Shown: one piece after another, positions 1 through 64,000 of the stretch
Numbering within the stretch: the first letter of the stretch is position 1
How the letters are laid out: the number at the start of each line of letters is the position of its first letter
Origin: an uncultured Anaerolineae bacterium
GTDB lineage: Bacteria > Chloroflexota > Anaerolineae > J036 > Brachytrichaceae
Direction: 5' to 3'
Assembly: GCA_937927775.1 (NCBI GenBank)
Contig: CALBEF010000030.1
Coordinates: 1 to 64,000 of the forward strand
Length of the DNA stretch: 64,000 bases
Translations under genes and position numbers: made by a program
Notes under the pieces: generated by a model
Told to the model about the DNA's origin: nothing
Database searches by the model: none
The model's input: the letters and a program-made list of their open reading frames with translations, nothing else

Positions 1-2
1 AA

Positions 3-128
3 TTCGGCCTCGGCGCGGAAGTCGCCATCAGCACGCAACGCATTCACGCCAGGGGGCCGATGGGACTGCGCGAACTGACCAGCTACAAGTGGGTCGTCGA
101 GGGCAACGGGCATACCCGGCCTGGGTGA
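3..128 (+). CDS. proA: C-terminal end of glutamate-5-semialdehyde dehydrogenase (partial, truncated by window edge)
   Basis: Frame from nt 3 reads [41 protein letters not shown], typical of the ProA C-terminus. Confidence 0.85.
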
Positions 129-206
129 GGTGGGGAGAGCGGGAGCCGAGGAGCGGAGGAGAAAGGGTGATCAGGAGAGTGCGCGTGATTCGTCAGGCCG
201 ATCCAT

Positions 207-255
207 AATACGCAACACGCAATACGCAATACGCAACACGCAACACGCAATACGC
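207..255 (+). repeat. Tandem heptamer array AAYACGC x7
   Basis: aatacgc aacacgc aatacgc aatacgc aacacgc aacacgc aatacgc, directly upstream of crtI-like CDS. Confidence 0.95.
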
Positions 256-280
256 ACTTCGCACCACAGGAGACTTCGCC

Positions 281-1774
281 ATGACATCAGTTGTTGTAAT
301 CGGCGCCGGCATCGGCGGCATTGCTGTTGCTGCGCGCCTGGCCCGGCGCGGCTTTCGCGTCACCGTGCTCGAAAAGAACAGCGCGCCCGGCGGGCGCACG
401 GCCCGCCTCGAACGCAACGGCTTCAAGTTCGACATGGGGCCGTCGCTGTTCCTCATGCCCGACGTGTTTCGCCAGACCTACGCCGACCTCGGCGAGCGCA
501 TGGAAGATCACCTCGATCTCATCCGGCTCGACCCGACCTACCGCGTGCACTTTCACGACGGCTCGTGGATCGATCTGACCGGCGACCTGGTGCGCATGCG
601 CGAGCAACTCAACGCCATCGAACCCGGCTCGTTCGACGCCTACCTGCGTTTTGTGGATGACGGCTACGGCCACTACTGGAAGTCGATCCGCTACTTTGTG
701 GACAAGAACTTCTACAACCTGGCGCAATACCTGGCGCCGGCCAACCTGCCGCTGTTGTTCGAGTTGAAGGCGCTGCAAAAGCACTATCCGCACGTCAGCC
801 GCTTTTTTAAGGATCAACGCCTGCGCGCGGCGTTCTCGTTTCAGAACGTGTATCTGGGCACCAGCCCCTGGGAGGCGATGGCGACCTACACGCTGCTGCA
901 ATACACCGAGCTGGGCGAAGGCGTGTGGTTTCCGCGCGGCGGTCTGTATCGCGTGATCGAGAGCCTGGTTGCCATCGCTGAGCAGCGCGGCGTGACGTTC
1001 CGCTACAACGCGCCGGTGGCGCGGATCGATGTGGATGACGCCGGCCGGCGCGCAACCGGCGTCACGCTGGCCGGCGGCGAACACATTCCGGCCGACATTG
1101 TCATCGCCAACGCCGATCTGCCCTACGTGTACGACGCGCTGCTGCCGGCCAGCCCCAAAGCCGAACGCCTGAAGCGCATGAAGTACACCTCGTCGGCCAT
1201 CATGTTTTACTGGGGACTGAAGGGAGAACGGACGCCGCAACTGCTGCACCACAACGTCTTCCTGGCCGACCACGACTACAAGCGCAGCTTCGACCGCATC
1301 TTCCAGGATTTGACGCTGCCCGACGAGCCTTCGTTCTACGTATGCGCGCCGGCCGGCACAGACCCGTCGTTCGCGCCGGCCGGCCACGACAACCTGATGG
1401 CGCTCGTGCCGGTGGGCTATCTGAACGCAGATCACCCGCAGGACTGGGAAGCTCTGACCTGCAAAGCCCGCGAAGCCGTGCTGGAGCGGCTGGCGCGCAT
1501 CGGCCTGTCTGATCTGCGCGAGCGGATTGTGTTCGAACGAACACTGACCCCTTTGAATTACCGCAATGACTTAAATCTGGCCAAAGGCGCTGCGTTTGGC
1601 CTGAGCCACGGCTTTTTACAGGTCGGTTACCTGCGCCCGCACAACCGGCACGCCCGCTATGGCAACCTGTACTTCGCCGGGGCCAGCACGCACCCCGGCA
1701 CCGGCCTGCCGATCGTGTTGATCTCGGCCAAACTGGCCGAAGCGCGCATTCTGAAGGAGCAGCCGGAAAATTAA
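281..1774 (+). CDS. crtI: Phytoene desaturase / carotenoid oxidoreductase (CrtI-like FAD-dependent)
   Basis: N-terminal Rossmann VVVIGAGIGGIAVAARLARRGFRVTVLEKNSAPGGR; C-terminal YFAGASTHPGTGLPIVLISAKL. Confidence 0.88.
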   Translation: MTSVVVIGAGIGGIAVAARLARRGFRVTVLEKNSAPGGRTARLERNGFKFDMGPSLFLMPDVFRQTYADLGERMEDHLDLIRLDPTYRVHFHDGSWIDLTGDLVRMREQLNAIEPGSFDAYLRFVDDGYGHYWKSIRYFVDKNFYNLAQYLAPANLPLLFELKALQKHYPHVSRFFKDQRLRAAFSFQNVYLGTSPWEAMATYTLLQYTELGEGVWFPRGGLYRVIESLVAIAEQRGVTFRYNAPVARIDVDDAGRRATGVTLAGGEHIPADIVIANADLPYVYDALLPASPKAERLKRMKYTSSAIMFYWGLKGERTPQLLHHNVFLADHDYKRSFDRIFQDLTLPDEPSFYVCAPAGTDPSFAPAGHDNLMALVPVGYLNADHPQDWEALTCKAREAVLERLARIGLSDLRERIVFERTLTPLNYRNDLNLAKGAAFGLSHGFLQVGYLRPHNRHARYGNLYFAGASTHPGTGLPIVLISAKLAEARILKEQPEN

Positions 1775-1805
1775 CTGGCAGTATTCGGAGCGATACGGTA
1801 TCACC

Positions 1806-1870
1806 CCGGCCGGCTGTTTGCCCTGCGTTGCGTGTGGTTTCCAACTGCCGCGCAACGCAGGCAAGGCCGG
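1806..1870. terminator. Long imperfect hairpin downstream of crtI
   Basis: CCGGCC..TTTGCCcTGCGTTGCG ... CGCGCAACGCAggCAAGGCCGG inverted repeat. Confidence 0.45.
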
Positions 1871-1956
1871 AAAATCGCAGCCGCGTCCCGCCTCAAACCC
1901 GGTTAGAATGAGCGGCCATACCCACGGAGGAGCGTATAGCAAAAGGAGCATCTGAC

Positions 1957-3321
1957 ATGTCCGACCAGACCAAGTTCACATTGAGCGAGAACGATATCCC
2001 CAAAGCCTGGTACAACATTCAAGCCGACCTGCCGTTTGACCTGCCGCCCGTGTTGCACCCAGGCACAAAACAGCCGGTCGGACCGGATGATCTGGCGCCG
2101 CTGTTCCCGATGGAGCTGATCAAGCAGGAGGTCAGCAAAGAGCGATGGATCGAAATCCCTGACCCCGTGCGCGAGGTGTACAAGCTGTGGCGTCCTACGC
2201 CGCTCTATCGCGCGCGCCGGCTCGAACAGGCGCTGCAAACGCCGGCTAAAATCTTTTACAAATACGAAGGCGTCAGCCCGGCCGGCAGCCACAAGCCCAA
2301 CACGGCTGTGGCGCAGGCGTTCTACAACAAAGAAGCCGGCACAAAGCGCATTGCCACCGAGACCGGCGCCGGGCAGTGGGGCAGCGCGCTGTCCCTCGCC
2401 TGTAAGATGTTCGGTATCGAGTGCAAGGTCTACATGGTGCGCGTGTCCTACGACCAGAAGCCCTATCGCCGCCACCTGATGGAGACGTGGGGCGCCACCG
2501 TCGTGCCCAGCCCCAGCCCCGATACCAACACCGGCCGCGCCATGCTGGCTCAGGATCCCGACTGCTCCGGCAGCCTGGGCCTGGCGATCAGCGAGGCAGT
2601 CGAGGACGCGGTCACAAACAAAATCCCAACCAAATATGCGCTCGGTTCAGTGCTCAATCACGTGTTGTTGCACCAGACCGTGATCGGCCTGGAGACCCAG
2701 CGGCAGTTGGAAATGGCCGGCGTCGAGCCGGATGTGCTGGTGGGCTGCATCGGCGGCGGCAGCAACTTCGCCGGCTTTGCGTTTCCCTTCCTGCCTCCCA
2801 GGCTCAAGGACAAGAACCACAAGCTGCGCGTCGTAGCCATCGAGCCAGCGGCTGCGCCCAGCCTGACGCGCGGCGTGTACGCCTATGACTTCGGCGACAC
2901 GTCGATGATGACGCCGCTGGTCAAGATGTACACCCTGGGCCACGGCTTCATGCCGGCCCCGATTCACGCCGGCGGGTTGCGCTATCACGGCATGGCTTCC
3001 GAGATCTGCGAGTTGTATCGCAATGGTTACATCGAGGCTCGCGCCGTCAACCAGCTTGCCACGTTCGAGGCCGGCGTGTTGTTTGCCCAGACCGAGGCGA
3101 TCCTGCCCGCGCCAGAGGCCGCGCACGCCATCCGGGGCGCCATCGACGAGGCGATCAAGTGCCGCGAGGAAGGCGTCAGCCGCACGATTGTGTTCAACCT
3201 GTGCGGCCACGGCCACTTCGACTTGTCCGCTTACGAGCGCTACCTCAGCGGCAAGATGACGGATTACGAGTTGCCGGAAGAAGAGATCAGGAAGGCTCAG
3301 GAAGCGTTGCCCGTGGTGTGA
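1957..3321 (+). CDS. trpB2: Tryptophan synthase beta chain, TrpB2-type
   Basis: [63 protein letters not shown]; long N-terminus typical of TrpB2. Confidence 0.9.
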
Positions 3322-3327
3322 TCGACT

Positions 3328-3363
3328 CGCGCTGCTGCGCGCGCTGCTGCGCGCGCTGCTTCG
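3328..3363. repeat. Three tandem 12-bp units CGCGCTGCTGCG/CGCGCTGCTTCG
   Basis: Read directly, between convergent trpB2 and P-type ATPase. Confidence 0.85.
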
Positions 3364-3378
3364 CTGCCAACATCGAAT

Positions 3379-3410
3379 CCCGGCCCGTCATGCCTGCATG
3401 GCGGGCCGGG
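3379..3410. terminator. Hairpin between convergent genes
   Basis: cccggcccgtcatg-cctg-catggcgggccggg inverted repeat with one mismatch. Confidence 0.65.
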
Positions 3411-5688
3411 TCTGTTGAGGAGACTGGATCGGGAAGGCCAGCAACCGCAGCCCGTTCAGCGTGACTAATAGCGACACCCCCATATCGGCCAGCACAGCCA
3501 TCCACAGCGTGCCCAGGCCCAGCAACACCACCACAAAGAAGGCCAGTTTGACGCCGATGCTCAGGCCGATGTTGGCGCGGATCGTGCGCATGGCCGCCCG
3601 GCTCAGCCGCAGGGCAAAGGGCAGCTTGCTCAGGTCGTCAGCCATCAGCGCGACATCCGCCGTTTCAATGGCCTGCGCCGTGCCGCTGCCGCCCATGGCG
3701 ATGCCCACATCGGCGGCGGCCAGCGCCGGCGCGTCATTGATGCCATCGCCCACCATGGCTACCGGCCCGAACTGCCGGCGCAGCGCGCGCACCGCCTCAA
3801 CTTTGTCCTCGGGCAGCAGGTTGGCGCGCACCTCTGTTACGCCGACCTCTTTGCCGATGCGTTGCGCGGTGCCGACAGTGTCACCGGTCAGCATGACCAG
3901 CGCAGCAATGCCGTCCCGTTTCAACTCGGCCAGCGCCTGTTGGCTGCTCGAACGCGCCGCGTCTGCTACCGCAATGTAGCCCAGGTATTGCCCATCCGCG
4001 CCGATCATCAGCGGCGTGTGCCCGGCGCGAGCGGCATCCTGCGCTTCCTCGCAGTGCGGCGCGTGCGGGATGGCATTCTCGAAGAATGCGTGACTGCCGA
4101 TGACGACCTCGCGTCCGTTGACCGAGCCGGTGATGCCGCGCCCGGCCACGGCGGTGACGCTTTGCGCAGCCGGATATTTATCGCCCAGCCCGCTCTGGTC
4201 TGCCAAGTTCACCACCGCGCGCGCCAGCGGGTGTTCGCTGCGCCGCTCGATGGCTGTTGCCAGCGCCAGCAGATCGTCGCAGTGTTCGCAGGGCGCGTTG
4301 CCGTCTGTGACGCAGCGCGCCGAGCGCACGCGCACCACAGCCGGCTGGCCGGCGGTGAGCGTGCCTGTCTTGTCGAAGGCGATGGCGCGCACGCGGCTCA
4401 GCGTCTCCACATGCGCGCCGCCCTTGAACAGCACGCCGTTGCGCGCGGCGGCGGCGATCGCGCTGACCAGGCTGACCGGCGTGCTGATGACCAGCGCGCA
4501 GGGGCAGGCCACCACCAATAATTCGAGCGCGCGATACAGCCAGCCCTGTGTGTGCGGATCGGGGTTGAGCAACGGCGCGCCGAACAGCGCCGGCGGGACA
4601 ATGGCCACGAGCGCGGCAATCACCACCATTGCCGGCGTGTACACCTTCGCAAAACGATCCACGAAGCGTTGCGCCGGCGCGCGCTGCTCCTGCGCCGCTT
4701 CCACCATGCGGATGACGCGGCTGATCGTGTTGTCGGCGGCCAGCCGGCCGATCTCGACGCTCAGCGCCCCCGCCCCGTTGATGCTGCCGGCGAACACCGT
4801 GTCGCCGACAGTCTTCTCGACCGGCGCGCTCTCGCCGGTGATAGGCGCCTGATTCACCGTTGACGCGCCGCTGATGACGCGCCCGTCCATGGCGATGCGC
4901 TCACCCGGTTTCACAATCAGCGTCTCGCCGATGCGCAACTCGTGAACAGACACGCGCTGCTCCTCCAGCCCGCAAAAGGGACACGGCCCGCCGGTGTAGC
5001 CGTCCTGGCCCAGGTGCAGCCGGCAGTCGATGCACGGCCGCAGGACAGTCGCTTCGTTGGGGGCGACGGCCATCAGGCTGTGAATGGCGTTGCGGGCATG
5101 TTGCATGGTGTAGCCTTCCAGGGCCTCGCCGACGGCAAACAACACCATGACCAGACCGGCCTCGGTGTAAGCGCCGATGATGACCGCGCCGACTGCGGCG
5201 ATCGACATCAGCGCGTTGATGCCGATCTCGCGGTTGACCACCAGCGCGCGCCAGGCGCTGCGGAACACAGGCCAGCCGGCCACAGCCAGGGCCGCAATCG
5301 ACAGGCCGTTGACCAGCGCATCTGGCAGGGGCGATGCGACGCCGGCAAGCGGCAGCAATTCGTGAAAGAGCAGGCCGGGCAGAATCAGCAGGCCGCCCAG
5401 CGCCGCCAGCGCCGTGTCGCGCCGCGCGAGCATGAAGCGCAGGAAAGACGCTTTCCGGGTTTGGTTGTTCGTTGTCCGTTGCCTGTCTTCTGTCGCCACG
5501 TCATAGCCCAGTTCGCGCACGCGGGTGATGACTTGCTCGCGCGTAACGTTCCCCCGCACGCGCAGTTTGGCCGTCTCATAGCTCAGGCTGCACGATTGCA
5601 CGCCGTCGAGCCTGGCTATGCCGCGCTCGATGCCGCGCGCGCACTCGGCGCAGTCCATGCCGGTGATCTCGAGGATGTTTTCGGTCAT
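3388..5688 (-). CDS. zntA: Heavy-metal translocating P-type ATPase (Zn/Cd/Pb type) with N-terminal HMA domain
   Basis: HMA GMDCAECARGIERGI; CPC (VVACPCALVIS); DKTGTLTAG; SEHPLARAV; MLTGD; GDGINDAPAL. Confidence 0.92.
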   Translation of the reverse strand: MTENILEITGMDCAECARGIERGIARLDGVQSCSLSYETAKLRVRGNVTREQVITRVRELGYDVATEDRQRTTNNQTRKASFLRFMLARRDTALAALGGLLILPGLLFHELLPLAGVASPLPDALVNGLSIAALAVAGWPVFRSAWRALVVNREIGINALMSIAAVGAVIIGAYTEAGLVMVLFAVGEALEGYTMQHARNAIHSLMAVAPNEATVLRPCIDCRLHLGQDGYTGGPCPFCGLEEQRVSVHELRIGETLIVKPGERIAMDGRVISGASTVNQAPITGESAPVEKTVGDTVFAGSINGAGALSVEIGRLAADNTISRVIRMVEAAQEQRAPAQRFVDRFAKVYTPAMVVIAALVAIVPPALFGAPLLNPDPHTQGWLYRALELLVVACPCALVISTPVSLVSAIAAAARNGVLFKGGAHVETLSRVRAIAFDKTGTLTAGQPAVVRVRSARCVTDGNAPCEHCDDLLALATAIERRSEHPLARAVVNLADQSGLGDKYPAAQSVTAVAGRGITGSVNGREVVIGSHAFFENAIPHAPHCEEAQDAARAGHTPLMIGADGQYLGYIAVADAARSSSQQALAELKRDGIAALVMLTGDTVGTAQRIGKEVGVTEVRANLLPEDKVEAVRALRRQFGPVAMVGDGINDAPALAAADVGIAMGGSGTAQAIETADVALMADDLSKLPFALRLSRAAMRTIRANIGLSIGVKLAFFVVVLLGLGTLWMAVLADMGVSLLVTLNGLRLLAFPIQSPQQTRPAMQA

Positions 5689-5695
5689 GGCGCGC

Positions 5696-5911
5696 CTACT
5701 CGTTCGCCGCGCTCAGGGACGCGCGCTGTTTGTCGGGGCAGGGCGCGCTGCCATACGAGCAGAACACGCAGCAGTCGCCCGGCTTTGGCTTGAGGATGTT
5801 TTCACACGCCGGGCAGCGATAAAAGCGCTGACAGGCGTCATCGGGCATGGTTTCCTCGGCGGCGTGGCCGCACAGCGGACAGGTGATGGTGGATGAATAC
5901 GTGATGTTCAT
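5696..5911 (-). CDS. Small Cys-rich GDCCVxC-domain protein
   Basis: MNITYSSTITCPLCGH...FYRCPACENILKPKPGDCCVFCSYGSAPCP; CxxC pairs plus GDCCVFC signature. Confidence 0.8.
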   Translation of the reverse strand: MNITYSSTITCPLCGHAAEETMPDDACQRFYRCPACENILKPKPGDCCVFCSYGSAPCPDKQRASLSAANE

Positions 5912-5938
5912 GATGAACTCCAGATGCGCGCGGGCCTG

Positions 5939-6259
5939 TCAGCGATGGCGCACATGCTCCAGGCCGCGCTGAAACAGCTCCATGACATGTTCATCGTCGA
6001 GGGCGTAGAACACTTCGCGGCCGGCTTTGCGCGCGCGCGCCAGCCGCAACTGGCGCAATTGCCGCAACTGATGCGACACGGCGGACTCGGTCATGCCGAC
6101 GCGCTGCGCCAGGTCGCCGACATTGCGCTCGCCGCTCGACAGCGCCCACAGGATGCGCACGCGCGACGGGTCGCTGAGCGCGCTGAAGAGCTGCGCCAGT
6201 TGCGACGCCGTTGCGTCGTCGAGCGCGGTTGAGGGGGCCGGCCTGCTTCGCGTTGCCAT
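5939..6259 (-). CDS. ArsR/SmtB-family metal-responsive repressor
   Basis: ATASQLAQLFSALSDPSRVRILWALSSGERNVGDLAQRVGMTESAVSHQLRQLRQLRLARARKAGREVFYALDDEHV; start at 6259 chosen because operator/promoter overlaps longer starts. Confidence 0.88.
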   Translation of the reverse strand: MATRSRPAPSTALDDATASQLAQLFSALSDPSRVRILWALSSGERNVGDLAQRVGMTESAVSHQLRQLRQLRLARARKAGREVFYALDDEHVMELFQRGLEHVRHR

Positions 6260-6277
6260 GTGTATCGCTTGAACGTA

Positions 6278-6291
6278 TGAACAGATATTCA
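6278..6291. promoter_or_regulatory. SmtB/ZiaR-like operator TGAACA-GA-TATTCA
   Basis: Matches the TGAACA-N2-TATTCA form of SmtB-type operators, immediately downstream of the -10 of the arsR operon promoter. Confidence 0.8.
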
Positions 6292-6294
6292 TGT

Positions 6295-6322
6295 ATTGTA
6301 GCCGGCGCGCTCCGCGTGTCAA
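6295..6322 (-). promoter_or_regulatory. Sigma70-type promoter of the arsR-GDCCVxC-zntA operon
   Basis: Minus strand reads TTGACA-N16-TACAAT. Confidence 0.8.
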
Positions 6323-6400
6323 GCCGGGCAACCTGCCGGCTTGCCCTGCATACGGCTGAGACCGACAGGCTACAATACGTTTTCTCAAAGGATCACAACC

Positions 6401-6622
6401 ATGAACTGGAAAGTTAAAGTCTTCGCCATCGGCGGCGGAATCGGGTTGATCGTCGGCCTTGCGGCAGCCCTGCTCTACGCGCGCACGGTTGAACAATCGC
6501 AGGCCGGCCGGGCCAGTGTCAAGCTGCCGGCCGTTCAGACAGGCGACCTGCTGCGCATTCTGATCAGCGTGGTGACGCTGGTGCGCACGATCGCCGGCCT
6601 GGCGGATGACAGCGAAGGTTAG
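6401..6622 (+). CDS. Small single-TM hypothetical protein
   Basis: ATG at 6401: MNWKVKVFAIGGGIGLIVGLAAALLYARTVEQ... Confidence 0.6.
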   Translation: MNWKVKVFAIGGGIGLIVGLAAALLYARTVEQSQAGRASVKLPAVQTGDLLRILISVVTLVRTIAGLADDSEG

Positions 6623-6627
6623 GGGGC

Positions 6628-7176
6628 TTGCTGAGCGAACCGCTTGCGTCAGGCGTCATGGCGCTGGCTTACGCGCTGATGTTGCTGGGGCTGATCGGCG
6701 CCGTGCTGCCGGTGTTGCCCGGCTCGCTGTTGATCTGGCTGGGCGCGCTGGTATGGGCGTGGGCGGATGGCTTCGCGCGCATCGGCTGGCCGACGCTGGT
6801 GGCGCTGGGGGGAATCGTGATCCTGACGTGGGTCAACGACCGGCTGCTCTCGGCGCTGGCGACGCGCAAAGCCGGCGCGTCGTGGAAAACGATCGCGGCG
6901 GCGCTGGCCGGCGGCTTTGTCGGCGGGCTGGCGCTGACCGGCGTTGCGCCGGTGGTCGGCACACTGGCCGGCGCGGCGCTGGGCGCGTTCATCGGCATTG
7001 TGCTTGCGGAGCTGGCGCAGCAGCGCCCGTGGCAGCAGGCGCTGCGTTTTGGGACAGGCTACTGCCTGGGCGCGCTGGCCGCCGCATTCCTGAACCTCAT
7101 CCTGTGCCTGCTCATGCTGGCGATCTTTATCTGGCAGGCGTTCATCGCGCCGGGCGCGGCGGCGTCGCCGGCTTAG
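6628..7176 (+). CDS. DUF456-like integral membrane protein (start may be 6658)
   Basis: MALAYALMLLGLIGAVLPVLPGSLLIWLGALVWAWADGF...; glycine-rich TM pattern. Confidence 0.7.
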   Translation: MLSEPLASGVMALAYALMLLGLIGAVLPVLPGSLLIWLGALVWAWADGFARIGWPTLVALGGIVILTWVNDRLLSALATRKAGASWKTIAAALAGGFVGGLALTGVAPVVGTLAGAALGAFIGIVLAELAQQRPWQQALRFGTGYCLGALAAAFLNLILCLLMLAIFIWQAFIAPGAAASPA

Positions 7177-8009
7177 GCCGGCATGTTGGCGCGCGGATAA
7201 CTGCCCAGCACGCGCACAAACGTCGAGAACTCGCGCAGTTGCGCCAGCGCATGGGCGCACTTTTCATCGGACTGGCTGCCGATGAAATCCAGATAGAACA
7301 GGTATTCCCAGGGCGACCCCTGCAACGGGCGCGACTCGATCTTCGACAGGTCGATGTCGCGCAGCGCAAACGCAGCCAGCGCCTTGTACAAAGCGCCCGG
7401 CGTGTTGCGTGTGGCGAACACGATGGACGTTTTGCACGCGATGGCAGAGGGCGGGCTGGCCGGCTCGCGGCTCAACACCACAAAGCGCGTGAAATTGGTC
7501 GGATCGTCTTCAATGCCCTCGCGCAGGATGGGCAACTGGTAAAGCTCGGCGGCGCGCTTGCTGGCGATGGCAGCGGTGTCTTTGCGTTGTTCCTCGGCCA
7601 GCATCTTCACCGCGCCGGCGGTGTCATAGACCTGCGCGCGCTCTACGCCGGGCAGCAGCCGGCTGAGCGTCTGCTCGCATTGATCCAGCGCCTGCCAGTG
7701 CGAATAGACACGCCGAATGTCCGATAGCTCTGCGCCGGGCAGGGCGATCAGGTTGTGGCGCACGCGCACGATCGCCTCGCCGACGATGTGCAGCGTGTGG
7801 CGCATCAGCAGGTCATAGTTGCGATGCACGCTGCCGGCCAGCGAGTTCTCGACCGGCACAATGCCGAACTCGACTGCGCCGGCTGCGGTGTCGTCAAACA
7901 CGGCGTCGAAGGTGGGGCGCGGGACAGGTTGCGCCTGCGCGCCGAAGAAATCGAAAGCGGCCTGTTCGCTGTAGGCGCCGGGTTCACCCTGGAATGCAAT
8001 GGTTGGCAT
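7173..8009 (-). CDS. pheA: Prephenate dehydratase
   Basis: IAFQGEPGAYSEQAA; FGIVPVENSLAGSVHRNYDLL; NFTRFVVLSRE; ACT-like ESRPLQGSPWEYLFYLDF. Confidence 0.93.
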   Translation of the reverse strand: MPTIAFQGEPGAYSEQAAFDFFGAQAQPVPRPTFDAVFDDTAAGAVEFGIVPVENSLAGSVHRNYDLLMRHTLHIVGEAIVRVRHNLIALPGAELSDIRRVYSHWQALDQCEQTLSRLLPGVERAQVYDTAGAVKMLAEEQRKDTAAIASKRAAELYQLPILREGIEDDPTNFTRFVVLSREPASPPSAIACKTSIVFATRNTPGALYKALAAFALRDIDLSKIESRPLQGSPWEYLFYLDFIGSQSDEKCAHALAQLREFSTFVRVLGSYPRANMPA

Positions 8010-8123
8010 GGCACGGGTTATATCACGGGTTGTTTGCGCGGCACATGCCGCGCGGATGACGGCTTCACACCGGCTTCAGGCGCGCTTCAGCGCGCTCTCA
8101 GCGCGTCGGCGTACCTTGAACCC

Positions 8124-9407
8124 ATGAAACCGAATCCATGTGCTGCTTGTGTCCTGTTCGGCATGGCAACGCTGCTGATGGCCGGTTGCGCTGCTCCGAC
8201 GGCGCCCGTCACCGGCGCGCCGCGCCAGATGGCTACAGTCGCGCCCGCGCCGGCTGAGACCACCGCCGTGGCTGCAAAGGAAAGTGCGACGCAGCCATCG
8301 CCTGCTCCTCAAACCACACCATCACCGATCATTCCGCCCCTGCCCAACGTGGCGCTACAGCCGCTTGTCGAGGGCCTGGACGCTCTAACCTATCTGACGC
8401 ACGCCGGCGATGGATCGGGCCGGCTGTATGTCACCGAGCAGCCGGGGCGCGTCCGAGTAATTGAGAACGGGCGAGTCATCCCCGCGCCTTTCCTCGACAT
8501 CACTGATCGCGTCGGCAGCCAGGGCAACGAACAGGGATTGTTGAGCATCGCCTTCAGCCCGAACTTTGCCCAGGACCGCCTGGTGTACGCCAACTACACC
8601 GACCGGCGCGGAACCACCACCGTGTCGCGCTTTGTGGTGAGCGCAGATGGCCTGTCGGCGAACCCGGCCAGCGAACAGATCATTCTGACCGTCGATCAAC
8701 CGTACTCGAACCACAACGGCGGGCAGTTGCAGTTTGGGCCGGACGGCATGTTGTACATCGGCATGGGCGACGGCGGCGCGGCAGGCGACCCGCAGAACTA
8801 CGCGCAGAACGTCGCCTCGTTGCTGGGCAAGATGTTGCGCATTGATGTCAGCCGCACAAACGGCGAACGTCTGTATGCCATTCCGCCCGACAATCCCGAC
8901 TTCGGCCCGGATGCCAGGCCGGAACTGTGGGCGATTGGATTGCGCAACCACTGGCGCTTCAGCTTCGATCGCGCAACCGGCGATCTGTACATGGCCGACG
9001 TGGGCCAGAACGCCTACGAGGAAATCAACTTCCAGCCGGCGTCGAGCCGGGGCGGGGAGAACTACGGCTGGCGATTGCGCGAAGGCTTTGCGCCCTATCG
9101 CGGCGGCCAGGACAGCCCCGCTTTCACGCCGCCGATCTATCACTACGGGCACGACCTGGGCTGCTCGGTCACCGGCGGCTACGTGTATCGCGGCGCGGCG
9201 ATCCCTGGCCTGGTGGGGCGCTATCTGTACGCAGATTTTTGCAGCGGGACGATCTGGGCGCTCCATCGCAACGCCGAGGGCGCATGGGTCAACGAGACCG
9301 TTCTGGAAAGCGGTTTGAACATCACCTCGTTCGGCGAGGATGAAGCCGGCGAGCTGTACGTGTTGCACCGGCCGGGCGTGATCTTCAAAATCGTGGCCGG
9401 CGAATGA
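8124..9407 (+). CDS. PQQ-dependent sugar (glucose/sorbosone) dehydrogenase, lipoprotein
   Basis: Lipobox LLMAGCAAP; DGSGRLYVTEQPGRVRVIENG; LLSIAFSPNF; YSNHNGGQLQFGPDGMLYIGMGDGG; GLRNHWRFSFD. Confidence 0.88.
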   Translation: MKPNPCAACVLFGMATLLMAGCAAPTAPVTGAPRQMATVAPAPAETTAVAAKESATQPSPAPQTTPSPIIPPLPNVALQPLVEGLDALTYLTHAGDGSGRLYVTEQPGRVRVIENGRVIPAPFLDITDRVGSQGNEQGLLSIAFSPNFAQDRLVYANYTDRRGTTTVSRFVVSADGLSANPASEQIILTVDQPYSNHNGGQLQFGPDGMLYIGMGDGGAAGDPQNYAQNVASLLGKMLRIDVSRTNGERLYAIPPDNPDFGPDARPELWAIGLRNHWRFSFDRATGDLYMADVGQNAYEEINFQPASSRGGENYGWRLREGFAPYRGGQDSPAFTPPIYHYGHDLGCSVTGGYVYRGAAIPGLVGRYLYADFCSGTIWALHRNAEGAWVNETVLESGLNITSFGEDEAGELYVLHRPGVIFKIVAGE

Positions 9408-9500
9408 TCGCTTGACATGCCGCGCGGTCATCACTATGCTTGCCCCGGCGATTGAGCGCGCTGGCACAAGCCGGGCGCTTGTGTGATCAGGAGGTGTTCA

Positions 9501-10703
9501 GTGCCCGACATCGAACAACTGAAGCGCGACGCCGAAGCGCGCCGTGAAGCAATCATCGCCATGCGGCGCGACCTGCACGCGCACCCTGAACTGGCTTTTC
9601 AGGAAAGGCGCACCGCAGGCATCGTGGCGCAGCGCCTCAACGAGCTGGGCTACGAAGTGCAAACCGGCGTCGGCGAGACTGGCGTAGTGGGCGTGATGGA
9701 GGGCGCGCGCGCCGGTCACACCTTGCTGCTGCGCTTCGATATGGACGCGCTGCCGATTCAGGAGATGGTGGATGTGCCCTTCCGCTCGCGCAACGATGGC
9801 GTGATGCACGCCTGCGGGCACGACGCGCATACGGCGATCGGGCTGGGCGTGGCGGAGATGCTGGCCGCGTGGCGCGATGAATGGGGGGGCGCGGTGAAGT
9901 TTGTCTTTCAGCCGGCGGAAGAAATTGTGGCCGGCGCGCGCGCCATGATCCGCGATGGCGCGCTGGAGCATCCCCGGCCCGATCGCGCCCTGTCGATGCA
10001 CATCTTCAGCACACTGCCCACCGGCGTGGTGTCGCTGGCCGACGGCCCGACGATGGCCGGCAGCGGCGCGTTCACCGTCACAGTGCGCGGGCGCGGCGCG
10101 CACGGCGCCATGCCGCACCAGGGCGCCGATCCTATCGTTGGCGCAGCGCACATCATCACCGCGTTGCAGTCGATTGTGTCGCGCAACGTGAATCCAATGG
10201 AACAGGGCGTCGTGACGGTGGGGTACGTGCGGGGTGGGACGGCCCCGAACATCATCCCCGACGCGGTTGAGTTTGGCGGCACGACGCGCGCGTTCAGCGA
10301 GGCGGTTGGCCGGCTGCTCAACGAGCGCATTCAGGAGATCGCCGCGCACACGGCGCGCGCGCTGGGCCTGGAAGCGAGCGTCGCCATCTCGGACGCGGCA
10401 ACGCCGCCGCTGGTCAACGACCCGGCCATGGCGGAGATCGTGCGCCGCAACGCCCGCCGGCTGGTCGGCGCGGAGCATGTCGATACGCAGTTCCGCCTGA
10501 TGGGCGCGGAGGATGCCGCCTTCTTTCTGCAGGCGGTTCCGGGCGCGTTTGTTTTTGTCGGCGCCGGCAACCCGGCCAGAGGCATCAGCGAGCCGCACCA
10601 CAGCCCGCGCTTTCAGATCGACGAAGATGCCCTGCCGCTGGCGATGGCGCTCCTGACGGCCAGCGCGATCGATATGCTCGAAGGCTGCCGGGAAGGCTCT
10701 TAA
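9501..10703 (+). CDS. M20-family amidohydrolase (hippurate hydrolase / amidase-like)
   Basis: GTG start 6 nt after AGGAGG; MRRDLHAHPELAFQE; MHACGHDAHTAIGLG; FVFQPAEEIVAGA. Confidence 0.9.
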   Translation: MPDIEQLKRDAEARREAIIAMRRDLHAHPELAFQERRTAGIVAQRLNELGYEVQTGVGETGVVGVMEGARAGHTLLLRFDMDALPIQEMVDVPFRSRNDGVMHACGHDAHTAIGLGVAEMLAAWRDEWGGAVKFVFQPAEEIVAGARAMIRDGALEHPRPDRALSMHIFSTLPTGVVSLADGPTMAGSGAFTVTVRGRGAHGAMPHQGADPIVGAAHIITALQSIVSRNVNPMEQGVVTVGYVRGGTAPNIIPDAVEFGGTTRAFSEAVGRLLNERIQEIAAHTARALGLEASVAISDAATPPLVNDPAMAEIVRRNARRLVGAEHVDTQFRLMGAEDAAFFLQAVPGAFVFVGAGNPARGISEPHHSPRFQIDEDALPLAMALLTASAIDMLEGCREGS

Positions 10704-10803
10704 ACTGATCTTTCACTGCCATCGGCCTGACCCGCCTGTTGACTCTGGCGGCGCCCGGCGCGGGCTGGATCATTGGCGTGTTCTCCCGCCTATAATCGGC
10801 CGC

Positions 10804-11373
10804 ATGTCTGAGCATGAGCAAAACCCTTCTGCGCCACAGGATGCCGAGCAGGAGCGACTGGACACGTGGCTGCGGACGGGGAACGAGCGGCAATTCCGCC
10901 AGCAGTTGCGCGCCGGCACGCGCCTGTTGCAGCAGGGCAAAGCGAAAGAAGCGCTGCCCCTGCTCAAACGCGCGCATGAAATCCGGCCCGATGACGCCGA
11001 CGCGGCGCTGAATCTTGGCGGCGCCTATCTGATGTCGGGCCGGCACCGCGACGCCATCCCCGTGCTGGAACGCGCGGTGCAACTGGCGCCGGACAGCGCG
11101 CGATTGTGGATCAGTCTGGGCGCAGCATATCTGGGCAATCCCATTCTGGCCGGCGAAGAACAGCAGTTGAAGGCGTTGTCGGCGTTTCAGCAGGCGTTGA
11201 AGATCGATCCGTTTGCGCCGAGCGCGGCCTACAACATCGGCCTGGTGCACCGCGACCGGGGAGAGATCGACCTGGCGATTGCCGCTTTCCGCCGCGCGCT
11301 CAAGTCTGATCCTGGCGATCGGGATGCAAAGCGTTTGCTGGAGCGGCTGGAGCGCGGCGCGCAGACAAGCTGA
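10804..11373 (+). CDS. Tetratricopeptide-repeat protein
   Basis: Repeated TPR pattern: AKEALPLLKRAHEIRPDDADAALNLGGAYLMSGRHRDAIPVLERAVQLAPDSARLWISLGAAYL. Confidence 0.8.
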   Translation: MSEHEQNPSAPQDAEQERLDTWLRTGNERQFRQQLRAGTRLLQQGKAKEALPLLKRAHEIRPDDADAALNLGGAYLMSGRHRDAIPVLERAVQLAPDSARLWISLGAAYLGNPILAGEEQQLKALSAFQQALKIDPFAPSAAYNIGLVHRDRGEIDLAIAAFRRALKSDPGDRDAKRLLERLERGAQTS

Positions 11374-11483
11374 AGGAACCGGGCAATTTACGCCCGACGT
11401 GAAACACATCCGGCCGGCGGGCAGGAGAAGCGGACCGGACGCCGCATGTTGCAGGGCGCAACACAATACGCTAGAATGCGGGC

Positions 11484-11765
11484 ATGGCAATTCTGCATGT
11501 GCGAAATATCCCGAAGCCGCTGTACGAGCGCGCGCGACGCATCGCGACGCAGCGCGGCAAGTCGCTGAGCGCGATGGTCATCGAACTGCTCGAGGAACTC
11601 GATCAGCGCGAGAGTGAGCGCAGGCGGGCTGTCACGCTGATGCGGCGGATACGCGCCGACATGGAAGCGCGCCGGCAGGATTGGCCGCAGGATGCGCCGG
11701 ATGCTGCCCGGATCATCCGCGAATGCCGGGAAGAACGAGAACGCGAACTGACGGGCAGCCTGTAA
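11484..11765 (+). CDS. Ribbon-helix-helix-like antitoxin of VapBC-type module
   Basis: MAILHVRNIPKPLYERARRIATQRGKSLSAMVIELLEELD; overlaps downstream PIN gene (TAATG). Confidence 0.75.
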   Translation: MAILHVRNIPKPLYERARRIATQRGKSLSAMVIELLEELDQRESERRRAVTLMRRIRADMEARRQDWPQDAPDAARIIRECREERERELTGSL

Positions 11766-12199
11766 TGATCTGCGTGCTCGACGCCAGCGTGATTGTTGCG
11801 CTGTTTGTGCCCCAACCGGCCACGGACGCCGCCATTGCCTTTCTGGAGCGGGCGTTCGCGCGCCACAACAGAAGCTTGCTTGCGCCAGATTGCATTTACT
11901 ACGAAGTGACAGGGGCGCTCCGAAAGTGGGAGCGGACAGGCAGCTATCGCAGCACGGACGAAGACCTCTTGAAGCTCTACGACCTGCCCATCACGGCGAT
12001 CTCGTGCAGGGAACTGATGCCGGCAGCGGCGACAATCAGCCGCTTGTATATGCTTTCGCCTTACGACGCTTTCTATCTTGCGCTCGCGCAGCGCCAGAAC
12101 GCGCCACTCATCACGGCAGATGAACGTCTGATCAACGGCGCGAAAGGCAAAGGGTTCGACGCGCGCAGTGTGATGGTCATGGGGGAAATGGGGGAGTAG
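11765..12199 (+). CDS. vapC: PIN-domain toxin (VapC-like ribonuclease)
   Basis: MICVLDASVIVALFVPQPATDAAIAFLERAF...SPYDAFYLALAQRQNAPLITADERL; conserved PIN acidic residues. Confidence 0.85.
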   Translation: MICVLDASVIVALFVPQPATDAAIAFLERAFARHNRSLLAPDCIYYEVTGALRKWERTGSYRSTDEDLLKLYDLPITAISCRELMPAAATISRLYMLSPYDAFYLALAQRQNAPLITADERLINGAKGKGFDARSVMVMGEMGE

Positions 12200-12208
12200 G
12201 CCGGCCCC

Positions 12209-12985
12209 TCATCTGGCCGCTGCGCCCGACTCCAGCCATTCTTCGGCGATGGGCCGGGCGAATACGATCAGCCGGTGCGAATTGTCTGTCGGCGGCCAGC
12301 ATGTGAGCAGGGTCAGCCGCGTATCCTCGCTGGGCATGATCCACTGAGCGTTCTCGATCCGCGCCGCCAAAGGCTGACCGCGCTCGAGCAGCACTTTGCG
12401 CTCAGTGACCTCGTAGGTCACTTTGCGCCGTTCGCCGATGACGATGATCTGGTCGAGCGGCTGCAACTCCCTGACGCGCGCAAAGACGCGGCCCCGGATG
12501 TTGTGATGCCCGTTCAACACCAGGTTGCCCGGCTCCCCCAGGCGCGCGGATGCGCTGTGCCATCCTGAAGTCCGGCCCGAAGGCACGCCCCACTCGGCAG
12601 TGCGGCCATTCCGGCTGACGATGAGTTTGACCGGCTGCACCGGCGCGTCAAGGTCGATGGCAGGGATGACGATGCGGCGCGGGATTTCTGGCTGCATTTC
12701 CGGCGCTTTGAGCGCGCGCGCCGCTGCCTGCCCGGAAGCGGAGGTTGCTACTGGTGTTGTGTCTCTGGCCGGCGCGTCTGCGGGGGCAGGCGCGAGGGTC
12801 TGCGTCTGCGCGCTGGTTGCAACGCGCGGGGGCTGCGGCGGGTGTGATAGTGCGAAGTTGGTCGGCTGCGGGGGGGCAGGCTGTTCGGCGGACACGGTCA
12901 TCACCAGGCCGGCCAGGATGAGCAACACCCCTGCGAGCAAAGCGAGCAGGGCGATGACGCGCCGCAACCAGATTCGCTGATCCAT
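12209..12985 (-). CDS. Sortase (class E/F-like)
   Basis: N-terminal TM; RIVIPAIDLDAPV; LVLNGHHNIRGRVFARV; TLLTCWPPTDNSHRLIVFARP (Cys/Arg active site). Confidence 0.85.
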   Translation of the reverse strand: MDQRIWLRRVIALLALLAGVLLILAGLVMTVSAEQPAPPQPTNFALSHPPQPPRVATSAQTQTLAPAPADAPARDTTPVATSASGQAAARALKAPEMQPEIPRRIVIPAIDLDAPVQPVKLIVSRNGRTAEWGVPSGRTSGWHSASARLGEPGNLVLNGHHNIRGRVFARVRELQPLDQIIVIGERRKVTYEVTERKVLLERGQPLAARIENAQWIMPSEDTRLTLLTCWPPTDNSHRLIVFARPIAEEWLESGAAAR

Positions 12986-13000
12986 CGGGAGTCAGTATAC

Positions 13001-13034
13001 CTTCCCGCAGGTATGCCCCGAACCTGCGGGAGGG
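13001..13034. repeat. Dispersed palindrome copy A (CTCCCGCAGGT/ACCTGCGGGAG family)
   Basis: ccttcccgcaggtatgccccgaacctgcgggagg, between divergent genes. Confidence 0.8.
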
Positions 13035-13147
13035 TGAATGGTGATAGCGCCGCTTATCGTTTTCACATGATGGCACTGTAAAATATTCTCTGCGCAGGCC
13101 GGCGCAAGCGCGTTGAGGCGGCGGCCGGGCATGGACTGGCTGCATCC

Positions 13148-14605
13148 ATGCGGCCAGGGAAAGCAGTCAGGTGTGATGTGACATTCTCGAATGATGAGTT
13201 GCCTGCAAGATGGCGTGTGGATCGACCGGCGATTCGCGCTGTGGAGCCGCTCTCCGATGTCAGCGAAGCCATCGCCGTTGCGCTGGCGCGGCCGATCTCA
13301 TCGCTGCCGCTGTCTATGCGCTGCCATCCGGGCAGCCGTGTGACGCTTGTGTGCGCCGATCCCAACTACGACCCCGATAGTCTGGATGATCTCCTGGCGC
13401 CGGCGCTCATCCGGGAATTGAAAGCCGCCGGCGTCCATGATGAGGACATCACCATCCTGACTGCGACGGGGCTGGGCCGGCAGAGCAGCCGCGCGGAGAT
13501 TTATCTGCAACTGGGCGAAGCGGTGGTTGGGCATTACCCTGTCCTCAACCACGACCCGCATGACCTGCGCGAGAACGACGATCTGGGCGTGTTCGAAAGT
13601 GTGCCGGTGCGTGTGAACTATCACGCAGTTGAGGCGGATGTGCTGATTGCCACCGGCGTGGTGCGGCCCCATGCCTATGCGGGATACACCGGCGGCAGCA
13701 AAGTAGTGGCTGTGGGATGCGCCGGCGCCGCCACCATCAACGAGCTGTACAGCCCCCGCTTTCTGGACGATCCATCTGTGCTGGCCGGCAACGTGAGCGA
13801 AAACGCCTGCCAGCGCGCCATTCGTGAGATCGGGCAGCGGGCCGGCCTGGGGTTTGTGCTGAACGCTGTCGTCGATCCCGGCGGCAATGTGGTGGCGGTT
13901 GCCGCCGGCGCGCCGAATGCTGTGCACGACCGGCTGGTTGAGTTTGCCCGCGATATCTACGAGGTCGAGGCGCCCCGCGAGGCGTACAACGTCATCATTG
14001 CGCCGCCTGCTGAACCCGGCCGAGATCTGTACTGCGCAAGCTGCGATAGCGTCTTCATCACCATGCCGCGCAACGGCGTGCTGGTGAAGGGCGGGGTGCT
14101 GGTGCTCCCGCTCGGAGAGCCAACGGCAAACGAGGCCGGCGGCCCAAGCGCAGATCGGCAGCGGTTTCTCGACATTCTGGCGGACGCAACCGATATGGGC
14201 GACATCCTGCGCCAACTGCGCCGGCAGGGCATTCGCAGTGGCGAGCATTGCGCGTACACGCTGGCGCGAGGCATCGTCGAGCATGGCTACCGGGTCATCA
14301 TTGTGGGGGACGACAGCGCGCGTGTGACAGGCCGGAGCGGATTGATCCCCGCGCGCAACATGGCCGAGGCGGCTGAACTGGCGGAAGCGTTTGTCGGCAG
14401 CCGCCCGTATGCGCTGGTGATGCCGCCCGGACGCCGGCTGATGCCCAGCTACACGGGCCTGAAGCGGTTTGGGCGCGCTCCGATTGACGATCCGTCTGGA
14501 ATTGAGGATACTCGGCGGGCCGTGCGGCAGTCAGGGGCTGATCTGCATCTGGAGCGCGACTTCGACTCACTGCTGCCCGAGAGCGGCTTGTACTCGGAAA
14601 ACTGA
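13148..14605 (+). CDS. LarA-like (DUF2088) nickel-pincer racemase/epimerase family protein
   Basis: RPHAYAGYTGGSKVVAVGCAG motif; CADPN; NAVVDPGGNVVAVAAGAP. Confidence 0.75.
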   Translation: MRPGKAVRCDVTFSNDELPARWRVDRPAIRAVEPLSDVSEAIAVALARPISSLPLSMRCHPGSRVTLVCADPNYDPDSLDDLLAPALIRELKAAGVHDEDITILTATGLGRQSSRAEIYLQLGEAVVGHYPVLNHDPHDLRENDDLGVFESVPVRVNYHAVEADVLIATGVVRPHAYAGYTGGSKVVAVGCAGAATINELYSPRFLDDPSVLAGNVSENACQRAIREIGQRAGLGFVLNAVVDPGGNVVAVAAGAPNAVHDRLVEFARDIYEVEAPREAYNVIIAPPAEPGRDLYCASCDSVFITMPRNGVLVKGGVLVLPLGEPTANEAGGPSADRQRFLDILADATDMGDILRQLRRQGIRSGEHCAYTLARGIVEHGYRVIIVGDDSARVTGRSGLIPARNMAEAAELAEAFVGSRPYALVMPPGRRLMPSYTGLKRFGRAPIDDPSGIEDTRRAVRQSGADLHLERDFDSLLPESGLYSEN

Positions 14606-14629
14606 CACCGCTGAAGGAAGGTGCACTTC

Positions 14630-15778
14630 ATGAAAGTCTCGTGTCTGCAGGAAAATCTGGCGAAGGGCTTGAATATCGTCGGCCGGGCTGTGGCAGCGCG
14701 CACGGCCACGCTGCCGGTGCTGACGCACGTGCTGCTCGCAACCGACGGCGGCCGGCTGAAGATCGCCGCAACCAATCTTGAACTGGGCATCAACTGCTGG
14801 GTGGGCGCGAAGGTGGAGGATGAAGGCGCCATCACGGTGCCGGCCCGCACGTTCACCGAGCTGGTTGCCCTGCTCCCGCCGGACCGCGTCGATCTGGAAC
14901 TGAACATTCGCACCCAGACCCTGCGCGTCACCTCCAGCCGCACGGACAACAACATCAAAGGCATCGACGCCCAGGAGTTCCCGATCATCCCGACCTTCGA
15001 GGCGGCGGATGTCCGCGACGGCGCGGCGTATATCGAAGCCGGCGCGCTCAGGGGCATGATCAACAAGGTGGTCTTTGCGGCCGCCACAGACGAGAGCCGG
15101 CCCATGCTGACCGGTGTGCTGACAAAGCTGGAAGGCGACAGGATCACCATGGCCGCGTCGGATGGCTTCCGGCTGAGCGTGTGCAGCACGACCCTGAAGG
15201 AGCCGGTGGCCGAGGCGCGCGCCATCCTCATTCCGGCCAGGGCTGTGTCCGAGGTCGCGCGCATCGTGGGCGACCAGGAGGAGCCGGTGGCGATCAGCGT
15301 GACGCCCTCGCGCGGCCAGGTGCTCTTTCACATGGCCAACGTCGATCTGGTGGCGCAGTTGATCGATCAACGCTATCCAGACTACGAGCCGATCATTCCC
15401 AGGAAGACCGAGACGCGCATGGTGATCAACACCGCCGATCTGCTGAAAGCGTGCCGCCAGGCCAGCATCTTCGCGCGCGACGCCTCCGACACGATGCGCC
15501 TGCAGATCAAGCCGGGCGAGGATCTGGAGCCGGGGTCGGTCAGGATCATGGCCCGCGCAGACGAGACCGGCGACAATCAAAGCCAGTTGGAAGCGAGCGT
15601 TACCGGGCCGGAAATGGAGATCGCCTTTAACGTGAAGTACCTGATTGATGTGCTGTCGGTGATGTCCACGCCGCAGGTCGCCTTTGAAAGCAACGGGGCG
15701 CGCAGCCCCGGCATGTTCAAGCCGGTGGGCGAGGACAACTTTCTGCACGTGGTTATGCCGATGCACATGCCGAAGTGA
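14630..15778 (+). CDS. dnaN: DNA polymerase III subunit beta (sliding clamp)
   Basis: MKVSCLQENLAKGLNIVGRAVAARTATLPVLTHVLLATDGGRLKIAATNLELGI; end VVMPMHMPK; SD GGAAGG. Confidence 0.95.
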   Translation: MKVSCLQENLAKGLNIVGRAVAARTATLPVLTHVLLATDGGRLKIAATNLELGINCWVGAKVEDEGAITVPARTFTELVALLPPDRVDLELNIRTQTLRVTSSRTDNNIKGIDAQEFPIIPTFEAADVRDGAAYIEAGALRGMINKVVFAAATDESRPMLTGVLTKLEGDRITMAASDGFRLSVCSTTLKEPVAEARAILIPARAVSEVARIVGDQEEPVAISVTPSRGQVLFHMANVDLVAQLIDQRYPDYEPIIPRKTETRMVINTADLLKACRQASIFARDASDTMRLQIKPGEDLEPGSVRIMARADETGDNQSQLEASVTGPEMEIAFNVKYLIDVLSVMSTPQVAFESNGARSPGMFKPVGEDNFLHVVMPMHMPK

Positions 15779-15783
15779 CGGGT

Positions 15784-15840
15784 TCGTAAGGTTAATCAGG
15801 TTCGTAAGGTTGCGAAGGTTCGTAAGGTTGCTCAGGTTCG
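15784..15840. repeat. 9-bp periodic array (GGTTNNNNA; GGTTCGTAA)
   Basis: ggttcgtaa ggttaatca ggttcgtaa ggttgcgaa ggttcgtaa ggttgctca. Confidence 0.85.
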
Positions 15841-15856
15841 CGTGTTAAGCGCCTCT

Positions 15857-15887
15857 CCCTCCCGCAGGTCTGGCACCTGCGGGAGGG
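15857..15887. repeat. Dispersed palindrome copy B
   Basis: ccctcccgcaggtctggcacctgcgggaggg between convergent dnaN and efp. Confidence 0.85.
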
Positions 15888-15894
15888 TCAGTTC

Positions 15895-16455
15895 TTAGAC
15901 GCGCGTCACGTATTGGCCGGTGCGCGTGTCGATGCGCAATACATCGTTCTCGTTCACGAACAGCGGCGCCGTCACCTTGAGGCCGGTCTCCAGCGTCACG
16001 ACTTTGGCGCCCCCGCCGGCGGCGGTGTCTCCGGCAATGTCGCGCGGCGAATCAACGACCCGCAGATCGACGGTCACCGGCAGTTCCACATCCAGCGGCT
16101 CGCCCTCCAGCGAGACCAGCTTCAGTTGCAGACCTTCCTTCAAATAGCCGGCCTGTTCGCCGAGCAGCTTTTCGCCCAGCGCGAACTGCTCGTATGTTTC
16201 CGTGTCCATGAAGTTGTAGAAATCGCCGTCGTGGTACAGAAACTGCACCGGCCTCTTGTCCAGTTCGACGTCTTCCACGCGGTTGCCGGACTGGAATGTG
16301 CGCTCGAATTGCGCGCCGCTGCGCAAATTGACGATCCTGACGCGAATGGTGGCATTGCCGCGGCCGGGTTTGTTGTGGGTGTACTCCAGCACCTTGAACA
16401 GCTCTCCGTCCAGCCGGAAGCAGGCGCCTTTGCGCAAATCGTTGACATCAATCAT
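15895..16455 (-). CDS. efp: Translation elongation factor P
   Basis: MIDVNDLRKGACFRLDGELFKVLEYTHNKPGRGNATIRVRIVNLRSGAQFERTFQSGNRVEDVELDKRPVQFLYHDGDFYNFMDTETYEQ. Confidence 0.95.
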   Translation of the reverse strand: MIDVNDLRKGACFRLDGELFKVLEYTHNKPGRGNATIRVRIVNLRSGAQFERTFQSGNRVEDVELDKRPVQFLYHDGDFYNFMDTETYEQFALGEKLLGEQAGYLKEGLQLKLVSLEGEPLDVELPVTVDLRVVDSPRDIAGDTAAGGGAKVVTLETGLKVTAPLFVNENDVLRIDTRTGQYVTRV

Positions 16456-16513
16456 GGGCAGGCTGATTGTACTAAACTTAGCCCGATCTTCACATTTGGA
16501 TTCATGAACACCG

Positions 16514-17494
16514 ATGAACAGGCAACTCGACCCGGACGACATTCGATTCTTTGCCGGCCGCTCCCATCCAAAGCTGGCCGCCGACATCACGGCGTATCTC
16601 GGCATTGAGCTTGATCCTTCTCACACCTCGCGCTTCAACAACGACAATCTGTACGTGCAGCTCGGCACGGCGGTGCGCGGGCGCACAGTCTTCATCCTGC
16701 AATCGCTCATCCCCCCGGTCAGCGACGCGCTGCTGGAGCTGCTGATGATGTGCGACATCGCGCGCAGCGCCGCGGCGCGCGAGGTGCATGCCATCATTCC
16801 ATACTACTCATACGCCCGCTCGGACAAGAAGGACGCCCCGCGCATTTCGATCACCGCGAAACTGGTGGCCGATCTGCTGAAGACATCCGGCGCCACGCAC
16901 GTCATGACCATGACGTTGCACTCGCCCCAGGTGCATGGCTTCTTCAGTCTGCCAACCGACCCGCTGACCTCGCGCCCGTTGTTTGTCAGGCACTTCCGCG
17001 AACGGGATCTCAATCCGAATGAGACAATTGTCGTCGCGCCCGATCTTGGCCGGGCCAAGCCCACGGCCCGTTTCGCCGCCGAACTGGGCCTCAACGTGGC
17101 CACAGCCGACAAGGCGCGTGTTTCGGACACCGAAGTTGTCATTCGGGGACTGGTGGGCAAACAGGTCAAGGGCTTCAAGCAGGCCCTGATCTACGACGAT
17201 GAGATCGCCACCGGCGGCTCGGTTGTGGAACTGAGCAAGGTGCTCGTCACCAATGGGGTGGAGCGCATCACTGTGATTTGCACGCATGGCCTGTTCGTCG
17301 GCCCGGCGCTGGAACGGCTGGCAGCGATCCCGCAGATCAAGGAGATCGTGTGCACCGACACGGTGCCGGTTCCACCTGAAAAGCGGCTGCCGAATATGAC
17401 CGTCCTGTCGGTCGCGCCGGTTTTCGGCGAAGCCATCCTGCGCAATTATCTGCGCGAATCGCTCAGCGGCCTGTTCGCCTACGCGGAGGATTAA
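16514..17494 (+). CDS. prs: Ribose-phosphate pyrophosphokinase
   Basis: RGRTVFILQSLIPPVSDALLELLMMCDIARSAAAREVHAIIPYYSYARSDKKDAPRISITAKLVADLL; IYDDEIATGGS. Confidence 0.94.
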   Translation: MNRQLDPDDIRFFAGRSHPKLAADITAYLGIELDPSHTSRFNNDNLYVQLGTAVRGRTVFILQSLIPPVSDALLELLMMCDIARSAAAREVHAIIPYYSYARSDKKDAPRISITAKLVADLLKTSGATHVMTMTLHSPQVHGFFSLPTDPLTSRPLFVRHFRERDLNPNETIVVAPDLGRAKPTARFAAELGLNVATADKARVSDTEVVIRGLVGKQVKGFKQALIYDDEIATGGSVVELSKVLVTNGVERITVICTHGLFVGPALERLAAIPQIKEIVCTDTVPVPPEKRLPNMTVLSVAPVFGEAILRNYLRESLSGLFAYAED

Positions 17495-17696
17495 CCGCCC
17501 CAGCCCCCGGCTTCGCGTCGCTCCATCCAAATCAGACTCTGAAAGATTGGCGTCCTCTCTGGGCGTCAGCCAAAAGTCATGCCGGCGGAAGTTGCGCGGG
17601 TATAATCTTCCAGGATTCGGAACCGACACAAATTTACCCGCGCTTTGACATGCTTGCACAGCCGGGCCGGCAACGATAACTCGGAGGTTTCAGTTC

Positions 17697-18380
17697 ATGG
17701 CTTCTCTCCTTGAAAAGGTGCAAACCCTGATTTCAGCCAATCTGCATTCGCTGGTGGACAATGCGCTGAAAGCGAACTCGATGGCCGTCATCGACCAGTA
17801 CATCCGCGATGTGGACAACAACCTGGATGCGCTGGAAGACGCAGCCGCGACGGTGGGCGGGCAGGTCAAGACGCTTCAGCGCAAGCGCGATGAATACGCA
17901 AAACAGATCGCCGAGCTGGACAAGAACATCGACATGTTCCTGACCCAGAACAAAGAGGACCTGGCGCGCGCGGCGCAGGCCAAATTGAACTCGGTCAAGG
18001 ACCTGTATGAGACATTCCAGGGGCAATTGGAGCGCCAGGAGCGCGAGTACAAGTCGCTGCTCGACGCGCGCCTGAAGTTGCAGGCCAAGCTAACCACGAT
18101 TCGCCAGCAGCGCGAGGAAATGGCGGCCCTGCTCGAGCTGGCTAAAGCCAAAGAGATCACCACCCGCGCCATTCGCTCGCTCGACGATCTGGCCGGCGTG
18201 GGCGATGTGGATGTGGCGCGCATGGCCGACACCATTCGCAGCCGGCTCGACAAGGCCAGCGCCGAGGCGGAAATCCGCGCCAGCAATCTCGATCAGCAGA
18301 TGGATGAGGCGCTGGGGCGCGGCCAACTGGACGCCCAGCTCGAAGAGCGCAAGCGCCGGCTGGGGATTGGCCAGGGATAA
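17697..18380 (+). CDS. pspA: PspA/IM30 (Vipp1) family protein
   Basis: Coiled-coil; MASLLEKVQTLISANLHSLVDNALKANSMAVIDQYIRDVDNNLDALEDAAATVGGQVKTLQRKRDEY. Confidence 0.85.
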   Translation: MASLLEKVQTLISANLHSLVDNALKANSMAVIDQYIRDVDNNLDALEDAAATVGGQVKTLQRKRDEYAKQIAELDKNIDMFLTQNKEDLARAAQAKLNSVKDLYETFQGQLERQEREYKSLLDARLKLQAKLTTIRQQREEMAALLELAKAKEITTRAIRSLDDLAGVGDVDVARMADTIRSRLDKASAEAEIRASNLDQQMDEALGRGQLDAQLEERKRRLGIGQG

Positions 18381-18471
18381 GCCCGATTTTGGATTTGCGA
18401 TTTGGGATTGCGCGTGATGCGCGCCCCAGCGCAACCCCGAACCCCAAAGTCCACAGCCCCGGGTCGATATC

Positions 18472-19302
18472 ATGGGCGATCTGAAGCAGCGAGCATTCTG
18501 GGCCATGCTGCAGAATGCCCTTCTCAGCCCGGCAAGCGCGCTGGTGATCGCGGCGGCCATTCTGCTGGTCGGGCTGGGAGTGCGGGTGCCGCTGGTGGAT
18601 GCCCCGCCCGTGGCGTGGCTGGTCGTTCTCACGCCGGTGTGGCTGGCAGTGGTGGGGGCCGGCCTGGCGAACCGCGAGGCCAATGCTCAGGCCGCCTCGC
18701 AGGTCTTCCGCGAGCAGTTCAACCTGAGCGCGCTGAATGATTCCCATCTGCGGATGATGGTGGGTCAGGCCATCGCATACCGCGAGCGCATTGACGGCGC
18801 GATAGGCAGGACGGCTGATTCTGCGTTGCGTCTTCGGCTACAGGATGTGGCCGACCAGGTGCAGGAGTGGGTGCGGCGCATCTACGCGCTGGCGCGGCGG
18901 GTAGACGCCTATCGCAGCGACACGTTCCTTGCGAACGATCGCAAAGCCGCCGAGCAGTCGATCCGTCAATTGCGCGAACGTCTGGCCCGCGAGAGCGACC
19001 CGGCTATTCAGTCCGAGATTCGCGACACGATTGCGCGCCGGCAGGCCCAGGTGGCATCGCTCGAAAAACTGGACGACACGATGAGCCGGGCCGAGCTTCA
19101 GATCGAGAATACGCTCACCGCGCTGGGCACGGTGTATTCGCAAATGTTGCTGATCGACGCGCGCGATGTCAACAGCGCCAGGACGCAGCGGTTGCGCGAC
19201 AGCATCGTTGACCAGGTCAACTCACTGCAAGACGTGCTCGCGTCCATCGAAGAGGTGTACGGCGACCAGCAGGTCGCCGCGCAGTCGAGCGCCAGATCCT
19301 GA
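18472..19302 (+). CDS. Hypothetical membrane-anchored coiled-coil protein in PspA cluster
   Basis: Two N-terminal TM segments then long helical region; between pspA and nfeD. Confidence 0.7.
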   Translation: MGDLKQRAFWAMLQNALLSPASALVIAAAILLVGLGVRVPLVDAPPVAWLVVLTPVWLAVVGAGLANREANAQAASQVFREQFNLSALNDSHLRMMVGQAIAYRERIDGAIGRTADSALRLRLQDVADQVQEWVRRIYALARRVDAYRSDTFLANDRKAAEQSIRQLRERLARESDPAIQSEIRDTIARRQAQVASLEKLDDTMSRAELQIENTLTALGTVYSQMLLIDARDVNSARTQRLRDSIVDQVNSLQDVLASIEEVYGDQQVAAQSSARS

Positions 19303-19359
19303 GTCCCCGGCTTTGCGCGCCGGGGTGTGGCCCCGGCGCCCGGCGCCAGGAGCAAAGCC

Positions 19360-20022
19360 ATGGATATTGGTCAGGCTATCTTCAACACAATTACCAATCC
19401 CGACGTCGCCTACATCCTGTTGATCCTGGGACTGCTCTCGCTGGTGGTGGCAGCCGGCGCGCCCGGGACCGGATTTGCCGAGATATCAGCAGGACTGTGC
19501 CTGGCGCTGGCCTTCATCGGCCTTGTCCGGCTGCCGGTGAACTGGGCCGGCCTATTGCTCATTCTCGGCGGGTTTGGTCTGCTCATCCTGGACCTGAAGT
19601 TGCAGACATGGGCTGTAGCTGTGGGTGGCGCTGTGGCGCTGGCGATCGGCTCGGTGTTTCTGTTTCAGGTCACAGAGCAGGCGGCGCGCGTTTCGTTGTG
19701 GCTGGTTGCCGTATCGACGGCGGGTTCGCTGGCGTTTTTTGGCTTTGCTGCGAACCGGGTTATCCGGGCCATGCGCCAGCCGCCCCGCGTCGATCCCCGG
19801 ACGGTCGTCGGCGCTATCGGGATGATCCGCACGCCGCTCGTGGCAGCCAATCGCATGATTGGCACGGCCCAGATTGATGGCGAGTTGTGGTCGGTCACCT
19901 CGGCTGAGCCGATTGCGGCCGGCGCAACGGTGGTTGTGGAAGGAATCGAAGGGCTGACGTTAAGAGTCAGACAAGTGGACGCCGGCGATGACAACGCCCG
20001 GACGGGTGTTGCGCTGGCATGA
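19360..20022 (+). CDS. NfeD-family membrane protein
   Basis: VAYILLILGLLSLVVAAGAPGTGFAEISAGLCLALAFIGL; C-terminal OB-like IGMIRTPLVAANRMIGTAQIDGELWSVTS..IAAGATVVVEGIEGLTLRV. Confidence 0.85.
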   Translation: MDIGQAIFNTITNPDVAYILLILGLLSLVVAAGAPGTGFAEISAGLCLALAFIGLVRLPVNWAGLLLILGGFGLLILDLKLQTWAVAVGGAVALAIGSVFLFQVTEQAARVSLWLVAVSTAGSLAFFGFAANRVIRAMRQPPRVDPRTVVGAIGMIRTPLVAANRMIGTAQIDGELWSVTSAEPIAAGATVVVEGIEGLTLRVRQVDAGDDNARTGVALA

Positions 20023-20060
20023 GGGTGGCGCGATTTGTCGCCAAAAGGAGCTTGTAAAAA

Positions 20061-20993
20061 GTGGAAGGTTTTTTTGGTTTGATTGTGTTCGGGTTCCTGG
20101 CGCTGGTGGTCTTGTTCGTGGCGCTGGGGGTTTTCGGATCGATCATCCGCATCGTGCGCGACTACGAGCGGCTGGTCATCTTCCGGCTGGGACGCTGCAT
20201 CGGCGAGAAAGGCCCCGGCCTGGTGATCCTGCTGCCGTTCATCGACACGGCGGTGAAAGTGGACTTGCGCGAGCAGTTCATGGAGGTGCCGCAGCAAACG
20301 GCCATCACCAAAGACAACGCGCCGATCAGCGTGGACTTCCTGATCTACTGGAAGGTGGTCGATCCGCAGCGCAGCGTGCTGCAGGTCGGCAACTTCGCGG
20401 CGGCGTCACAGGGCATTGCCACGACGACGCTGCGCGCCGTCATCGGCGATATCACGCTGGATGATGTGCTGGCGCAACGCGAGCGCATCAACACAGTGCT
20501 GCGCACAAAGCTGGACGAAGTGACCGAGCGCTGGGGCGTTAAAGTGACGGCGGTCGAGATTCGAGAAATTGTGCCGCCGCGCGACGTGCAGGAAGCAATG
20601 AACCGCCAGTTGAGCGCCGAACGCACGCGCCGCGCCTTGATCATCGAAGCCGACGGCAAGCGCGAGTCGGCCATTGCCATTGCGCAAGGCGAGAAGCAGG
20701 CTTCGATTCTGAAGGCAGAAGGCTCGAAGCAATCGTCGATTCTGGAAGCCGAAGGCCAGAAGATGGCGCAGGCGCTGCGCGCCGAAGGCTTCCGCACGGC
20801 GCTGGAGGAAATCTACGCGGCGGCCAGGGGTGTGGACACCAACACGATGACGCTTCAGTACTTCGAGGCGCTGAAGGCGCTGGGCGCCAGCCCATCAACG
20901 AAGTATATTTTCCCGCTCGAGTTCACTTCGTTGTTGAAGGGCGGGACGTTGAGCGTCAGCGCCGGCGCGCAGGACGGCGAGAAGAAAGCCTGA
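20061..20993 (+). CDS. SPFH/Band-7 (stomatin/slipin-like) protein
   Basis: RLVIFRLGRCIGEKGPGLVILLPFIDTAVKVDLREQFMEVPQQTAITKDNAPISVDFLIYWKVVDPQRSVLQV; GTG start with AAGGAG. Confidence 0.93.
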   Translation: MEGFFGLIVFGFLALVVLFVALGVFGSIIRIVRDYERLVIFRLGRCIGEKGPGLVILLPFIDTAVKVDLREQFMEVPQQTAITKDNAPISVDFLIYWKVVDPQRSVLQVGNFAAASQGIATTTLRAVIGDITLDDVLAQRERINTVLRTKLDEVTERWGVKVTAVEIREIVPPRDVQEAMNRQLSAERTRRALIIEADGKRESAIAIAQGEKQASILKAEGSKQSSILEAEGQKMAQALRAEGFRTALEEIYAAARGVDTNTMTLQYFEALKALGASPSTKYIFPLEFTSLLKGGTLSVSAGAQDGEKKA

Positions 20994-21033
20994 GAGCATG
21001 TGAACATGCAGAGCCGGTAAGAGCGTATCCCGA

Positions 21034-21068
21034 CAGGTGTCGGACTTCTCAAAGAAGTCCGACACCTG
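21034..21068. terminator. Perfect 16-bp stem, 3-nt loop hairpin
   Basis: CAGGTGTCGGACTTCT-caa-AGAAGTCCGACACCTG downstream of SPFH gene. Confidence 0.8.
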
Positions 21069-21143
21069 AGCGCCTAAGGGATGGACTCTAAGCCGGTTCG
21101 GTTTCTCGACTCTGCCCTCTGATCAGCGCAGAACGCGCCGACG

Positions 21144-21605
21144 ATGAACGCCGCAATTGCGGATCAGCCGTTCAGCATCGACACCGCGCGTCTGTTTGAT
21201 TTGCCGGCCATACACCGGCTGGAACGGGTGTGCTTTTCCAAAGACGCCTACGACGCGCTGACGCTGCTCGGTCTGATGCTGAACCCGGGAATGCTGCGGC
21301 TGAAGGCTGTGGCGCGCGGCATGCTGATCGGGTTTGTCGCTGCCGAACGCCGGTTACGGGCCGGCGATGGCTGGATCATCACAATCGGCGTCCTGCCGGA
21401 GTTTTGGGGGCAGGGAATCGGCCAGGCGCTGCTGCTTGCAGCCGAGCGGGAAATGAAAGTGGCGCGCGTCAAGCTTACCGTTCGGCGCAGCAACGCGCGC
21501 GCGATCGACTTGTATACGCGGTGCGGTTATCGCTGGGTGGCGACCAGCCGGGGCTACTACCATGACGGCGAAGACGGCCTGATCATGGAGAAGGAAGTGT
21601 GGTAG
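21144..21605 (+). CDS. GNAT-family N-acetyltransferase (RimI-like)
   Basis: ITIGVLPEFWGQGIGQALLLAAEREMKVARVKLTVRRSNARAIDLYTRCGYRWV. Confidence 0.88.
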   Translation: MNAAIADQPFSIDTARLFDLPAIHRLERVCFSKDAYDALTLLGLMLNPGMLRLKAVARGMLIGFVAAERRLRAGDGWIITIGVLPEFWGQGIGQALLLAAEREMKVARVKLTVRRSNARAIDLYTRCGYRWVATSRGYYHDGEDGLIMEKEVW

Positions 21606-21659
21606 ACTTTTTCTCCGCAGATGTTGCGCTGGCGTCCTGACGGACGCGCGAACGGATGT

Positions 21660-21733
21660 GGTGCCCTTAGCTCAATTGGCAGAGCGCTTGACTGTGGCTC
21701 AAGAGGTTACGGGTTCGAGACCCGTAGGGCACC
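21660..21733 (+). tRNA. tRNA-His (GTG)
   Basis: Cloverleaf: acceptor GTGCCCT/AGGGCAC, anticodon stem CTTGA-CTGTGGC-TCAAG, T-arm ACGGG-TTCGAGA-CCCGT; G-1 opposite C73. Confidence 0.95.
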
Positions 21734-21756
21734 TGAAAGTTTCCACCCCCTCTCGA

Positions 21757-23859
21757 ATGTCTGCTCATCCTCGGCGCCGGCCGGCGCGCTGGCGCGACTG
21801 GTTGCCGTTCTTGCTCGTTGTGGTCGCCGGCGCGGCGCTGCGTCTCATCCACATCGGCGACCTCCCGCCCGGCCTGTACCGCGACGAAGCGTTCTATGGC
21901 CTGGATGCCCTGAGCATCCTGCGCGGGGAGTTCGCGCTGTATTTCGCCGCAAACAACGGGCGCGAGGGCATGTTCATGTACCTCCTTGCGCCGGCCATCG
22001 CGCTGCTGGGCCGGACGCCCGAAGCGCTGCGCATGGTGTCTGCGCTGGTTGGCGTCGCGACGCTGATTGCCATCTACGCCGCCGGGCGCGCTTTGTTCTC
22101 GCATCGCATCGGCGTGCTCGGCGCCGCCATCCTCGCCGTGACCTTCTGGCACGTCGCCCTCAGCCGGGTGGCCTTTCGCGCCATTCTGCTGCCCTTCTGG
22201 GTGTGCGTGGCCGGCGCGCTGTTCTTTGCCCTGCTGCGCGATCCGCGCGCCGCCCGGCCCTGGCCGGCGCTGCTGGCCGGCGCAGCCTTCGGGTTGACCT
22301 TCTACACGTACACCTCCGGCCAACTCATCGCCGTCCTGTTCATCGGCTTTCTGGCGCTTGTCGCGGTTGCGCCGGCGATGCGCAACAGCCTGCGTCTGCC
22401 ACGCGCTGCATGGCTGGGCTTACTGGCCGGCGCAGTGTTGACGCTGGCGCCGCTCGCGCTCTGGCTGCTGCGCCATCCTGACCTGTACTTCGCCCGCGCC
22501 GGCCAGGTTTCCATCCTCAGCCCGGAAATCAACTACGGCGACCTGCCCGGCACGCTGCTTGGCAATCTGCTCAAAGCAGCCGGCATGGTTGCCTGGCAGG
22601 GCGACCGCATCTGGCGGCACAACCTGTCGCTGCGCCCCGTCTATACCGACTGGCTGGCGGCGGCCTTCTTCATCGGCGTGGCCGCGTGCGTATGGCGGGT
22701 GGCGCGAGGGGCGATCGCAACGCGGGCAAAGCCTGACGCAATCGCAGCTCTATCAACCGCCAGCCCGCAATCTGCAAGCTTTGTTCTGCTCTGGCTCGTT
22801 GTGTTTCTGGCGCCGACGATTCTGGCCGAGGACACGCCGCACTATCTGCGCGCGATCGGCGCGCTGCCGGCCATCTGCCTGCTGGCGGCGGTGGGGATGG
22901 AAGCCGTGCTGAGCTGGTTGTCGCGGCGCGGTCTGCTGAACTTCTACACCGGCCCCTTGCGTCGCGCCATCAGCCCGCCGGCGCTGATGGCGACGCTGGC
23001 GTTGATTGTCAGCGGCGTCAACACAGTCAATGACTACTTCGGCGTCTATGCGCGCCATCCCATGACGGCCTACTGGCTCGAAGATCACAACGCGCAACTG
23101 GCGCGGGAGGTCAATGCGTTTGCCCAACAGCGCGGAGCCGCGCATGTGTGGCTGGATGAGCGCCTGGCTGCAAACAATCCTGCGCTGCGATTTCTGTCGC
23201 CCATGGTCGAGGCCGGCCTGGTCACGCGCGTCGCTCCCGACGCGCTGCCCGTTGCGCCGGCCAATGACGCTGACGTGCTGTTGCTGGTCGATCCCAACCA
23301 CGACTGGGCCGCCTTGCGCGAGGCGTTGCCGGCCGGCAGTGAGCTTTCCGTTCATGTCGGCCCGCTGGCGCAGGGCGATCTCGACCCAGCGCCGCGCCGC
23401 GCGTTCATCGCCGTGCGGGCCGCGCCGATAACCGATCGTGCGCGCCTGGCGACCTTCGAGCAGGACATCGTGTTGCGCAGCGCGCAAGTGTCGCCGCCGG
23501 CCGGCGCGTTGAACAACGTGCACACCATCACGTTGCGCTGGAGCGCGCTTCAGCCTCTCTCCGAAGACCTGGCCGTGTTCGCGCACTGGGTGCGCGACGG
23601 GCAGTTGATCGCGCAGCACGACGGCAGCCCGGCCGAGGGATATCTGCCCATGCCGGCCTGGCGCGCGGGTGATGTGATCGTCGATGCGCACGCCGTGACC
23701 GTGCCGGCCGGCTACCAGCCCGGCGACGCGCTGCGCGTGGGCATTTACCGGCGCGAGGATAGCCGGCGATTGCGTGTTCAGTCTGTCTCTACGGGTGATT
23801 CTGTTCCGGCGATGGACTGGGTAGACCTGACGGATCTGCTGCGCGCCCCAAAGCCGTAG
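21757..23859 (+). CDS. Polytopic glycosyltransferase (GT39/ArnT-like, GT-C fold)
   Basis: ALRLIHIGDLPPGLYRDEAFYGLDALSIL...AANNGREGMFMYLLAPAIALLGRTPEALR; many TM helices. Confidence 0.8.
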   Translation: MSAHPRRRPARWRDWLPFLLVVVAGAALRLIHIGDLPPGLYRDEAFYGLDALSILRGEFALYFAANNGREGMFMYLLAPAIALLGRTPEALRMVSALVGVATLIAIYAAGRALFSHRIGVLGAAILAVTFWHVALSRVAFRAILLPFWVCVAGALFFALLRDPRAARPWPALLAGAAFGLTFYTYTSGQLIAVLFIGFLALVAVAPAMRNSLRLPRAAWLGLLAGAVLTLAPLALWLLRHPDLYFARAGQVSILSPEINYGDLPGTLLGNLLKAAGMVAWQGDRIWRHNLSLRPVYTDWLAAAFFIGVAACVWRVARGAIATRAKPDAIAALSTASPQSASFVLLWLVVFLAPTILAEDTPHYLRAIGALPAICLLAAVGMEAVLSWLSRRGLLNFYTGPLRRAISPPALMATLALIVSGVNTVNDYFGVYARHPMTAYWLEDHNAQLAREVNAFAQQRGAAHVWLDERLAANNPALRFLSPMVEAGLVTRVAPDALPVAPANDADVLLLVDPNHDWAALREALPAGSELSVHVGPLAQGDLDPAPRRAFIAVRAAPITDRARLATFEQDIVLRSAQVSPPAGALNNVHTITLRWSALQPLSEDLAVFAHWVRDGQLIAQHDGSPAEGYLPMPAWRAGDVIVDAHAVTVPAGYQPGDALRVGIYRREDSRRLRVQSVSTGDSVPAMDWVDLTDLLRAPKP

Positions 23860-24964
23860 CAGCCTCCTGCTCGATCTTTTCCGGCGGCATGTCGCTTGCC
23901 TGCTGAAGGTCAGGCGCGCCATCGGCCTCAAGGCTGCTGCCCGGCGCCACAACGTCCACTACGTCTGATGTCAGGTCGTCACAGGCAGGCTGCGCCTCTG
24001 CCGTGTTCGCTTCAACGGGCATCAACGCGGATAGCGCGCCGCCCGGCGCAATGCGCCCGGCGACCTGTTTCCAGAAAGCGGCCACCGATTCGGCCGAAGC
24101 CCTTGCCAGCGTCTCGGCGATTTCGTCCACATGCGCGTCCAGATCCTCGAAGGCGCTGAGGAGTTTGAGGCGCTTGCCGGCCGGCATGCCGATGCGCACG
24201 TCGCGCGCGTCGGGCAGCGCGAGCACAGCCGCCGGCACGTGCGGCAGCAGGATGGAAGCCTTGCGCACCGTCTCCAGTTTCGTCCGAATGACGGCCAGCG
24301 CTTCCTGCGGCGAGAGGGCAGCCAGATAGCGCGACGCCACAGCCTGCCACTCGGAGGAATTGGCGCTCAGGAAGTGCGCGCGCAGGCGATCCATGTCGCG
24401 CTCGTCGGCGAGCAGCCGGCGCCACAGCCGATCATGCCGGCGCGATGGCGCGCGCGACAGGCATTCCATGATCTCATCCTGAAACGGCCTGAGATCGAGG
24501 AACGACTCGTACAGCGTCAGGCGGTCTTCGAGCGGGAAACGCTCGCGCACGTCGCGCGCTTCGGGCAACAGCAGCACGCGCGGCGGAATGCGATAGAGCA
24601 GGAGAAGAGGATCGTCGATCTCTGCCAGTCGCGCCCGGACGATTTCGAGCGCCGCCTGTTCCGGCATGGTGGACAAGTAGCGCGTAGCAACCAGCGGCCA
24701 GATCTCTTTGTCCCGGCTCTCGAAACAGGCGCGCAACAGAGCGGGGTCGGTTTCGTCTGTGAGCAGCTTCACATTGCGGGCCAGTGGGTGTGTGTGACCC
24801 GGCACGCGCGACGCCGAGAAAGCAACCAGCGACTTGTGCAGCACGGCGCCACCGCCAGCGCCGTCGAAAGCCGAGCGGTCTGCGCGCGCGGCCAGTCTGC
24901 CATCGAGATGATAGATGAAGCCATATGCGCCGAACCAATCCAGCCGGCCTGCCTGCCTTGCCAT
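23789..24964 (-). CDS. Hypothetical protein with two internal ~85-aa repeats
   Basis: Repeat 1 WPLVATRYLSTMPEQAALEIVRARL..LLLPEARDVRERFPLEDRLTLYESFLDLRPFQDEIMECLSRA; repeat 2 WQAVASRYLAALSPQEALAVIRTKL..LALPDARDVRIGMPAGKRLKLLSAFEDLDAHVDEIAETLARA. Confidence 0.7.
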   Translation of the reverse strand: MARQAGRLDWFGAYGFIYHLDGRLAARADRSAFDGAGGGAVLHKSLVAFSASRVPGHTHPLARNVKLLTDETDPALLRACFESRDKEIWPLVATRYLSTMPEQAALEIVRARLAEIDDPLLLLYRIPPRVLLLPEARDVRERFPLEDRLTLYESFLDLRPFQDEIMECLSRAPSRRHDRLWRRLLADERDMDRLRAHFLSANSSEWQAVASRYLAALSPQEALAVIRTKLETVRKASILLPHVPAAVLALPDARDVRIGMPAGKRLKLLSAFEDLDAHVDEIAETLARASAESVAAFWKQVAGRIAPGGALSALMPVEANTAEAQPACDDLTSDVVDVVAPGSSLEADGAPDLQQASDMPPEKIEQEAATALGRAADPSGLPSPSPEQNHP

Positions 24965-25318
24965 TGCTCCTCCTGCCGTGTTGTATGTCTGACGCGTGTT
25001 GTGCCGCCGATTTTATCCAGGCTCCGTTCGGGATGAGTGACTATCTGCAGTTTTAGCACCATCACGCGGCAGGGGCCGCTCGACCGCGCCCTGATGCCGC
25101 CGGCCGGCAAATTCTCGCGCCGCCTGGCCGGAGCCGGCGCGGCCATTGCCAGGATCATGCCGCCGGTCTCCCGTTTCTCAAGCGACAAACATCATGACGT
25201 CAGGAAGCAGAGTGTGCTGGACAAACCGGCTGCCTTCTTCGAGCGATATTTCGGCCTGATGTGATGGCTGTCGCGCCCGCGATGGAGGCTGAATCGCCGG
25301 CCAGTCTGGCGATGCCTG

Positions 25319-26537
25319 TCATTCCCAGGGGAGATTGAACAACTTGAGCAGCGCCGAGAGGCGCGGGCGTTCCTGCGCATAGCGCTCGGTATAATCACGC
25401 GGCCCGCGCTGAGACGCGGCCCAGGCGCGCTCGGCTACTGCGTATGCCGCGTCTGGCCGGCCAAGCTTGCGGGCATTCCGCGCAGCCTCGGCAAGCAATG
25501 CGCCATCGTTGTCCAGCCAGTCGAACAACGTCTCCAGCGCATCCACCGGCGATTCGACCCGCCGTCCCGCGCCGCCATCCACCACGTATTGCGCATTGCC
25601 CTCCTCCTGGCCGGGGATCACGTCCACCAGCAACATGGGCAGACCGCGCGCCAGCGACTCGGTGATGATGAGACCGCCGGCTTTACAGACGATGACATCG
25701 GACGCGCGCATCAGGTCGGGCATATTTCTGACAAAGTTGTGCACATACGTCGGCGTGTGCCACTCGACCGATTGCAGGTGCTGGTGCAGGTCGTCGTCCC
25801 CGCCGGCGACCGCCGCGATCTGGATGGGCAGCGCCGCGTGATTCAGCGCGCGCAGCACGTCCGGCAGATGGCCGACCCGCTTGCTGCCTACGGCTAACAC
25901 GGTTGTCAGGTCGGGCCGCCAGCCCAGGGCGCGGCGCACTTCGGCCGGGTCGCGGTCGTCCCGCGTGATGGCGGGGTTGACCGGCAGGCCGGTCACTTCC
26001 ACTTTATCCAGATCGACGCCGGACTCAACGGCCAGTTGTCGCACTGTTTCAGTTGGAACCAGACACTGGTCGACGCCGTTGTTGAACCAGATACGGTGCA
26101 CGGTTGCCAGATCGGTGATGACGGTAATCACCGGAACGGGGCGCTTGCTGAGCGCATTGATCGCAGCAAGTGGCGCCTGATAGAGCGGGTACGTGGTCAC
26201 AACCGCGTCGGGCCGATACCGCTGCAATGTTTCACGCATTGGCCCGAACAGCATGACCGTGAGCGCGTTTTCAAAGATGGTTGCCGGCGCCGGCGCGTCG
26301 CTGGCTTCGTAGCCCAGTTTGTACAGATCGGGCGACTCTTTGGCGATCCGGTCGTAGTCGGCCTGGCTGTCGCGCAGAATGGCCGGCGTGCGCTCATTGT
26401 CGAGCGCGTTCACCACATCGATCTGACATGCGTCGCCGTGCCGCTCCTTGAGCGCGGCCTCGATGGCATTGGCGGCGCTGCGGTGCCCGAAGCCGGCGTC
26501 GGCGGTCAGGATGAGGATACGCCTGGATTCAGCCATC
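25319..26537 (-). CDS. MGDG synthase / processive diacylglycerol glycosyltransferase-like (GT28-type)
   Basis: RRILILTADAGFGHRSAANAIEAALKER; DAVVTTYPLYQAPL; VITDLATVHRIWFN; GLPVNPAI; VCKAGGLIITESLARGLPMLL. Confidence 0.85.
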
Positions 26538-28181
26538 TTGTTGTCGCTCTGTCCCAATATGTCCTTGCCCACGCTCTTTCTCGCTGCTGTAGTCAGGGGC
26601 ATGGCGATTTTCGGCGAACAGATGCATCTGTTGGTGTTTGCGCACAGTCAGTCCGGGAATGTTTTCCAGCAACAAATCTGCTGGCGCATGCGCCAATTCG
26701 TTCGGCTCAATTTTATGCAGACCGCCGCCATATACCCGGCCTTCATTGATGAGCGTCTGGATGGGAATCCTGCGGAGTGTTTGCCAGACGCGCCTCAATA
26801 CATCTGGCGAATTCCTGATAGCCTCAGCAAGAGCCGGTCTGGGATACAGCATCAGGTATACGTTCGATGCTGTCGCCTTCGAGTGATTCAGGATGAACCG
26901 GAAAGGTCCTCCATTGCTGGTTCCCTGACGACCCATGTAGCTGCAAACAATCGGCGAGGCGGGGCGCCGTTCCTGAACGTACCAAGGAGTGCGCATCTTG
27001 CACAGGTATCTTTCGCGGATGCCTTGCCGGATGCCTTGCTGCAAATAGGCCCATAGAGAGGGATAGCCGGCCCTGGCTTCGTCTTCAGGCAGATGGCAGT
27101 TCAACAGTAGCAGGGACCGTTCCAGCAACGGATAGCCATCGCGATCGGCTTGCACCTCATCCTGAGACAGATGGCGTGGGCTTGGCAGAATAGGCGCGAG
27201 AAACTCAGGGGGCAGGCGAAGCTCGTTGGCAGCCTCTGGCGTCAGGATGAAGAAATCATTGGCGCCGGTTGCCAGGCCGCGTCTGATCTCGAAGAGGTCA
27301 GACAGTGTTGCGCCGTACCGGTATTCGGCCCCGCCGTTGTGATTCGAAACCAACGCTGACCACTTGACGGTCGGACGCAATTCATACCGGTCCACAATCC
27401 TTGTGACTCTGGGATGCGACAATGTGCCGCCAAAGGACAGCTCGACCGGGTCGCTGGATGAAGGTGTCTTGCGCTCGATGAACACGACGGCAGAGGACAC
27501 GTCCGCATCCTCGAACTGCGCGTCAGCGGGGTCGAATCGATGGATCCTGACCAGTCGAACGTGCTCGAGCAGATATCGCTTGAGTTCCCTGCCATAGTTT
27601 ACGTCCATGAACTCGCTGGGAATCAGCCAGGCGCCAACTCCGCCGTCTGCTATCCAGTCATGAGCGAGCGCCAGAAAATAGCAGTACAACCCGGAAAGAC
27701 CACTTAACCTGACGCCGGCCACCCTCAACGCCAGATCGGCCAAACGCGCTTTCTCCGTCGCAGGCAAATGATGATGGCGCACGTAGGGCGGATTACAAAT
27801 GAGCAGGTTGGCCCGTTCGTGGGCCTGTTGAGGCGGCGCTGCGCTCGTGAAGTCTGCGACGCGCAGGTCAAGCGGGGCGCCCTTCCACAAGGCGCGAACA
27901 GCGTCCCGACAGGCCGGATCAATCTCGTAGCCCACAGCGCTGGTGATGCGATCTCTCGGTGCAACGCGCAGAAGCGCTGAAAAGAACGATCCGGTGCCGA
28001 ACGCCGGATCAAGGAATCGCAGGGGTTCTGGTGCCGGCAACAATCCGACAGCAGCCCGGACGATATCTTCAGCAAGTCCGGATGGCGTGGAAAACTGGCC
28101 GAGCTTGTTTCGTTGGGCCGAAGTTTTGCTCGAATCCAGCTCGCTCTGCAACCGAAGCCGCTCTTGTTCTTGATTCACCAT
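26529..28181 (-). CDS. N6-adenine DNA methyltransferase of a type II R-M system (XamI/Eco57I-like)
   Basis: QRNKLGQFSTPSGLAEDIV; FLDPAFGTGSFFSALL; LLICNPPYVRHHHL; C-terminal TaqI-like target recognition region. Confidence 0.88.
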   Translation of the reverse strand: MVNQEQERLRLQSELDSSKTSAQRNKLGQFSTPSGLAEDIVRAAVGLLPAPEPLRFLDPAFGTGSFFSALLRVAPRDRITSAVGYEIDPACRDAVRALWKGAPLDLRVADFTSAAPPQQAHERANLLICNPPYVRHHHLPATEKARLADLALRVAGVRLSGLSGLYCYFLALAHDWIADGGVGAWLIPSEFMDVNYGRELKRYLLEHVRLVRIHRFDPADAQFEDADVSSAVVFIERKTPSSSDPVELSFGGTLSHPRVTRIVDRYELRPTVKWSALVSNHNGGAEYRYGATLSDLFEIRRGLATGANDFFILTPEAANELRLPPEFLAPILPSPRHLSQDEVQADRDGYPLLERSLLLLNCHLPEDEARAGYPSLWAYLQQGIRQGIRERYLCKMRTPWYVQERRPASPIVCSYMGRQGTSNGGPFRFILNHSKATASNVYLMLYPRPALAEAIRNSPDVLRRVWQTLRRIPIQTLINEGRVYGGGLHKIEPNELAHAPADLLLENIPGLTVRKHQQMHLFAENRHAPDYSSEKERGQGHIGTERQQDG

Positions 28182-28192
28182 GCGTCTGACGC

Positions 28193-28399
28193 TCACAGCC
28201 CGAATTGCGCAAAGTCGTCTATGCGATGCTCCCAAACCCAGTCTATGCCTTCGGCAGCCTCATATCCAGGATAACCGCTGTCAAAGTAGCCGCAGAGGAA
28301 GAGCACATGGCGCGCATCGTCTCCGAGAGATTTCCTCAACTGGACGACTTTGGCGGCTTCTTCTTTCCATCGCTCGACTTTGTCGGCATTGACTGCCAT
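28193..28399 (-). pseudogene. N-terminally truncated remnant of a XamI-like restriction endonuclease
   Basis: KEEAAKVVQLRKSLGDDARHVLFLCGYFDSGYPGYEAAEGIDWVWEHRIDDFAQFGL resembles only the extreme C-terminus of XamI-family enzymes; ends 12 nt before the methylase start. Confidence 0.6.
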
Positions 28400-28568
28400 G
28401 CGAGACCTCGTCTGCTGACTTACCTCAGACCGCTCACCCCACATCGCGCCGGCGCATGTTCTTCGATCCGTCATGCGCGCCCCTTGAACAGAGCGATGTG
28501 AAGTCCTTCCTGTTTCTGGGAATGTATTCCATCATACTCGGCGAGCAGGGGGATGCCGGCGCTTGCCG

Positions 28569-29378
28569 CTAACGGTCGGTGTCTGTGGAATGTCCCAACA
28601 CCAGCCGGCGCAACTCCTGCTCGGCCTGCCCGATCTTCGACTGATACACCCGCAACTGAGCCTCGAACGACGAGGTGGGGAAGGCGGCCTTGTAGCCGGC
28701 CATCATTTCCTCCATCCAGCGGCGCATGAGACCGGGGTCGGGTTCTACGTAACGCTTCTCGAAGCAGATCTGGTCCAGCGCCAGACGGGGCGGCATGGGC
28801 GGGCGCGCGCCGCGCGCATAGCCGAACACGATCGTCATGATCGGGATCACGCCGTCCGGCAGCCCCAGCGTCTCTTTGAGGTAGCCGGCGTCCAGCAGGC
28901 CGCTGCGCCCGGTTTCGGAGAGCATCACCGACGACACGCCCAGCGCCTCGGCGGCCAGATTCATGTTCATCGCCGCCAGCGAGGCGTTCATCACCCCGAT
29001 GGTGTATTCGACCAGCGGGCTGTGAGGGAACGCCTCGAACACGCTGCGCGCGCGGTGCGTGTCGGCCATCACGATCACCGCGCGCTGGGCTTTGAATGGA
29101 ATGGGCCGGCCAAACGTGTCGCGCCACGACGCGGCGGTGAACACCGCGAACGACCACGTTTGCAGGTTCACCGTCGAGGGGGCCACGCGCGCCGCTTCGA
29201 GGATCGCGTCGAACACGTCGTCGGGGATGGGCCGGCTGTCATAGTTGCGCGCGCTGCGCCGGCTCAGAATAGTGTTCAGCAGCGCGTTGCCTGCCAGCGC
29301 CGGCGGCACGCGCGGCTTGCCGCGAATGATGCGCAGCAGCGCCTTCACGAATCCCAGCGGGCCAATCGGCTTCAACAT
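28569..29378 (-). CDS. Nitroreductase-family protein
   Basis: LNTILSRRSARNYDSRPIPDDVFDAILEAARVAPSTVNLQTWSFAVF; NMNLAAEALGVSSVML. Confidence 0.87.
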   Translation of the reverse strand: MLKPIGPLGFVKALLRIIRGKPRVPPALAGNALLNTILSRRSARNYDSRPIPDDVFDAILEAARVAPSTVNLQTWSFAVFTAASWRDTFGRPIPFKAQRAVIVMADTHRARSVFEAFPHSPLVEYTIGVMNASLAAMNMNLAAEALGVSSVMLSETGRSGLLDAGYLKETLGLPDGVIPIMTIVFGYARGARPPMPPRLALDQICFEKRYVEPDPGLMRRWMEEMMAGYKAAFPTSSFEAQLRVYQSKIGQAEQELRRLVLGHSTDTDR

Positions 29379-29443
29379 GGCAAGCGGATAAACCACAAAG
29401 GCACACAGTCCCTTTGTGTGCTGCGCGTCTTTGTGGTTCACAT

Positions 29444-30691
29444 TCAGTTCTGCGACGGGCCGGCTGGCTGCGCGGCGGCTTCCTGGGCAACCCTGGCTTT
29501 GTCCAGCACGTTCACCATGCCGCCGAACAGGCGGTACTCGTCCATGCGGCACGAGTTGACCAGTTTGCCATCCCACACCGTCATGTCCGGGCAACTGTCG
29601 CACATGTCTGCGCGGCCGTCGGGCAGAATGTCCGGCGCCTGAATGATGCCGATGCTCTGCACATACACGGGGTCGAACAACTGCGCCGGATTTGCAACGA
29701 CATGCCGCAGCCAGTTCTGGCCGGCCTTGCGCAACGACTTGTCCACCACGCCGCCCAGGAAGACTTTGGCGCCCACTTTGGCGTTGCTCAGGTAGGCCAG
29801 ATAGGTGCCGGTGAACATATGATGGCCGGCCTGAGCGAGCTCCATCGTGCGCTTGCCGGCCGAGCCGAACACTTTCTTCTTCGTGCCGAACCATGCTGCG
29901 GCCAGCCACTTGAACGAGTCGTGCTTGAGCGTTCCGCCCAGGTAGCACGAGGCATCGTACTCGGGGAAGTTGTCCCGGATGATCTGGTACACCTCCGGCG
30001 AGGTGACGAACTTTTCATCGAAGCGGTCGCGCACGTAGCTCAGCTTGCTCAGGTCCACCAGCTTGCTGTCGGCGCTCACGGCCACGCTGGTATCAGACGT
30101 GCCGGTGCGATAGGTGATGAACACCAGCCCATGCACCTTGTCGATGTTTTCGCGGCCCCAGCGCACGATATCGGGAATCTCGTGAAATGAGGATGGGTAG
30201 ACCGTGGCGTTGAAAATCACATACAGGCCGCGCTCGGCGGCGATCATGTCCGCGTAGGTCTGGCGCAGTTCGTTCAGTTCCTTTTCCGTCTTGCCTTTCC
30301 AGTGCGGCCGGCTCTGGTGGCTGTCGATGTGAATTGTGAAGCCGGACAACCTGGCCTTCTTCAACTCTTTCAGCATCTCCGGCGTAAGGGCCATGGCGTT
30401 GGTCAGCACGATCGGCTTCATCTTCAGCTCGGCGATGTACGACACCACTTCCATGATGTGGGGGTAGATGAGCGGTTCGCCGCCGGCGATGGACACATTG
30501 TCCGGGTTGCGCCATTGCTTGAAGAAACGAATCTCTTCCTTCACTTGTTCGAGCGGCTTGTGGCCGGTGATTTTCTGCCGGTAGCAGCCCTCGCAATACA
30601 GGTTGCAGATGTCGGTGAGTTCCAGCCAGGCGATGGCGTTGTCGTTCATCGACCAGGGCAGGCGATACAGGTTGCGTTTGTCGAGTGGCAT
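29444..30691 (-). CDS. Radical SAM protein with C-terminal Cys cluster
   Basis: LELTDICNLYCEGCYRQKITG (CxxxCxxC); SIAGGEPLIYPHIMEVVSYI; C-terminal CDSCPDMTVWDGKLVNSC. Confidence 0.88.
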   Translation of the reverse strand: MPLDKRNLYRLPWSMNDNAIAWLELTDICNLYCEGCYRQKITGHKPLEQVKEEIRFFKQWRNPDNVSIAGGEPLIYPHIMEVVSYIAELKMKPIVLTNAMALTPEMLKELKKARLSGFTIHIDSHQSRPHWKGKTEKELNELRQTYADMIAAERGLYVIFNATVYPSSFHEIPDIVRWGRENIDKVHGLVFITYRTGTSDTSVAVSADSKLVDLSKLSYVRDRFDEKFVTSPEVYQIIRDNFPEYDASCYLGGTLKHDSFKWLAAAWFGTKKKVFGSAGKRTMELAQAGHHMFTGTYLAYLSNAKVGAKVFLGGVVDKSLRKAGQNWLRHVVANPAQLFDPVYVQSIGIIQAPDILPDGRADMCDSCPDMTVWDGKLVNSCRMDEYRLFGGMVNVLDKARVAQEAAAQPAGPSQN

Positions 30692-30847
30692 GTGACCTCC
30701 AATGTCGCAGTTATGGCGCGATAGCGCCAGATGGGCAAACAACAGGAGGATTATATGCGGCGCAGAAAAGAAAGCCGCCGAAACGCAATGCATCTCGGCG
30801 GCGTGATTCAGCTTCAGGCGCTCAACACGCGGAATTCGCGCGCTGTT

Positions 30848-32209
30848 TCAGCCGATCTTTCCGGCAATCTCGGCCAGCAGGCGCTGGCGCGTCTCCTCGA
30901 GCGGGATGCGCTCGATGACCGGCGCGAAGAAGCCTTCCACAATCAGCCGGCGCGCTTCGACTTCGGGGACGCCGCGCGAGCGCAGGTAGAACATCGGCTC
31001 TTCCTCCAGCCGGCCTACCGTTGAGCCGTGCGTGCAACGCACATCGTCGGCCTCGATCTCCAGGCCGGGGATCGAGTCGGCGCGCGATCGGCTCGACAGT
31101 TGCAGGTTGCGATTGGCCTGATAGGCGTCGGTCTTCTGAGCGCCGGGGAAGACGCGGATGTTGCCGCGCCACACCGTGCGCGCGTCGTCGCGCAGGGCGT
31201 TCTTGTACAGCAGGTCGCTCTTGCAGGCCGGCGCGACGTGATTCTGCTGCGTGTCGTAGTGCAGTTGCTGCCGGCCATCGGCGAAAAAGACGCCGGACAG
31301 CAGCGCCGTGGCGCGTTCACCCAGCAGGTCAACTTCGATGGCCGACTTGGTGTAGCGCGAGCCGACGCCGCCGGCAACCCAGTGCAGCGTGGCCCCTTCA
31401 TGAAGATGAGCGCGTTCGTTGGTGAAGTTCCACACGGCGCGCCCCCAGTCCTGAATGCTGACGTAGTCCAGTTGCGCGTTCTTGCCGACGATAATCTCGA
31501 CCACGCCGTTGTAGAACGTTTGGGCCGGCGGTTCGCCTTTGGCCGGCGAGACCGAGGCAAACTCTTCGATCAGCGTGGCCTGGGCGCCCTCATCCAGCAC
31601 AATGAGGGTGTGATTGAAGCCGGCGCGCTGGCCGGCTGTCAGCCAGGTCGCCGCGCGCAACGGTTGTTCGATACGCACGCCTTTTGGCACATAGAGAACC
31701 ACGCCGCCGCGCATGAAGACGGCGTGCAGCGCCGCGAAGTAGGCGTCGGTCAGCTTGACGCACTTTGTCATCAGATGTCGCTCGAGCCATGCGGCGTGAT
31801 CCTCCGCCGCCCACTGCAGATCGGTGAAGATGACGCCCTGCGCCCGCACGGCCGTGTCGAGCCTTGAGACCGCCAGCGCGCCATCCACATGCGCAATCAC
31901 ACCCGGGGCGTCTGCGTTCGTGAATAGATCAAGGAATCGCTGCCCGTCTGCGTCGAGGTCGCCAGGGCCGGCGGGCAGTTGAATGTTCGCCAGAATCTGA
32001 TCCAGCTTGAACGCCGTCAGATCAACGCGCCGCCATAGTTCGTCTGTGCGCTGGGGGGCCGGCGTGTCGCGGAAGACGCGCAACGCTTCCAGCCGGCGCG
32101 CCGTCAGCCAGGCCGGGTCGCCGGCTGCTGCCGCGTAAGCTTCGACAAACTCGCGCGTCAGCTCGCCGCTTTTCACCAGCGGGGCGGGTTTTAAGGTGAC
32201 AATAGCCAT
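30848..32209 (-). CDS. sufD: Fe-S cluster assembly protein SufD
   Basis: GGVVLYVPKGVRIEQPLRAATWL; DDVRCTHGSTVGRLEEEPMFYLRSRGVPEVEARRLIVEGFFAPVIERI; 1-nt overlap with sufB stop. Confidence 0.92.
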   Translation of the reverse strand: MAIVTLKPAPLVKSGELTREFVEAYAAAAGDPAWLTARRLEALRVFRDTPAPQRTDELWRRVDLTAFKLDQILANIQLPAGPGDLDADGQRFLDLFTNADAPGVIAHVDGALAVSRLDTAVRAQGVIFTDLQWAAEDHAAWLERHLMTKCVKLTDAYFAALHAVFMRGGVVLYVPKGVRIEQPLRAATWLTAGQRAGFNHTLIVLDEGAQATLIEEFASVSPAKGEPPAQTFYNGVVEIIVGKNAQLDYVSIQDWGRAVWNFTNERAHLHEGATLHWVAGGVGSRYTKSAIEVDLLGERATALLSGVFFADGRQQLHYDTQQNHVAPACKSDLLYKNALRDDARTVWRGNIRVFPGAQKTDAYQANRNLQLSSRSRADSIPGLEIEADDVRCTHGSTVGRLEEEPMFYLRSRGVPEVEARRLIVEGFFAPVIERIPLEETRQRLLAEIAGKIG

Positions 32210-35200
32210 TAGCCGACCGTCCCTTCCATCTGCAACGCAATCAGCCGGTTCATCTCGACGGCGTATTCCATCGGCAGCTCTTTGACAAGCGGCTCGATGA
32301 AGCCGGAGACCACCATCGTTGACGCTTCCTCCTCGCTCAGGCCGCGACTCATGGCGTAGAAGAGCTGCTCCTCGCCGATCTTGCTTACCGAGGCTTCGTG
32401 GCCGATGGTCACGTCGTCATTATCGACTTCGATGTACGGATAGGTGTCGCTGCGGCTGTGCTCGTCGAGCAGCAGGGCGTCGCACACCACGTTGCTGCGG
32501 CTGCCGTGCGCGTCCTTGTACACCTTGAGCAGGCCGCGATAGCTGGCGCGCCCGCCGTTCTTGCTGATCGACTTGCTGACGATCTTCGAGGTGGTGTTGG
32601 GCGCGGCGTGAACGACCTTGCCGCCGGCGTCCTGGTGCTGGCCCTTGCCGGCAAAGGCGATGGACAGAATCTCGCCGTGCGCGCCGGGACCCATCAGATA
32701 GACGGCCGGATACTTCATGGTCAGTTTGGAGTTGTGGACGATGAAGCCCTGCGAGACAAAGTTGCCTGTGTCCTCCACTTCGATGTCCCAGGTTGGAACC
32801 GCTTCTGCCGACGGCTCGGAAACCGTCACGTCAACGATCTCCACGCTTTCGGGCAGTTCGATCTGCGAGCGGCCAACGGTTCGATGGTGGCGCAGTTTAG
32901 GCGGCGCGAGCTTGCGCGCTTCCTCGCCCAGGCGCGAGCTGACGCGCGCCACCAGACGTTCGTCGAGCGGGAAGCTCAGGCGATATGCGCCATGCGCTGT
33001 GCACTCGATACCCTGAATCGTCACTGTGCGCGGCTGGTCGAACTCGGTATGCAATCGTGACGTGATGCCCAGCGTCACCAGCAGCGAGGCCACATCCTCG
33101 AGCAGCGCGCGGTTGACCGACTTCAGCACGAAGCGCCGGTCGGCCAGCATATAGCCGTCCGCGTCCAGATAGCCGGCGATGAAAGACAGGCGCTGCGACT
33201 CGGGCAGCGACCACACCCACGCCGGCACGCGCTTCTCGGCAGCGCCGCCGGTGAACCCGTTCAGCGTAAACAACTCCGCTAGTTCCTTGCTGCTCCAGGC
33301 CAGATGATTGCCGTCGGCGCGCTCGGTGGGTTTTGCGTCAATCAGCGCCGTCATCGCGCCCATCAGCCGGTCGCGCGCGCGGTCCGCCGGCGGCGTGGAG
33401 AAGCCGACTTTGGCCCAGCGCACAACGCCGTCTGTCTTGCCGGGTTGTGCGTCAATGTTGCCGTCGCCAACCCAGTATCCAAACAGCCACATGATGTCGT
33501 CTGTCGTTTCCGCGACCTCGCCCAGCCGCGAGTCGCGCGCGCGCATCATGCTCAGTTCGGGTGCGTACTGGTTGGATGAGTTGAACGCGGTGGTCAGTGC
33601 CGGCAATTGCAGCGCGCGCGGCGCGCCGTAATCCAGCGACACGCGCGGGATGATGGCCTGCTTCAGTTGATCCGCGCGCACATAGGCCAGGCGATAGCGG
33701 CCCAGTTTCTTTGGCGCGCTGGCATCGTACCCATAGGAGTAGAACGGGTGGTTGGCGGTGACGCGCAGTTTGCGCTCGCCCACCGACACGGTATGCACCG
33801 GCTGATAGCCCGAAAACCGCTTCGCAACCACGCGGCGGAAACACAGCTTGCCGGCGCGCTCATCATAGGACAGCACCTTGTCGCCAACGTTCAGCGACTC
33901 GATTGTCCTCAGGCCATCCGGCGTGGTCACAGTCGAGCCTTCTGCCAGGCAGCCCAGATTGCCGTCCACCCATTCCATTGTCGCGCCTTCGTAGGCCACC
34001 GCGCGCTTGGTCACCAGGTTGTACACATTCGTTGACCAGTTCTGAATGGTGGTGTAGCGGCAGCGCCCGCCTTTCTTCACGATGATCTCGACCACCGCGC
34101 TGTGCAGCGAGTCGCTGGAATAGATCGGGGCCGTGCAATTGTGAGACACAACCCCCTCGCACACATAGGACTCGTCCTCTTCAACCGAGAAGTTGTAAAC
34201 CGTCGTGTCCATCTCCTCGATCTCAATGGAGCGGATCGGGACGTACATGTACTGCCCGTCAATATGGAATGGTGAGCCACTGAGCGCTCCATCAGGCGCG
34301 GCGCGGCCGACTATTTCGCCAAAGCGCGAATTCCACGGCGAAGAGATCACTACCGCGTATATGGGCTGACGCGGCGCAGCGCGCAATTGATAATTTACCG
34401 ACGCCGGAATTTGCAAGCGCAACAGTGCGTCGCGGAACGCATACGCCAGTTCCGCCGAAATGGTGTTGAAGCGGAACATGTTCTTGTGGGGATCATAGCT
34501 TCCATCCCCGCGCCACATCCCGCGCACCCACTGAGTCAGTTGCGCGGTCGGCGCGGTTCGCACGAACTCTGGCACTCGCTTGTCATAGACGGTTGCCCCG
34601 AATTCGCGGGCAAATGTTCGCGCCATCTCAGTCGAACAGACAACCAGTGTCTGGCCGTTCTGCCGAGGCTTGTTCTCTATGGGTGTCTTGCCAAAATACT
34701 GCTGTATCAGGTTGCGTGTGTCATCCAGGTATTCTCTCTCTGCCACATTGAACGAGAATGACAAGTAATGCTCCTGATCCACGTGTCCCTCGGCATGGAA
34801 ATAGCCAAGCAGGCGGAAGAAGTCTGGCTCCAGGGGCAGGGAAACATCGCGCTGGGCTGGCGCGTGACGCCCGCGCCCAACCGGCACAGTCAGAGTGCGC
34901 TGCGCAAGGGTCGGCGCATCCTCAGTCTGCGGCACAGGGATGGCCAGATAATCGCCCGGCTTCACTTCTGAAGCCGTTAGCCACTCGGATTTGAATGAGG
35001 CATTGCGAGAGTGCGCCCGCTCGCGGCGCACCACAAGCAGCGGGTGTTCTTCCGTGACCCGCAGGGTTTGTCGGCTGTCTCCGAAGTAGCGGATGTTGTA
35101 AATCGTGCCGCGATAAGGGCGTTTCATGGTGTGATAGACCCTGCGATAGCGCCCTTTGTGGGTCAGCACTTCGTCGCCAACTTGTATCTGCTCGATCGGT

Positions 35201-35952
35201 TTTTCGCCATGTCGGGTGCGCACTCGCGCGCCGGCGAGGAAGCACCCCTCAACATAGTGCACATACGCGCCCTCATCGACGATGATGAGCGTGCGCTCGA
35301 ACTGCCCCACGTTCTTCGCGTTGATGCGGAAGTAGGCTTGCAGCGGCAGGTCGATCTTCACCCCCGGCGGCACATAGATGAACGAGCCGCCCGACCACAC
35401 CGCGCTGTTCAACGCGGCAAACTTGTTGTCGGTGTAGGGAATCACCGTGCCGAAGTGCTCGCGGAACAATTCCGGGTGCTCGCGCAGGCCGGAGTCGGTA
35501 TCCAGGAAGATCACGCCCTTCTCGGCCAGGTCTTTGGCCAGGTTGTGATAGATCACTTCCGACTCGTACTGCGCACCAACGCCGGCCAGATACTTCTTCT
35601 CGGCTTCCGGGATGCCCAGTCGGTCATACGTGTTCCTGATCTCCGCCGGCAATTCATCCCACGATTCGGCCTGCTCATCAGTCGGTTTGATGTAGTAGAA
35701 GATGTTGTCGAACTGAATGTCTTTCAGCGCCGGCCCGCCCCAGTTTGGCATCGGCTTCGACTCAAATGACTCGAGCGACTTGAGCCGGAACTCCGTCATC
35801 CATTGCGGCTCCTGCTTCATCCAGGAGATCTCCTTGACGATCTCGGCATCCAGGCCCCGGCGGCTCTTGAAGGTGTAATTTTCAGCCTCGTGAAAGCCGT
35901 ACTTCTCCGCATAGCTCTCATTGACATCGACTTGCGTTTTGGTTTCAGCCAT
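32209..35952 (-). CDS. sufB: Fe-S cluster assembly protein SufB precursor containing two inteins
   Basis: 1247 aa ORF; exteins give a 471-aa SufB; interrupted at YVEG|C...HN|CTAPIYSSDS and GNLG|C...HN|SKLTMKYPAVYL. Confidence 0.95.
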   Translation of the reverse strand: MAETKTQVDVNESYAEKYGFHEAENYTFKSRRGLDAEIVKEISWMKQEPQWMTEFRLKSLESFESKPMPNWGGPALKDIQFDNIFYYIKPTDEQAESWDELPAEIRNTYDRLGIPEAEKKYLAGVGAQYESEVIYHNLAKDLAEKGVIFLDTDSGLREHPELFREHFGTVIPYTDNKFAALNSAVWSGGSFIYVPPGVKIDLPLQAYFRINAKNVGQFERTLIIVDEGAYVHYVEGCFLAGARVRTRHGEKPIEQIQVGDEVLTHKGRYRRVYHTMKRPYRGTIYNIRYFGDSRQTLRVTEEHPLLVVRRERAHSRNASFKSEWLTASEVKPGDYLAIPVPQTEDAPTLAQRTLTVPVGRGRHAPAQRDVSLPLEPDFFRLLGYFHAEGHVDQEHYLSFSFNVAEREYLDDTRNLIQQYFGKTPIENKPRQNGQTLVVCSTEMARTFAREFGATVYDKRVPEFVRTAPTAQLTQWVRGMWRGDGSYDPHKNMFRFNTISAELAYAFRDALLRLQIPASVNYQLRAAPRQPIYAVVISSPWNSRFGEIVGRAAPDGALSGSPFHIDGQYMYVPIRSIEIEEMDTTVYNFSVEEDESYVCEGVVSHNCTAPIYSSDSLHSAVVEIIVKKGGRCRYTTIQNWSTNVYNLVTKRAVAYEGATMEWVDGNLGCLAEGSTVTTPDGLRTIESLNVGDKVLSYDERAGKLCFRRVVAKRFSGYQPVHTVSVGERKLRVTANHPFYSYGYDASAPKKLGRYRLAYVRADQLKQAIIPRVSLDYGAPRALQLPALTTAFNSSNQYAPELSMMRARDSRLGEVAETTDDIMWLFGYWVGDGNIDAQPGKTDGVVRWAKVGFSTPPADRARDRLMGAMTALIDAKPTERADGNHLAWSSKELAELFTLNGFTGGAAEKRVPAWVWSLPESQRLSFIAGYLDADGYMLADRRFVLKSVNRALLEDVASLLVTLGITSRLHTEFDQPRTVTIQGIECTAHGAYRLSFPLDERLVARVSSRLGEEARKLAPPKLRHHRTVGRSQIELPESVEIVDVTVSEPSAEAVPTWDIEVEDTGNFVSQGFIVHNSKLTMKYPAVYLMGPGAHGEILSIAFAGKGQHQDAGGKVVHAAPNTTSKIVSKSISKNGGRASYRGLLKVYKDAHGSRSNVVCDALLLDEHSRSDTYPYIEVDNDDVTIGHEASVSKIGEEQLFYAMSRGLSEEEASTMVVSGFIEPLVKELPMEYAVEMNRLIALQMEGTVG
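32731..33951 (-). mobile_element. Intein 2 in SufB (407 aa, Cys1...His-Asn/Ser+1) with DOD endonuclease motifs
   Basis: Block A CLAEGSTVTTPDGLRTIESLNVGDKV; block B RVTANHPFYSY; DOD LFGYWVGDG and FIAGYLDADG; C-term NFVSQGFIVHN|S. Confidence 0.95.
34138..35244 (-). mobile_element. Intein 1 in SufB (369 aa, Cys1...His-Asn/Cys+1) with DOD endonuclease motifs
   Basis: Block A CFLAGARVRTRHGEKPIEQIQVGDEV; block B RVTEEHPLLVV; DOD LLGYFHAEG and WVRGMWRGDG; C-term SYVCEGVVSHN|C. Confidence 0.95.
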
Positions 35953-35964
35953 CTCACTTATCCT

Positions 35965-36030
35965 TGTGAATCAGGTTGGTCAGGTTAACCTTACGAATCT
36001 TCCCAACCTTACGAACTTTCCGAACCTTAA
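35965..36030. repeat. Array of CTTACGAA/GGTTCGTAAG-type 9-mers between sufC and sufB
   Basis: Minus strand: aaggttcggaaagttcgtaaggttgggaagattcgtaaggttaacctgaccaacc. Confidence 0.75.
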
Positions 36031-36839
36031 AAACTTGCCTGCTCCGGCTCGCGCAGCCAGTCGTAGCCCTTCTCTTCAAGGTGCAGCGCCAGATCCGGCC
36101 CGCCCTCTTCCACGATGCGCCCGTCGATCAGCACATGCACGAACTGCGGCTTGATGTAGTTCAACAGGCGCTGATAGTGTGTGATGACCAGCACGCTCAT
36201 CTGCGGGTCTTTGTCGTGCAGCGTGTTGACGCCTTCGCTGACGATGCGCAGCGCGTCGATGTCCAGGCCGGAGTCGGTTTCGTCCAGCACGGCGATCTTC
36301 GGCTTGAGCATCGCCATCTGCAAAACCTCGGCGCGCTTCTTTTCGCCGCCGCTGAACCCTTCGTTCAGATAGCGGCCGGCGAAAGACTCATCGACCTTCA
36401 GAACGCGCATGGCTTCGCGCAGTTGTTTGCGAAACTCCGGGATCGGCATGCCTTTCACGTCAGAGGGCAGCACGCCGCCGTTGCGCGCCGCCGCTTCGGC
36501 TTTGATGCGCGCGTTCAACGCTGTGCGCAGGAAGTTGGCCACAGTCACACCCGGGATGGCGACCGGGTACTGGAAGGCCAGGAACAGGCCGGCCCGGCTG
36601 CGCTCGTCCGCCTCCATCTCCAGCACATTCTGACCGTTGAAGACCACTTCGCCTTCAGTTACCTCGTAAGCCGGATGTCCCATGAGCGTGTAGGCGAGCG
36701 TGCTCTTGCCCGAGCCATTTGGCCCCATGATGGCGTGAATCTCGCCCTGATTCATGCTCAGGTTCAAGCCTTTCAGGATGGGCTTGCCCTCGATGCTGAC
36801 GTGCAGATTGCGTATTTCAAACCACTTTGCTGTGTCCAC
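36027..36839 (-). CDS. sufC: Fe-S cluster assembly ATPase SufC
   Basis: GTG start; [98 protein letters not shown]. Confidence 0.95.
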
Positions 36840-37065
36840 GTGTATTCCTCTCGATTGCCGGCCTGGGCTGCGCCGGAAGATTCTGTACTCTCTGATCCGG
36901 CAGTATAGCCGCGTCACCCGGTGCTGTCAATATTTATCATGGTGATCTGTTTTATTATTCTGCCTCAGATGGCTGAGCGCAGGATGAGAAAACGGGGCAA
37001 GCGCAGATTTGCGCGTCGAGCGCAGGGGAGACGGTCAATGTGCGCCGGCAGGGGAGGGCCGTCAA

Positions 37066-37350
37066 TCAGCCGGCGATGTCTTCAAGAAAACGGCGCGCGC
37101 CATCGAGCAGAACGTCTTCGCTCTCCGGCGCAAACGGCGCGGGGTGGTTGCACCATACGTTGCCCAGCTCGACCTCGCAGCCGCCTTCCAGGATTTGCCG
37201 GCGCGTGGACAGACAGGCTGCCACGTCGTTGGTGTACCCCACCGGCACAACGACCTGGCCGGCCAACAGGCGCTTGAGCTGCAACCCGTATTCCACGCTG
37301 ACCTCTGCGCCGATTCCAGGCAGCGTGAGCGTGTCGGCCAGTCGCCAGGC
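37066..37350 (-). pseudogene. C-terminal fragment of a neutral/alkaline ceramidase-like protein
   Basis: RLADTLTLPGIGAEVSVEYGLQLKRLLAGQVVVPVGYTNDVAACLSTRRQILEGGCEVELGN...; no upstream coding continuation, in-frame stop at 37357-37359. Confidence 0.45.
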
Positions 37351-37352
37351 GG

Positions 37353-38096
37353 TTCGTCATCGATCCGCACAGCGCCGCGCCGCTGTAAAGCCTGATTGCC
37401 CAGAACATCCGCGATCTGATCGTCCAGCAGAAGCTGAAGCCGGATGAAGCGTTGCCTTCCGAATGGGAACTGAGCGCGTACTACGGAGCCAGCCGGCTGA
37501 CCGTGCGGCGCGCGCTGGACAGCTTGAGCCGCGAGGGCTGGGTGCGGCGACGGCACGGTGTCGGCACATTTGTCGCCAATCCCAGAACAACTCAGATTGC
37601 GCCCGGCAAACTCAGCTTTACCCGCCAGATGCTGGCCATCGGCCGCTCGCCCGCCAGCCAGACAGTCAACGTTGAAGTCATCCCCGCCGCGCCCGATGTC
37701 GCTGCCCGGCTCAAGATCAAGCCGGAGACACCGGTAGTCTCGATCACGCGCCTGCGTCTGGCCGATGGCGATCCGATCATGCTGGAAACCGCGATGCTGC
37801 CGGCGGAACGTTTTCCCAGCCTCGAGAACATGGACAACTGGACGCGCGGCTCGCTCTACGAAACGCTGGAAACGCGCTACAGCACCAAAGTGACCCTGAT
37901 GGATCAAACCCTTGAACCAATCCTGCTGGATGAGAAAGACGCCCTGTTGTTGCGCGCCCGTCCAAACAGCCCGGCCATTTACAGCGAGGTCGTGTCTTAC
38001 GCCGAGGATGGTTCGCCCATCGAGTATTCGTGGTCTGTCACACCGGGTGAGCGCTCACGGTTTTTCTTCAGCTTCCAGCGATCCGAGCAGGTGTAA
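37353..38096 (+). pseudogene. GntR-family (UTRA-type) regulator with in-frame TAA in the N-terminal region; conventional ORF starts at 37452 (TTG)
   Basis: FVIDPHSAAPL*SLIAQNIRDLIVQQKLKPDEALPSEWELSAYYGASRLTVRRALDSLSREGWVRRRHGVGTFV...; TAA at 37386-37388 where Tyr is expected. Confidence 0.65.
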
Positions 38097-38144
38097 TCCA
38101 CTGTGACCCTCCCCAGGCGCCAAACCTGCGCGGGCAGCGCCTGC

Positions 38145-39197
38145 TCAGCGTGAACCCTCGCGCAGGGTGTCGATTGACTCATCCGATCCGGCGCTGCGTT
38201 GCCGCCCCGACAACAACGCCAGTGTGATAATGACGCCGGCCATCACGACGCCCAGCGTCACCAGTTTGAGCAGCGGCGGCTGCGCAACGAGTGCCACCAC
38301 TCCGAAGGCCAGGCAAACCGTCGCATACAACGCCACAATCCGGCGCGCGCTCCACCCGGCATCGGCCAGCCGGAAATGCAAATGCCCCCGATCCCCCTGA
38401 AAAGGGCTTTTGCCGCGCCGGGCGCGATCGATGACCTGCCAAACCACGTCGGCGATGGGCAGGCCCATCACCAGCAACAACAGCGCCACCTTTGCGCCGG
38501 CGATGATCCCCAGGCACGCCAGCGTGAAGCCCAGGTACTGCGCCCCGCTGCCCAGGAAGATGCGCGCCGGCTGAACGTTGAACACCAGAAATCCCAGCAG
38601 CGCGCCGGCCAGCGCAATCGGCAACAATGCCACGCTGTATTGCCCTTCGCGCAGCATGTGAATGGCGGTCACGCTGGCTGCAATCAGCGACACCGTAGCC
38701 GCCAGTCCATCCACGCCATCCAGGAAGTTCACCGTGTTCATCATGCCCACGAACCAGAAGGCGCTTATGGCGATCACCTGCCAGCCGGGCAACACCTGCT
38801 CCTGCCCGATGAACGGATTGTGAAAACGCTCGATGAAGATGAGATGCGCGATCGCGATCGCCGCGCCAAGCCCCTGGGCGATGAACTGCGGCCCGGCGCG
38901 CAGCTCGAACCGGTCGTCGAGCAGGCCGGCCACAAAGATCACTGCGCTGCCCAACAGCAGGCCGGCCAGCCGCGCGCCTTCCTGCGGATCGAGTGTGGGC
39001 ACGCCGAATGTCTGGCTGAGCAGCGCAGCGCCGATGAATGCGCCGAACAACGGCACGGCCCCCAGCCGCGACGTGACCCGGCGATGTTTGCGCCGGCCGC
39101 CCGGCCTGTCAGCGATGCCGAGCTTCAGGCCGAGTTGGATCGCCGCCGGCGTCAGCGCAAGCGCCAGCGCAAGCGCGATGGCAAAGGTTGCGGCCAT
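38145..39197 (-). CDS. MraY/WecA-family undecaprenyl-phosphate glycosyl-1-phosphate transferase
   Basis: DRPGGRRKHRRVTSRLGAVPLFG; GLLDDRFELRAGPQF; NTVNFLDGVDGLAA; FQGDRGHLHFRLADAGWS. Confidence 0.88.
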   Translation of the reverse strand: MAATFAIALALALALTPAAIQLGLKLGIADRPGGRRKHRRVTSRLGAVPLFGAFIGAALLSQTFGVPTLDPQEGARLAGLLLGSAVIFVAGLLDDRFELRAGPQFIAQGLGAAIAIAHLIFIERFHNPFIGQEQVLPGWQVIAISAFWFVGMMNTVNFLDGVDGLAATVSLIAASVTAIHMLREGQYSVALLPIALAGALLGFLVFNVQPARIFLGSGAQYLGFTLACLGIIAGAKVALLLLVMGLPIADVVWQVIDRARRGKSPFQGDRGHLHFRLADAGWSARRIVALYATVCLAFGVVALVAQPPLLKLVTLGVVMAGVIITLALLSGRQRSAGSDESIDTLREGSR

Positions 39198-39250
39198 GGC
39201 TGGAACGGGCACACCGCGATTGTAACCGCCGGCACGGATATAATCGCCGC

Positions 39251-39961
39251 GTGCAGCGTGAACCCTCTGGCGAGTCGCGGCGCCCATCGCGTTTCGTTTC
39301 CGCCCTCAACCAGTTTGGCGACGCGTTTCGCCGGCACTGGCTGGCGATGATCGTCGGCATGTTGCTGGTGTATGTCGGCCTGCCGTTTCTCGCGCCGGTG
39401 TTGAAGAAGGCCGGCGCCGACGGCCTGGCGCAGGCCATCTATCAGCCCTATAAGTTCGTCTGTCACACCTACGCTTTTCGTTCGTTTTTCCTGTTCGGCG
39501 AGCAGGTAGTCTATGCGCGCGGCGAGGGCGAAGGCGAGTTCGAGCGCGCCACCGGCATCAACCCCATGACGCCGGCCGGCCTGTTCCAGGCGCGCGACTT
39601 TCAGGGCAATGAGCGCGTCGGCTACAAGGTGGCCCTGTGCCAGCGCGACATTGCCATCTACCTGAGCATTGCCGTCAACGGCATGATCTTTGCCGTTGTG
39701 CGACGCCGCGCCAGCCGGCCTATCCCCTGGCTCCTGTTCGTGCTGATCGGTGTGCTTCCGATTGGGCTGGATGGTTTCTCGCAGTTGCTCAGCCAGCCGC
39801 CGCTGGCGATTCTGCCGTTCCGCGAAAGCACCTGGCATCTGCGCGTGCTCACCGGCGCCCTGTTCGGCGTCGGTGTGGCCTGGCTGGCCTTCCCGTTGAT
39901 CGAAGCCAGTTTCGCCACCGAACCGCGCGTTCTTGATCCCCTCCCAAAACCCAATCCGTAG
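39251..39961 (+). CDS. DUF2085-like membrane protein
   Basis: KFVCHTYAFRSFFLFGEQ; KVALCQRDIAIYLSIAVNGM; VLPIGLDGFSQLLSQPPL. Confidence 0.75.
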   Translation: MQREPSGESRRPSRFVSALNQFGDAFRRHWLAMIVGMLLVYVGLPFLAPVLKKAGADGLAQAIYQPYKFVCHTYAFRSFFLFGEQVVYARGEGEGEFERATGINPMTPAGLFQARDFQGNERVGYKVALCQRDIAIYLSIAVNGMIFAVVRRRASRPIPWLLFVLIGVLPIGLDGFSQLLSQPPLAILPFRESTWHLRVLTGALFGVGVAWLAFPLIEASFATEPRVLDPLPKPNP

Positions 39962-39973
39962 GACGCTCCAACC

Positions 39974-40001
39974 AATACGCAATACGCAATACGCAACACG
40001 C
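39974..40001 (+). repeat. Tandem heptamer array AAYACGC x4 ending at the ATG of the next gene
   Basis: aatacgc aatacgc aatacgc aacacgc|ATG. Confidence 0.92.
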
Positions 40002-40586
40002 ATGACTACCCCGCCCCCCCAACCCAGACGCCGCCCGGCATGGCCGATCCTGATTCTGGCCGGCATCGCTGCGCTGTTCGGCTTTGGCGCCGGCCTGTTG
40101 ATCGCCACCAGCGCCGGGCAGCCGGCCGCCCCCATCAGCTTGCCGGCTGCGCCCGTCATGCAGTTTCTGCGCGAAAACGAGCCTGCGCCGGACTTCGCGC
40201 TGCAGACCTTCGACGGCCAGACGGTGCGGCTCAGCGACTTCAAGGGCCGGCCCGTGCTCATCAACTTCTGGGCTTCGTGGTGCCCGCCCTGCAAAGAGGA
40301 AACGCCCGATCTCATCGCCGCCTACAACGAACTGAAAGAGGTCAATCCCGCCTTCATCGGCATCGGCACGCAGGATGACACCGGCAAGCTGAAGCAGTTT
40401 GCCGAGCAATACCAGGTTCCCTACCTGGTGGTGGAAGACCCGCTGGGCAAGGTGAGCAACCAGTATCGCGTGCTGGGTCTGCCCACCACTTTTCTGATTG
40501 ACAGAGATGGCATTCTGCGCAGGATTATCAACGGCGTTGTCACCCGCAACCAGATCATCACAGACATGCGGGGCCTGGCGCAGTGA
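40002..40586 (+). CDS. TlpA/ResA-like membrane-anchored thiol-disulfide oxidoreductase
   Basis: TM anchor; APDFALQTFDGQTVRLSDFKGRPVLINFWASWCPPCKEE. Confidence 0.92.
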   Translation: MTTPPPQPRRRPAWPILILAGIAALFGFGAGLLIATSAGQPAAPISLPAAPVMQFLRENEPAPDFALQTFDGQTVRLSDFKGRPVLINFWASWCPPCKEETPDLIAAYNELKEVNPAFIGIGTQDDTGKLKQFAEQYQVPYLVVEDPLGKVSNQYRVLGLPTTFLIDRDGILRRIINGVVTRNQIITDMRGLAQ

Positions 40587-40619
40587 CAGCCGCCCCATGC
40601 AACACACGGAGGTAGCACC

Positions 40620-41489
40620 ATGAGCGAAACACCCATCGTCCTCGGCGTCATCGGCGGGAGCGGACTCTACGCGATGCCCGGCCTGACCGACATTACCGAG
40701 CAGCGCATCCAGACGCCGTTTGGCGACCCCTCGGACGCCATTGTGATCGGTTCCCTGCGCGACAGGCGCGTCGCATTTCTGCCGCGCCATGGCCGGGGGC
40801 ACCGTTTCAGCCCCAGCGAAGTGCCCTATCGCGCCAACATGTACGCCATGAAGGCCCTTGGCGTTAAGCACATCGTCAGTGTCAGCGCGTGCGGCAGTCT
40901 GCGCGAACACATCAAGCCGCGCGACGTGGTTGTGCCCGATCAACTGGTGGACTTCACACGCGGTAAACGCGCGCTGTCGTTTTTCGAGGCCGGCTGGGTG
41001 GCGCATGTCTCCATGGCCGACCCGTACTCAAAGTCGCTCAGCGCGGCGCTGGTGAAGGCCGTGCGCGACGCCGGCGGCGCAGCCCACGCCGGCGGCACAT
41101 TTGTCACCATCGAAGGGCCGCGCTTCAGCACCAGAGCCGAGAGCGCCATGTTCCGCGCCTGGGGCTGCGACATCATCGGCATGACGGCTTCGCCCGAAGC
41201 GGCGCTGGCCCGCGAGGCGGAGATCGATCTGGCCGTCATGGCGCACGTCACCGATTACGACGTGTGGCATGAGTCGGAAGAGCCGGTCACTACCGAGATC
41301 GTCATCGAGCGGCTGAATGCCAACCTGGCGCTGGCGCAACAGGCCATTGCCAATGTCGTTGCTGTTGTTGAATCGCTGCCCCACGAGACCGAGGGGTGCA
41401 TGCGCTATGCGACCATCAGCGCCGCCGAGCGTATTCCACAATCGGCCCGTGAGCGGCTATCATTGCTGATGGGTAAATACCTGCTCTGA
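40620..41489 (+). CDS. mtnP: S-methyl-5'-thioadenosine phosphorylase
   Basis: IGGSGLYAMPGL; LPRHGRGHRFSPSEVPYRANMYAMKALGVKHIVSVSACGSL; VTIEGPRFSTRAESAMFR. Confidence 0.93.
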   Translation: MSETPIVLGVIGGSGLYAMPGLTDITEQRIQTPFGDPSDAIVIGSLRDRRVAFLPRHGRGHRFSPSEVPYRANMYAMKALGVKHIVSVSACGSLREHIKPRDVVVPDQLVDFTRGKRALSFFEAGWVAHVSMADPYSKSLSAALVKAVRDAGGAAHAGGTFVTIEGPRFSTRAESAMFRAWGCDIIGMTASPEAALAREAEIDLAVMAHVTDYDVWHESEEPVTTEIVIERLNANLALAQQAIANVVAVVESLPHETEGCMRYATISAAERIPQSARERLSLLMGKYLL

Positions 41490-41561
41490 TAGTTCGTCAA
41501 GGGATTTGATAAGTTGAGCGAGGATGTCTCCGCCCGCGCGGGGATGATGGAGAAAACGTCG

Positions 41562-41580
41562 TTCCCGCGCAAGCGGGAGT
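41562..41580. repeat. TTCCCGC-GCAA-GCGGGAG hairpin element
   Basis: gttcccgcgcaagcgggagt read directly. Confidence 0.6.
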
Positions 41581-41687
41581 CCAGTCCACTCACATGCGCG
41601 CGGTCCGCGACGCAGGCCGTCATGTTGCAGTTGACGAACTGCTGCGAGCTTCCGCGATAATTCGCTGCAAAAAAGGAGTTGCACGCC

Positions 41688-42203
41688 ATGCAAACGCCTG
41701 TTCGCTCCAAACCGTCCGCGCCAGCCGCGTTGTGGGCGCTGGCGCTCGTTTCTTTGCTGTTCAATGTTGCGCTGGTCGCGCTGGTGGTTGTGGCGGTGAT
41801 ATCAGCGCGCCAGTTCGCCGCCGACACCGCCGACGCGCTCGTTGCTCTGGGGAATCAGGACATCAATTACACCTTTCGTCTGAATCAGACCGTGCCGGTG
41901 AGCGCCGAGGTGCCATTTGCGCAGAGCTTTGTCGTGCCGATTCGCCAATCCATCGATATCAACACAGTGGTGGCGATTTCGCGCGAATTGCCGGTCATCG
42001 GCGTGATCGATCTCGACGTGCCGATTCAGACCTCCATCCCCGTCAGCCTGTCGGTGCCTGTCGCCATCAGTCAAACTTTTCCCGTCAACGCCGACGTGCC
42101 GCTGAATCTGGAGATTCCGATCAGCATTCGGGTCAACGAGACGCCGCTGAAAGCGACCATCGATTCGGCGGTGCGCTCGCTCAACATGTTCGCGGGTCGC
42201 TGA
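41688..42203 (+). CDS. Hypothetical single-TM protein with periodic Pro/hydrophobic beta-like repeats
   Basis: TVPVSAEVPFAQSFVVPIRQSIDINTVV..LPVIGVIDLDVPIQTSIPVSLSVPVAISQTFPVNADVPLNLEIPISI. Confidence 0.65.
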   Translation: MQTPVRSKPSAPAALWALALVSLLFNVALVALVVVAVISARQFAADTADALVALGNQDINYTFRLNQTVPVSAEVPFAQSFVVPIRQSIDINTVVAISRELPVIGVIDLDVPIQTSIPVSLSVPVAISQTFPVNADVPLNLEIPISIRVNETPLKATIDSAVRSLNMFAGR

Positions 42204-43248
42204 ATGCCGGCTGAATCAGATAATTGATGATCCCCAGCGGCGGCTCGCCGCGCAACACGCGCAGCGCATTGTCATAGAAGCGGGCGAACTCGCCGGCGGA
42301 TACGTCGTTGCACGAGCCGATGTGCGGCGTGAGCACGACATTTGCCTCTGGATTGCGCGCAATCAATTGCAGTAATGGGTTGTCCGGCCGGATCGGCTCC
42401 CATTCGTAGGTGTCGAAGGCCGCCCCGCTTAGATGCCCCTGCTCCAGCGCATCGACCACGGCCCGCTCGTCCACCACGCTGCCGCTGCCGGCTTCGACCA
42501 GCGCGGCGCCGCGCTTCATCATGGCGATGCGCGCCGCGTTCAGCCAGCCATCGGTCTCCGGGAAGTAGGGCAGCAGGCACACCACGATGTCGCTTTCGCG
42601 CAGCAGGTTTTCCGGGTCGCGGTAAACGATGTTGAATGACTGCTCGATGTGGGGCGGCAACTGTGCGCGCTTGTTGTACAGCGCGTGGCACTGCCATCCG
42701 GCCAGCCGGCGCGCCAGTTCCGCCCCGATCTCGCCAAAGCCCAGAATGCCCACCGTTTTGCCGCACAACAGGCCGACCCGGGTTTGCCGGCTCCAGTTGA
42801 AGCAGAAGACATCCTCCGTGGTGCGGCGCGCCGGCCCGCCGATGAACTGCTCCGGTGGTTGCCGCAACAACAACTGCTCCGGCATGACCCGCCGCAGCAC
42901 AGCCAGCATCTGCATCATCACATGCTCGGCCACGGCGATCGTGCCCACGATCGGCTGCGCCGCCACCGGCACGCCCCGGTCGCGCGCGGCTTGCAGGTCG
43001 ATGTCGTGAACCAGCGACCCGATGCGCTGGATGAGCCTGAGCCGCGCGCCGGCGGCGATGATGTCGCGGTCAATCGCGCCCGATCGCTCGCTGATGAGCA
43101 CATCGGCCTGTTGAATCAGCTCAAGCAACTCTGCTTTGGATGGGTTGCGGCGCATGATGACGTTCAGGCCGGCCGGCGCGGCCTCCAGCCGCCATTGCTG
43201 ATGCTGCCGGCCCAGCGGGCACAGGTAAAGCACATCCAGGTTCGACAT
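42181..43248 (-). CDS. D-isomer specific 2-hydroxyacid dehydrogenase
   Basis: GKTVGILGFGEIGAELARRLAGWQ; CLLPYFPETDGWLNAARIAMMKRGAALVEAGSGSVVDERAVVDAL; TPHIGS. Confidence 0.88.
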   Translation of the reverse strand: MSNLDVLYLCPLGRQHQQWRLEAAPAGLNVIMRRNPSKAELLELIQQADVLISERSGAIDRDIIAAGARLRLIQRIGSLVHDIDLQAARDRGVPVAAQPIVGTIAVAEHVMMQMLAVLRRVMPEQLLLRQPPEQFIGGPARRTTEDVFCFNWSRQTRVGLLCGKTVGILGFGEIGAELARRLAGWQCHALYNKRAQLPPHIEQSFNIVYRDPENLLRESDIVVCLLPYFPETDGWLNAARIAMMKRGAALVEAGSGSVVDERAVVDALEQGHLSGAAFDTYEWEPIRPDNPLLQLIARNPEANVVLTPHIGSCNDVSAGEFARFYDNALRVLRGEPPLGIINYLIQPAFSDPRTC

Positions 43249-43342
43249 GCGGCGAGTGTACACTAGGCGCACTGTCTGGCGCGCATTCGCCGGCCCGATT
43301 GCCCAGGTCAGGCGCGAATGCGCCAGCGCAAGGAGCGCCACA

Positions 43343-44086
43343 ATGGTTGCACCTGTTCAGGCCCGGATCACGGCACAGGCTCAGGCATGGGAGGATGCCA
43401 TTCCCGACTACCCCTCCCGCGCCGAAGATATCCCGCCGCTGGAGAACGGCGACCGGCTCAGCCGGCGCGAATTCGAGCGGCGTTACGCCGCCATGCCCGG
43501 TCTCAAAAAGGCTGAACTCATCGAAGGAGTGGTGTATATGCCCTCGCCGGTGCGCATCGATTTTCATGCGTTGCAACACAGCCTCGTGATCGGCTGGCTG
43601 ACGGTCTTCTATGCCGCAACGCCCAACCTGATCCTCGGCGACAACGCGACGGTGCGGCTCGACGCTGACAACGAGGCGCAGCCGGATGCTCTGCTCATGA
43701 TTGCGCGGGGCGGGCAGGCGCGCGTGGATGAGGATGGCTATGTGGCCGGCGCGCCTGAGTTCGTATTCGAGGTGGCTTCCACCAGCGCCGCCTATGACCT
43801 GCACGAGAAGCTGAATGTATATCGGCGATGCGGCGTGCAGGAGTACGCCGTTTGGCGCACGCGCGAGGCCGTCCTGGACTGGTGGCGCTTGAGGGATGGC
43901 GTCTATGAGCCGTTGCCGCCAGATGAGTCAGGCATGCTTGTCAGCGCAGTTTTTCCCGGCCTGCGCCTGAACGTCGCGGCGCTTCTGCGCGGCGACATTG
44001 CTGCTGTGCTGGAGACGCAGCGACAATCGCTGATGCAGGAGGAGCACGCGCGGTTTGTCGACTGGTTGAGAAATCTGCGCACATGA
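43343..44086 (+). CDS. Uma2-family (DUF820) PD-(D/E)XK nuclease-fold protein
   Basis: KAELIEGVVYMPSPVRIDFHALQHSLVIGWL..QPDALLM..APEFVFEVASTSAAYDLHEKLNVYRRCGVQEYAVW. Confidence 0.88.
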   Translation: MVAPVQARITAQAQAWEDAIPDYPSRAEDIPPLENGDRLSRREFERRYAAMPGLKKAELIEGVVYMPSPVRIDFHALQHSLVIGWLTVFYAATPNLILGDNATVRLDADNEAQPDALLMIARGGQARVDEDGYVAGAPEFVFEVASTSAAYDLHEKLNVYRRCGVQEYAVWRTREAVLDWWRLRDGVYEPLPPDESGMLVSAVFPGLRLNVAALLRGDIAAVLETQRQSLMQEEHARFVDWLRNLRT

Positions 44087-45408
44087 CGCCGGCCCCGAAG
44101 ATCGTCTTCATCGGCGCCGGCAGTCTCACTTTCGGGCCATCCGTCCTGGGCGACCTGTTCAGCCTGGCCGACCGGCTGCGTGGCAGCGAGGTCTGGCTGG
44201 TGGATGTGAACGAGCCGGCGGTGACCCTCATGGCGCAGGTGGCCGCGCGCGCCAACGATGCGCTGGGGCAGCCCTTTGCGCTGCGTCACACCACCGCGCG
44301 CGCAGACGCTTTGCCTGGCGCAGACTTCGTCATCGTGTCGGTGGCCATCGATCGGCTGAATACGTGGCGGCTGGACTGGCAGATTCCGCTCAGGCATGGC
44401 GTGCGCCACGTGCTGGGCGAAAACGGCGGGCCGGGCGGCCTCTCCTACGCCTTGCGCAGCATTCCGCTCGCGCTGGGTATCGCCCGCGACGTGGAGGCGC
44501 TGTGCCCCAACGCGCTGCTCATCAACCTGACCGATCCGCTCAGCCGGGTGTGTCTGGCGCTCAGCCGGCGCACGCGCGCGCGCTTCGTTGGGCTGTGCCA
44601 CCAGATCGGCGAGGGCTACCGGCTGGTGAATCGTGTGCTGGGCCTCGTCTCGCCCGATGGCAAAACTGAAGACGCGCTGACGGCCGAGATCGCGCAGCGG
44701 ATTCAGATCACCGCCGCCGGCCTGAACCACTTCACGTTCATCCTCGACATGCGCGAGCGCGACAGCGGGCGCGATGTGTACCCCATCTTCCGCGACAAAG
44801 TGAAGCGGATGCCGCCGGATTTTGCGTTGATGTCGCGCCGGCTGCTCGACACGTATGGGCTGTTCTGCGCCGTCGGCGATCTGCGCGCCGGCGAATTTGT
44901 GGGATTTGCGCACGAGACCATCCCGCTCACCGGCTACGACTTCGACGCGCACGAGCGCCGCGCCGACGCCCAGCGCGCGCACTTACAAGCCATTGCGCGC
45001 GGCGAAGCGACGCTTGACATCCGCCCATCCGGCGAAGGGGCGGCGCACATCATCGAAGCCGTTGCGCGCGATCTGAACCGCCCGGAGTGGGCCGTCAACG
45101 TGCGCAATGAGGGCTGTATCGGCAATCTGCCGGCCGGCGCGATTGTGGAAGTGCCGGGCCTTGTGAACGCAGCCGGCGTCCACGGCGCGCCTGTCGGCGA
45201 CTTGCCGGCCGGCCTGGCCGCGCTCATGCGCCGCGAGATCGACATTCAGGAGCTGGTGGTCGAGGCGGCCGTAAGCGGGGATCGCCGGGTTGCCTTACAG
45301 GCGCTGCTGCTCGACCCGCACATTCATTCATACGCGCAGGCCGAACATTTGTTGGACGATCTGTTGCGCGCGCACGCGAAGCATTTGCCGGCCTGTTGGA
45401 CGGAATGA
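44083..45408 (+). CDS. GH4-family alpha-glucosidase/galactosidase (NAD-dependent)
   Basis: KIVFIGAGSLTFGPSVLGDLF; INLTDPLSRVCLALSR; GLCHQIGEGY; GLNHFTFILDM. Confidence 0.88.
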   Translation: MTPAPKIVFIGAGSLTFGPSVLGDLFSLADRLRGSEVWLVDVNEPAVTLMAQVAARANDALGQPFALRHTTARADALPGADFVIVSVAIDRLNTWRLDWQIPLRHGVRHVLGENGGPGGLSYALRSIPLALGIARDVEALCPNALLINLTDPLSRVCLALSRRTRARFVGLCHQIGEGYRLVNRVLGLVSPDGKTEDALTAEIAQRIQITAAGLNHFTFILDMRERDSGRDVYPIFRDKVKRMPPDFALMSRRLLDTYGLFCAVGDLRAGEFVGFAHETIPLTGYDFDAHERRADAQRAHLQAIARGEATLDIRPSGEGAAHIIEAVARDLNRPEWAVNVRNEGCIGNLPAGAIVEVPGLVNAAGVHGAPVGDLPAGLAALMRREIDIQELVVEAAVSGDRRVALQALLLDPHIHSYAQAEHLLDDLLRAHAKHLPACWTE

Positions 45409-45423
45409 GTTGCGGCTGACAGC

Positions 45424-45457
45424 CGTTGCAGGCCGGAATTCATTCCGGCCTGCAACG
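45424..45457. terminator. Perfect 16-bp inverted repeat with 2-nt loop
   Basis: CGTTGCAGGCCGGAAT-tc-ATTCCGGCCTGCAACG between convergent genes. Confidence 0.75.
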
Positions 45458-45475
45458 ATTGCGGCTGACGGCTGC

Positions 45476-46555
45476 TCAGTATCGCCCCAGTTCCAGCCCC
45501 TTCTGGATGAAGTAGCGGTACGTGTCGTAATAGACGGTGTTGGGGATGGAGTGATCGCTGTGCAGCACATAGCCAAATCCCTGTTTGACGGTTGGGATCT
45601 TGGCTTCCAGCTCGGCGTCGATCACGGCGCGGTCGTTGGTGTACAGGGCGCGCACGTCGATGCCGCCCATGAACGATAGCCGGTCGCCGTACTCATGGTG
45701 CAGCTTGAGCAAATCCATGCCGGCCTTGACCTCGATCACCTGCAGCATATCGATGCCGGCGCGCAACATGCCCGGCAGCAGCGGGGCCACATAGCCGCAC
45801 GAGTGCATGATGACCGGCAGGCCCTTGCTCCTGGCAAAGTCGATGGTGAGCTTGTGGGCCGGCTCGATGATCTCACGGTACATGGCCGGCGACATGAACG
45901 GGCGCTGCTTGAAGCCCATGTCTTCGTAGTACCAGATGCCGTCGGGCAGACCCTCCTCTGCGAACAACATCTCCTGCAAGTCCACATTCAGTTGCGCGTA
46001 GGTCATGGCCATGTCGCGCACCCAGTCGGGGTCTTCGGCCATGCCGATCAACATCCACTGGTGGCCGGTGACATCCTTCATGATCTCGAACACGTTGACG
46101 CCCGACCAGGCGAAGAAACGGTTGGCCTGGCGCGCGCGCTCTCTGACGGCGCGATAGTCCCCGAACTTGATGCGCCGGCGCTCGGCTTTCAGCTTCGGCT
46201 TGATGTGCGTTTCCCAGCCGGCGCGATCCTTGACCAGAAAATCGACGTGCTCCGGCGTGGCGTCGTGCAGCTTATGCACGCGCATCACGGCGTAGTTGCC
46301 GTTGCGTACCACGCGGGTCTCCTCGGTCTCCTCCAGAACTTCGGGCACGAAGTCCAGATCGGCCACCATGTCGAACGGCCACGCCAGTTCCAGATCGAAA
46401 CCGAAATGATCGGAGAGCGATTCATCCGGCTTCAGGTAGCCCTGTTGCGTCCAGGTTGCCTGCGTGTCGTTCCAGAAATGCTCGAACAGGCCGATGCGGT
46501 CCACCGGCCTGCGGCGCAGGATATTCTCGATACGTTCTCGTCCGGTCAGTTCCAT
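45476..46555 (-). CDS. Uroporphyrinogen decarboxylase-like (URO-D superfamily) protein
   Basis: MELTGRERIENILRRRPVDRIGLFEHFWND; EEGLPDGIWYYEDMGFKQRPFMSPAMYREIIEPAHKLTIDFARSKGLPVIMHSCGY. Confidence 0.82.
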   Translation of the reverse strand: MELTGRERIENILRRRPVDRIGLFEHFWNDTQATWTQQGYLKPDESLSDHFGFDLELAWPFDMVADLDFVPEVLEETEETRVVRNGNYAVMRVHKLHDATPEHVDFLVKDRAGWETHIKPKLKAERRRIKFGDYRAVRERARQANRFFAWSGVNVFEIMKDVTGHQWMLIGMAEDPDWVRDMAMTYAQLNVDLQEMLFAEEGLPDGIWYYEDMGFKQRPFMSPAMYREIIEPAHKLTIDFARSKGLPVIMHSCGYVAPLLPGMLRAGIDMLQVIEVKAGMDLLKLHHEYGDRLSFMGGIDVRALYTNDRAVIDAELEAKIPTVKQGFGYVLHSDHSIPNTVYYDTYRYFIQKGLELGRY

Positions 46556-46645
46556 GTGGGGTCTTCTCCCGCTCAAAGATTCGCGTTGAGGCCGGCAGCC
46601 GGTTGGCGCGTCTGTTGAACCGGCCTGCCGGCCAGACAATCCATT

Positions 46646-48046
46646 TCAGACAGCGCGCGCTCGGCGCTTCTGCAATTCTGCAAGTGTCTGCTCGTGCCCG
46701 GCTTTGGTGATCGGGAAACGCCACACCAGCCACATGCCGATCAGCAGCACAATCGCCGGCACAGGCCCGATCATCCAGCGAATGGCCAGCAATGCGCTGT
46801 CGGGCTGGACGATGGGCGTTGTGGCATCCGCCGGCGGGGTGATGTAGCCGGCCAGCGCCAGCACCTGGCTGACCAGAAACAAGCCGACGGCCAGCCCCAG
46901 CTTTTGCAGCAGCACGAAGAAGCCGTAGAACGCTCCCTCGCGCCGGCGGCCGGTCTCCAGTTCGTCCAGCTCGATCACATCGGGCAGCATGGCCCACGGC
47001 ACCAGGTACGCTGTCGCCACGCCGACGCCGGCCAGCGCGCCCAGCGCAATGATGATCCAGGCCGGCCAGTCGGGTTGCACCACAAACAGCGCGAACGATA
47101 CCGCGATCCAGAAGCCCATGCCTCGAAAGTACACGCCCTTCTTGCCTGTGCGCCGGCTGACGCGCGTCCAGATGAACAGCCAGATCAGCGCGCTGCCCTG
47201 CACAGCCAGAATCACCAGCGGCGTCAGGTCGGGCTGGCGCAGCCAGTAGGTGAGGTAGTACACCACGATGGTCGAGACGGTTTGCACCACCAGCCACGAA
47301 GCCAGATAGATGCCGGTGACGTAGCGAAAGGCGCGGTTGGCAAAGGTGAAACGCAGCGCCTGGGCAAAGGGCATGGGCGCTTCTTCCTCCGCGGTGTGGC
47401 GCTCGTAGGTGCCCCAGAAGGCGAAGAAGAACGGCACGGTTGCCACGACCGCCCACACCAGCGCCGACACCGCGTAAGCGGTTTGCAGGCCGGCGCTCGG
47501 CTGAATGGCGTTGACGATGATGGGGTGCGCCACAGCCGCGATCAGCCCGCTGCCGATGGAGAACGCAAAGCGATACTGATTCAGGCTGGTGCGTTCGTCG
47601 TAGTCGCGCGTCAGTTCCGCCGTCAAGGCCGTGTAGGGCACATTGACCACGGTGAAGGCCAGATCGAGCGCCAGCGACACCACCAGGTAGTACACAAACC
47701 TGCCGGCGTCGCCCAGTGGCGGCACGAGGAACAACAGAAAGAAGGTCAGGCCAAACGGCACTGCGCCGAACAGAAACCAGGGGCGCCGCCGGCCCCAGCG
47801 CGTATGCACGCGATCGGAGATCATGCCCACCAGCGGGTCATTGATCGAATCCCAGATCTTGTTCAGCAGCAGGATCAGGCCGGCTGCCGCCGGCGGCACA
47901 CGGGCCACGTCGGTCAAAAAGTACAGCAGGAAAAACGACATGATGGCCGTGGCGACAGCCGGACCGACATCGCCGGCGCCAAAGGCCAGTTTGGTCACGA
48001 AGGGAACCTTATCGCTTGCAGGGACAGGGGCTGCTGCTGATTGCAT
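46646..48046 (-). CDS. GPH-family (glycoside-pentoside-hexuronide:cation) MFS transporter
   Basis: LAFGAGDVGPAVATAIMSFFLLYFLTDVARVPPAAAGLILLLNKIWDSINDPLVGMISDRVHTRWGRRRPW. Confidence 0.9.
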   Translation of the reverse strand: MQSAAAPVPASDKVPFVTKLAFGAGDVGPAVATAIMSFFLLYFLTDVARVPPAAAGLILLLNKIWDSINDPLVGMISDRVHTRWGRRRPWFLFGAVPFGLTFFLLFLVPPLGDAGRFVYYLVVSLALDLAFTVVNVPYTALTAELTRDYDERTSLNQYRFAFSIGSGLIAAVAHPIIVNAIQPSAGLQTAYAVSALVWAVVATVPFFFAFWGTYERHTAEEEAPMPFAQALRFTFANRAFRYVTGIYLASWLVVQTVSTIVVYYLTYWLRQPDLTPLVILAVQGSALIWLFIWTRVSRRTGKKGVYFRGMGFWIAVSFALFVVQPDWPAWIIIALGALAGVGVATAYLVPWAMLPDVIELDELETGRRREGAFYGFFVLLQKLGLAVGLFLVSQVLALAGYITPPADATTPIVQPDSALLAIRWMIGPVPAIVLLIGMWLVWRFPITKAGHEQTLAELQKRRARAV

Positions 48047-48097
48047 CGGTGAACCTCCGCCGCACAGTGTATATCACCGGCGCGGAGAGCGGGAGAG

Positions 48098-48155
48098 GGT
48101 GAGGGGGTGACAGGGTGAGGGGGTGACAAGGTGAGGGGGTGAGGGGGTGAGAGCG
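48098..48155. repeat. 8/16-bp periodic array (GGTGAGGGGGTGACAG)
   Basis: ggtgagggggtgacag ggtgagggggtgacaa ggtgagggggtgaggg ggtgagag. Confidence 0.85.
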
Positions 48156-48165
48156 CAAGGGAATT

Positions 48166-48230
48166 GTTCAATCGTCAATCGTCAATCGCTCAATCGTCAA
48201 TCCCTCAATCGCTTAATCGTCAATCGCTAC
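48166..48230. repeat. 7-bp array TCAATCG (about 8 copies, some with 1-nt spacers)
   Basis: tcaatcgtcaatcgtcaatcgctcaatcgtcaatccctcaatcgcttaatcgtcaatcgc. Confidence 0.9.
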
Positions 48231-49603
48231 ACCAGCCGGCGCAACAGGCGCAGCAATTTGTCTGAATAGGGCATATACCGTTGCCGGATATCCAGCCAGA
48301 ATGGCTTCTTCAGCACAGCCTTTGGATGCGTGAAGGTGTCGAAGCTGTAGCGCCCGTGATACTTGCCCATACCGCTGGCGCCCACGCCGCCGAACGGCAG
48401 ATGCGAGTTGGCATAGTGCAGCATCACATCGTTGATGCATACGCCTCCGGACGATGTCTCGCGCAGAATGCGTTCCTGGTTCGCCACGTTTCGAGAGAAG
48501 AAATACAGGGCCAGCGGCCTGGGGCGCGCGTTCAGAAATCGAATGGCATTGTCGAAGGTGTCGTACGTGACGATTGGCAACACCGGCCCGAAGATCTCTT
48601 CCTGCATCAGCGGGCTGTCGAGCGCCGGCGCGTCGATCAGCGTCGGCGCGATGTAGCGGTCTGCGGCATCCGTTTCCCCGCCGTGCGCGATGCTGCCGTG
48701 CGCCAGCAACGCGCGCAGCCGGTTGAAGTGCCGCTCATTGATGATTCGCCCGTAGTCCGGGCTGCGCTGCGGATCGTCGCCAAAAAATTCGCGGATGGCG
48801 GCGCGGGCCAGCGCGATGAACTCATCCCTCATGCGCCGGTCAACCAGCGCGTAGTCCGGCGCGATGCAGATCTGCCCGGCGTTGGTGAACTTGCCCCACA
48901 CGATGCGCCGCGTCGCTGTTTCCAGGTCGACATCGGCGTCAATGACTGCCGGGCTTTTGCCGCCCAGTTCCAGTGTCACCGGCGTCAGGTGCTGTGCGGC
49001 TGCCTGCAGGATCAATTTGCCCACCGCCGCGCCGCCGGTATAGAAGATGTAGTCGAATCGCTGCGCCAGCAGGGCCTGGGCGACCTGTGCATCGCCCTCG
49101 ATCACGGTGACGTGGCCGGGGTCAAATGTGTCGGCGATCAGCCGCGCCAGCAGGCTTGATGTAGCCGGGGCCAGCTCAGAAGGTTTGAGCACCGCGCAGT
49201 TGCCGGCGGCGATCGCGCCGATGAGCGGGGCGACGATTAACAGGAAGGGGAAATTCCACGGCCCGATGATGAGCGCCGTCCCATACGGCTCCGGGTAGAC
49301 CCAGGCCGACCCCGGCAATTGAACCCAGTGCGCCGGCACGCGCCGGGGTCTGGCCCAGCCTTTCAAGCGCCTGCAAATGTGCTTCAAGTCCTCGAGCGCC
49401 ACGCCAACCTCGGTCGCAAACCCTTCCACGTCGGATTTGCGCAGGTCGGCCTGCAACGCCGCAAGAATGGCGCGCTCGTTGCCGCGCATGGCGCGCTCCA
49501 AAGCGCGCAGTTGCCGGAGCCGGAATTCGACCGGGCGGGTGTGGCCGGCGTCATAGAACGCGCGCTGGCGATCCAGAATTGCGGTGATGTTCGTGTCAGC
49601 CAT
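48227..49603 (-). CDS. Aldehyde dehydrogenase
   Basis: IIGPWNFPFLLIVAPLIGAIAAGNCAVLKPSELAP; VTLELGGKSPAVIDADVDLE; FTNAGQICIAPDYALV; LPFGGVGASGMGKYHGRYSFDTFTH. Confidence 0.93.
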   Translation of the reverse strand: MADTNITAILDRQRAFYDAGHTRPVEFRLRQLRALERAMRGNERAILAALQADLRKSDVEGFATEVGVALEDLKHICRRLKGWARPRRVPAHWVQLPGSAWVYPEPYGTALIIGPWNFPFLLIVAPLIGAIAAGNCAVLKPSELAPATSSLLARLIADTFDPGHVTVIEGDAQVAQALLAQRFDYIFYTGGAAVGKLILQAAAQHLTPVTLELGGKSPAVIDADVDLETATRRIVWGKFTNAGQICIAPDYALVDRRMRDEFIALARAAIREFFGDDPQRSPDYGRIINERHFNRLRALLAHGSIAHGGETDAADRYIAPTLIDAPALDSPLMQEEIFGPVLPIVTYDTFDNAIRFLNARPRPLALYFFSRNVANQERILRETSSGGVCINDVMLHYANSHLPFGGVGASGMGKYHGRYSFDTFTHPKAVLKKPFWLDIRQRYMPYSDKLLRLLRRLV

Positions 49604-49627
49604 GCGCCGGATTCTAACGGCCTGTTG

Positions 49628-49658
49628 CCCTCCCGCAGGTTCCGAACCTGCGGGAGGG
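49628..49658. repeat. Dispersed palindrome copy C (15-bp arms)
   Basis: CCCTCCCGCAGGTTC-c-GAACCTGCGGGAGGG. Confidence 0.92.
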
Positions 49659-49664
49659 GGGCGT

Positions 49665-49705
49665 AAAAGCGCCGGCCCTGAAGTCGCAACATCTTCAGGG
49701 CCGGC
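49665..49705 (-). terminator. Intrinsic terminator of tRNA-Arg
   Basis: GCCGGCCCTGAAG / CTTCAGGGCCGGC 13-bp perfect stem followed on minus strand by GCTTTTACG. Confidence 0.75.
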
Positions 49706-49711
49706 ATCGAG

Positions 49712-49785
49712 TACCCCCGGCAGGACTCGAACCCACAACACCCGCCTTAGGACGGCGGTGTTCTATCCGATTGACCTACGGGGGC
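49712..49785 (-). tRNA. tRNA-Arg (CCT)
   Basis: GCCCCCG TA GGTC..GAAC A CCGCC-GTCCTAA-GGCGG GTGTT GTGGG-TTCGAGT-CCTGC CGGGGGT A. Confidence 0.93.
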
Positions 49786-50042
49786 GATTCGCCTGTCCTG
49801 ATTGTAACTGATCGCGCCAGGGCCGCCGCCAGCGCCTGCCCGTCAATCGGCGCTGCCAGGGTCGGCCCGCCCTCGATCTCGATCACCGGAATCTTGTCCC
49901 AATATCTGCGCAGGGCGGCGCGGTCTTCGTCGATGTTGACGCGCGCAATCTCCGCGTTGTGCGCGGCCGCCAGTTGTGTCAGCGGCTCCTCGATCTCCTC
50001 GCACAGCCCGCAGCCGGGCCGGTAGTAAAACGTGATGCGCAT
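49776..50042 (-). CDS. Glutaredoxin-like (thioredoxin-fold) protein
   Basis: MRITFYYRPGCGLCEEIEEPLTQLAAAHNAEIARVNIDEDRAALRRYWDKIPVIEIEGG. Confidence 0.82.
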   Translation of the reverse strand: MRITFYYRPGCGLCEEIEEPLTQLAAAHNAEIARVNIDEDRAALRRYWDKIPVIEIEGGPTLAAPIDGQALAAALARSVTIRTGESPP

Positions 50043-50053
50043 GACTCGTTTGC

Positions 50054-52489
50054 CTATAGCGCCTCGATCGCCGGCTGCCACGCCAGCGCAACCAGGTCCA
50101 CAAAGATGTCGCTCTTGCGCGGCGACACCGGCGTCTGCGTCACATCATCCAATGCCGCCAGCCAGCGACTGTTGACCGTCTCCAGCGCCAGCTTATATTC
50201 AGCCCCAATGCGCTCCAGGTCGGCGGTCAATTTGGCGATCACGTCCTCCGACTCTTTCACTTCTTCCTCGGCCGCCAAAGTGGCCCGCCTTTTCCAGGCG
50301 CCCCATGACACAGCCCGCCCGGTGCTGCGCTTGTTCCGGCCGATCACAAAGTTGAACACCGACTCGACATTGGTCAGCAGCTCCTCGCGTTTGCGCGCGT
50401 CCAGCTCGGTGCGATCCATGCTCAGTTCGCGCTGCTCGCGGGCCAGACGATCCTGAAGCGTCGCGATGCGCCGCTCGAACTGGTTGTGCACTTTGGTTGC
50501 GTCGGCGTCGCGCTTTGTTCTGGCTGCGCTCTCGCAGCGTTGGCGGAAAGCGCGCTGGTCTTCATCCGGCCGGCCATACATTCGCAGCGCGCGATTGAAC
50601 CACACATGGATCACGGCGTTCCGGTAGATGTGCTCGATCAGGGCCCGCTCGGCCTGTTTCATCCAGCGGCTGGTCAGGCCGGGCGGCAGCGCCCCGAATT
50701 TCGCTCCGGGCACAGGCGCGCGCGCCAGGGCGTTGACATCAAAGCCAGACACGGTTTGCGCCTGCGTGAAATCGGGCGTTGGCGTCAACTGGCGCAACGG
50801 CAACAGGTAGGTGTAACGTTGATTGCTGGTGACGCCGCTGGCGCGATCGGCGAAGCGCACGCTGGCGCTTGCCAGCAGAAAAGGCTGATAGACAGCGCCT
50901 GTGGTTTGCCCGGCGCCGGCCGGCAAAAACACTTCGCGCACATCGGGCGGCAGGGCCGGCCGGCCTGTGGTTGTTGAGCGCGCCTCGCCCATCTCTGGCG
51001 CCACCTGACGTGCGGCGATCTCATGCGCAACGGCGCCGGCAGCGAGGCCGGAAGGCGCATGTTCCGGCGCAGCGCCGGTTGGCCTGAGCTGGCGCAGTTG
51101 CTCGCGCGTCAACGGCCCGCGCAGGAAACTCATCGCCCAGCGCGTGCGCAGAAAGCGCGGCTCGCCGCTGGCGGTCTGTACCAGAAAGGTGCGCGGCGGC
51201 AACACGCGCAGCGGCCCTTCGAACGTCTCGCGGTCGAAACCGATGCCGGCGGTCTCCAGACCTTCCAGCGCGCGCGCCCGATCGCGTTCGGTGCGCAGCC
51301 GGCCGATGAACCACGTCCCAATGTTGGACAGCGCCTTGTAATCCAGGTCGGCCGGGTTCTGCGTGGCCATGAACACGCCCAGCCCCGCCGCGCGGCCCTG
51401 CTTCACCAGCGTCATCAGCGGCGTTTTGGTGGGCGGGTTGCGCGAGGGCGGCAGGTAGCCGAACACCTCGTCGAAATACACCAGACAGCGCAGCGTCGAT
51501 GTGCCGGTGTGCGAGCGCATCCACAGAACCAGTTGGGAAAGCAGCAGTGTCACAAAGAACTGGCGCTCGGCGTCGCCCAGGTGCGCCAGATAGAACACAT
51601 TGGCCGGCGTCTTGCCGGCCGGGTTGAGGCTGCCCGGCTCGCGCGCCGGCTTCACCAGATTGGAAATGTCGAGCGGCGGGCCGGATTGCCAGGCTGCGAA
51701 CGAAGGAGATGCGACCAGCGCGTTCAGCGCCATCGCCAGCTTGAAGCGATCGGCCCGGGGATAGAACACATCCATGTCGAACACGCCGATCTTGCTGACG
51801 GGCGGCTCCTGGATCATGCGAATGAGCAGCGCCATGTCGACCGGCTGGCCGGCTCGCCAGGCAGCCTCGAAAAGCGTAGCCAGCAGAATGTGCTCGCGGC
51901 TTTTCATCGGGTCGGCCTGAATGCCGGCCAGATCGAGCACCGCCGAGCAGATCTGCGCGATGCGCTCGCGCAGCATCTCCGCGCCGCTGGCCCACGGAAT
52001 GCCGGCCGGCGGGTTCAAACCCTGCAACAGGTTGACGGCCATGCCGGCGTCGCTGCCGGGCGTGAAGATGCGCACACTGGCGCGGTCGCGCAATGCCTGC
52101 GCGCGCTCCGGCCCGATCCCCGACTCCGCCAGGCCCTCGCGCCATTTGCGCGCAGTGTGGGCCGCCAGTTCATCCAGCGTGACCTGGCTGTGCGCGGCTT
52201 CGTCCTCCGTCAGCCACGGCTTAAAGTCGGATGGCGCCAGGGCGGGGAAGGTGAGCGCCAGATTGGTGATGTCGCCTTTGGGGTCGATGATGATGAGCGG
52301 GATGCCCTGCAGGAGCAGTTCTTCCAGCACACTGATGCCCAGGCCGGTCTTGCCGGTGCCGGTCATGCCCAGGCACACCGCGTGCGTAATGAGATCCCGT
52401 AATGTGATCGTGAACGGCGCGTCGGTCGTTTGTTGGCTCGATGGGAAGAACTCCCGGCCCAGATAGAGTTTTCCAGGTTGGTCGATCAT
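50054..52489 (-). CDS. HerA/VirB4-like P-loop ATPase with C-terminal coiled coil
   Basis: CLGMTGTGKTGLGISVLEELLLQGIPLIIIDPKGDITNLAL; LRCLVYFDEVFGYLPPSRNPPTKTPLMTLVKQGRAAGLGVFMATQNPADLDYKALSNIGTWFIGRL. Confidence 0.85.
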   Translation of the reverse strand: MIDQPGKLYLGREFFPSSQQTTDAPFTITLRDLITHAVCLGMTGTGKTGLGISVLEELLLQGIPLIIIDPKGDITNLALTFPALAPSDFKPWLTEDEAAHSQVTLDELAAHTARKWREGLAESGIGPERAQALRDRASVRIFTPGSDAGMAVNLLQGLNPPAGIPWASGAEMLRERIAQICSAVLDLAGIQADPMKSREHILLATLFEAAWRAGQPVDMALLIRMIQEPPVSKIGVFDMDVFYPRADRFKLAMALNALVASPSFAAWQSGPPLDISNLVKPAREPGSLNPAGKTPANVFYLAHLGDAERQFFVTLLLSQLVLWMRSHTGTSTLRCLVYFDEVFGYLPPSRNPPTKTPLMTLVKQGRAAGLGVFMATQNPADLDYKALSNIGTWFIGRLRTERDRARALEGLETAGIGFDRETFEGPLRVLPPRTFLVQTASGEPRFLRTRWAMSFLRGPLTREQLRQLRPTGAAPEHAPSGLAAGAVAHEIAARQVAPEMGEARSTTTGRPALPPDVREVFLPAGAGQTTGAVYQPFLLASASVRFADRASGVTSNQRYTYLLPLRQLTPTPDFTQAQTVSGFDVNALARAPVPGAKFGALPPGLTSRWMKQAERALIEHIYRNAVIHVWFNRALRMYGRPDEDQRAFRQRCESAARTKRDADATKVHNQFERRIATLQDRLAREQRELSMDRTELDARKREELLTNVESVFNFVIGRNKRSTGRAVSWGAWKRRATLAAEEEVKESEDVIAKLTADLERIGAEYKLALETVNSRWLAALDDVTQTPVSPRKSDIFVDLVALAWQPAIEAL

Positions 52490-52608
52490 GACAGGTTTTT
52501 CGGCGTCAGCGTTGGGGTGTAAGCGACTGGCGCACGGCTTGAACACTTCACGCGCCGATGCGCATTTGCACAAATGTTCCAACTTCAGAGGATGATAACA
52601 TGCCGCAG

Positions 52609-53361
52609 TCAGACCTGCCGCGCCAGATCGCCAAATCGGGCCGCCACTTCGCCCTGGCCGGTTGCAACGATCAGGCTGCCGTCCTCTTCGACGCGAATGG
52701 CGCGGCCGCAAACGACACCCTGGTCGGCCTCGATCTCGACCTGCTTGCCCAGTGTCTCGACGTGGCGGGCGTACTCGCCGGCCGGGCTGCGCTGCCCGCG
52801 CGCCAGTTCGTTCTGCCGCTCGCCGACGCGCCGCAGGAGTGACGCCAGGATGCGCTCGCGGTCGAGCGGAATGCCGAATTCGCGCCACAGGCTGGTGGCG
52901 CGCTGTTGCACCTCGGCCGGCGCGTCGTCAAAGCGCGTGTTGACATTCAGGCCGATGCCCAGCACCGCATAATCGAAGCGTTCGCCGGTGATGGATGACT
53001 CCACCAGAATGCCGCACACTTTGCGCCCATTCAGAAGCACATCGTTGAACCACTTGATGGCGGCGGAGAACGGTGTCGCAGTTGCGGCATCTCTCAGATC
53101 TTCGAGGGTGTCAATGACGGCAAGCGCCGCCGACATGGTGATCCAGCCGGCCTGCGCGGGCGCCAGGCGCGGGCGCAGCACCAGCGACAGATACAACGAC
53201 TGGCCGGGCGGCGAATACCACCCGTGGCCGGCGCGCCCCCGCCCGGCAGTTTGCGCGTCGGCCAGAACGACCGTCCCCTCCGGCGCGCCGCGCTCGGCGA
53301 GTTGGCGCGCCACGTCCATCGTCGAGGTAACGACGGTGTGCCGCGTGATGTGGAACTGCAT
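52609..53361 (-). CDS. birA: Biotin-[acetyl-CoA-carboxylase] ligase
   Basis: VLADAQTAGRGRAGHGWYSPPGQSLYLSLVLRP; IKWFNDVLLNGRKVCGILVES; VLGIGLNVN. Confidence 0.92.
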   Translation of the reverse strand: MQFHITRHTVVTSTMDVARQLAERGAPEGTVVLADAQTAGRGRAGHGWYSPPGQSLYLSLVLRPRLAPAQAGWITMSAALAVIDTLEDLRDAATATPFSAAIKWFNDVLLNGRKVCGILVESSITGERFDYAVLGIGLNVNTRFDDAPAEVQQRATSLWREFGIPLDRERILASLLRRVGERQNELARGQRSPAGEYARHVETLGKQVEIEADQGVVCGRAIRVEEDGSLIVATGQGEVAARFGDLARQV

Positions 53362-53391
53362 GGTTCGCGCCTGCGGGAGAATCAGTCCCGC

Positions 53392-55386
53392 TTACCCTTC
53401 CGCAATCTCCACATACTCTTCGCGCACGAGCGCGTCGTCGGGAACGCCAAAATAGTCGAGCAGTTTTCCGATGATGTCTGCCTTGCGCGCAGCGTCTCTG
53501 GGGCTCCAGGTGCGGCTCTTGATCTCGAGGAAATAGCCGTTGCGCTTTGGCTCGATCATCTGATCGATGTTGATGAAGAGGTTCTCGTCCTCGAAGATGA
53601 CCTCCCAGCGCAGGCGGTCCTTCTCGATGGTGACTTCGCGCGACGGCTGGAAGTATTCACGGTAGAAGCGCAGGCTGCGATCGGCCGGCGCGATGAAGCG
53701 CGAGCGCGACATGAGCACAGAATGCGCGAACTCGCGCTCCTTCTGCGGGCCGATCAGCGTCAGCCGGTAGCGGCTGCTGACGGTGTGCCCATGCTCGTCC
53801 ACCCCGTCATCCTCTCGATAGCGCAGGCGCGACTCCTCGTTATCGAAGAAGAAGTAGGTGTCGTACTGGCGGTAGTGCACATGCCGGACGACGGCGAGCG
53901 GGCTGTTGTCTCCTGCGCCCTGGATTGCGGCAATGACGGGTTGCGCGTCGTCGAGATGGGCCTTGACCTGGATCTCGAACGACTCTTCCTGTTGCACGCC
54001 GCCGATGGCGGCCAGCTTGCTCAGCACGTCGCCTTCGCGTTCGATAAGGAAGACATCGATCTGTTTTGCCAGCGCGTTGGCGCGCCGGCGAATGTCCTCC
54101 TCGTCCAACGTGAGCAACACGCGATTGCGCATCAGCGGCCGGCCATTCACCCACACATCGCGCACATCGGTCGATTTGCCGGCGTACACGATCTGCGTGT
54201 AGACGCTGGCCGGGTCGTGTGACAGGCAAGCGTACTGCGGCGTGTTGTGCAGTCTGTCGAGTTCCAGCACAATCACGTCGGCGCGCTTGCCCGGCGTCAG
54301 CGAGCCGGTGATGTCGCCGATGTGCAGCGCGCGCGCGCCTTCGATGGTGGCCATAGCCAGCGCCGCGCGCGCCGGCACGGTGACGGGGTCGCGCGTGCTG
54401 CCTTTCGCCAACAGCGCCGCCAGCCGCATCTCCTCGAAGTGATCCAGGTCGTTGTTGCTGGCCGGGCCGTCGGTGCCGATGCCAACGTGCAGGCCGGCTG
54501 CCAGCATCTGGGTGACGTTGGCGATGCCGCTGGCCAGCTTGAGGTTGGCGGTCGGGTTGTGCGCCACAGTGGCGCCGGCGCGCTTGAGGGTGCGCATTTC
54601 GCCCTGGTCGATGGCGGTGCAGTGGGCGGCGATCACTTTGGCCTCCAGCACGCCGTGTTTTTTCACCCATGCCACCACCGGCATGCCGTTCTCGCGCCGG
54701 CAGTCCTCCACTTCCTGATAGGTCTCGCTGATGTGAATGTGCAGCGGCACGTCGTACTTCACGGCTATCTCGGCGCAGCGCCGCATGAGCGCCCCGCTGC
54801 ACGTGTAGGGCGCGTGCGGCGCAACCACCGGCACGATCAGCGGATGCCCTTTCCATTTCTGGATCAGCGCCTCGCACGCTTCGAGGCTGTCTTCGTATGA
54901 CGCCGCGTCGGGCGTCGGGTACTGCATGATGGTCTGCGAGCACAGCGCGCGCATGCCGGCGTCGGCGATGGTCTGGGCGATGGTGTCCTCGAAGTAGTAC
55001 ATGTCGTTGACGCATGTGACGCCGCTGCGGATCATCTCTGCGCAGGCCAGTTGCGCGCCGAGCGCGACGAATTCCGGCGAGACGAAATGGCGCTCGACCG
55101 GCAGCATGTAGCCATACAGCCACACATCGAGCCGGCGGTCGTCGGCCAGTCCGCGCAGCAACGTCATCGGCACGTGCGTGTGCGCATTGATGAGGCCGGG
55201 CATGATGACGCAGCCGGCGCAATCGACGACCTCGCTCGCCTGATAGCGCGCGCAGATCTCGGCGGACGGGCCGGCGGCGACGATGGCGTCGCCTGCGATG
55301 GCGACAGCGCCGGCGGGGCACAGCGAGAAGCTGTCGTCCATCGTCACCACAATGCCGTTGGTGAGGAGAGTGTCTACCTGCTGCAT
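53392..55386 (-). CDS. MTA/SAH-deaminase-like amidohydrolase fused to a C-terminal CYTH-like domain
   Basis: Amidohydrolase: GCVIMPGLINAHTHVPMTLLRGLADDRRLDVWLYGYMLPVE, VAPHAPYTCS, IHISET, AAHC, GTDGPASNNDLD; C-term: SFEIQVKAHLDD..YDTYFFF..SRLRYRED..EVTIEKDRLRWEVIFEDENLFINIDQMIEPKRNGYFLEIKSRTW. Confidence 0.88.
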   Translation of the reverse strand: MQQVDTLLTNGIVVTMDDSFSLCPAGAVAIAGDAIVAAGPSAEICARYQASEVVDCAGCVIMPGLINAHTHVPMTLLRGLADDRRLDVWLYGYMLPVERHFVSPEFVALGAQLACAEMIRSGVTCVNDMYYFEDTIAQTIADAGMRALCSQTIMQYPTPDAASYEDSLEACEALIQKWKGHPLIVPVVAPHAPYTCSGALMRRCAEIAVKYDVPLHIHISETYQEVEDCRRENGMPVVAWVKKHGVLEAKVIAAHCTAIDQGEMRTLKRAGATVAHNPTANLKLASGIANVTQMLAAGLHVGIGTDGPASNNDLDHFEEMRLAALLAKGSTRDPVTVPARAALAMATIEGARALHIGDITGSLTPGKRADVIVLELDRLHNTPQYACLSHDPASVYTQIVYAGKSTDVRDVWVNGRPLMRNRVLLTLDEEDIRRRANALAKQIDVFLIEREGDVLSKLAAIGGVQQEESFEIQVKAHLDDAQPVIAAIQGAGDNSPLAVVRHVHYRQYDTYFFFDNEESRLRYREDDGVDEHGHTVSSRYRLTLIGPQKEREFAHSVLMSRSRFIAPADRSLRFYREYFQPSREVTIEKDRLRWEVIFEDENLFINIDQMIEPKRNGYFLEIKSRTWSPRDAARKADIIGKLLDYFGVPDDALVREEYVEIAEG

Positions 55387-55702
55387 GAGGCAGTTATAGC
55401 ATACCCATGGCCGTGCCTGGCTGTGCGCGGGTGTATTGCTCTGTGGGGGCATGTTGCCGGGTTGACGTTGCGCGCGCGGATCATATCCGGGGATTCATCC
55501 GCCGCGCAAATCAGCGGATTGCCCCTGCCGGGAAATGCTCCCTAATTTCCAGCCGATTCCGTGTCTGTCTGCATGAGCCGCCTTCTCGTATCTGTGTTCT
55601 GGGTGGTGCGCGATATGCAGAAGCCGGCTAGAAACCGCTTAAATGTGGTCCGACGTGTCTCGGTGTCTCGCCATAACGACCCGGAGCATGTAAAATCAGG
55701 CC

Positions 55703-56461
55703 ATGAGCTCGCCACGCGACTCGGTCACACCCACACTTGCAGCCATCCTGCAGGCTACGCATCAGCCTGACCAGCGCATTATGCTGCGCGCCCCCAGTGT
55801 GCGGATTGGGCGCGGCGTGACCGGCGCTTATGACATCATCATTCAGCCGGATGATGTGTCTGTGTCGCGCGAGCATGCCTACCTGGTGCTGGAAACGAAC
55901 GTCTGGGTTTTCCACGACACCAGCCGGAATGGGAGCTACGTAAACGGGGAATTGGTGAAAGGACGGCGCGTGGCGCTCAAGCCGGGTGATCGCATCCAGA
56001 TCGGCAAGACCTTCGACTACACATTCAGGATCATCAGCCCGACCTATGAGATGCAGCTCGATCCCGAAGTGCCCAGAGACCTGGGTCAACCGTTGTCGGG
56101 AGGGACTGAATCGCCACCGAGCAAGACAGGCATCTGGATCAGCCCAAGCGCCGCCGTGTGGCGCGACGGCGCCGTTTTGCCGGCCATGCTTTCGCGCACG
56201 GAGTATCGCTTGCTCAAGTTTCTGGCCCGCCGGCCCGGCGATGTGTGTGACTACGATTCCGTCATCCGCGCTGTATGGGGAAGCCCGCGCGAAAAGGACA
56301 GCCTGCACGAGCTGATCTATCGCGTGCGACGCAAGATCGAGCCTGATCCCTCCATGCCGCGCTATCTCATCATCCGCTCCGGTATCGGCGTGGTGTTCTT
56401 TCCGCAGGGGGCCGACGCCAACGGCGCGGCGCCCGAGGCGTCGCCAACCGATGGCGCGTGA
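55703..56461 (+). CDS. FHA domain - winged-helix (OmpR/PhoB C-terminal type) regulator
   Basis: IGRGVTGAYDIIIQPDDVSVSREHAYLVLETNVWVFHDTSRNGSYVNGELV; LSRTEYRLLKFLARRPGDVCDYDSVIRAVWG...DSLHELIYRVRRKIEPDPS. Confidence 0.88.
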   Translation: MSSPRDSVTPTLAAILQATHQPDQRIMLRAPSVRIGRGVTGAYDIIIQPDDVSVSREHAYLVLETNVWVFHDTSRNGSYVNGELVKGRRVALKPGDRIQIGKTFDYTFRIISPTYEMQLDPEVPRDLGQPLSGGTESPPSKTGIWISPSAAVWRDGAVLPAMLSRTEYRLLKFLARRPGDVCDYDSVIRAVWGSPREKDSLHELIYRVRRKIEPDPSMPRYLIIRSGIGVVFFPQGADANGAAPEASPTDGA

Positions 56462-56472
56462 GATCGCCGGCC

Positions 56473-57159
56473 TTATTCCCACTTGACGCGCAGCACGCAG
56501 GGCCTGTGGGTCAGGTGGCCCACCAGGCGTTGTGAGATTTCGCCGGCCCGGCGCTGTTTGAACTCCAGGTCGAACTTCAGCGTGCGTTGTTGAAGCCGCA
56601 GGTCGTGTTCCAGTTCGATGTGCAGCACGCGCACGCCGAAGCCCTCGATCTCGCGCCGGATGCCTTCGCTGGGCGTGTCGTCGTCGAGCGTTGTGGTGAG
56701 TGAAAGCGAAGCATATCGCTCCACGCCGATGAGCCGATCGAACCAGGGCAGCGACAGCACAACGATCAGCGCGACTCCCAGCCCGATCAGCCCCAGGACA
56801 ATGTAGCCGCTGCCGTAGGCCAGACCCAGGATGGTCACGTACCACAGGACGGCGGCAGTGGTCAGCCCGCGCACGAGATTGCCCTGGCGCAGAATGGTGC
56901 CGGCGCCGAGGAATCCCATGCCAGTGAGCACGCCGGCGGCCAGCCGGGCCGGATCGGGGCGCCAGTCTATGCTGGTCGTCGAGGCTCCGGCGTACCAGAA
57001 CTCTGACAGCAGGGCTGCCATCGCCGCTGCCACGCACACCAGCGTGGTGGTGCGCAAACCGGCCGGGCGGCCGCGACTCTCGCGCTCCAGGCCCAGGATC
57101 AGTCCGGTCACGACCGCAGCGCCCATGCGCAACAGCACAGCGTCAATTGGCAGCGGCAT
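56473..57159 (-). CDS. MgtC/SapB-family membrane protein
   Basis: TGLILGLERESRGRPAGLRTTTLVCVAAAMAALLS; AAGVLTGMGFLGAGTILRQGNLVRGLTTAAVLW. Confidence 0.88.
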   Translation of the reverse strand: MPLPIDAVLLRMGAAVVTGLILGLERESRGRPAGLRTTTLVCVAAAMAALLSEFWYAGASTTSIDWRPDPARLAAGVLTGMGFLGAGTILRQGNLVRGLTTAAVLWYVTILGLAYGSGYIVLGLIGLGVALIVVLSLPWFDRLIGVERYASLSLTTTLDDDTPSEGIRREIEGFGVRVLHIELEHDLRLQQRTLKFDLEFKQRRAGEISQRLVGHLTHRPCVLRVKWE

Positions 57160-57257
57160 ACCTGTTATCACACCACAAAGGGTCGAAGAACACAAAGAGG
57201 ATCAGGACAGGGATCAGGTTCCCTTTGTGTCCTTTGTTCCCTTGCAGGGCCAGGCGC

Positions 57258-58907
57258 TTACACGACGACCGGGATCACCATGGGCCGGCGCCGGGTTTCG
57301 CCATACACGAACTTGTTCAGCGCGTCCACCGCCTTTTCCTTGAGCACGGCGTCGCTGGTGGTCCCGTTCAGGCTCTTCAGCCCCTCGCGCACCGATTGCG
57401 CCATCGTCTTGATGAAGTCCTCGGAATCCTTCGTGTAGACGAAGCCGCGCGTGATGATCTCCGGATCGCCGGCCAGTCCGCCCTGCGGGTCGCGGCGCAT
57501 GACCAGCAGGATGAAGCCGTCGCGGGCCAGCATTTCGCGGTCACGAATCACGACCGGCCCGATATCGCCCACGCCGCTGCCGTCGATGAACACATAGCCG
57601 CCTGGAATGCGGTCGAGCTTGCGCGCCTGGCCATCGGTGAACTCGACCGGCGTTCCGTTCTCGACGACGAACACATTCTCAGCCGGGATGCCGAGTTGCC
57701 GCGCCAGCCGGCCATGCGCCGTCAACATGCGCAACTCGCCGTGCACAGGAATGAAGTACTTCGGGCGCAACAGGCTGATCAGCAATTTTTGCTCTTCCTG
57801 CCGGGCATGGCCGGACACGTGCACCTGCGCCAGCGGCGAGTAGATCACGTTGGCGCCTTTCTGGAACAGGCGGTTGATGATGCGGTGCACGTATTCCTCG
57901 TTGCCAGGGATGGGATGCGCTGACAGCACGATGCTGTCGCCGGGCATGGCGTTGAGCAGTGAATGCCGGCCGGTGGCCATGCGGCCCAGCACGGCGCTTG
58001 GCTCGCCCTGTGTGCCGGTGGCCATGACGGCCACCTCGTGCGGCGGCATTTTCACGGCGTCTTCCAGTCTCACCAGCATGCCGTCGGGGATGTCCAGATA
58101 ACCCATCTTCTGGGCGATCTTGACGTTCTCCATCATGCTGGCGCCGGCGATAGCCAGCCTGCGCCCGTACATCTCGCTGATGTTCACGACCTGCTGCACG
58201 CGCGAGATGAGCGAGGCGAAGGTTGCGACAATGACGCGGCCCTCGGCGTCGCGGAACACATTTTCCAGCGCCGGCTCGATGTCGCGCTCGCTGGGGGTGA
58301 TGCCGGGTTGCTCGGCGTTGGTGCTGTCTGACAACAGCGCCAGCACGCCCCGCCCGGCAAACTCGGCCAGTTTGGCGAAGTCCGGCTTGTGACCGTCCAC
58401 CGGCGTGTGATCGAACTTGAAGTCGCCGCTGTGGACGATCAGGCCGGCCGGTGTGGTGACGCCCATCCCCACGTTGTCGGGGATGCTGTGGCACATGCGA
58501 AAGAACTCGACCTTGAAGGGGCCGATATTGGCGACGCCGTTAGTCGGCAGCGCGTTGATGGTCGTTTTATCCAGGACTTTGGCTTCCTTCAGCTTGATCT
58601 CCAGCAGCCCTTTGGTCAGCGCGGTGCAGTAGATCGGCACATTCGGGAAGTCCTTGACCACATAGGGCATGGCGCCAGTGTGATCTTCGTGACCATGTGT
58701 GACGACGATGCCGCGAACCTGGTCTCGTCTGTCTTTGAGATACGTATAGTCGGGGATAACGGCGTCGATGCCGTGCATGTCGGACTCGGGGAACATGATG
58801 CCGCCGTCCACGAGCAGGATGTTCCTGCCGTATTCGTAGGCCATCATATTCTTGCCGACTTCACCCAGACCGCCGATGGGAATCCATTTAAGCGATTGCG
58901 ATGCCAT
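57258..58907 (-). CDS. rnj: Ribonuclease J
   Basis: KWIPIGGLGEVGKNMMAYEYG; VVTHGHEDHTGAMPYV; SHPIPGNEEYVHRIINRLFQKGANVIYS; VHVSGHARQEEQKLLISLLRPKYFIPVHGE. Confidence 0.95.
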   Translation of the reverse strand: MASQSLKWIPIGGLGEVGKNMMAYEYGRNILLVDGGIMFPESDMHGIDAVIPDYTYLKDRRDQVRGIVVTHGHEDHTGAMPYVVKDFPNVPIYCTALTKGLLEIKLKEAKVLDKTTINALPTNGVANIGPFKVEFFRMCHSIPDNVGMGVTTPAGLIVHSGDFKFDHTPVDGHKPDFAKLAEFAGRGVLALLSDSTNAEQPGITPSERDIEPALENVFRDAEGRVIVATFASLISRVQQVVNISEMYGRRLAIAGASMMENVKIAQKMGYLDIPDGMLVRLEDAVKMPPHEVAVMATGTQGEPSAVLGRMATGRHSLLNAMPGDSIVLSAHPIPGNEEYVHRIINRLFQKGANVIYSPLAQVHVSGHARQEEQKLLISLLRPKYFIPVHGELRMLTAHGRLARQLGIPAENVFVVENGTPVEFTDGQARKLDRIPGGYVFIDGSGVGDIGPVVIRDREMLARDGFILLVMRRDPQGGLAGDPEIITRGFVYTKDSEDFIKTMAQSVREGLKSLNGTTSDAVLKEKAVDALNKFVYGETRRRPMVIPVVV

Positions 58908-59306
58908 GAAAAGAAAGCGTTGTGATGCTCCTCAGTCGGGCACGGCAATACGGCGCCACTCCCGCACAGGGGGGCGGACGTGTCGCGCCCGAAAATGGCG
59001 TCCGGCGGCCTGCGGCCTCCGGCGCCTGTGTTGAAAAATGACCCACAACGCGCGCGACTGCCTCGCGCGCGTCAAAGTTCGATAGATGCCAAACACGGCG
59101 GGGACGAGTGTGGAGAATATCGGCCATAAGAATGGCTGTCAGGCCGGTCAGGCGCTGAGTCAACCAGGTCAGCAAAGCGCCGACCGATGTGCGCAAGCCA
59201 CAATGATCGTTCATGCACCGGCCGTGGCTGCGGCCAATCCACACCCCGCCCATCCAAATTACAAGCCAGTACAATCGCCTCATTATACCCTTGAATACCC
59301 TTGACT

Positions 59307-59915
59307 ATGGAAAGCTGGAGGAGACACGAACACATGCGGGTCGGAACTGAAGCGCAGGCGATCTGCGCGCACATTGCGGGAACGAACTATTGCCAGGCCG
59401 GCGCGACCGTTGCGTTGAGCGGCGCGCTGGCGGCGGCTTTAGGCCAGGCCACGGCCAACGGCAGTCTGGACGAGCAGGTGGCCGGCGCAGCCGCCGAAGC
59501 TGCGCGCAGTGTTCAGCGCGCGTTGACAGACATTCGAGAACGTTTCCTCGCGCTGGCCGATCAGGATGGAACGGCCATCGGGGAGATGTACGCTCTCAAG
59601 AAGAGCGGTCAGGCGTTGAGAGGGTATGCCCTGTTATGTGACGGCCCGCGTGAAATGGCAGAGCTGGCTATTCGCGCCGCCCGCGCGTTGCAGGATTACC
59701 GCCGCTTTGTGTGTGAGCGCACGCGCGACGATCTGGAGTTCAGCATCACCCTGATGGCGACTGTGGCGCGCGCGGCGATGCAGTTGCTGGACAGCAACAT
59801 GCGCATCTGGCCGCTGCCGGAATTGCTGGCCCGGTATGACACTGTGGTGACAGACCTGGCGGCGCAGATCGACGCGCTCACGCCGGCCAAACGTATCCGC
59901 CGGCAAATGGACTGA
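59307..59915 (+). CDS. Cyclodeaminase/cyclohydrolase (FTCD-C/FchA)-like four-helix protein, divergent
   Basis: CQAGATVALSGALAAALGQATA (cf. PGGGSVAALAGALAAAL); DGTAIGEMYALKKS; AELAIRAARALQDYRRFVCERTRDDLEFSITLMATVARAAMQLLDSNM; start uncertain (59307 or 59334). Confidence 0.55.
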   Translation: MESWRRHEHMRVGTEAQAICAHIAGTNYCQAGATVALSGALAAALGQATANGSLDEQVAGAAAEAARSVQRALTDIRERFLALADQDGTAIGEMYALKKSGQALRGYALLCDGPREMAELAIRAARALQDYRRFVCERTRDDLEFSITLMATVARAAMQLLDSNMRIWPLPELLARYDTVVTDLAAQIDALTPAKRIRRQMD

Positions 59916-59956
59916 CGGCGCTTGTCACTTTGCCACAGTGGGGCACAATAGGCGGC

Positions 59957-61048
59957 ATGAGCAACACGACTTCGTTCAACGGCCTGGGCATGAACCTGGG
60001 CAATCTGTCGCGTCTGTCGCGCGCCAAAACGCGCTCCATCAGCGCCGAAAACTTCACCGGCGAGAAGGGCAAGGGCGGTATGGCGACCGAAGGCACCGGC
60101 GCTCATGTCGGGCGCGAGCTGGGGCAGGGCTGGAAAATCTCGCCCAGCGTCAACATCCCGGCGCGCGCCACCTTCGCCCTGGCCGACATCGCCGGCCCCG
60201 GCGCCATCCAGCAGATCTGGCTTACCCTGTTCCCCGATTACTGGCGGCGCATGATCCTGCGCATGTACTGGGATGGCGAAGAGACGCCCTCGGTCGAAGC
60301 GCCGGTGGGCGACTTTTTCTGCAACGGCTGGTGCCAGCGCAGCAATGTCACATCGCTGGCCGTGTGCGTCAATCCGGCCGGCGGTTTCAACTCGTACTGG
60401 GAGATGCCGTTCCGCAGGTCGGCGCGCATCACGCTGGAGAACCGGCACGATGAGGCCGTCACTGTCTACTACCAGGTGAACTACACGCTCACCGAAGTGC
60501 CGGACGACGCCGCCTATTTTCACGCCCAGTGGCGGCGCAGCAACCCGTTGCCCTACAAAAACGTGCACACGCTGCTCGATGGCGTCCAGGGCTGGGGTCA
60601 ATACGTCGGCACTTACCTGGCCTGGGGCGTCAATAACAACGGCTGGTGGGGCGAGGGCGAAATCAAGTTCTACATGGACGGCGACACCGACTGGCCGACC
60701 ATCTGCGGCACCGGCACCGAAGACTATTTCGGCGGCGCGTGGAACTTCGAGCATCCGCGCGGCGAATATGGCGTGTTCAGCTCGCCCTACACCGGCCTCT
60801 CACAGGTTATCAAGCCCGACGGCCTGTATCGCAGCCAGCAGCGTTTTGGCATGTATCGCTGGCACATCATGGATCCCATTCGCTTCGAGCAGGACTTGCG
60901 CGTGACCATTCAGGCGCTTGGCTGGCGTCCCAACGGGCCGTATCTGCCGTTGCAGGACGACATCGCCTCGACTGCGTTCTGGTATCAGACCGAGCCGCAC
61001 GCAGCCTTCCCGCGATTGCCCGATCGTGACTATTTGGATGTGATCTGA
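59957..61048 (+). CDS. DUF2961 / GH172-family protein
   Basis: IPARATFALADIAGPGAIQQIWLTLFPDYWRRMILRMYWDGEETPSVEAPVGDFF; GTGTEDYFGGAWNF. Confidence 0.88.
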   Translation: MSNTTSFNGLGMNLGNLSRLSRAKTRSISAENFTGEKGKGGMATEGTGAHVGRELGQGWKISPSVNIPARATFALADIAGPGAIQQIWLTLFPDYWRRMILRMYWDGEETPSVEAPVGDFFCNGWCQRSNVTSLAVCVNPAGGFNSYWEMPFRRSARITLENRHDEAVTVYYQVNYTLTEVPDDAAYFHAQWRRSNPLPYKNVHTLLDGVQGWGQYVGTYLAWGVNNNGWWGEGEIKFYMDGDTDWPTICGTGTEDYFGGAWNFEHPRGEYGVFSSPYTGLSQVIKPDGLYRSQQRFGMYRWHIMDPIRFEQDLRVTIQALGWRPNGPYLPLQDDIASTAFWYQTEPHAAFPRLPDRDYLDVI

Positions 61049-61103
61049 TCCCTGCCAATCACAGGGGGGCCGCGCGCGCAACCAACTCTCCTCCAGGCTC
61101 ACT

Positions 61104-61130
61104 CTCCCGCAGGTTTGGAACCTGCGGGAG
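61104..61130. repeat. Dispersed palindrome copy D
   Basis: CTCCCGCAGGTT-tgg-AACCTGCGGGAG. Confidence 0.9.
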
Positions 61131-61153
61131 GGGCAACTTGAAGGGACGGGGGC

Positions 61154-62554
61154 TTATTCGCGCTCGGGCGTGATCGGCGCGGGGTGGTCGCTGAGATCCT
61201 GCGGGGATTTGTGAATCTCCGGTTGTGACACAAACGTGCTCACCATCTCGCGCGTGTCCGTCACGCCCAGCCAGGTGAACAGGTCTGTGAAGCGGCGTTC
61301 GAGCAGGGCGCGGATGTGGCTGCGATCCAGCTCGCTGAGGTCCCACAAGCGCTGCTTGAAGGGGCCGATGGCGCGCCGGCGCGCGCGGTGCAGGAATTGC
61401 GCCTCGCTGAGGCCGGGCTTGCGCTCGTTTTCCAGCGCCTTCAGTATCCAGTCGCGCATCTCCACCAGCAGCGGTTCGGGCAAAGCGTCGATGACGATGT
61501 TTTGCAGTTGAGTGGCCAGTTTGACTTCCAGCGCGCCGCTGCGCGCAAACTGCGGGAACATCTCATCCGGCGCCGTGCTGGTTCCGTGTTGCGAGACGCC
61601 GCCCAAACCGTACTCTTTGCGGGCTGCTTCGGCCAGCTCGCGCAACAGGGCAAAATCGACCTCTGGCGCGAGCACAGTCCCATTCGGCGCAACAACGCCG
61701 CCGCGTGTCGTGCCGGCCATCACGGCGACCTTGCACAGGCCGGGCTTGTGGCGCAGCGCGCGGGCGCAGCCGTCCAGATAGGCGCGCAATTCGTGAATGT
61801 CGCTGTTGCGCTGTCCGCCTTCGCCGATTTCGCCGCCGACTGCCGCAATGACATTGTGCGGCTGGCGGGCGCGAATGTAATCGGTCAACAGCGCGGTCAA
61901 CTCGTAGTTGCGGCGCTGCTGCTCGGCCGGCGCGCTGCGGGTCATATCCACCACGGTGGACGTGTCGAGGTCGAAGTTGTAGAAGCCGGCCTGCAACGAC
62001 TCGTCGATCAGACGGCGCAAAGCGCCCAACTCCGCGTCGGTGTCTTTCTTGTAGCGCTCGGCCAGCAGTTGAAAATGATCGCCCTGCAGGAAGACCGGTC
62101 CGCGAAAGCCTTCCCTGATGGCGGCGGCGAGCACCACGCTGGTGTATTCAGCCGGTCGCTGGCTGGTGTCGACCATCTCGTTGCGCGTCAACTCGAAGAT
62201 CAGCGCGCCGGTTTTGGTTTTGACAGCGGCGCTGAAAGCAGCGCGGGCCGAGTCATAGGCCAGCGCGCGCAGGTTGACAGCCGGCACGGCGAAGCTGGCA
62301 GGGACGCGCTCGAAGCCTCGCGCGATGTATAGCTCGTGGATGGAAGCCGGCCGGATGCCCAGGGTCTGCGCTGTTTCCCAGATCAGCCAGCGCGCCCAGT
62401 CTCGTGTTTCCCCGGCTCCAAATACTGCCTCACGCGCGAGCGTGTCGATGTCTCTTGCCTTCAGGGCGCCTTCGTCGCGCACCCGCACGCGCTCAGCGTC
62501 AACCTCGATTGATCCGCTCGTCTTGTCGAGCGCTGACAGAAGCGTTGCATTCAT
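61154..62554 (-). CDS. Class II ketose-bisphosphate aldolase-like protein
   Basis: FLQGDHFQLLAERYKKD; FYNFDLDTSTVVDM; AAVGGEIGEGGQRNSDIHELRAYLDG; GGVSQHGTSTAPDEMF. Confidence 0.65.
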   Translation of the reverse strand: MNATLLSALDKTSGSIEVDAERVRVRDEGALKARDIDTLAREAVFGAGETRDWARWLIWETAQTLGIRPASIHELYIARGFERVPASFAVPAVNLRALAYDSARAAFSAAVKTKTGALIFELTRNEMVDTSQRPAEYTSVVLAAAIREGFRGPVFLQGDHFQLLAERYKKDTDAELGALRRLIDESLQAGFYNFDLDTSTVVDMTRSAPAEQQRRNYELTALLTDYIRARQPHNVIAAVGGEIGEGGQRNSDIHELRAYLDGCARALRHKPGLCKVAVMAGTTRGGVVAPNGTVLAPEVDFALLRELAEAARKEYGLGGVSQHGTSTAPDEMFPQFARSGALEVKLATQLQNIVIDALPEPLLVEMRDWILKALENERKPGLSEAQFLHRARRRAIGPFKQRLWDLSELDRSHIRALLERRFTDLFTWLGVTDTREMVSTFVSQPEIHKSPQDLSDHPAPITPERE

Positions 62555-62672
62555 GGGGACACCTCTTGAACAAGCTCGATGAGGGCCGCTTGCGAATAGT
62601 ATAGGCCAACGCGGGCCGGGCGCAACGCGCGCATTTCAGCGCAGAGGCCAGGCGCGCAGGGATTTGATTGCG

Positions 62673-63878
62673 TCAGCCCCCTGCGCTGCGGCGCTGGCTC
62701 ACCGGCGCGCTCGCCAGGGCGCGATATCGCTCGACAACCATCTCGAACACCGGCTCGCCCGGCGACAGCTCGCACACCTCGCCCAGCACTCTGGCAATGC
62801 CATAGCTGTGCAGCCGGCTTTGCAGATCGGCGGCGACGGGATCGGTCGGATCGTTGAAGCGCAGGCCGGCGGCGATGCCGGTGACCAGATGGGCCGGCGC
62901 GACGCCTTCGATGACAGCATTGAGCGCTGCGCCAACCAACCGGTCGGCGCGGGCCAGCTTGCGGATGGGGTCGCGCCCCAGCCGTGAAATCGTGTCGCCC
63001 AACACGCGATTGCGAAAGCGATGCAGCAAATCATCGATGTTCGCCAGCAGCGCGCCTTGCGGTGGATGGTACTTGCGCGCCAGCGCCAGCGCCGATTCCT
63101 CCATCGCGCCGCGCGCCTGGAAGTAAATCTCATCGTCATCGAGCGCGTCGTAGCCGTACTCGTAGCCGGCCAGGTATCCGAGATATGCCAGCACGGCGTG
63201 GCCGGCGTTGTGAATGTACAGCTTGCGCTCGGTGTAGAACGAAAACGGAGCGAACGGGAACATGCCCACGATGGCCGGCGGCTCGCCCACAAAGCCATTG
63301 CGGTCAACCGGCAGCTCTTTGTACGGCTCCACGACGATCAAGCCGGGGTCTTGCGCGCGCATCTCCGGCGTGGGGGCCGGCACCATGCGCGCGATCACCG
63401 TGTCCACAAAACCGATGTGGCCGGCAACGTACTCGTGAAGTTCGCGCGGCACGGCCTGCAACACCATCTCGCGCAGAATGGCAGCCGCGCCTTTCAAGTT
63501 CTCGCAGATGATGAAGTTGAGCGGCTCGGACACGCCGGCCCGGGCGCGGCGCTCGAGGCCTTTGGCGAGTGTGGGCGCCACGTATTTCAGCGCGCCGGCG
63601 CCGACGGCGGTCGCGCCGATCTGCGTTTCGGGCGATGCCAGCAGCGCGGCGATTTCATCGACCTGGCCGGCGTGGAACGCGCGCGCCGGCCCAACCGTCA
63701 CTTCCTCGGTGTATTCGTTGGTGACCAGGCGAATGCGGTATTGCCCGCGCGCATTCAGCGCATCGAGCAGCAACGGGTCGATGTCTACGAAGTTGACGCG
63801 GTAGCCGGATTCGCTGTACAACTGGCCGATGAAACCGCGCCCGATGTTGCCGGCGCCGAAGATCACAGACTCTTTCAT
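62673..63878 (-). CDS. mtlD: Mannitol-1-phosphate 5-dehydrogenase-like
   Basis: SVIFGAGNIGRGFIGQLYSESGYRVNFVDIDPLLLDALNARGQYRIRLV; FVDTVIARMVP; KLYIHNAGHAVLAYLGY. Confidence 0.85.
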   Translation of the reverse strand: MKESVIFGAGNIGRGFIGQLYSESGYRVNFVDIDPLLLDALNARGQYRIRLVTNEYTEEVTVGPARAFHAGQVDEIAALLASPETQIGATAVGAGALKYVAPTLAKGLERRARAGVSEPLNFIICENLKGAAAILREMVLQAVPRELHEYVAGHIGFVDTVIARMVPAPTPEMRAQDPGLIVVEPYKELPVDRNGFVGEPPAIVGMFPFAPFSFYTERKLYIHNAGHAVLAYLGYLAGYEYGYDALDDDEIYFQARGAMEESALALARKYHPPQGALLANIDDLLHRFRNRVLGDTISRLGRDPIRKLARADRLVGAALNAVIEGVAPAHLVTGIAAGLRFNDPTDPVAADLQSRLHSYGIARVLGEVCELSPGEPVFEMVVERYRALASAPVSQRRSAGG

Positions 63879-63908
63879 GTTTTGGATTTTCGATTTTGGA
63901 TTGGCGCA

Positions 63909-63983
63909 GCGTGGTGCGTATCTCGTATTGCGTGGTGCGTATCTTGTATTGCGTGGTGCGTATCTCGTATTGCGTGGTGCGTA
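63909..63983 (-). repeat. 21-bp (3x7) tandem array, heptamer-related (AATACGA GATACGC ACCACGC on minus strand)
   Basis: gcgtggtgcgtatctcgtatt x3 plus partial, upstream of mtlD. Confidence 0.92.
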
Positions 63984-64000
63984 ATGTGTTCTATCTGACT

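Follow-up and report, generated by a model that had tools for sequence, protein, structure and literature searches.

The window, the 64,000-nucleotide stretch of DNA from an uncultured Anaerolineae bacterium analyzed here, encodes a 664-residue protein that joins an MTA/SAH/adenosine-type deaminase to a CYTH (triphosphate tunnel, TTM) domain whose tunnel motifs are altered in the same way across the fused family. With roughly even confidence, and in preference to a bifunctional enzyme or a scaffold, we favor reading it as a deaminase that carries a non-hydrolysing, triphosphate-binding CYTH regulatory domain, for which we infer the substrate, the ligand, the loss of hydrolysis and the coupling. 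This reading is based on both folds, the intact deaminase metal ligands, the conserved fusion, and the invariant but altered tunnel.

Most work on CYTH domains treats them as enzymes. If the favored reading is true, this CYTH subfamily, deeply conserved, with its metal site rewired uniformly and one deaminase as its constant partner, would illustrate the conversion of a triphosphatase fold into a regulatory domain. Both halves come from known families. Described fusion partners of CYTH include an HD hydrolase, exopolyphosphatase, nucleotidyl kinase, and CHAD (PMC8233210). No report of CYTH fused to an amidohydrolase or deaminase was found in the open-access papers searched; subscription papers or domain databases may mention one.

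The fused gene, its deaminase half, and its spread

The open reading frame occupies 53392-55386 on the reverse strand including the stop codon (53392-53394), as the earlier note had placed it, contains no internal stops, and is translated from an ATG at 55386 into 664 amino acids (53395-55386). An upstream in-frame ATG at 55452 would give a product of 686 amino acids; homologs begin at the inner methionine of the 664-residue form. The protein is encoded in a single frame in all relatives whose copy is not cut by a contig end, and a full-length structural model has a pLDDT of 90.2 and a pTM of 0.82. All features of the gene described below are on the reverse strand.

The N-terminal half (residues ~1-440; 54067-55386) had been described as a metal-dependent amidohydrolase with the expected motifs, and the description holds. 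Pfam Amidohydro_1 matches residues 60-416 (E 6.9e-70; 236 bits against a cut-off of 25), and the nearest solved structures (4f0r/4f0s/4dzh/4gbd) are of the MTA/SAH/adenosine deaminase type. Over the target, the best solved relatives (4f0r, 4dzh and 4gbd, which deaminate MTA/SAH or adenosine) reach TM-scores of 0.95-0.97, and the closest is the MTA/SAH deaminase 4f0r (Foldseek TMt 0.96; ~41% identity). The HxH metal motif, H69-T-H71 (55174-55182), was located by motif position and by its invariance in fused homologs, across which the metal ligands H69, H71, H218, H255 and D306 and the catalytic E221 are all invariant; with these residues intact, the deaminase half is predicted, and expected, to be active. 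It falls below the NCBIfam equivalog cut-offs (PRK09045, 469 vs 540; PRK15493, 295 vs 779), so its substrate is not named. The half shares fold, metal ligands, and length with the MTA/SAH deaminases of Chromobacterium violaceum (4f0r/4f0s) and Thermotoga maritima (TM0936), whereas these solved relatives have no CYTH domain. Conservation and the full-length model place linker helices at residues ~441-460 (54007-54066), with F446, R450, E451 and K457 nearly invariant.

The fusion is genuine and ancient. Matches spanning both halves were found in 46 of 60 relatives, including single-contig genomes, with a few copies cut by contig ends, and 89 of 400 Chloroflexota genomes carry the fusion, both in the window's class and in families outside it; named records include Candidatus Roseilinea, Thermoflexales, Anaerolineales, and others. 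It also occurs in three of 40 Calditrichota genomes, one copy lying 688 kb into its contig. The conservation that the earlier note wished to see checked is thus present, and its concern about an artefact is refuted. Because the window's genome is fragmented (135 contigs), one could imagine that the fusion arose from faulty assembly or annotation, or that two genes are read through by chance, but the same single frame recurs in the single-contig genomes G021, G053 and G056 and across two phyla, and short copies are found only at contig edges (six of 141 distinct sequences, all six running to the edge), leaving this explanation with practically no probability, and it was rejected. Among the 141 sequences, none could be shown to lack the fusion.

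In a tree of the deaminase half, one branch with 100/100 support sets the 34 fused rows apart; unfused rows were sampled only from the window's relatives, so broader sampling might bring in unfused members. The closest unfused relatives share ~42-47% identity with the window protein. The Calditrichota copies fall inside the Chloroflexota clade, which suggests that the fusion was transferred.

Strong purifying selection acts on the CYTH half, which is not decaying: its within-genus dN/dS values are 0.069 and 0.057, and those of the deaminase half are 0.095 and 0.082 (by simple NG86 estimation; dS of the second pair is high and probably saturated). Mean identity over 9710 pairs is 51% for the CYTH half and 60% for the deaminase half. 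One relative encodes two full-length copies (G013:C121:15481-17457 and G013:C53:23293-25269), and in an ortholog at G033:C94:6713-8680 the match contains an in-frame TAG, which may be a sequencing error or mark a broken gene.

A CYTH domain with an altered tunnel

The C-terminal part runs from S469 (nt 53982) to residue 664 (53395-53982). The window copy of this part, searched alone, has no CYTH match in Pfam or NCBIfam, so orthologs and structure are needed to call the fold; a search of PDB sequences with the C-terminal part alone gave no match, and one with its profile gave only chance MutS matches. Among orthologs, Pfam CYTH matches 7 of 22 (best E 2e-06), with fused proteins exceeding the PF01928 cut-off of 23.2 bits (e.g. 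33.5, 28.0, 25.3, 23.7, and 23.6), and profile-profile alignment to the stand-alone CYTH proteins that related genomes encode covered 162 columns (E 1.7e-07). AlphaFold2 modeling of the part from an ortholog alignment reached a pLDDT of 87.1 and a pTM of 0.84. The earlier note had made its reading depend on an eight-stranded tunnel barrel, and exactly eight strands are predicted in the full-length model (469-478, 497-514, 517-529, 535-545, 558-567, 583-598, 601-612 and 618-626), followed by a helix at 629-646. When this part was compared with the PDB using Foldseek, the best matches were class IV adenylyl cyclase structures, with AtTTM3 also among the top matches; the best 45 rows are mostly CYTH/TTM structures, including a Pyrococcus CYTH protein, mouse and human thiamine triphosphatase and YgiF, together with distant relatives (Cet1-type RNA triphosphatases and Mediator head subunits). 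Model, structural matches, ortholog Pfam matches, and profile comparison together support the CYTH assignment made from the DNA alone: the C-terminal half has a CYTH fold, of a divergent subfamily that is not a canonical TTM.

Much of the tunnel is retained. The fused domain has the DxY motif described in PMC8233210 as D509-T-Y511 (53854-53862; D in 141/141, Y in 140/141), the tunnel arginines of xRxR as R522-Y-R524 (53815-53823; 141/141) and the basic residues K589-x-R591-x-R593 (53608-53622; 140/140), and N606 and D608 are likewise invariant. The two acidic motifs are changed in all 140 sequences that cover them. The hallmark ExExK is replaced by ExQxK (E471-I-Q473-V-K475; 53962-53976; E, Q and K invariant in 140/140 to 141/141), and the late ExE by ExK (E621-I-K623; 53518-53526), each pair aligned by profile-profile comparison. 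The Calditrichota copies carry the same ExQxK and ExK motifs, and ExE is kept in 12 other CYTH proteins read by eye. The fused domain shares the eight-stranded tunnel, DxY, xRxR, KxRxR, and the metal-1 glutamate with AtTTM3, YgiF and SaTTM, and differs from them in having ExQxK rather than ExExK, ExK rather than ExE, and a position behind a deaminase.

Published work on AtTTM3 and YgiF assigns metal 1 to the first glutamate of ExE together with the substrate, and metal 2, the proposed activator of water, to both glutamates of ExExK plus the last glutamate of ExE; mutation of Glu-2, Glu-4 or Glu-169 in AtTTM3 strongly reduces hydrolysis (PMC4641920). Mapped by sequence and profile alignment onto the sites of the published structures, the fused family appears to keep metal site 1 (E621) and the basic triphosphate cradle, and to lose two of the three glutamate ligands of metal site 2, with Q473 and K623 in their place, one of them a charge reversal. 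The two-metal-site pattern of a TTM tripolyphosphatase (ExExK plus ExE) is thus absent from the fused CYTH domain, and the W/YxRxR pattern of thiamine triphosphatases is not characteristic of it either, the first position being R520 in 121 of 141 sequences and Y in 8.

Elsewhere in the genome, beyond the window, lies the gene of a second CYTH protein (G000:C53:19428-19913, in a frame of ~550 aa), and the counterparts of this protein in related genomes look like CYTH-CHAD proteins. CYTH-CHAD proteins of the YgiF type, one of which is apparently encoded in this genome, are likewise fusions containing CYTH; they differ from the present one in having CHAD as the partner and in keeping ExE in those that were read.

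Regulatory, catalytic, and structural readings

In the favored reading, the N-terminal half would be a working deaminase of 5'-modified adenosines (MTA, 5'-deoxyadenosine, SAH) or of adenosine, and the CYTH barrel would have been turned into a ligand-binding regulatory domain. With the basic tunnel and metal site 1 kept, the barrel should still bind a Mg-triphosphate (putatively an NTP, PPPi or short polyphosphate), and with most of metal site 2 lost, that ligand should escape hydrolysis by the known TTM mechanism. The bound ligand would tune the deaminase via the conserved linker helix. Direct control of a SAM-by-product or purine-nucleoside deaminase by triphosphate or polyphosphate held in a non-hydrolysing ExQxK/ExK tunnel is a more specific proposal, which we advance tentatively; if true, the TTM fold would here have given rise to a new class of sensors for nucleotides or polyphosphate. 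Such control would tie salvage of purines and SAM by-products to the cellular triphosphate or polyphosphate state in two phyla known largely from metagenomes.

The invariant charged residues of the tunnel are numerous enough that they could equally mark an active site with other chemistry, and their very high invariance would also suit a bifunctional enzyme, in which the CYTH half is catalytic with a changed mechanism (one metal, with K623 and Q473 replacing site 2). Such an enzyme might remove phosphate from a nucleotide, the nucleoside of which is deaminated by the other half, or act as a Vtc4-like phosphotransferase. Yeast Vtc4p and plant TTM1/TTM2 offer precedents, as TTM domains that are active without site 2 or the motifs (PMC4641920; PMC8233210); Vtc4, a phosphotransferase, has site 1 and is without site 2 (PMC4641920). 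These are likewise specialized TTM domains without the canonical acidic patch (PMC8233210; PMC4641920), but they have other partner domains and another set of substitutions. The fused family lacks two of the three glutamates of site 2, with reversed charge at one of these positions, and mutations at such positions in known TTMs cut hydrolysis strongly (PMC4641920); we consider a second catalytic activity rather unlikely. The Q473/K623 motif pair makes the question of sensor or enzyme directly testable by mutation.

Folds resembling TTM that are not enzymes do exist, and the Mediator head subunits among the Foldseek matches would fit a CYTH half that serves merely as a ligand-free structural or oligomerization module. 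A scaffold, however, has no need of the invariance concentrated at the phosphate-binding positions K475, R522, R524, K589, R591, R593 and E621, which makes this explanation improbable.

The earlier note also stated that CYTH proteins act on triphosphates or make cAMP, which for the fused domain is now weakened on both counts, with two site-2 glutamates replaced by Q473 and K623, the HF motif absent, and R522 present. A true class IV adenylyl cyclase requires HF ahead of ExExK (HFxxxxExExK), and where xRxR has its first arginine it requires a small residue (PMC8233210). The best structural match of the fused CYTH domain is such an enzyme, YpCyaB, and class IV cyclases also do without the second glutamate of ExE (PMC8233210), so a cyclase fused to a deaminase has something in its favor. 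Against it, the fused CYTH domain differs from YpCyaB in having no HF before ExQxK and in having the gatekeeper R522, invariant in 141/141 sequences and a small residue in true class IV cyclases (by the criteria of PMC8233210). Since HF is missing and R522 is always present, cAMP synthesis by the fused family is judged unlikely from its sequences, and the cyclase reading as a whole has only a slight probability. The broader suggestion of a coupled nucleotide-processing or sensing enzyme may still hold, with sensing favored and a second catalytic step less so.

Genomic context and candidate substrates

The mtnP homolog that had been noted at 40620-41489 on the forward strand exceeds the NCBIfam cut-off for MTA phosphorylase (TIGR01694; 299.8 bits vs 274.85) and is a possible pathway partner; an MTA phosphorylase also lies within a few kilobases of the fusion in two other loci. 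SAH hydrolase is over its cut-off in 37 of 40 relatives, which makes SAH as the sole substrate less pressing, and MTA/SAH nucleosidase in 2 of 40. With SAH hydrolase common, the nucleosidase mostly absent, and MTA phosphorylase in the window, MTA, 5'-deoxyadenosine, or adenosine are left as the likely substrates of the deaminase, judging from gene content.

No universal neighbor of the fusion was found in 116 loci. The downstream gene in the window, birA (biotin-protein ligase; 52609-53361, reverse strand; TIGR00121 over cut-off), adjoins the fusion in only two of these loci, those of the nearest relatives, and is no part of the fusion system. A pyrimidine-nucleoside phosphorylase (PyNP) adjoins the fusion divergently in 17 loci, a CinA N-terminal-type protein (MoCF_biosynth + CinA_KH) lies directly upstream on the same strand and nearly touching it in 10 (L056, L082, L100, L102, L107, L110, L165, L168, L172, and L174), and dephospho-CoA kinase (coaE) lies directly downstream on the same strand in eight, from families outside the window's class (L142, L146, L149, L152, L154, L157, L160, and L161); these counts treat related loci separately and are not independent events. 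The presence in many loci of such nucleotide or cofactor enzymes speaks for the bifunctional enzyme weighed above. PyNP, CinA-type and CoaE neighbors each turn up repeatedly in some parts of the tree.

Two further genes surround the fusion in the window. Downstream of birA, a homolog of HerA-like ATPases (HerA_C/DUF87) occupies 50054-52480 on the reverse strand; its longest frame, from 52888, overlaps birA, and the true start is probably further in. Divergent from the fusion, a gene at 55703-56461 on the forward strand encodes FHA and Trans_reg_C (a response-regulator-type DNA-binding domain), and in 17-19 of the 116 loci the fusion has an FHA gene nearby.
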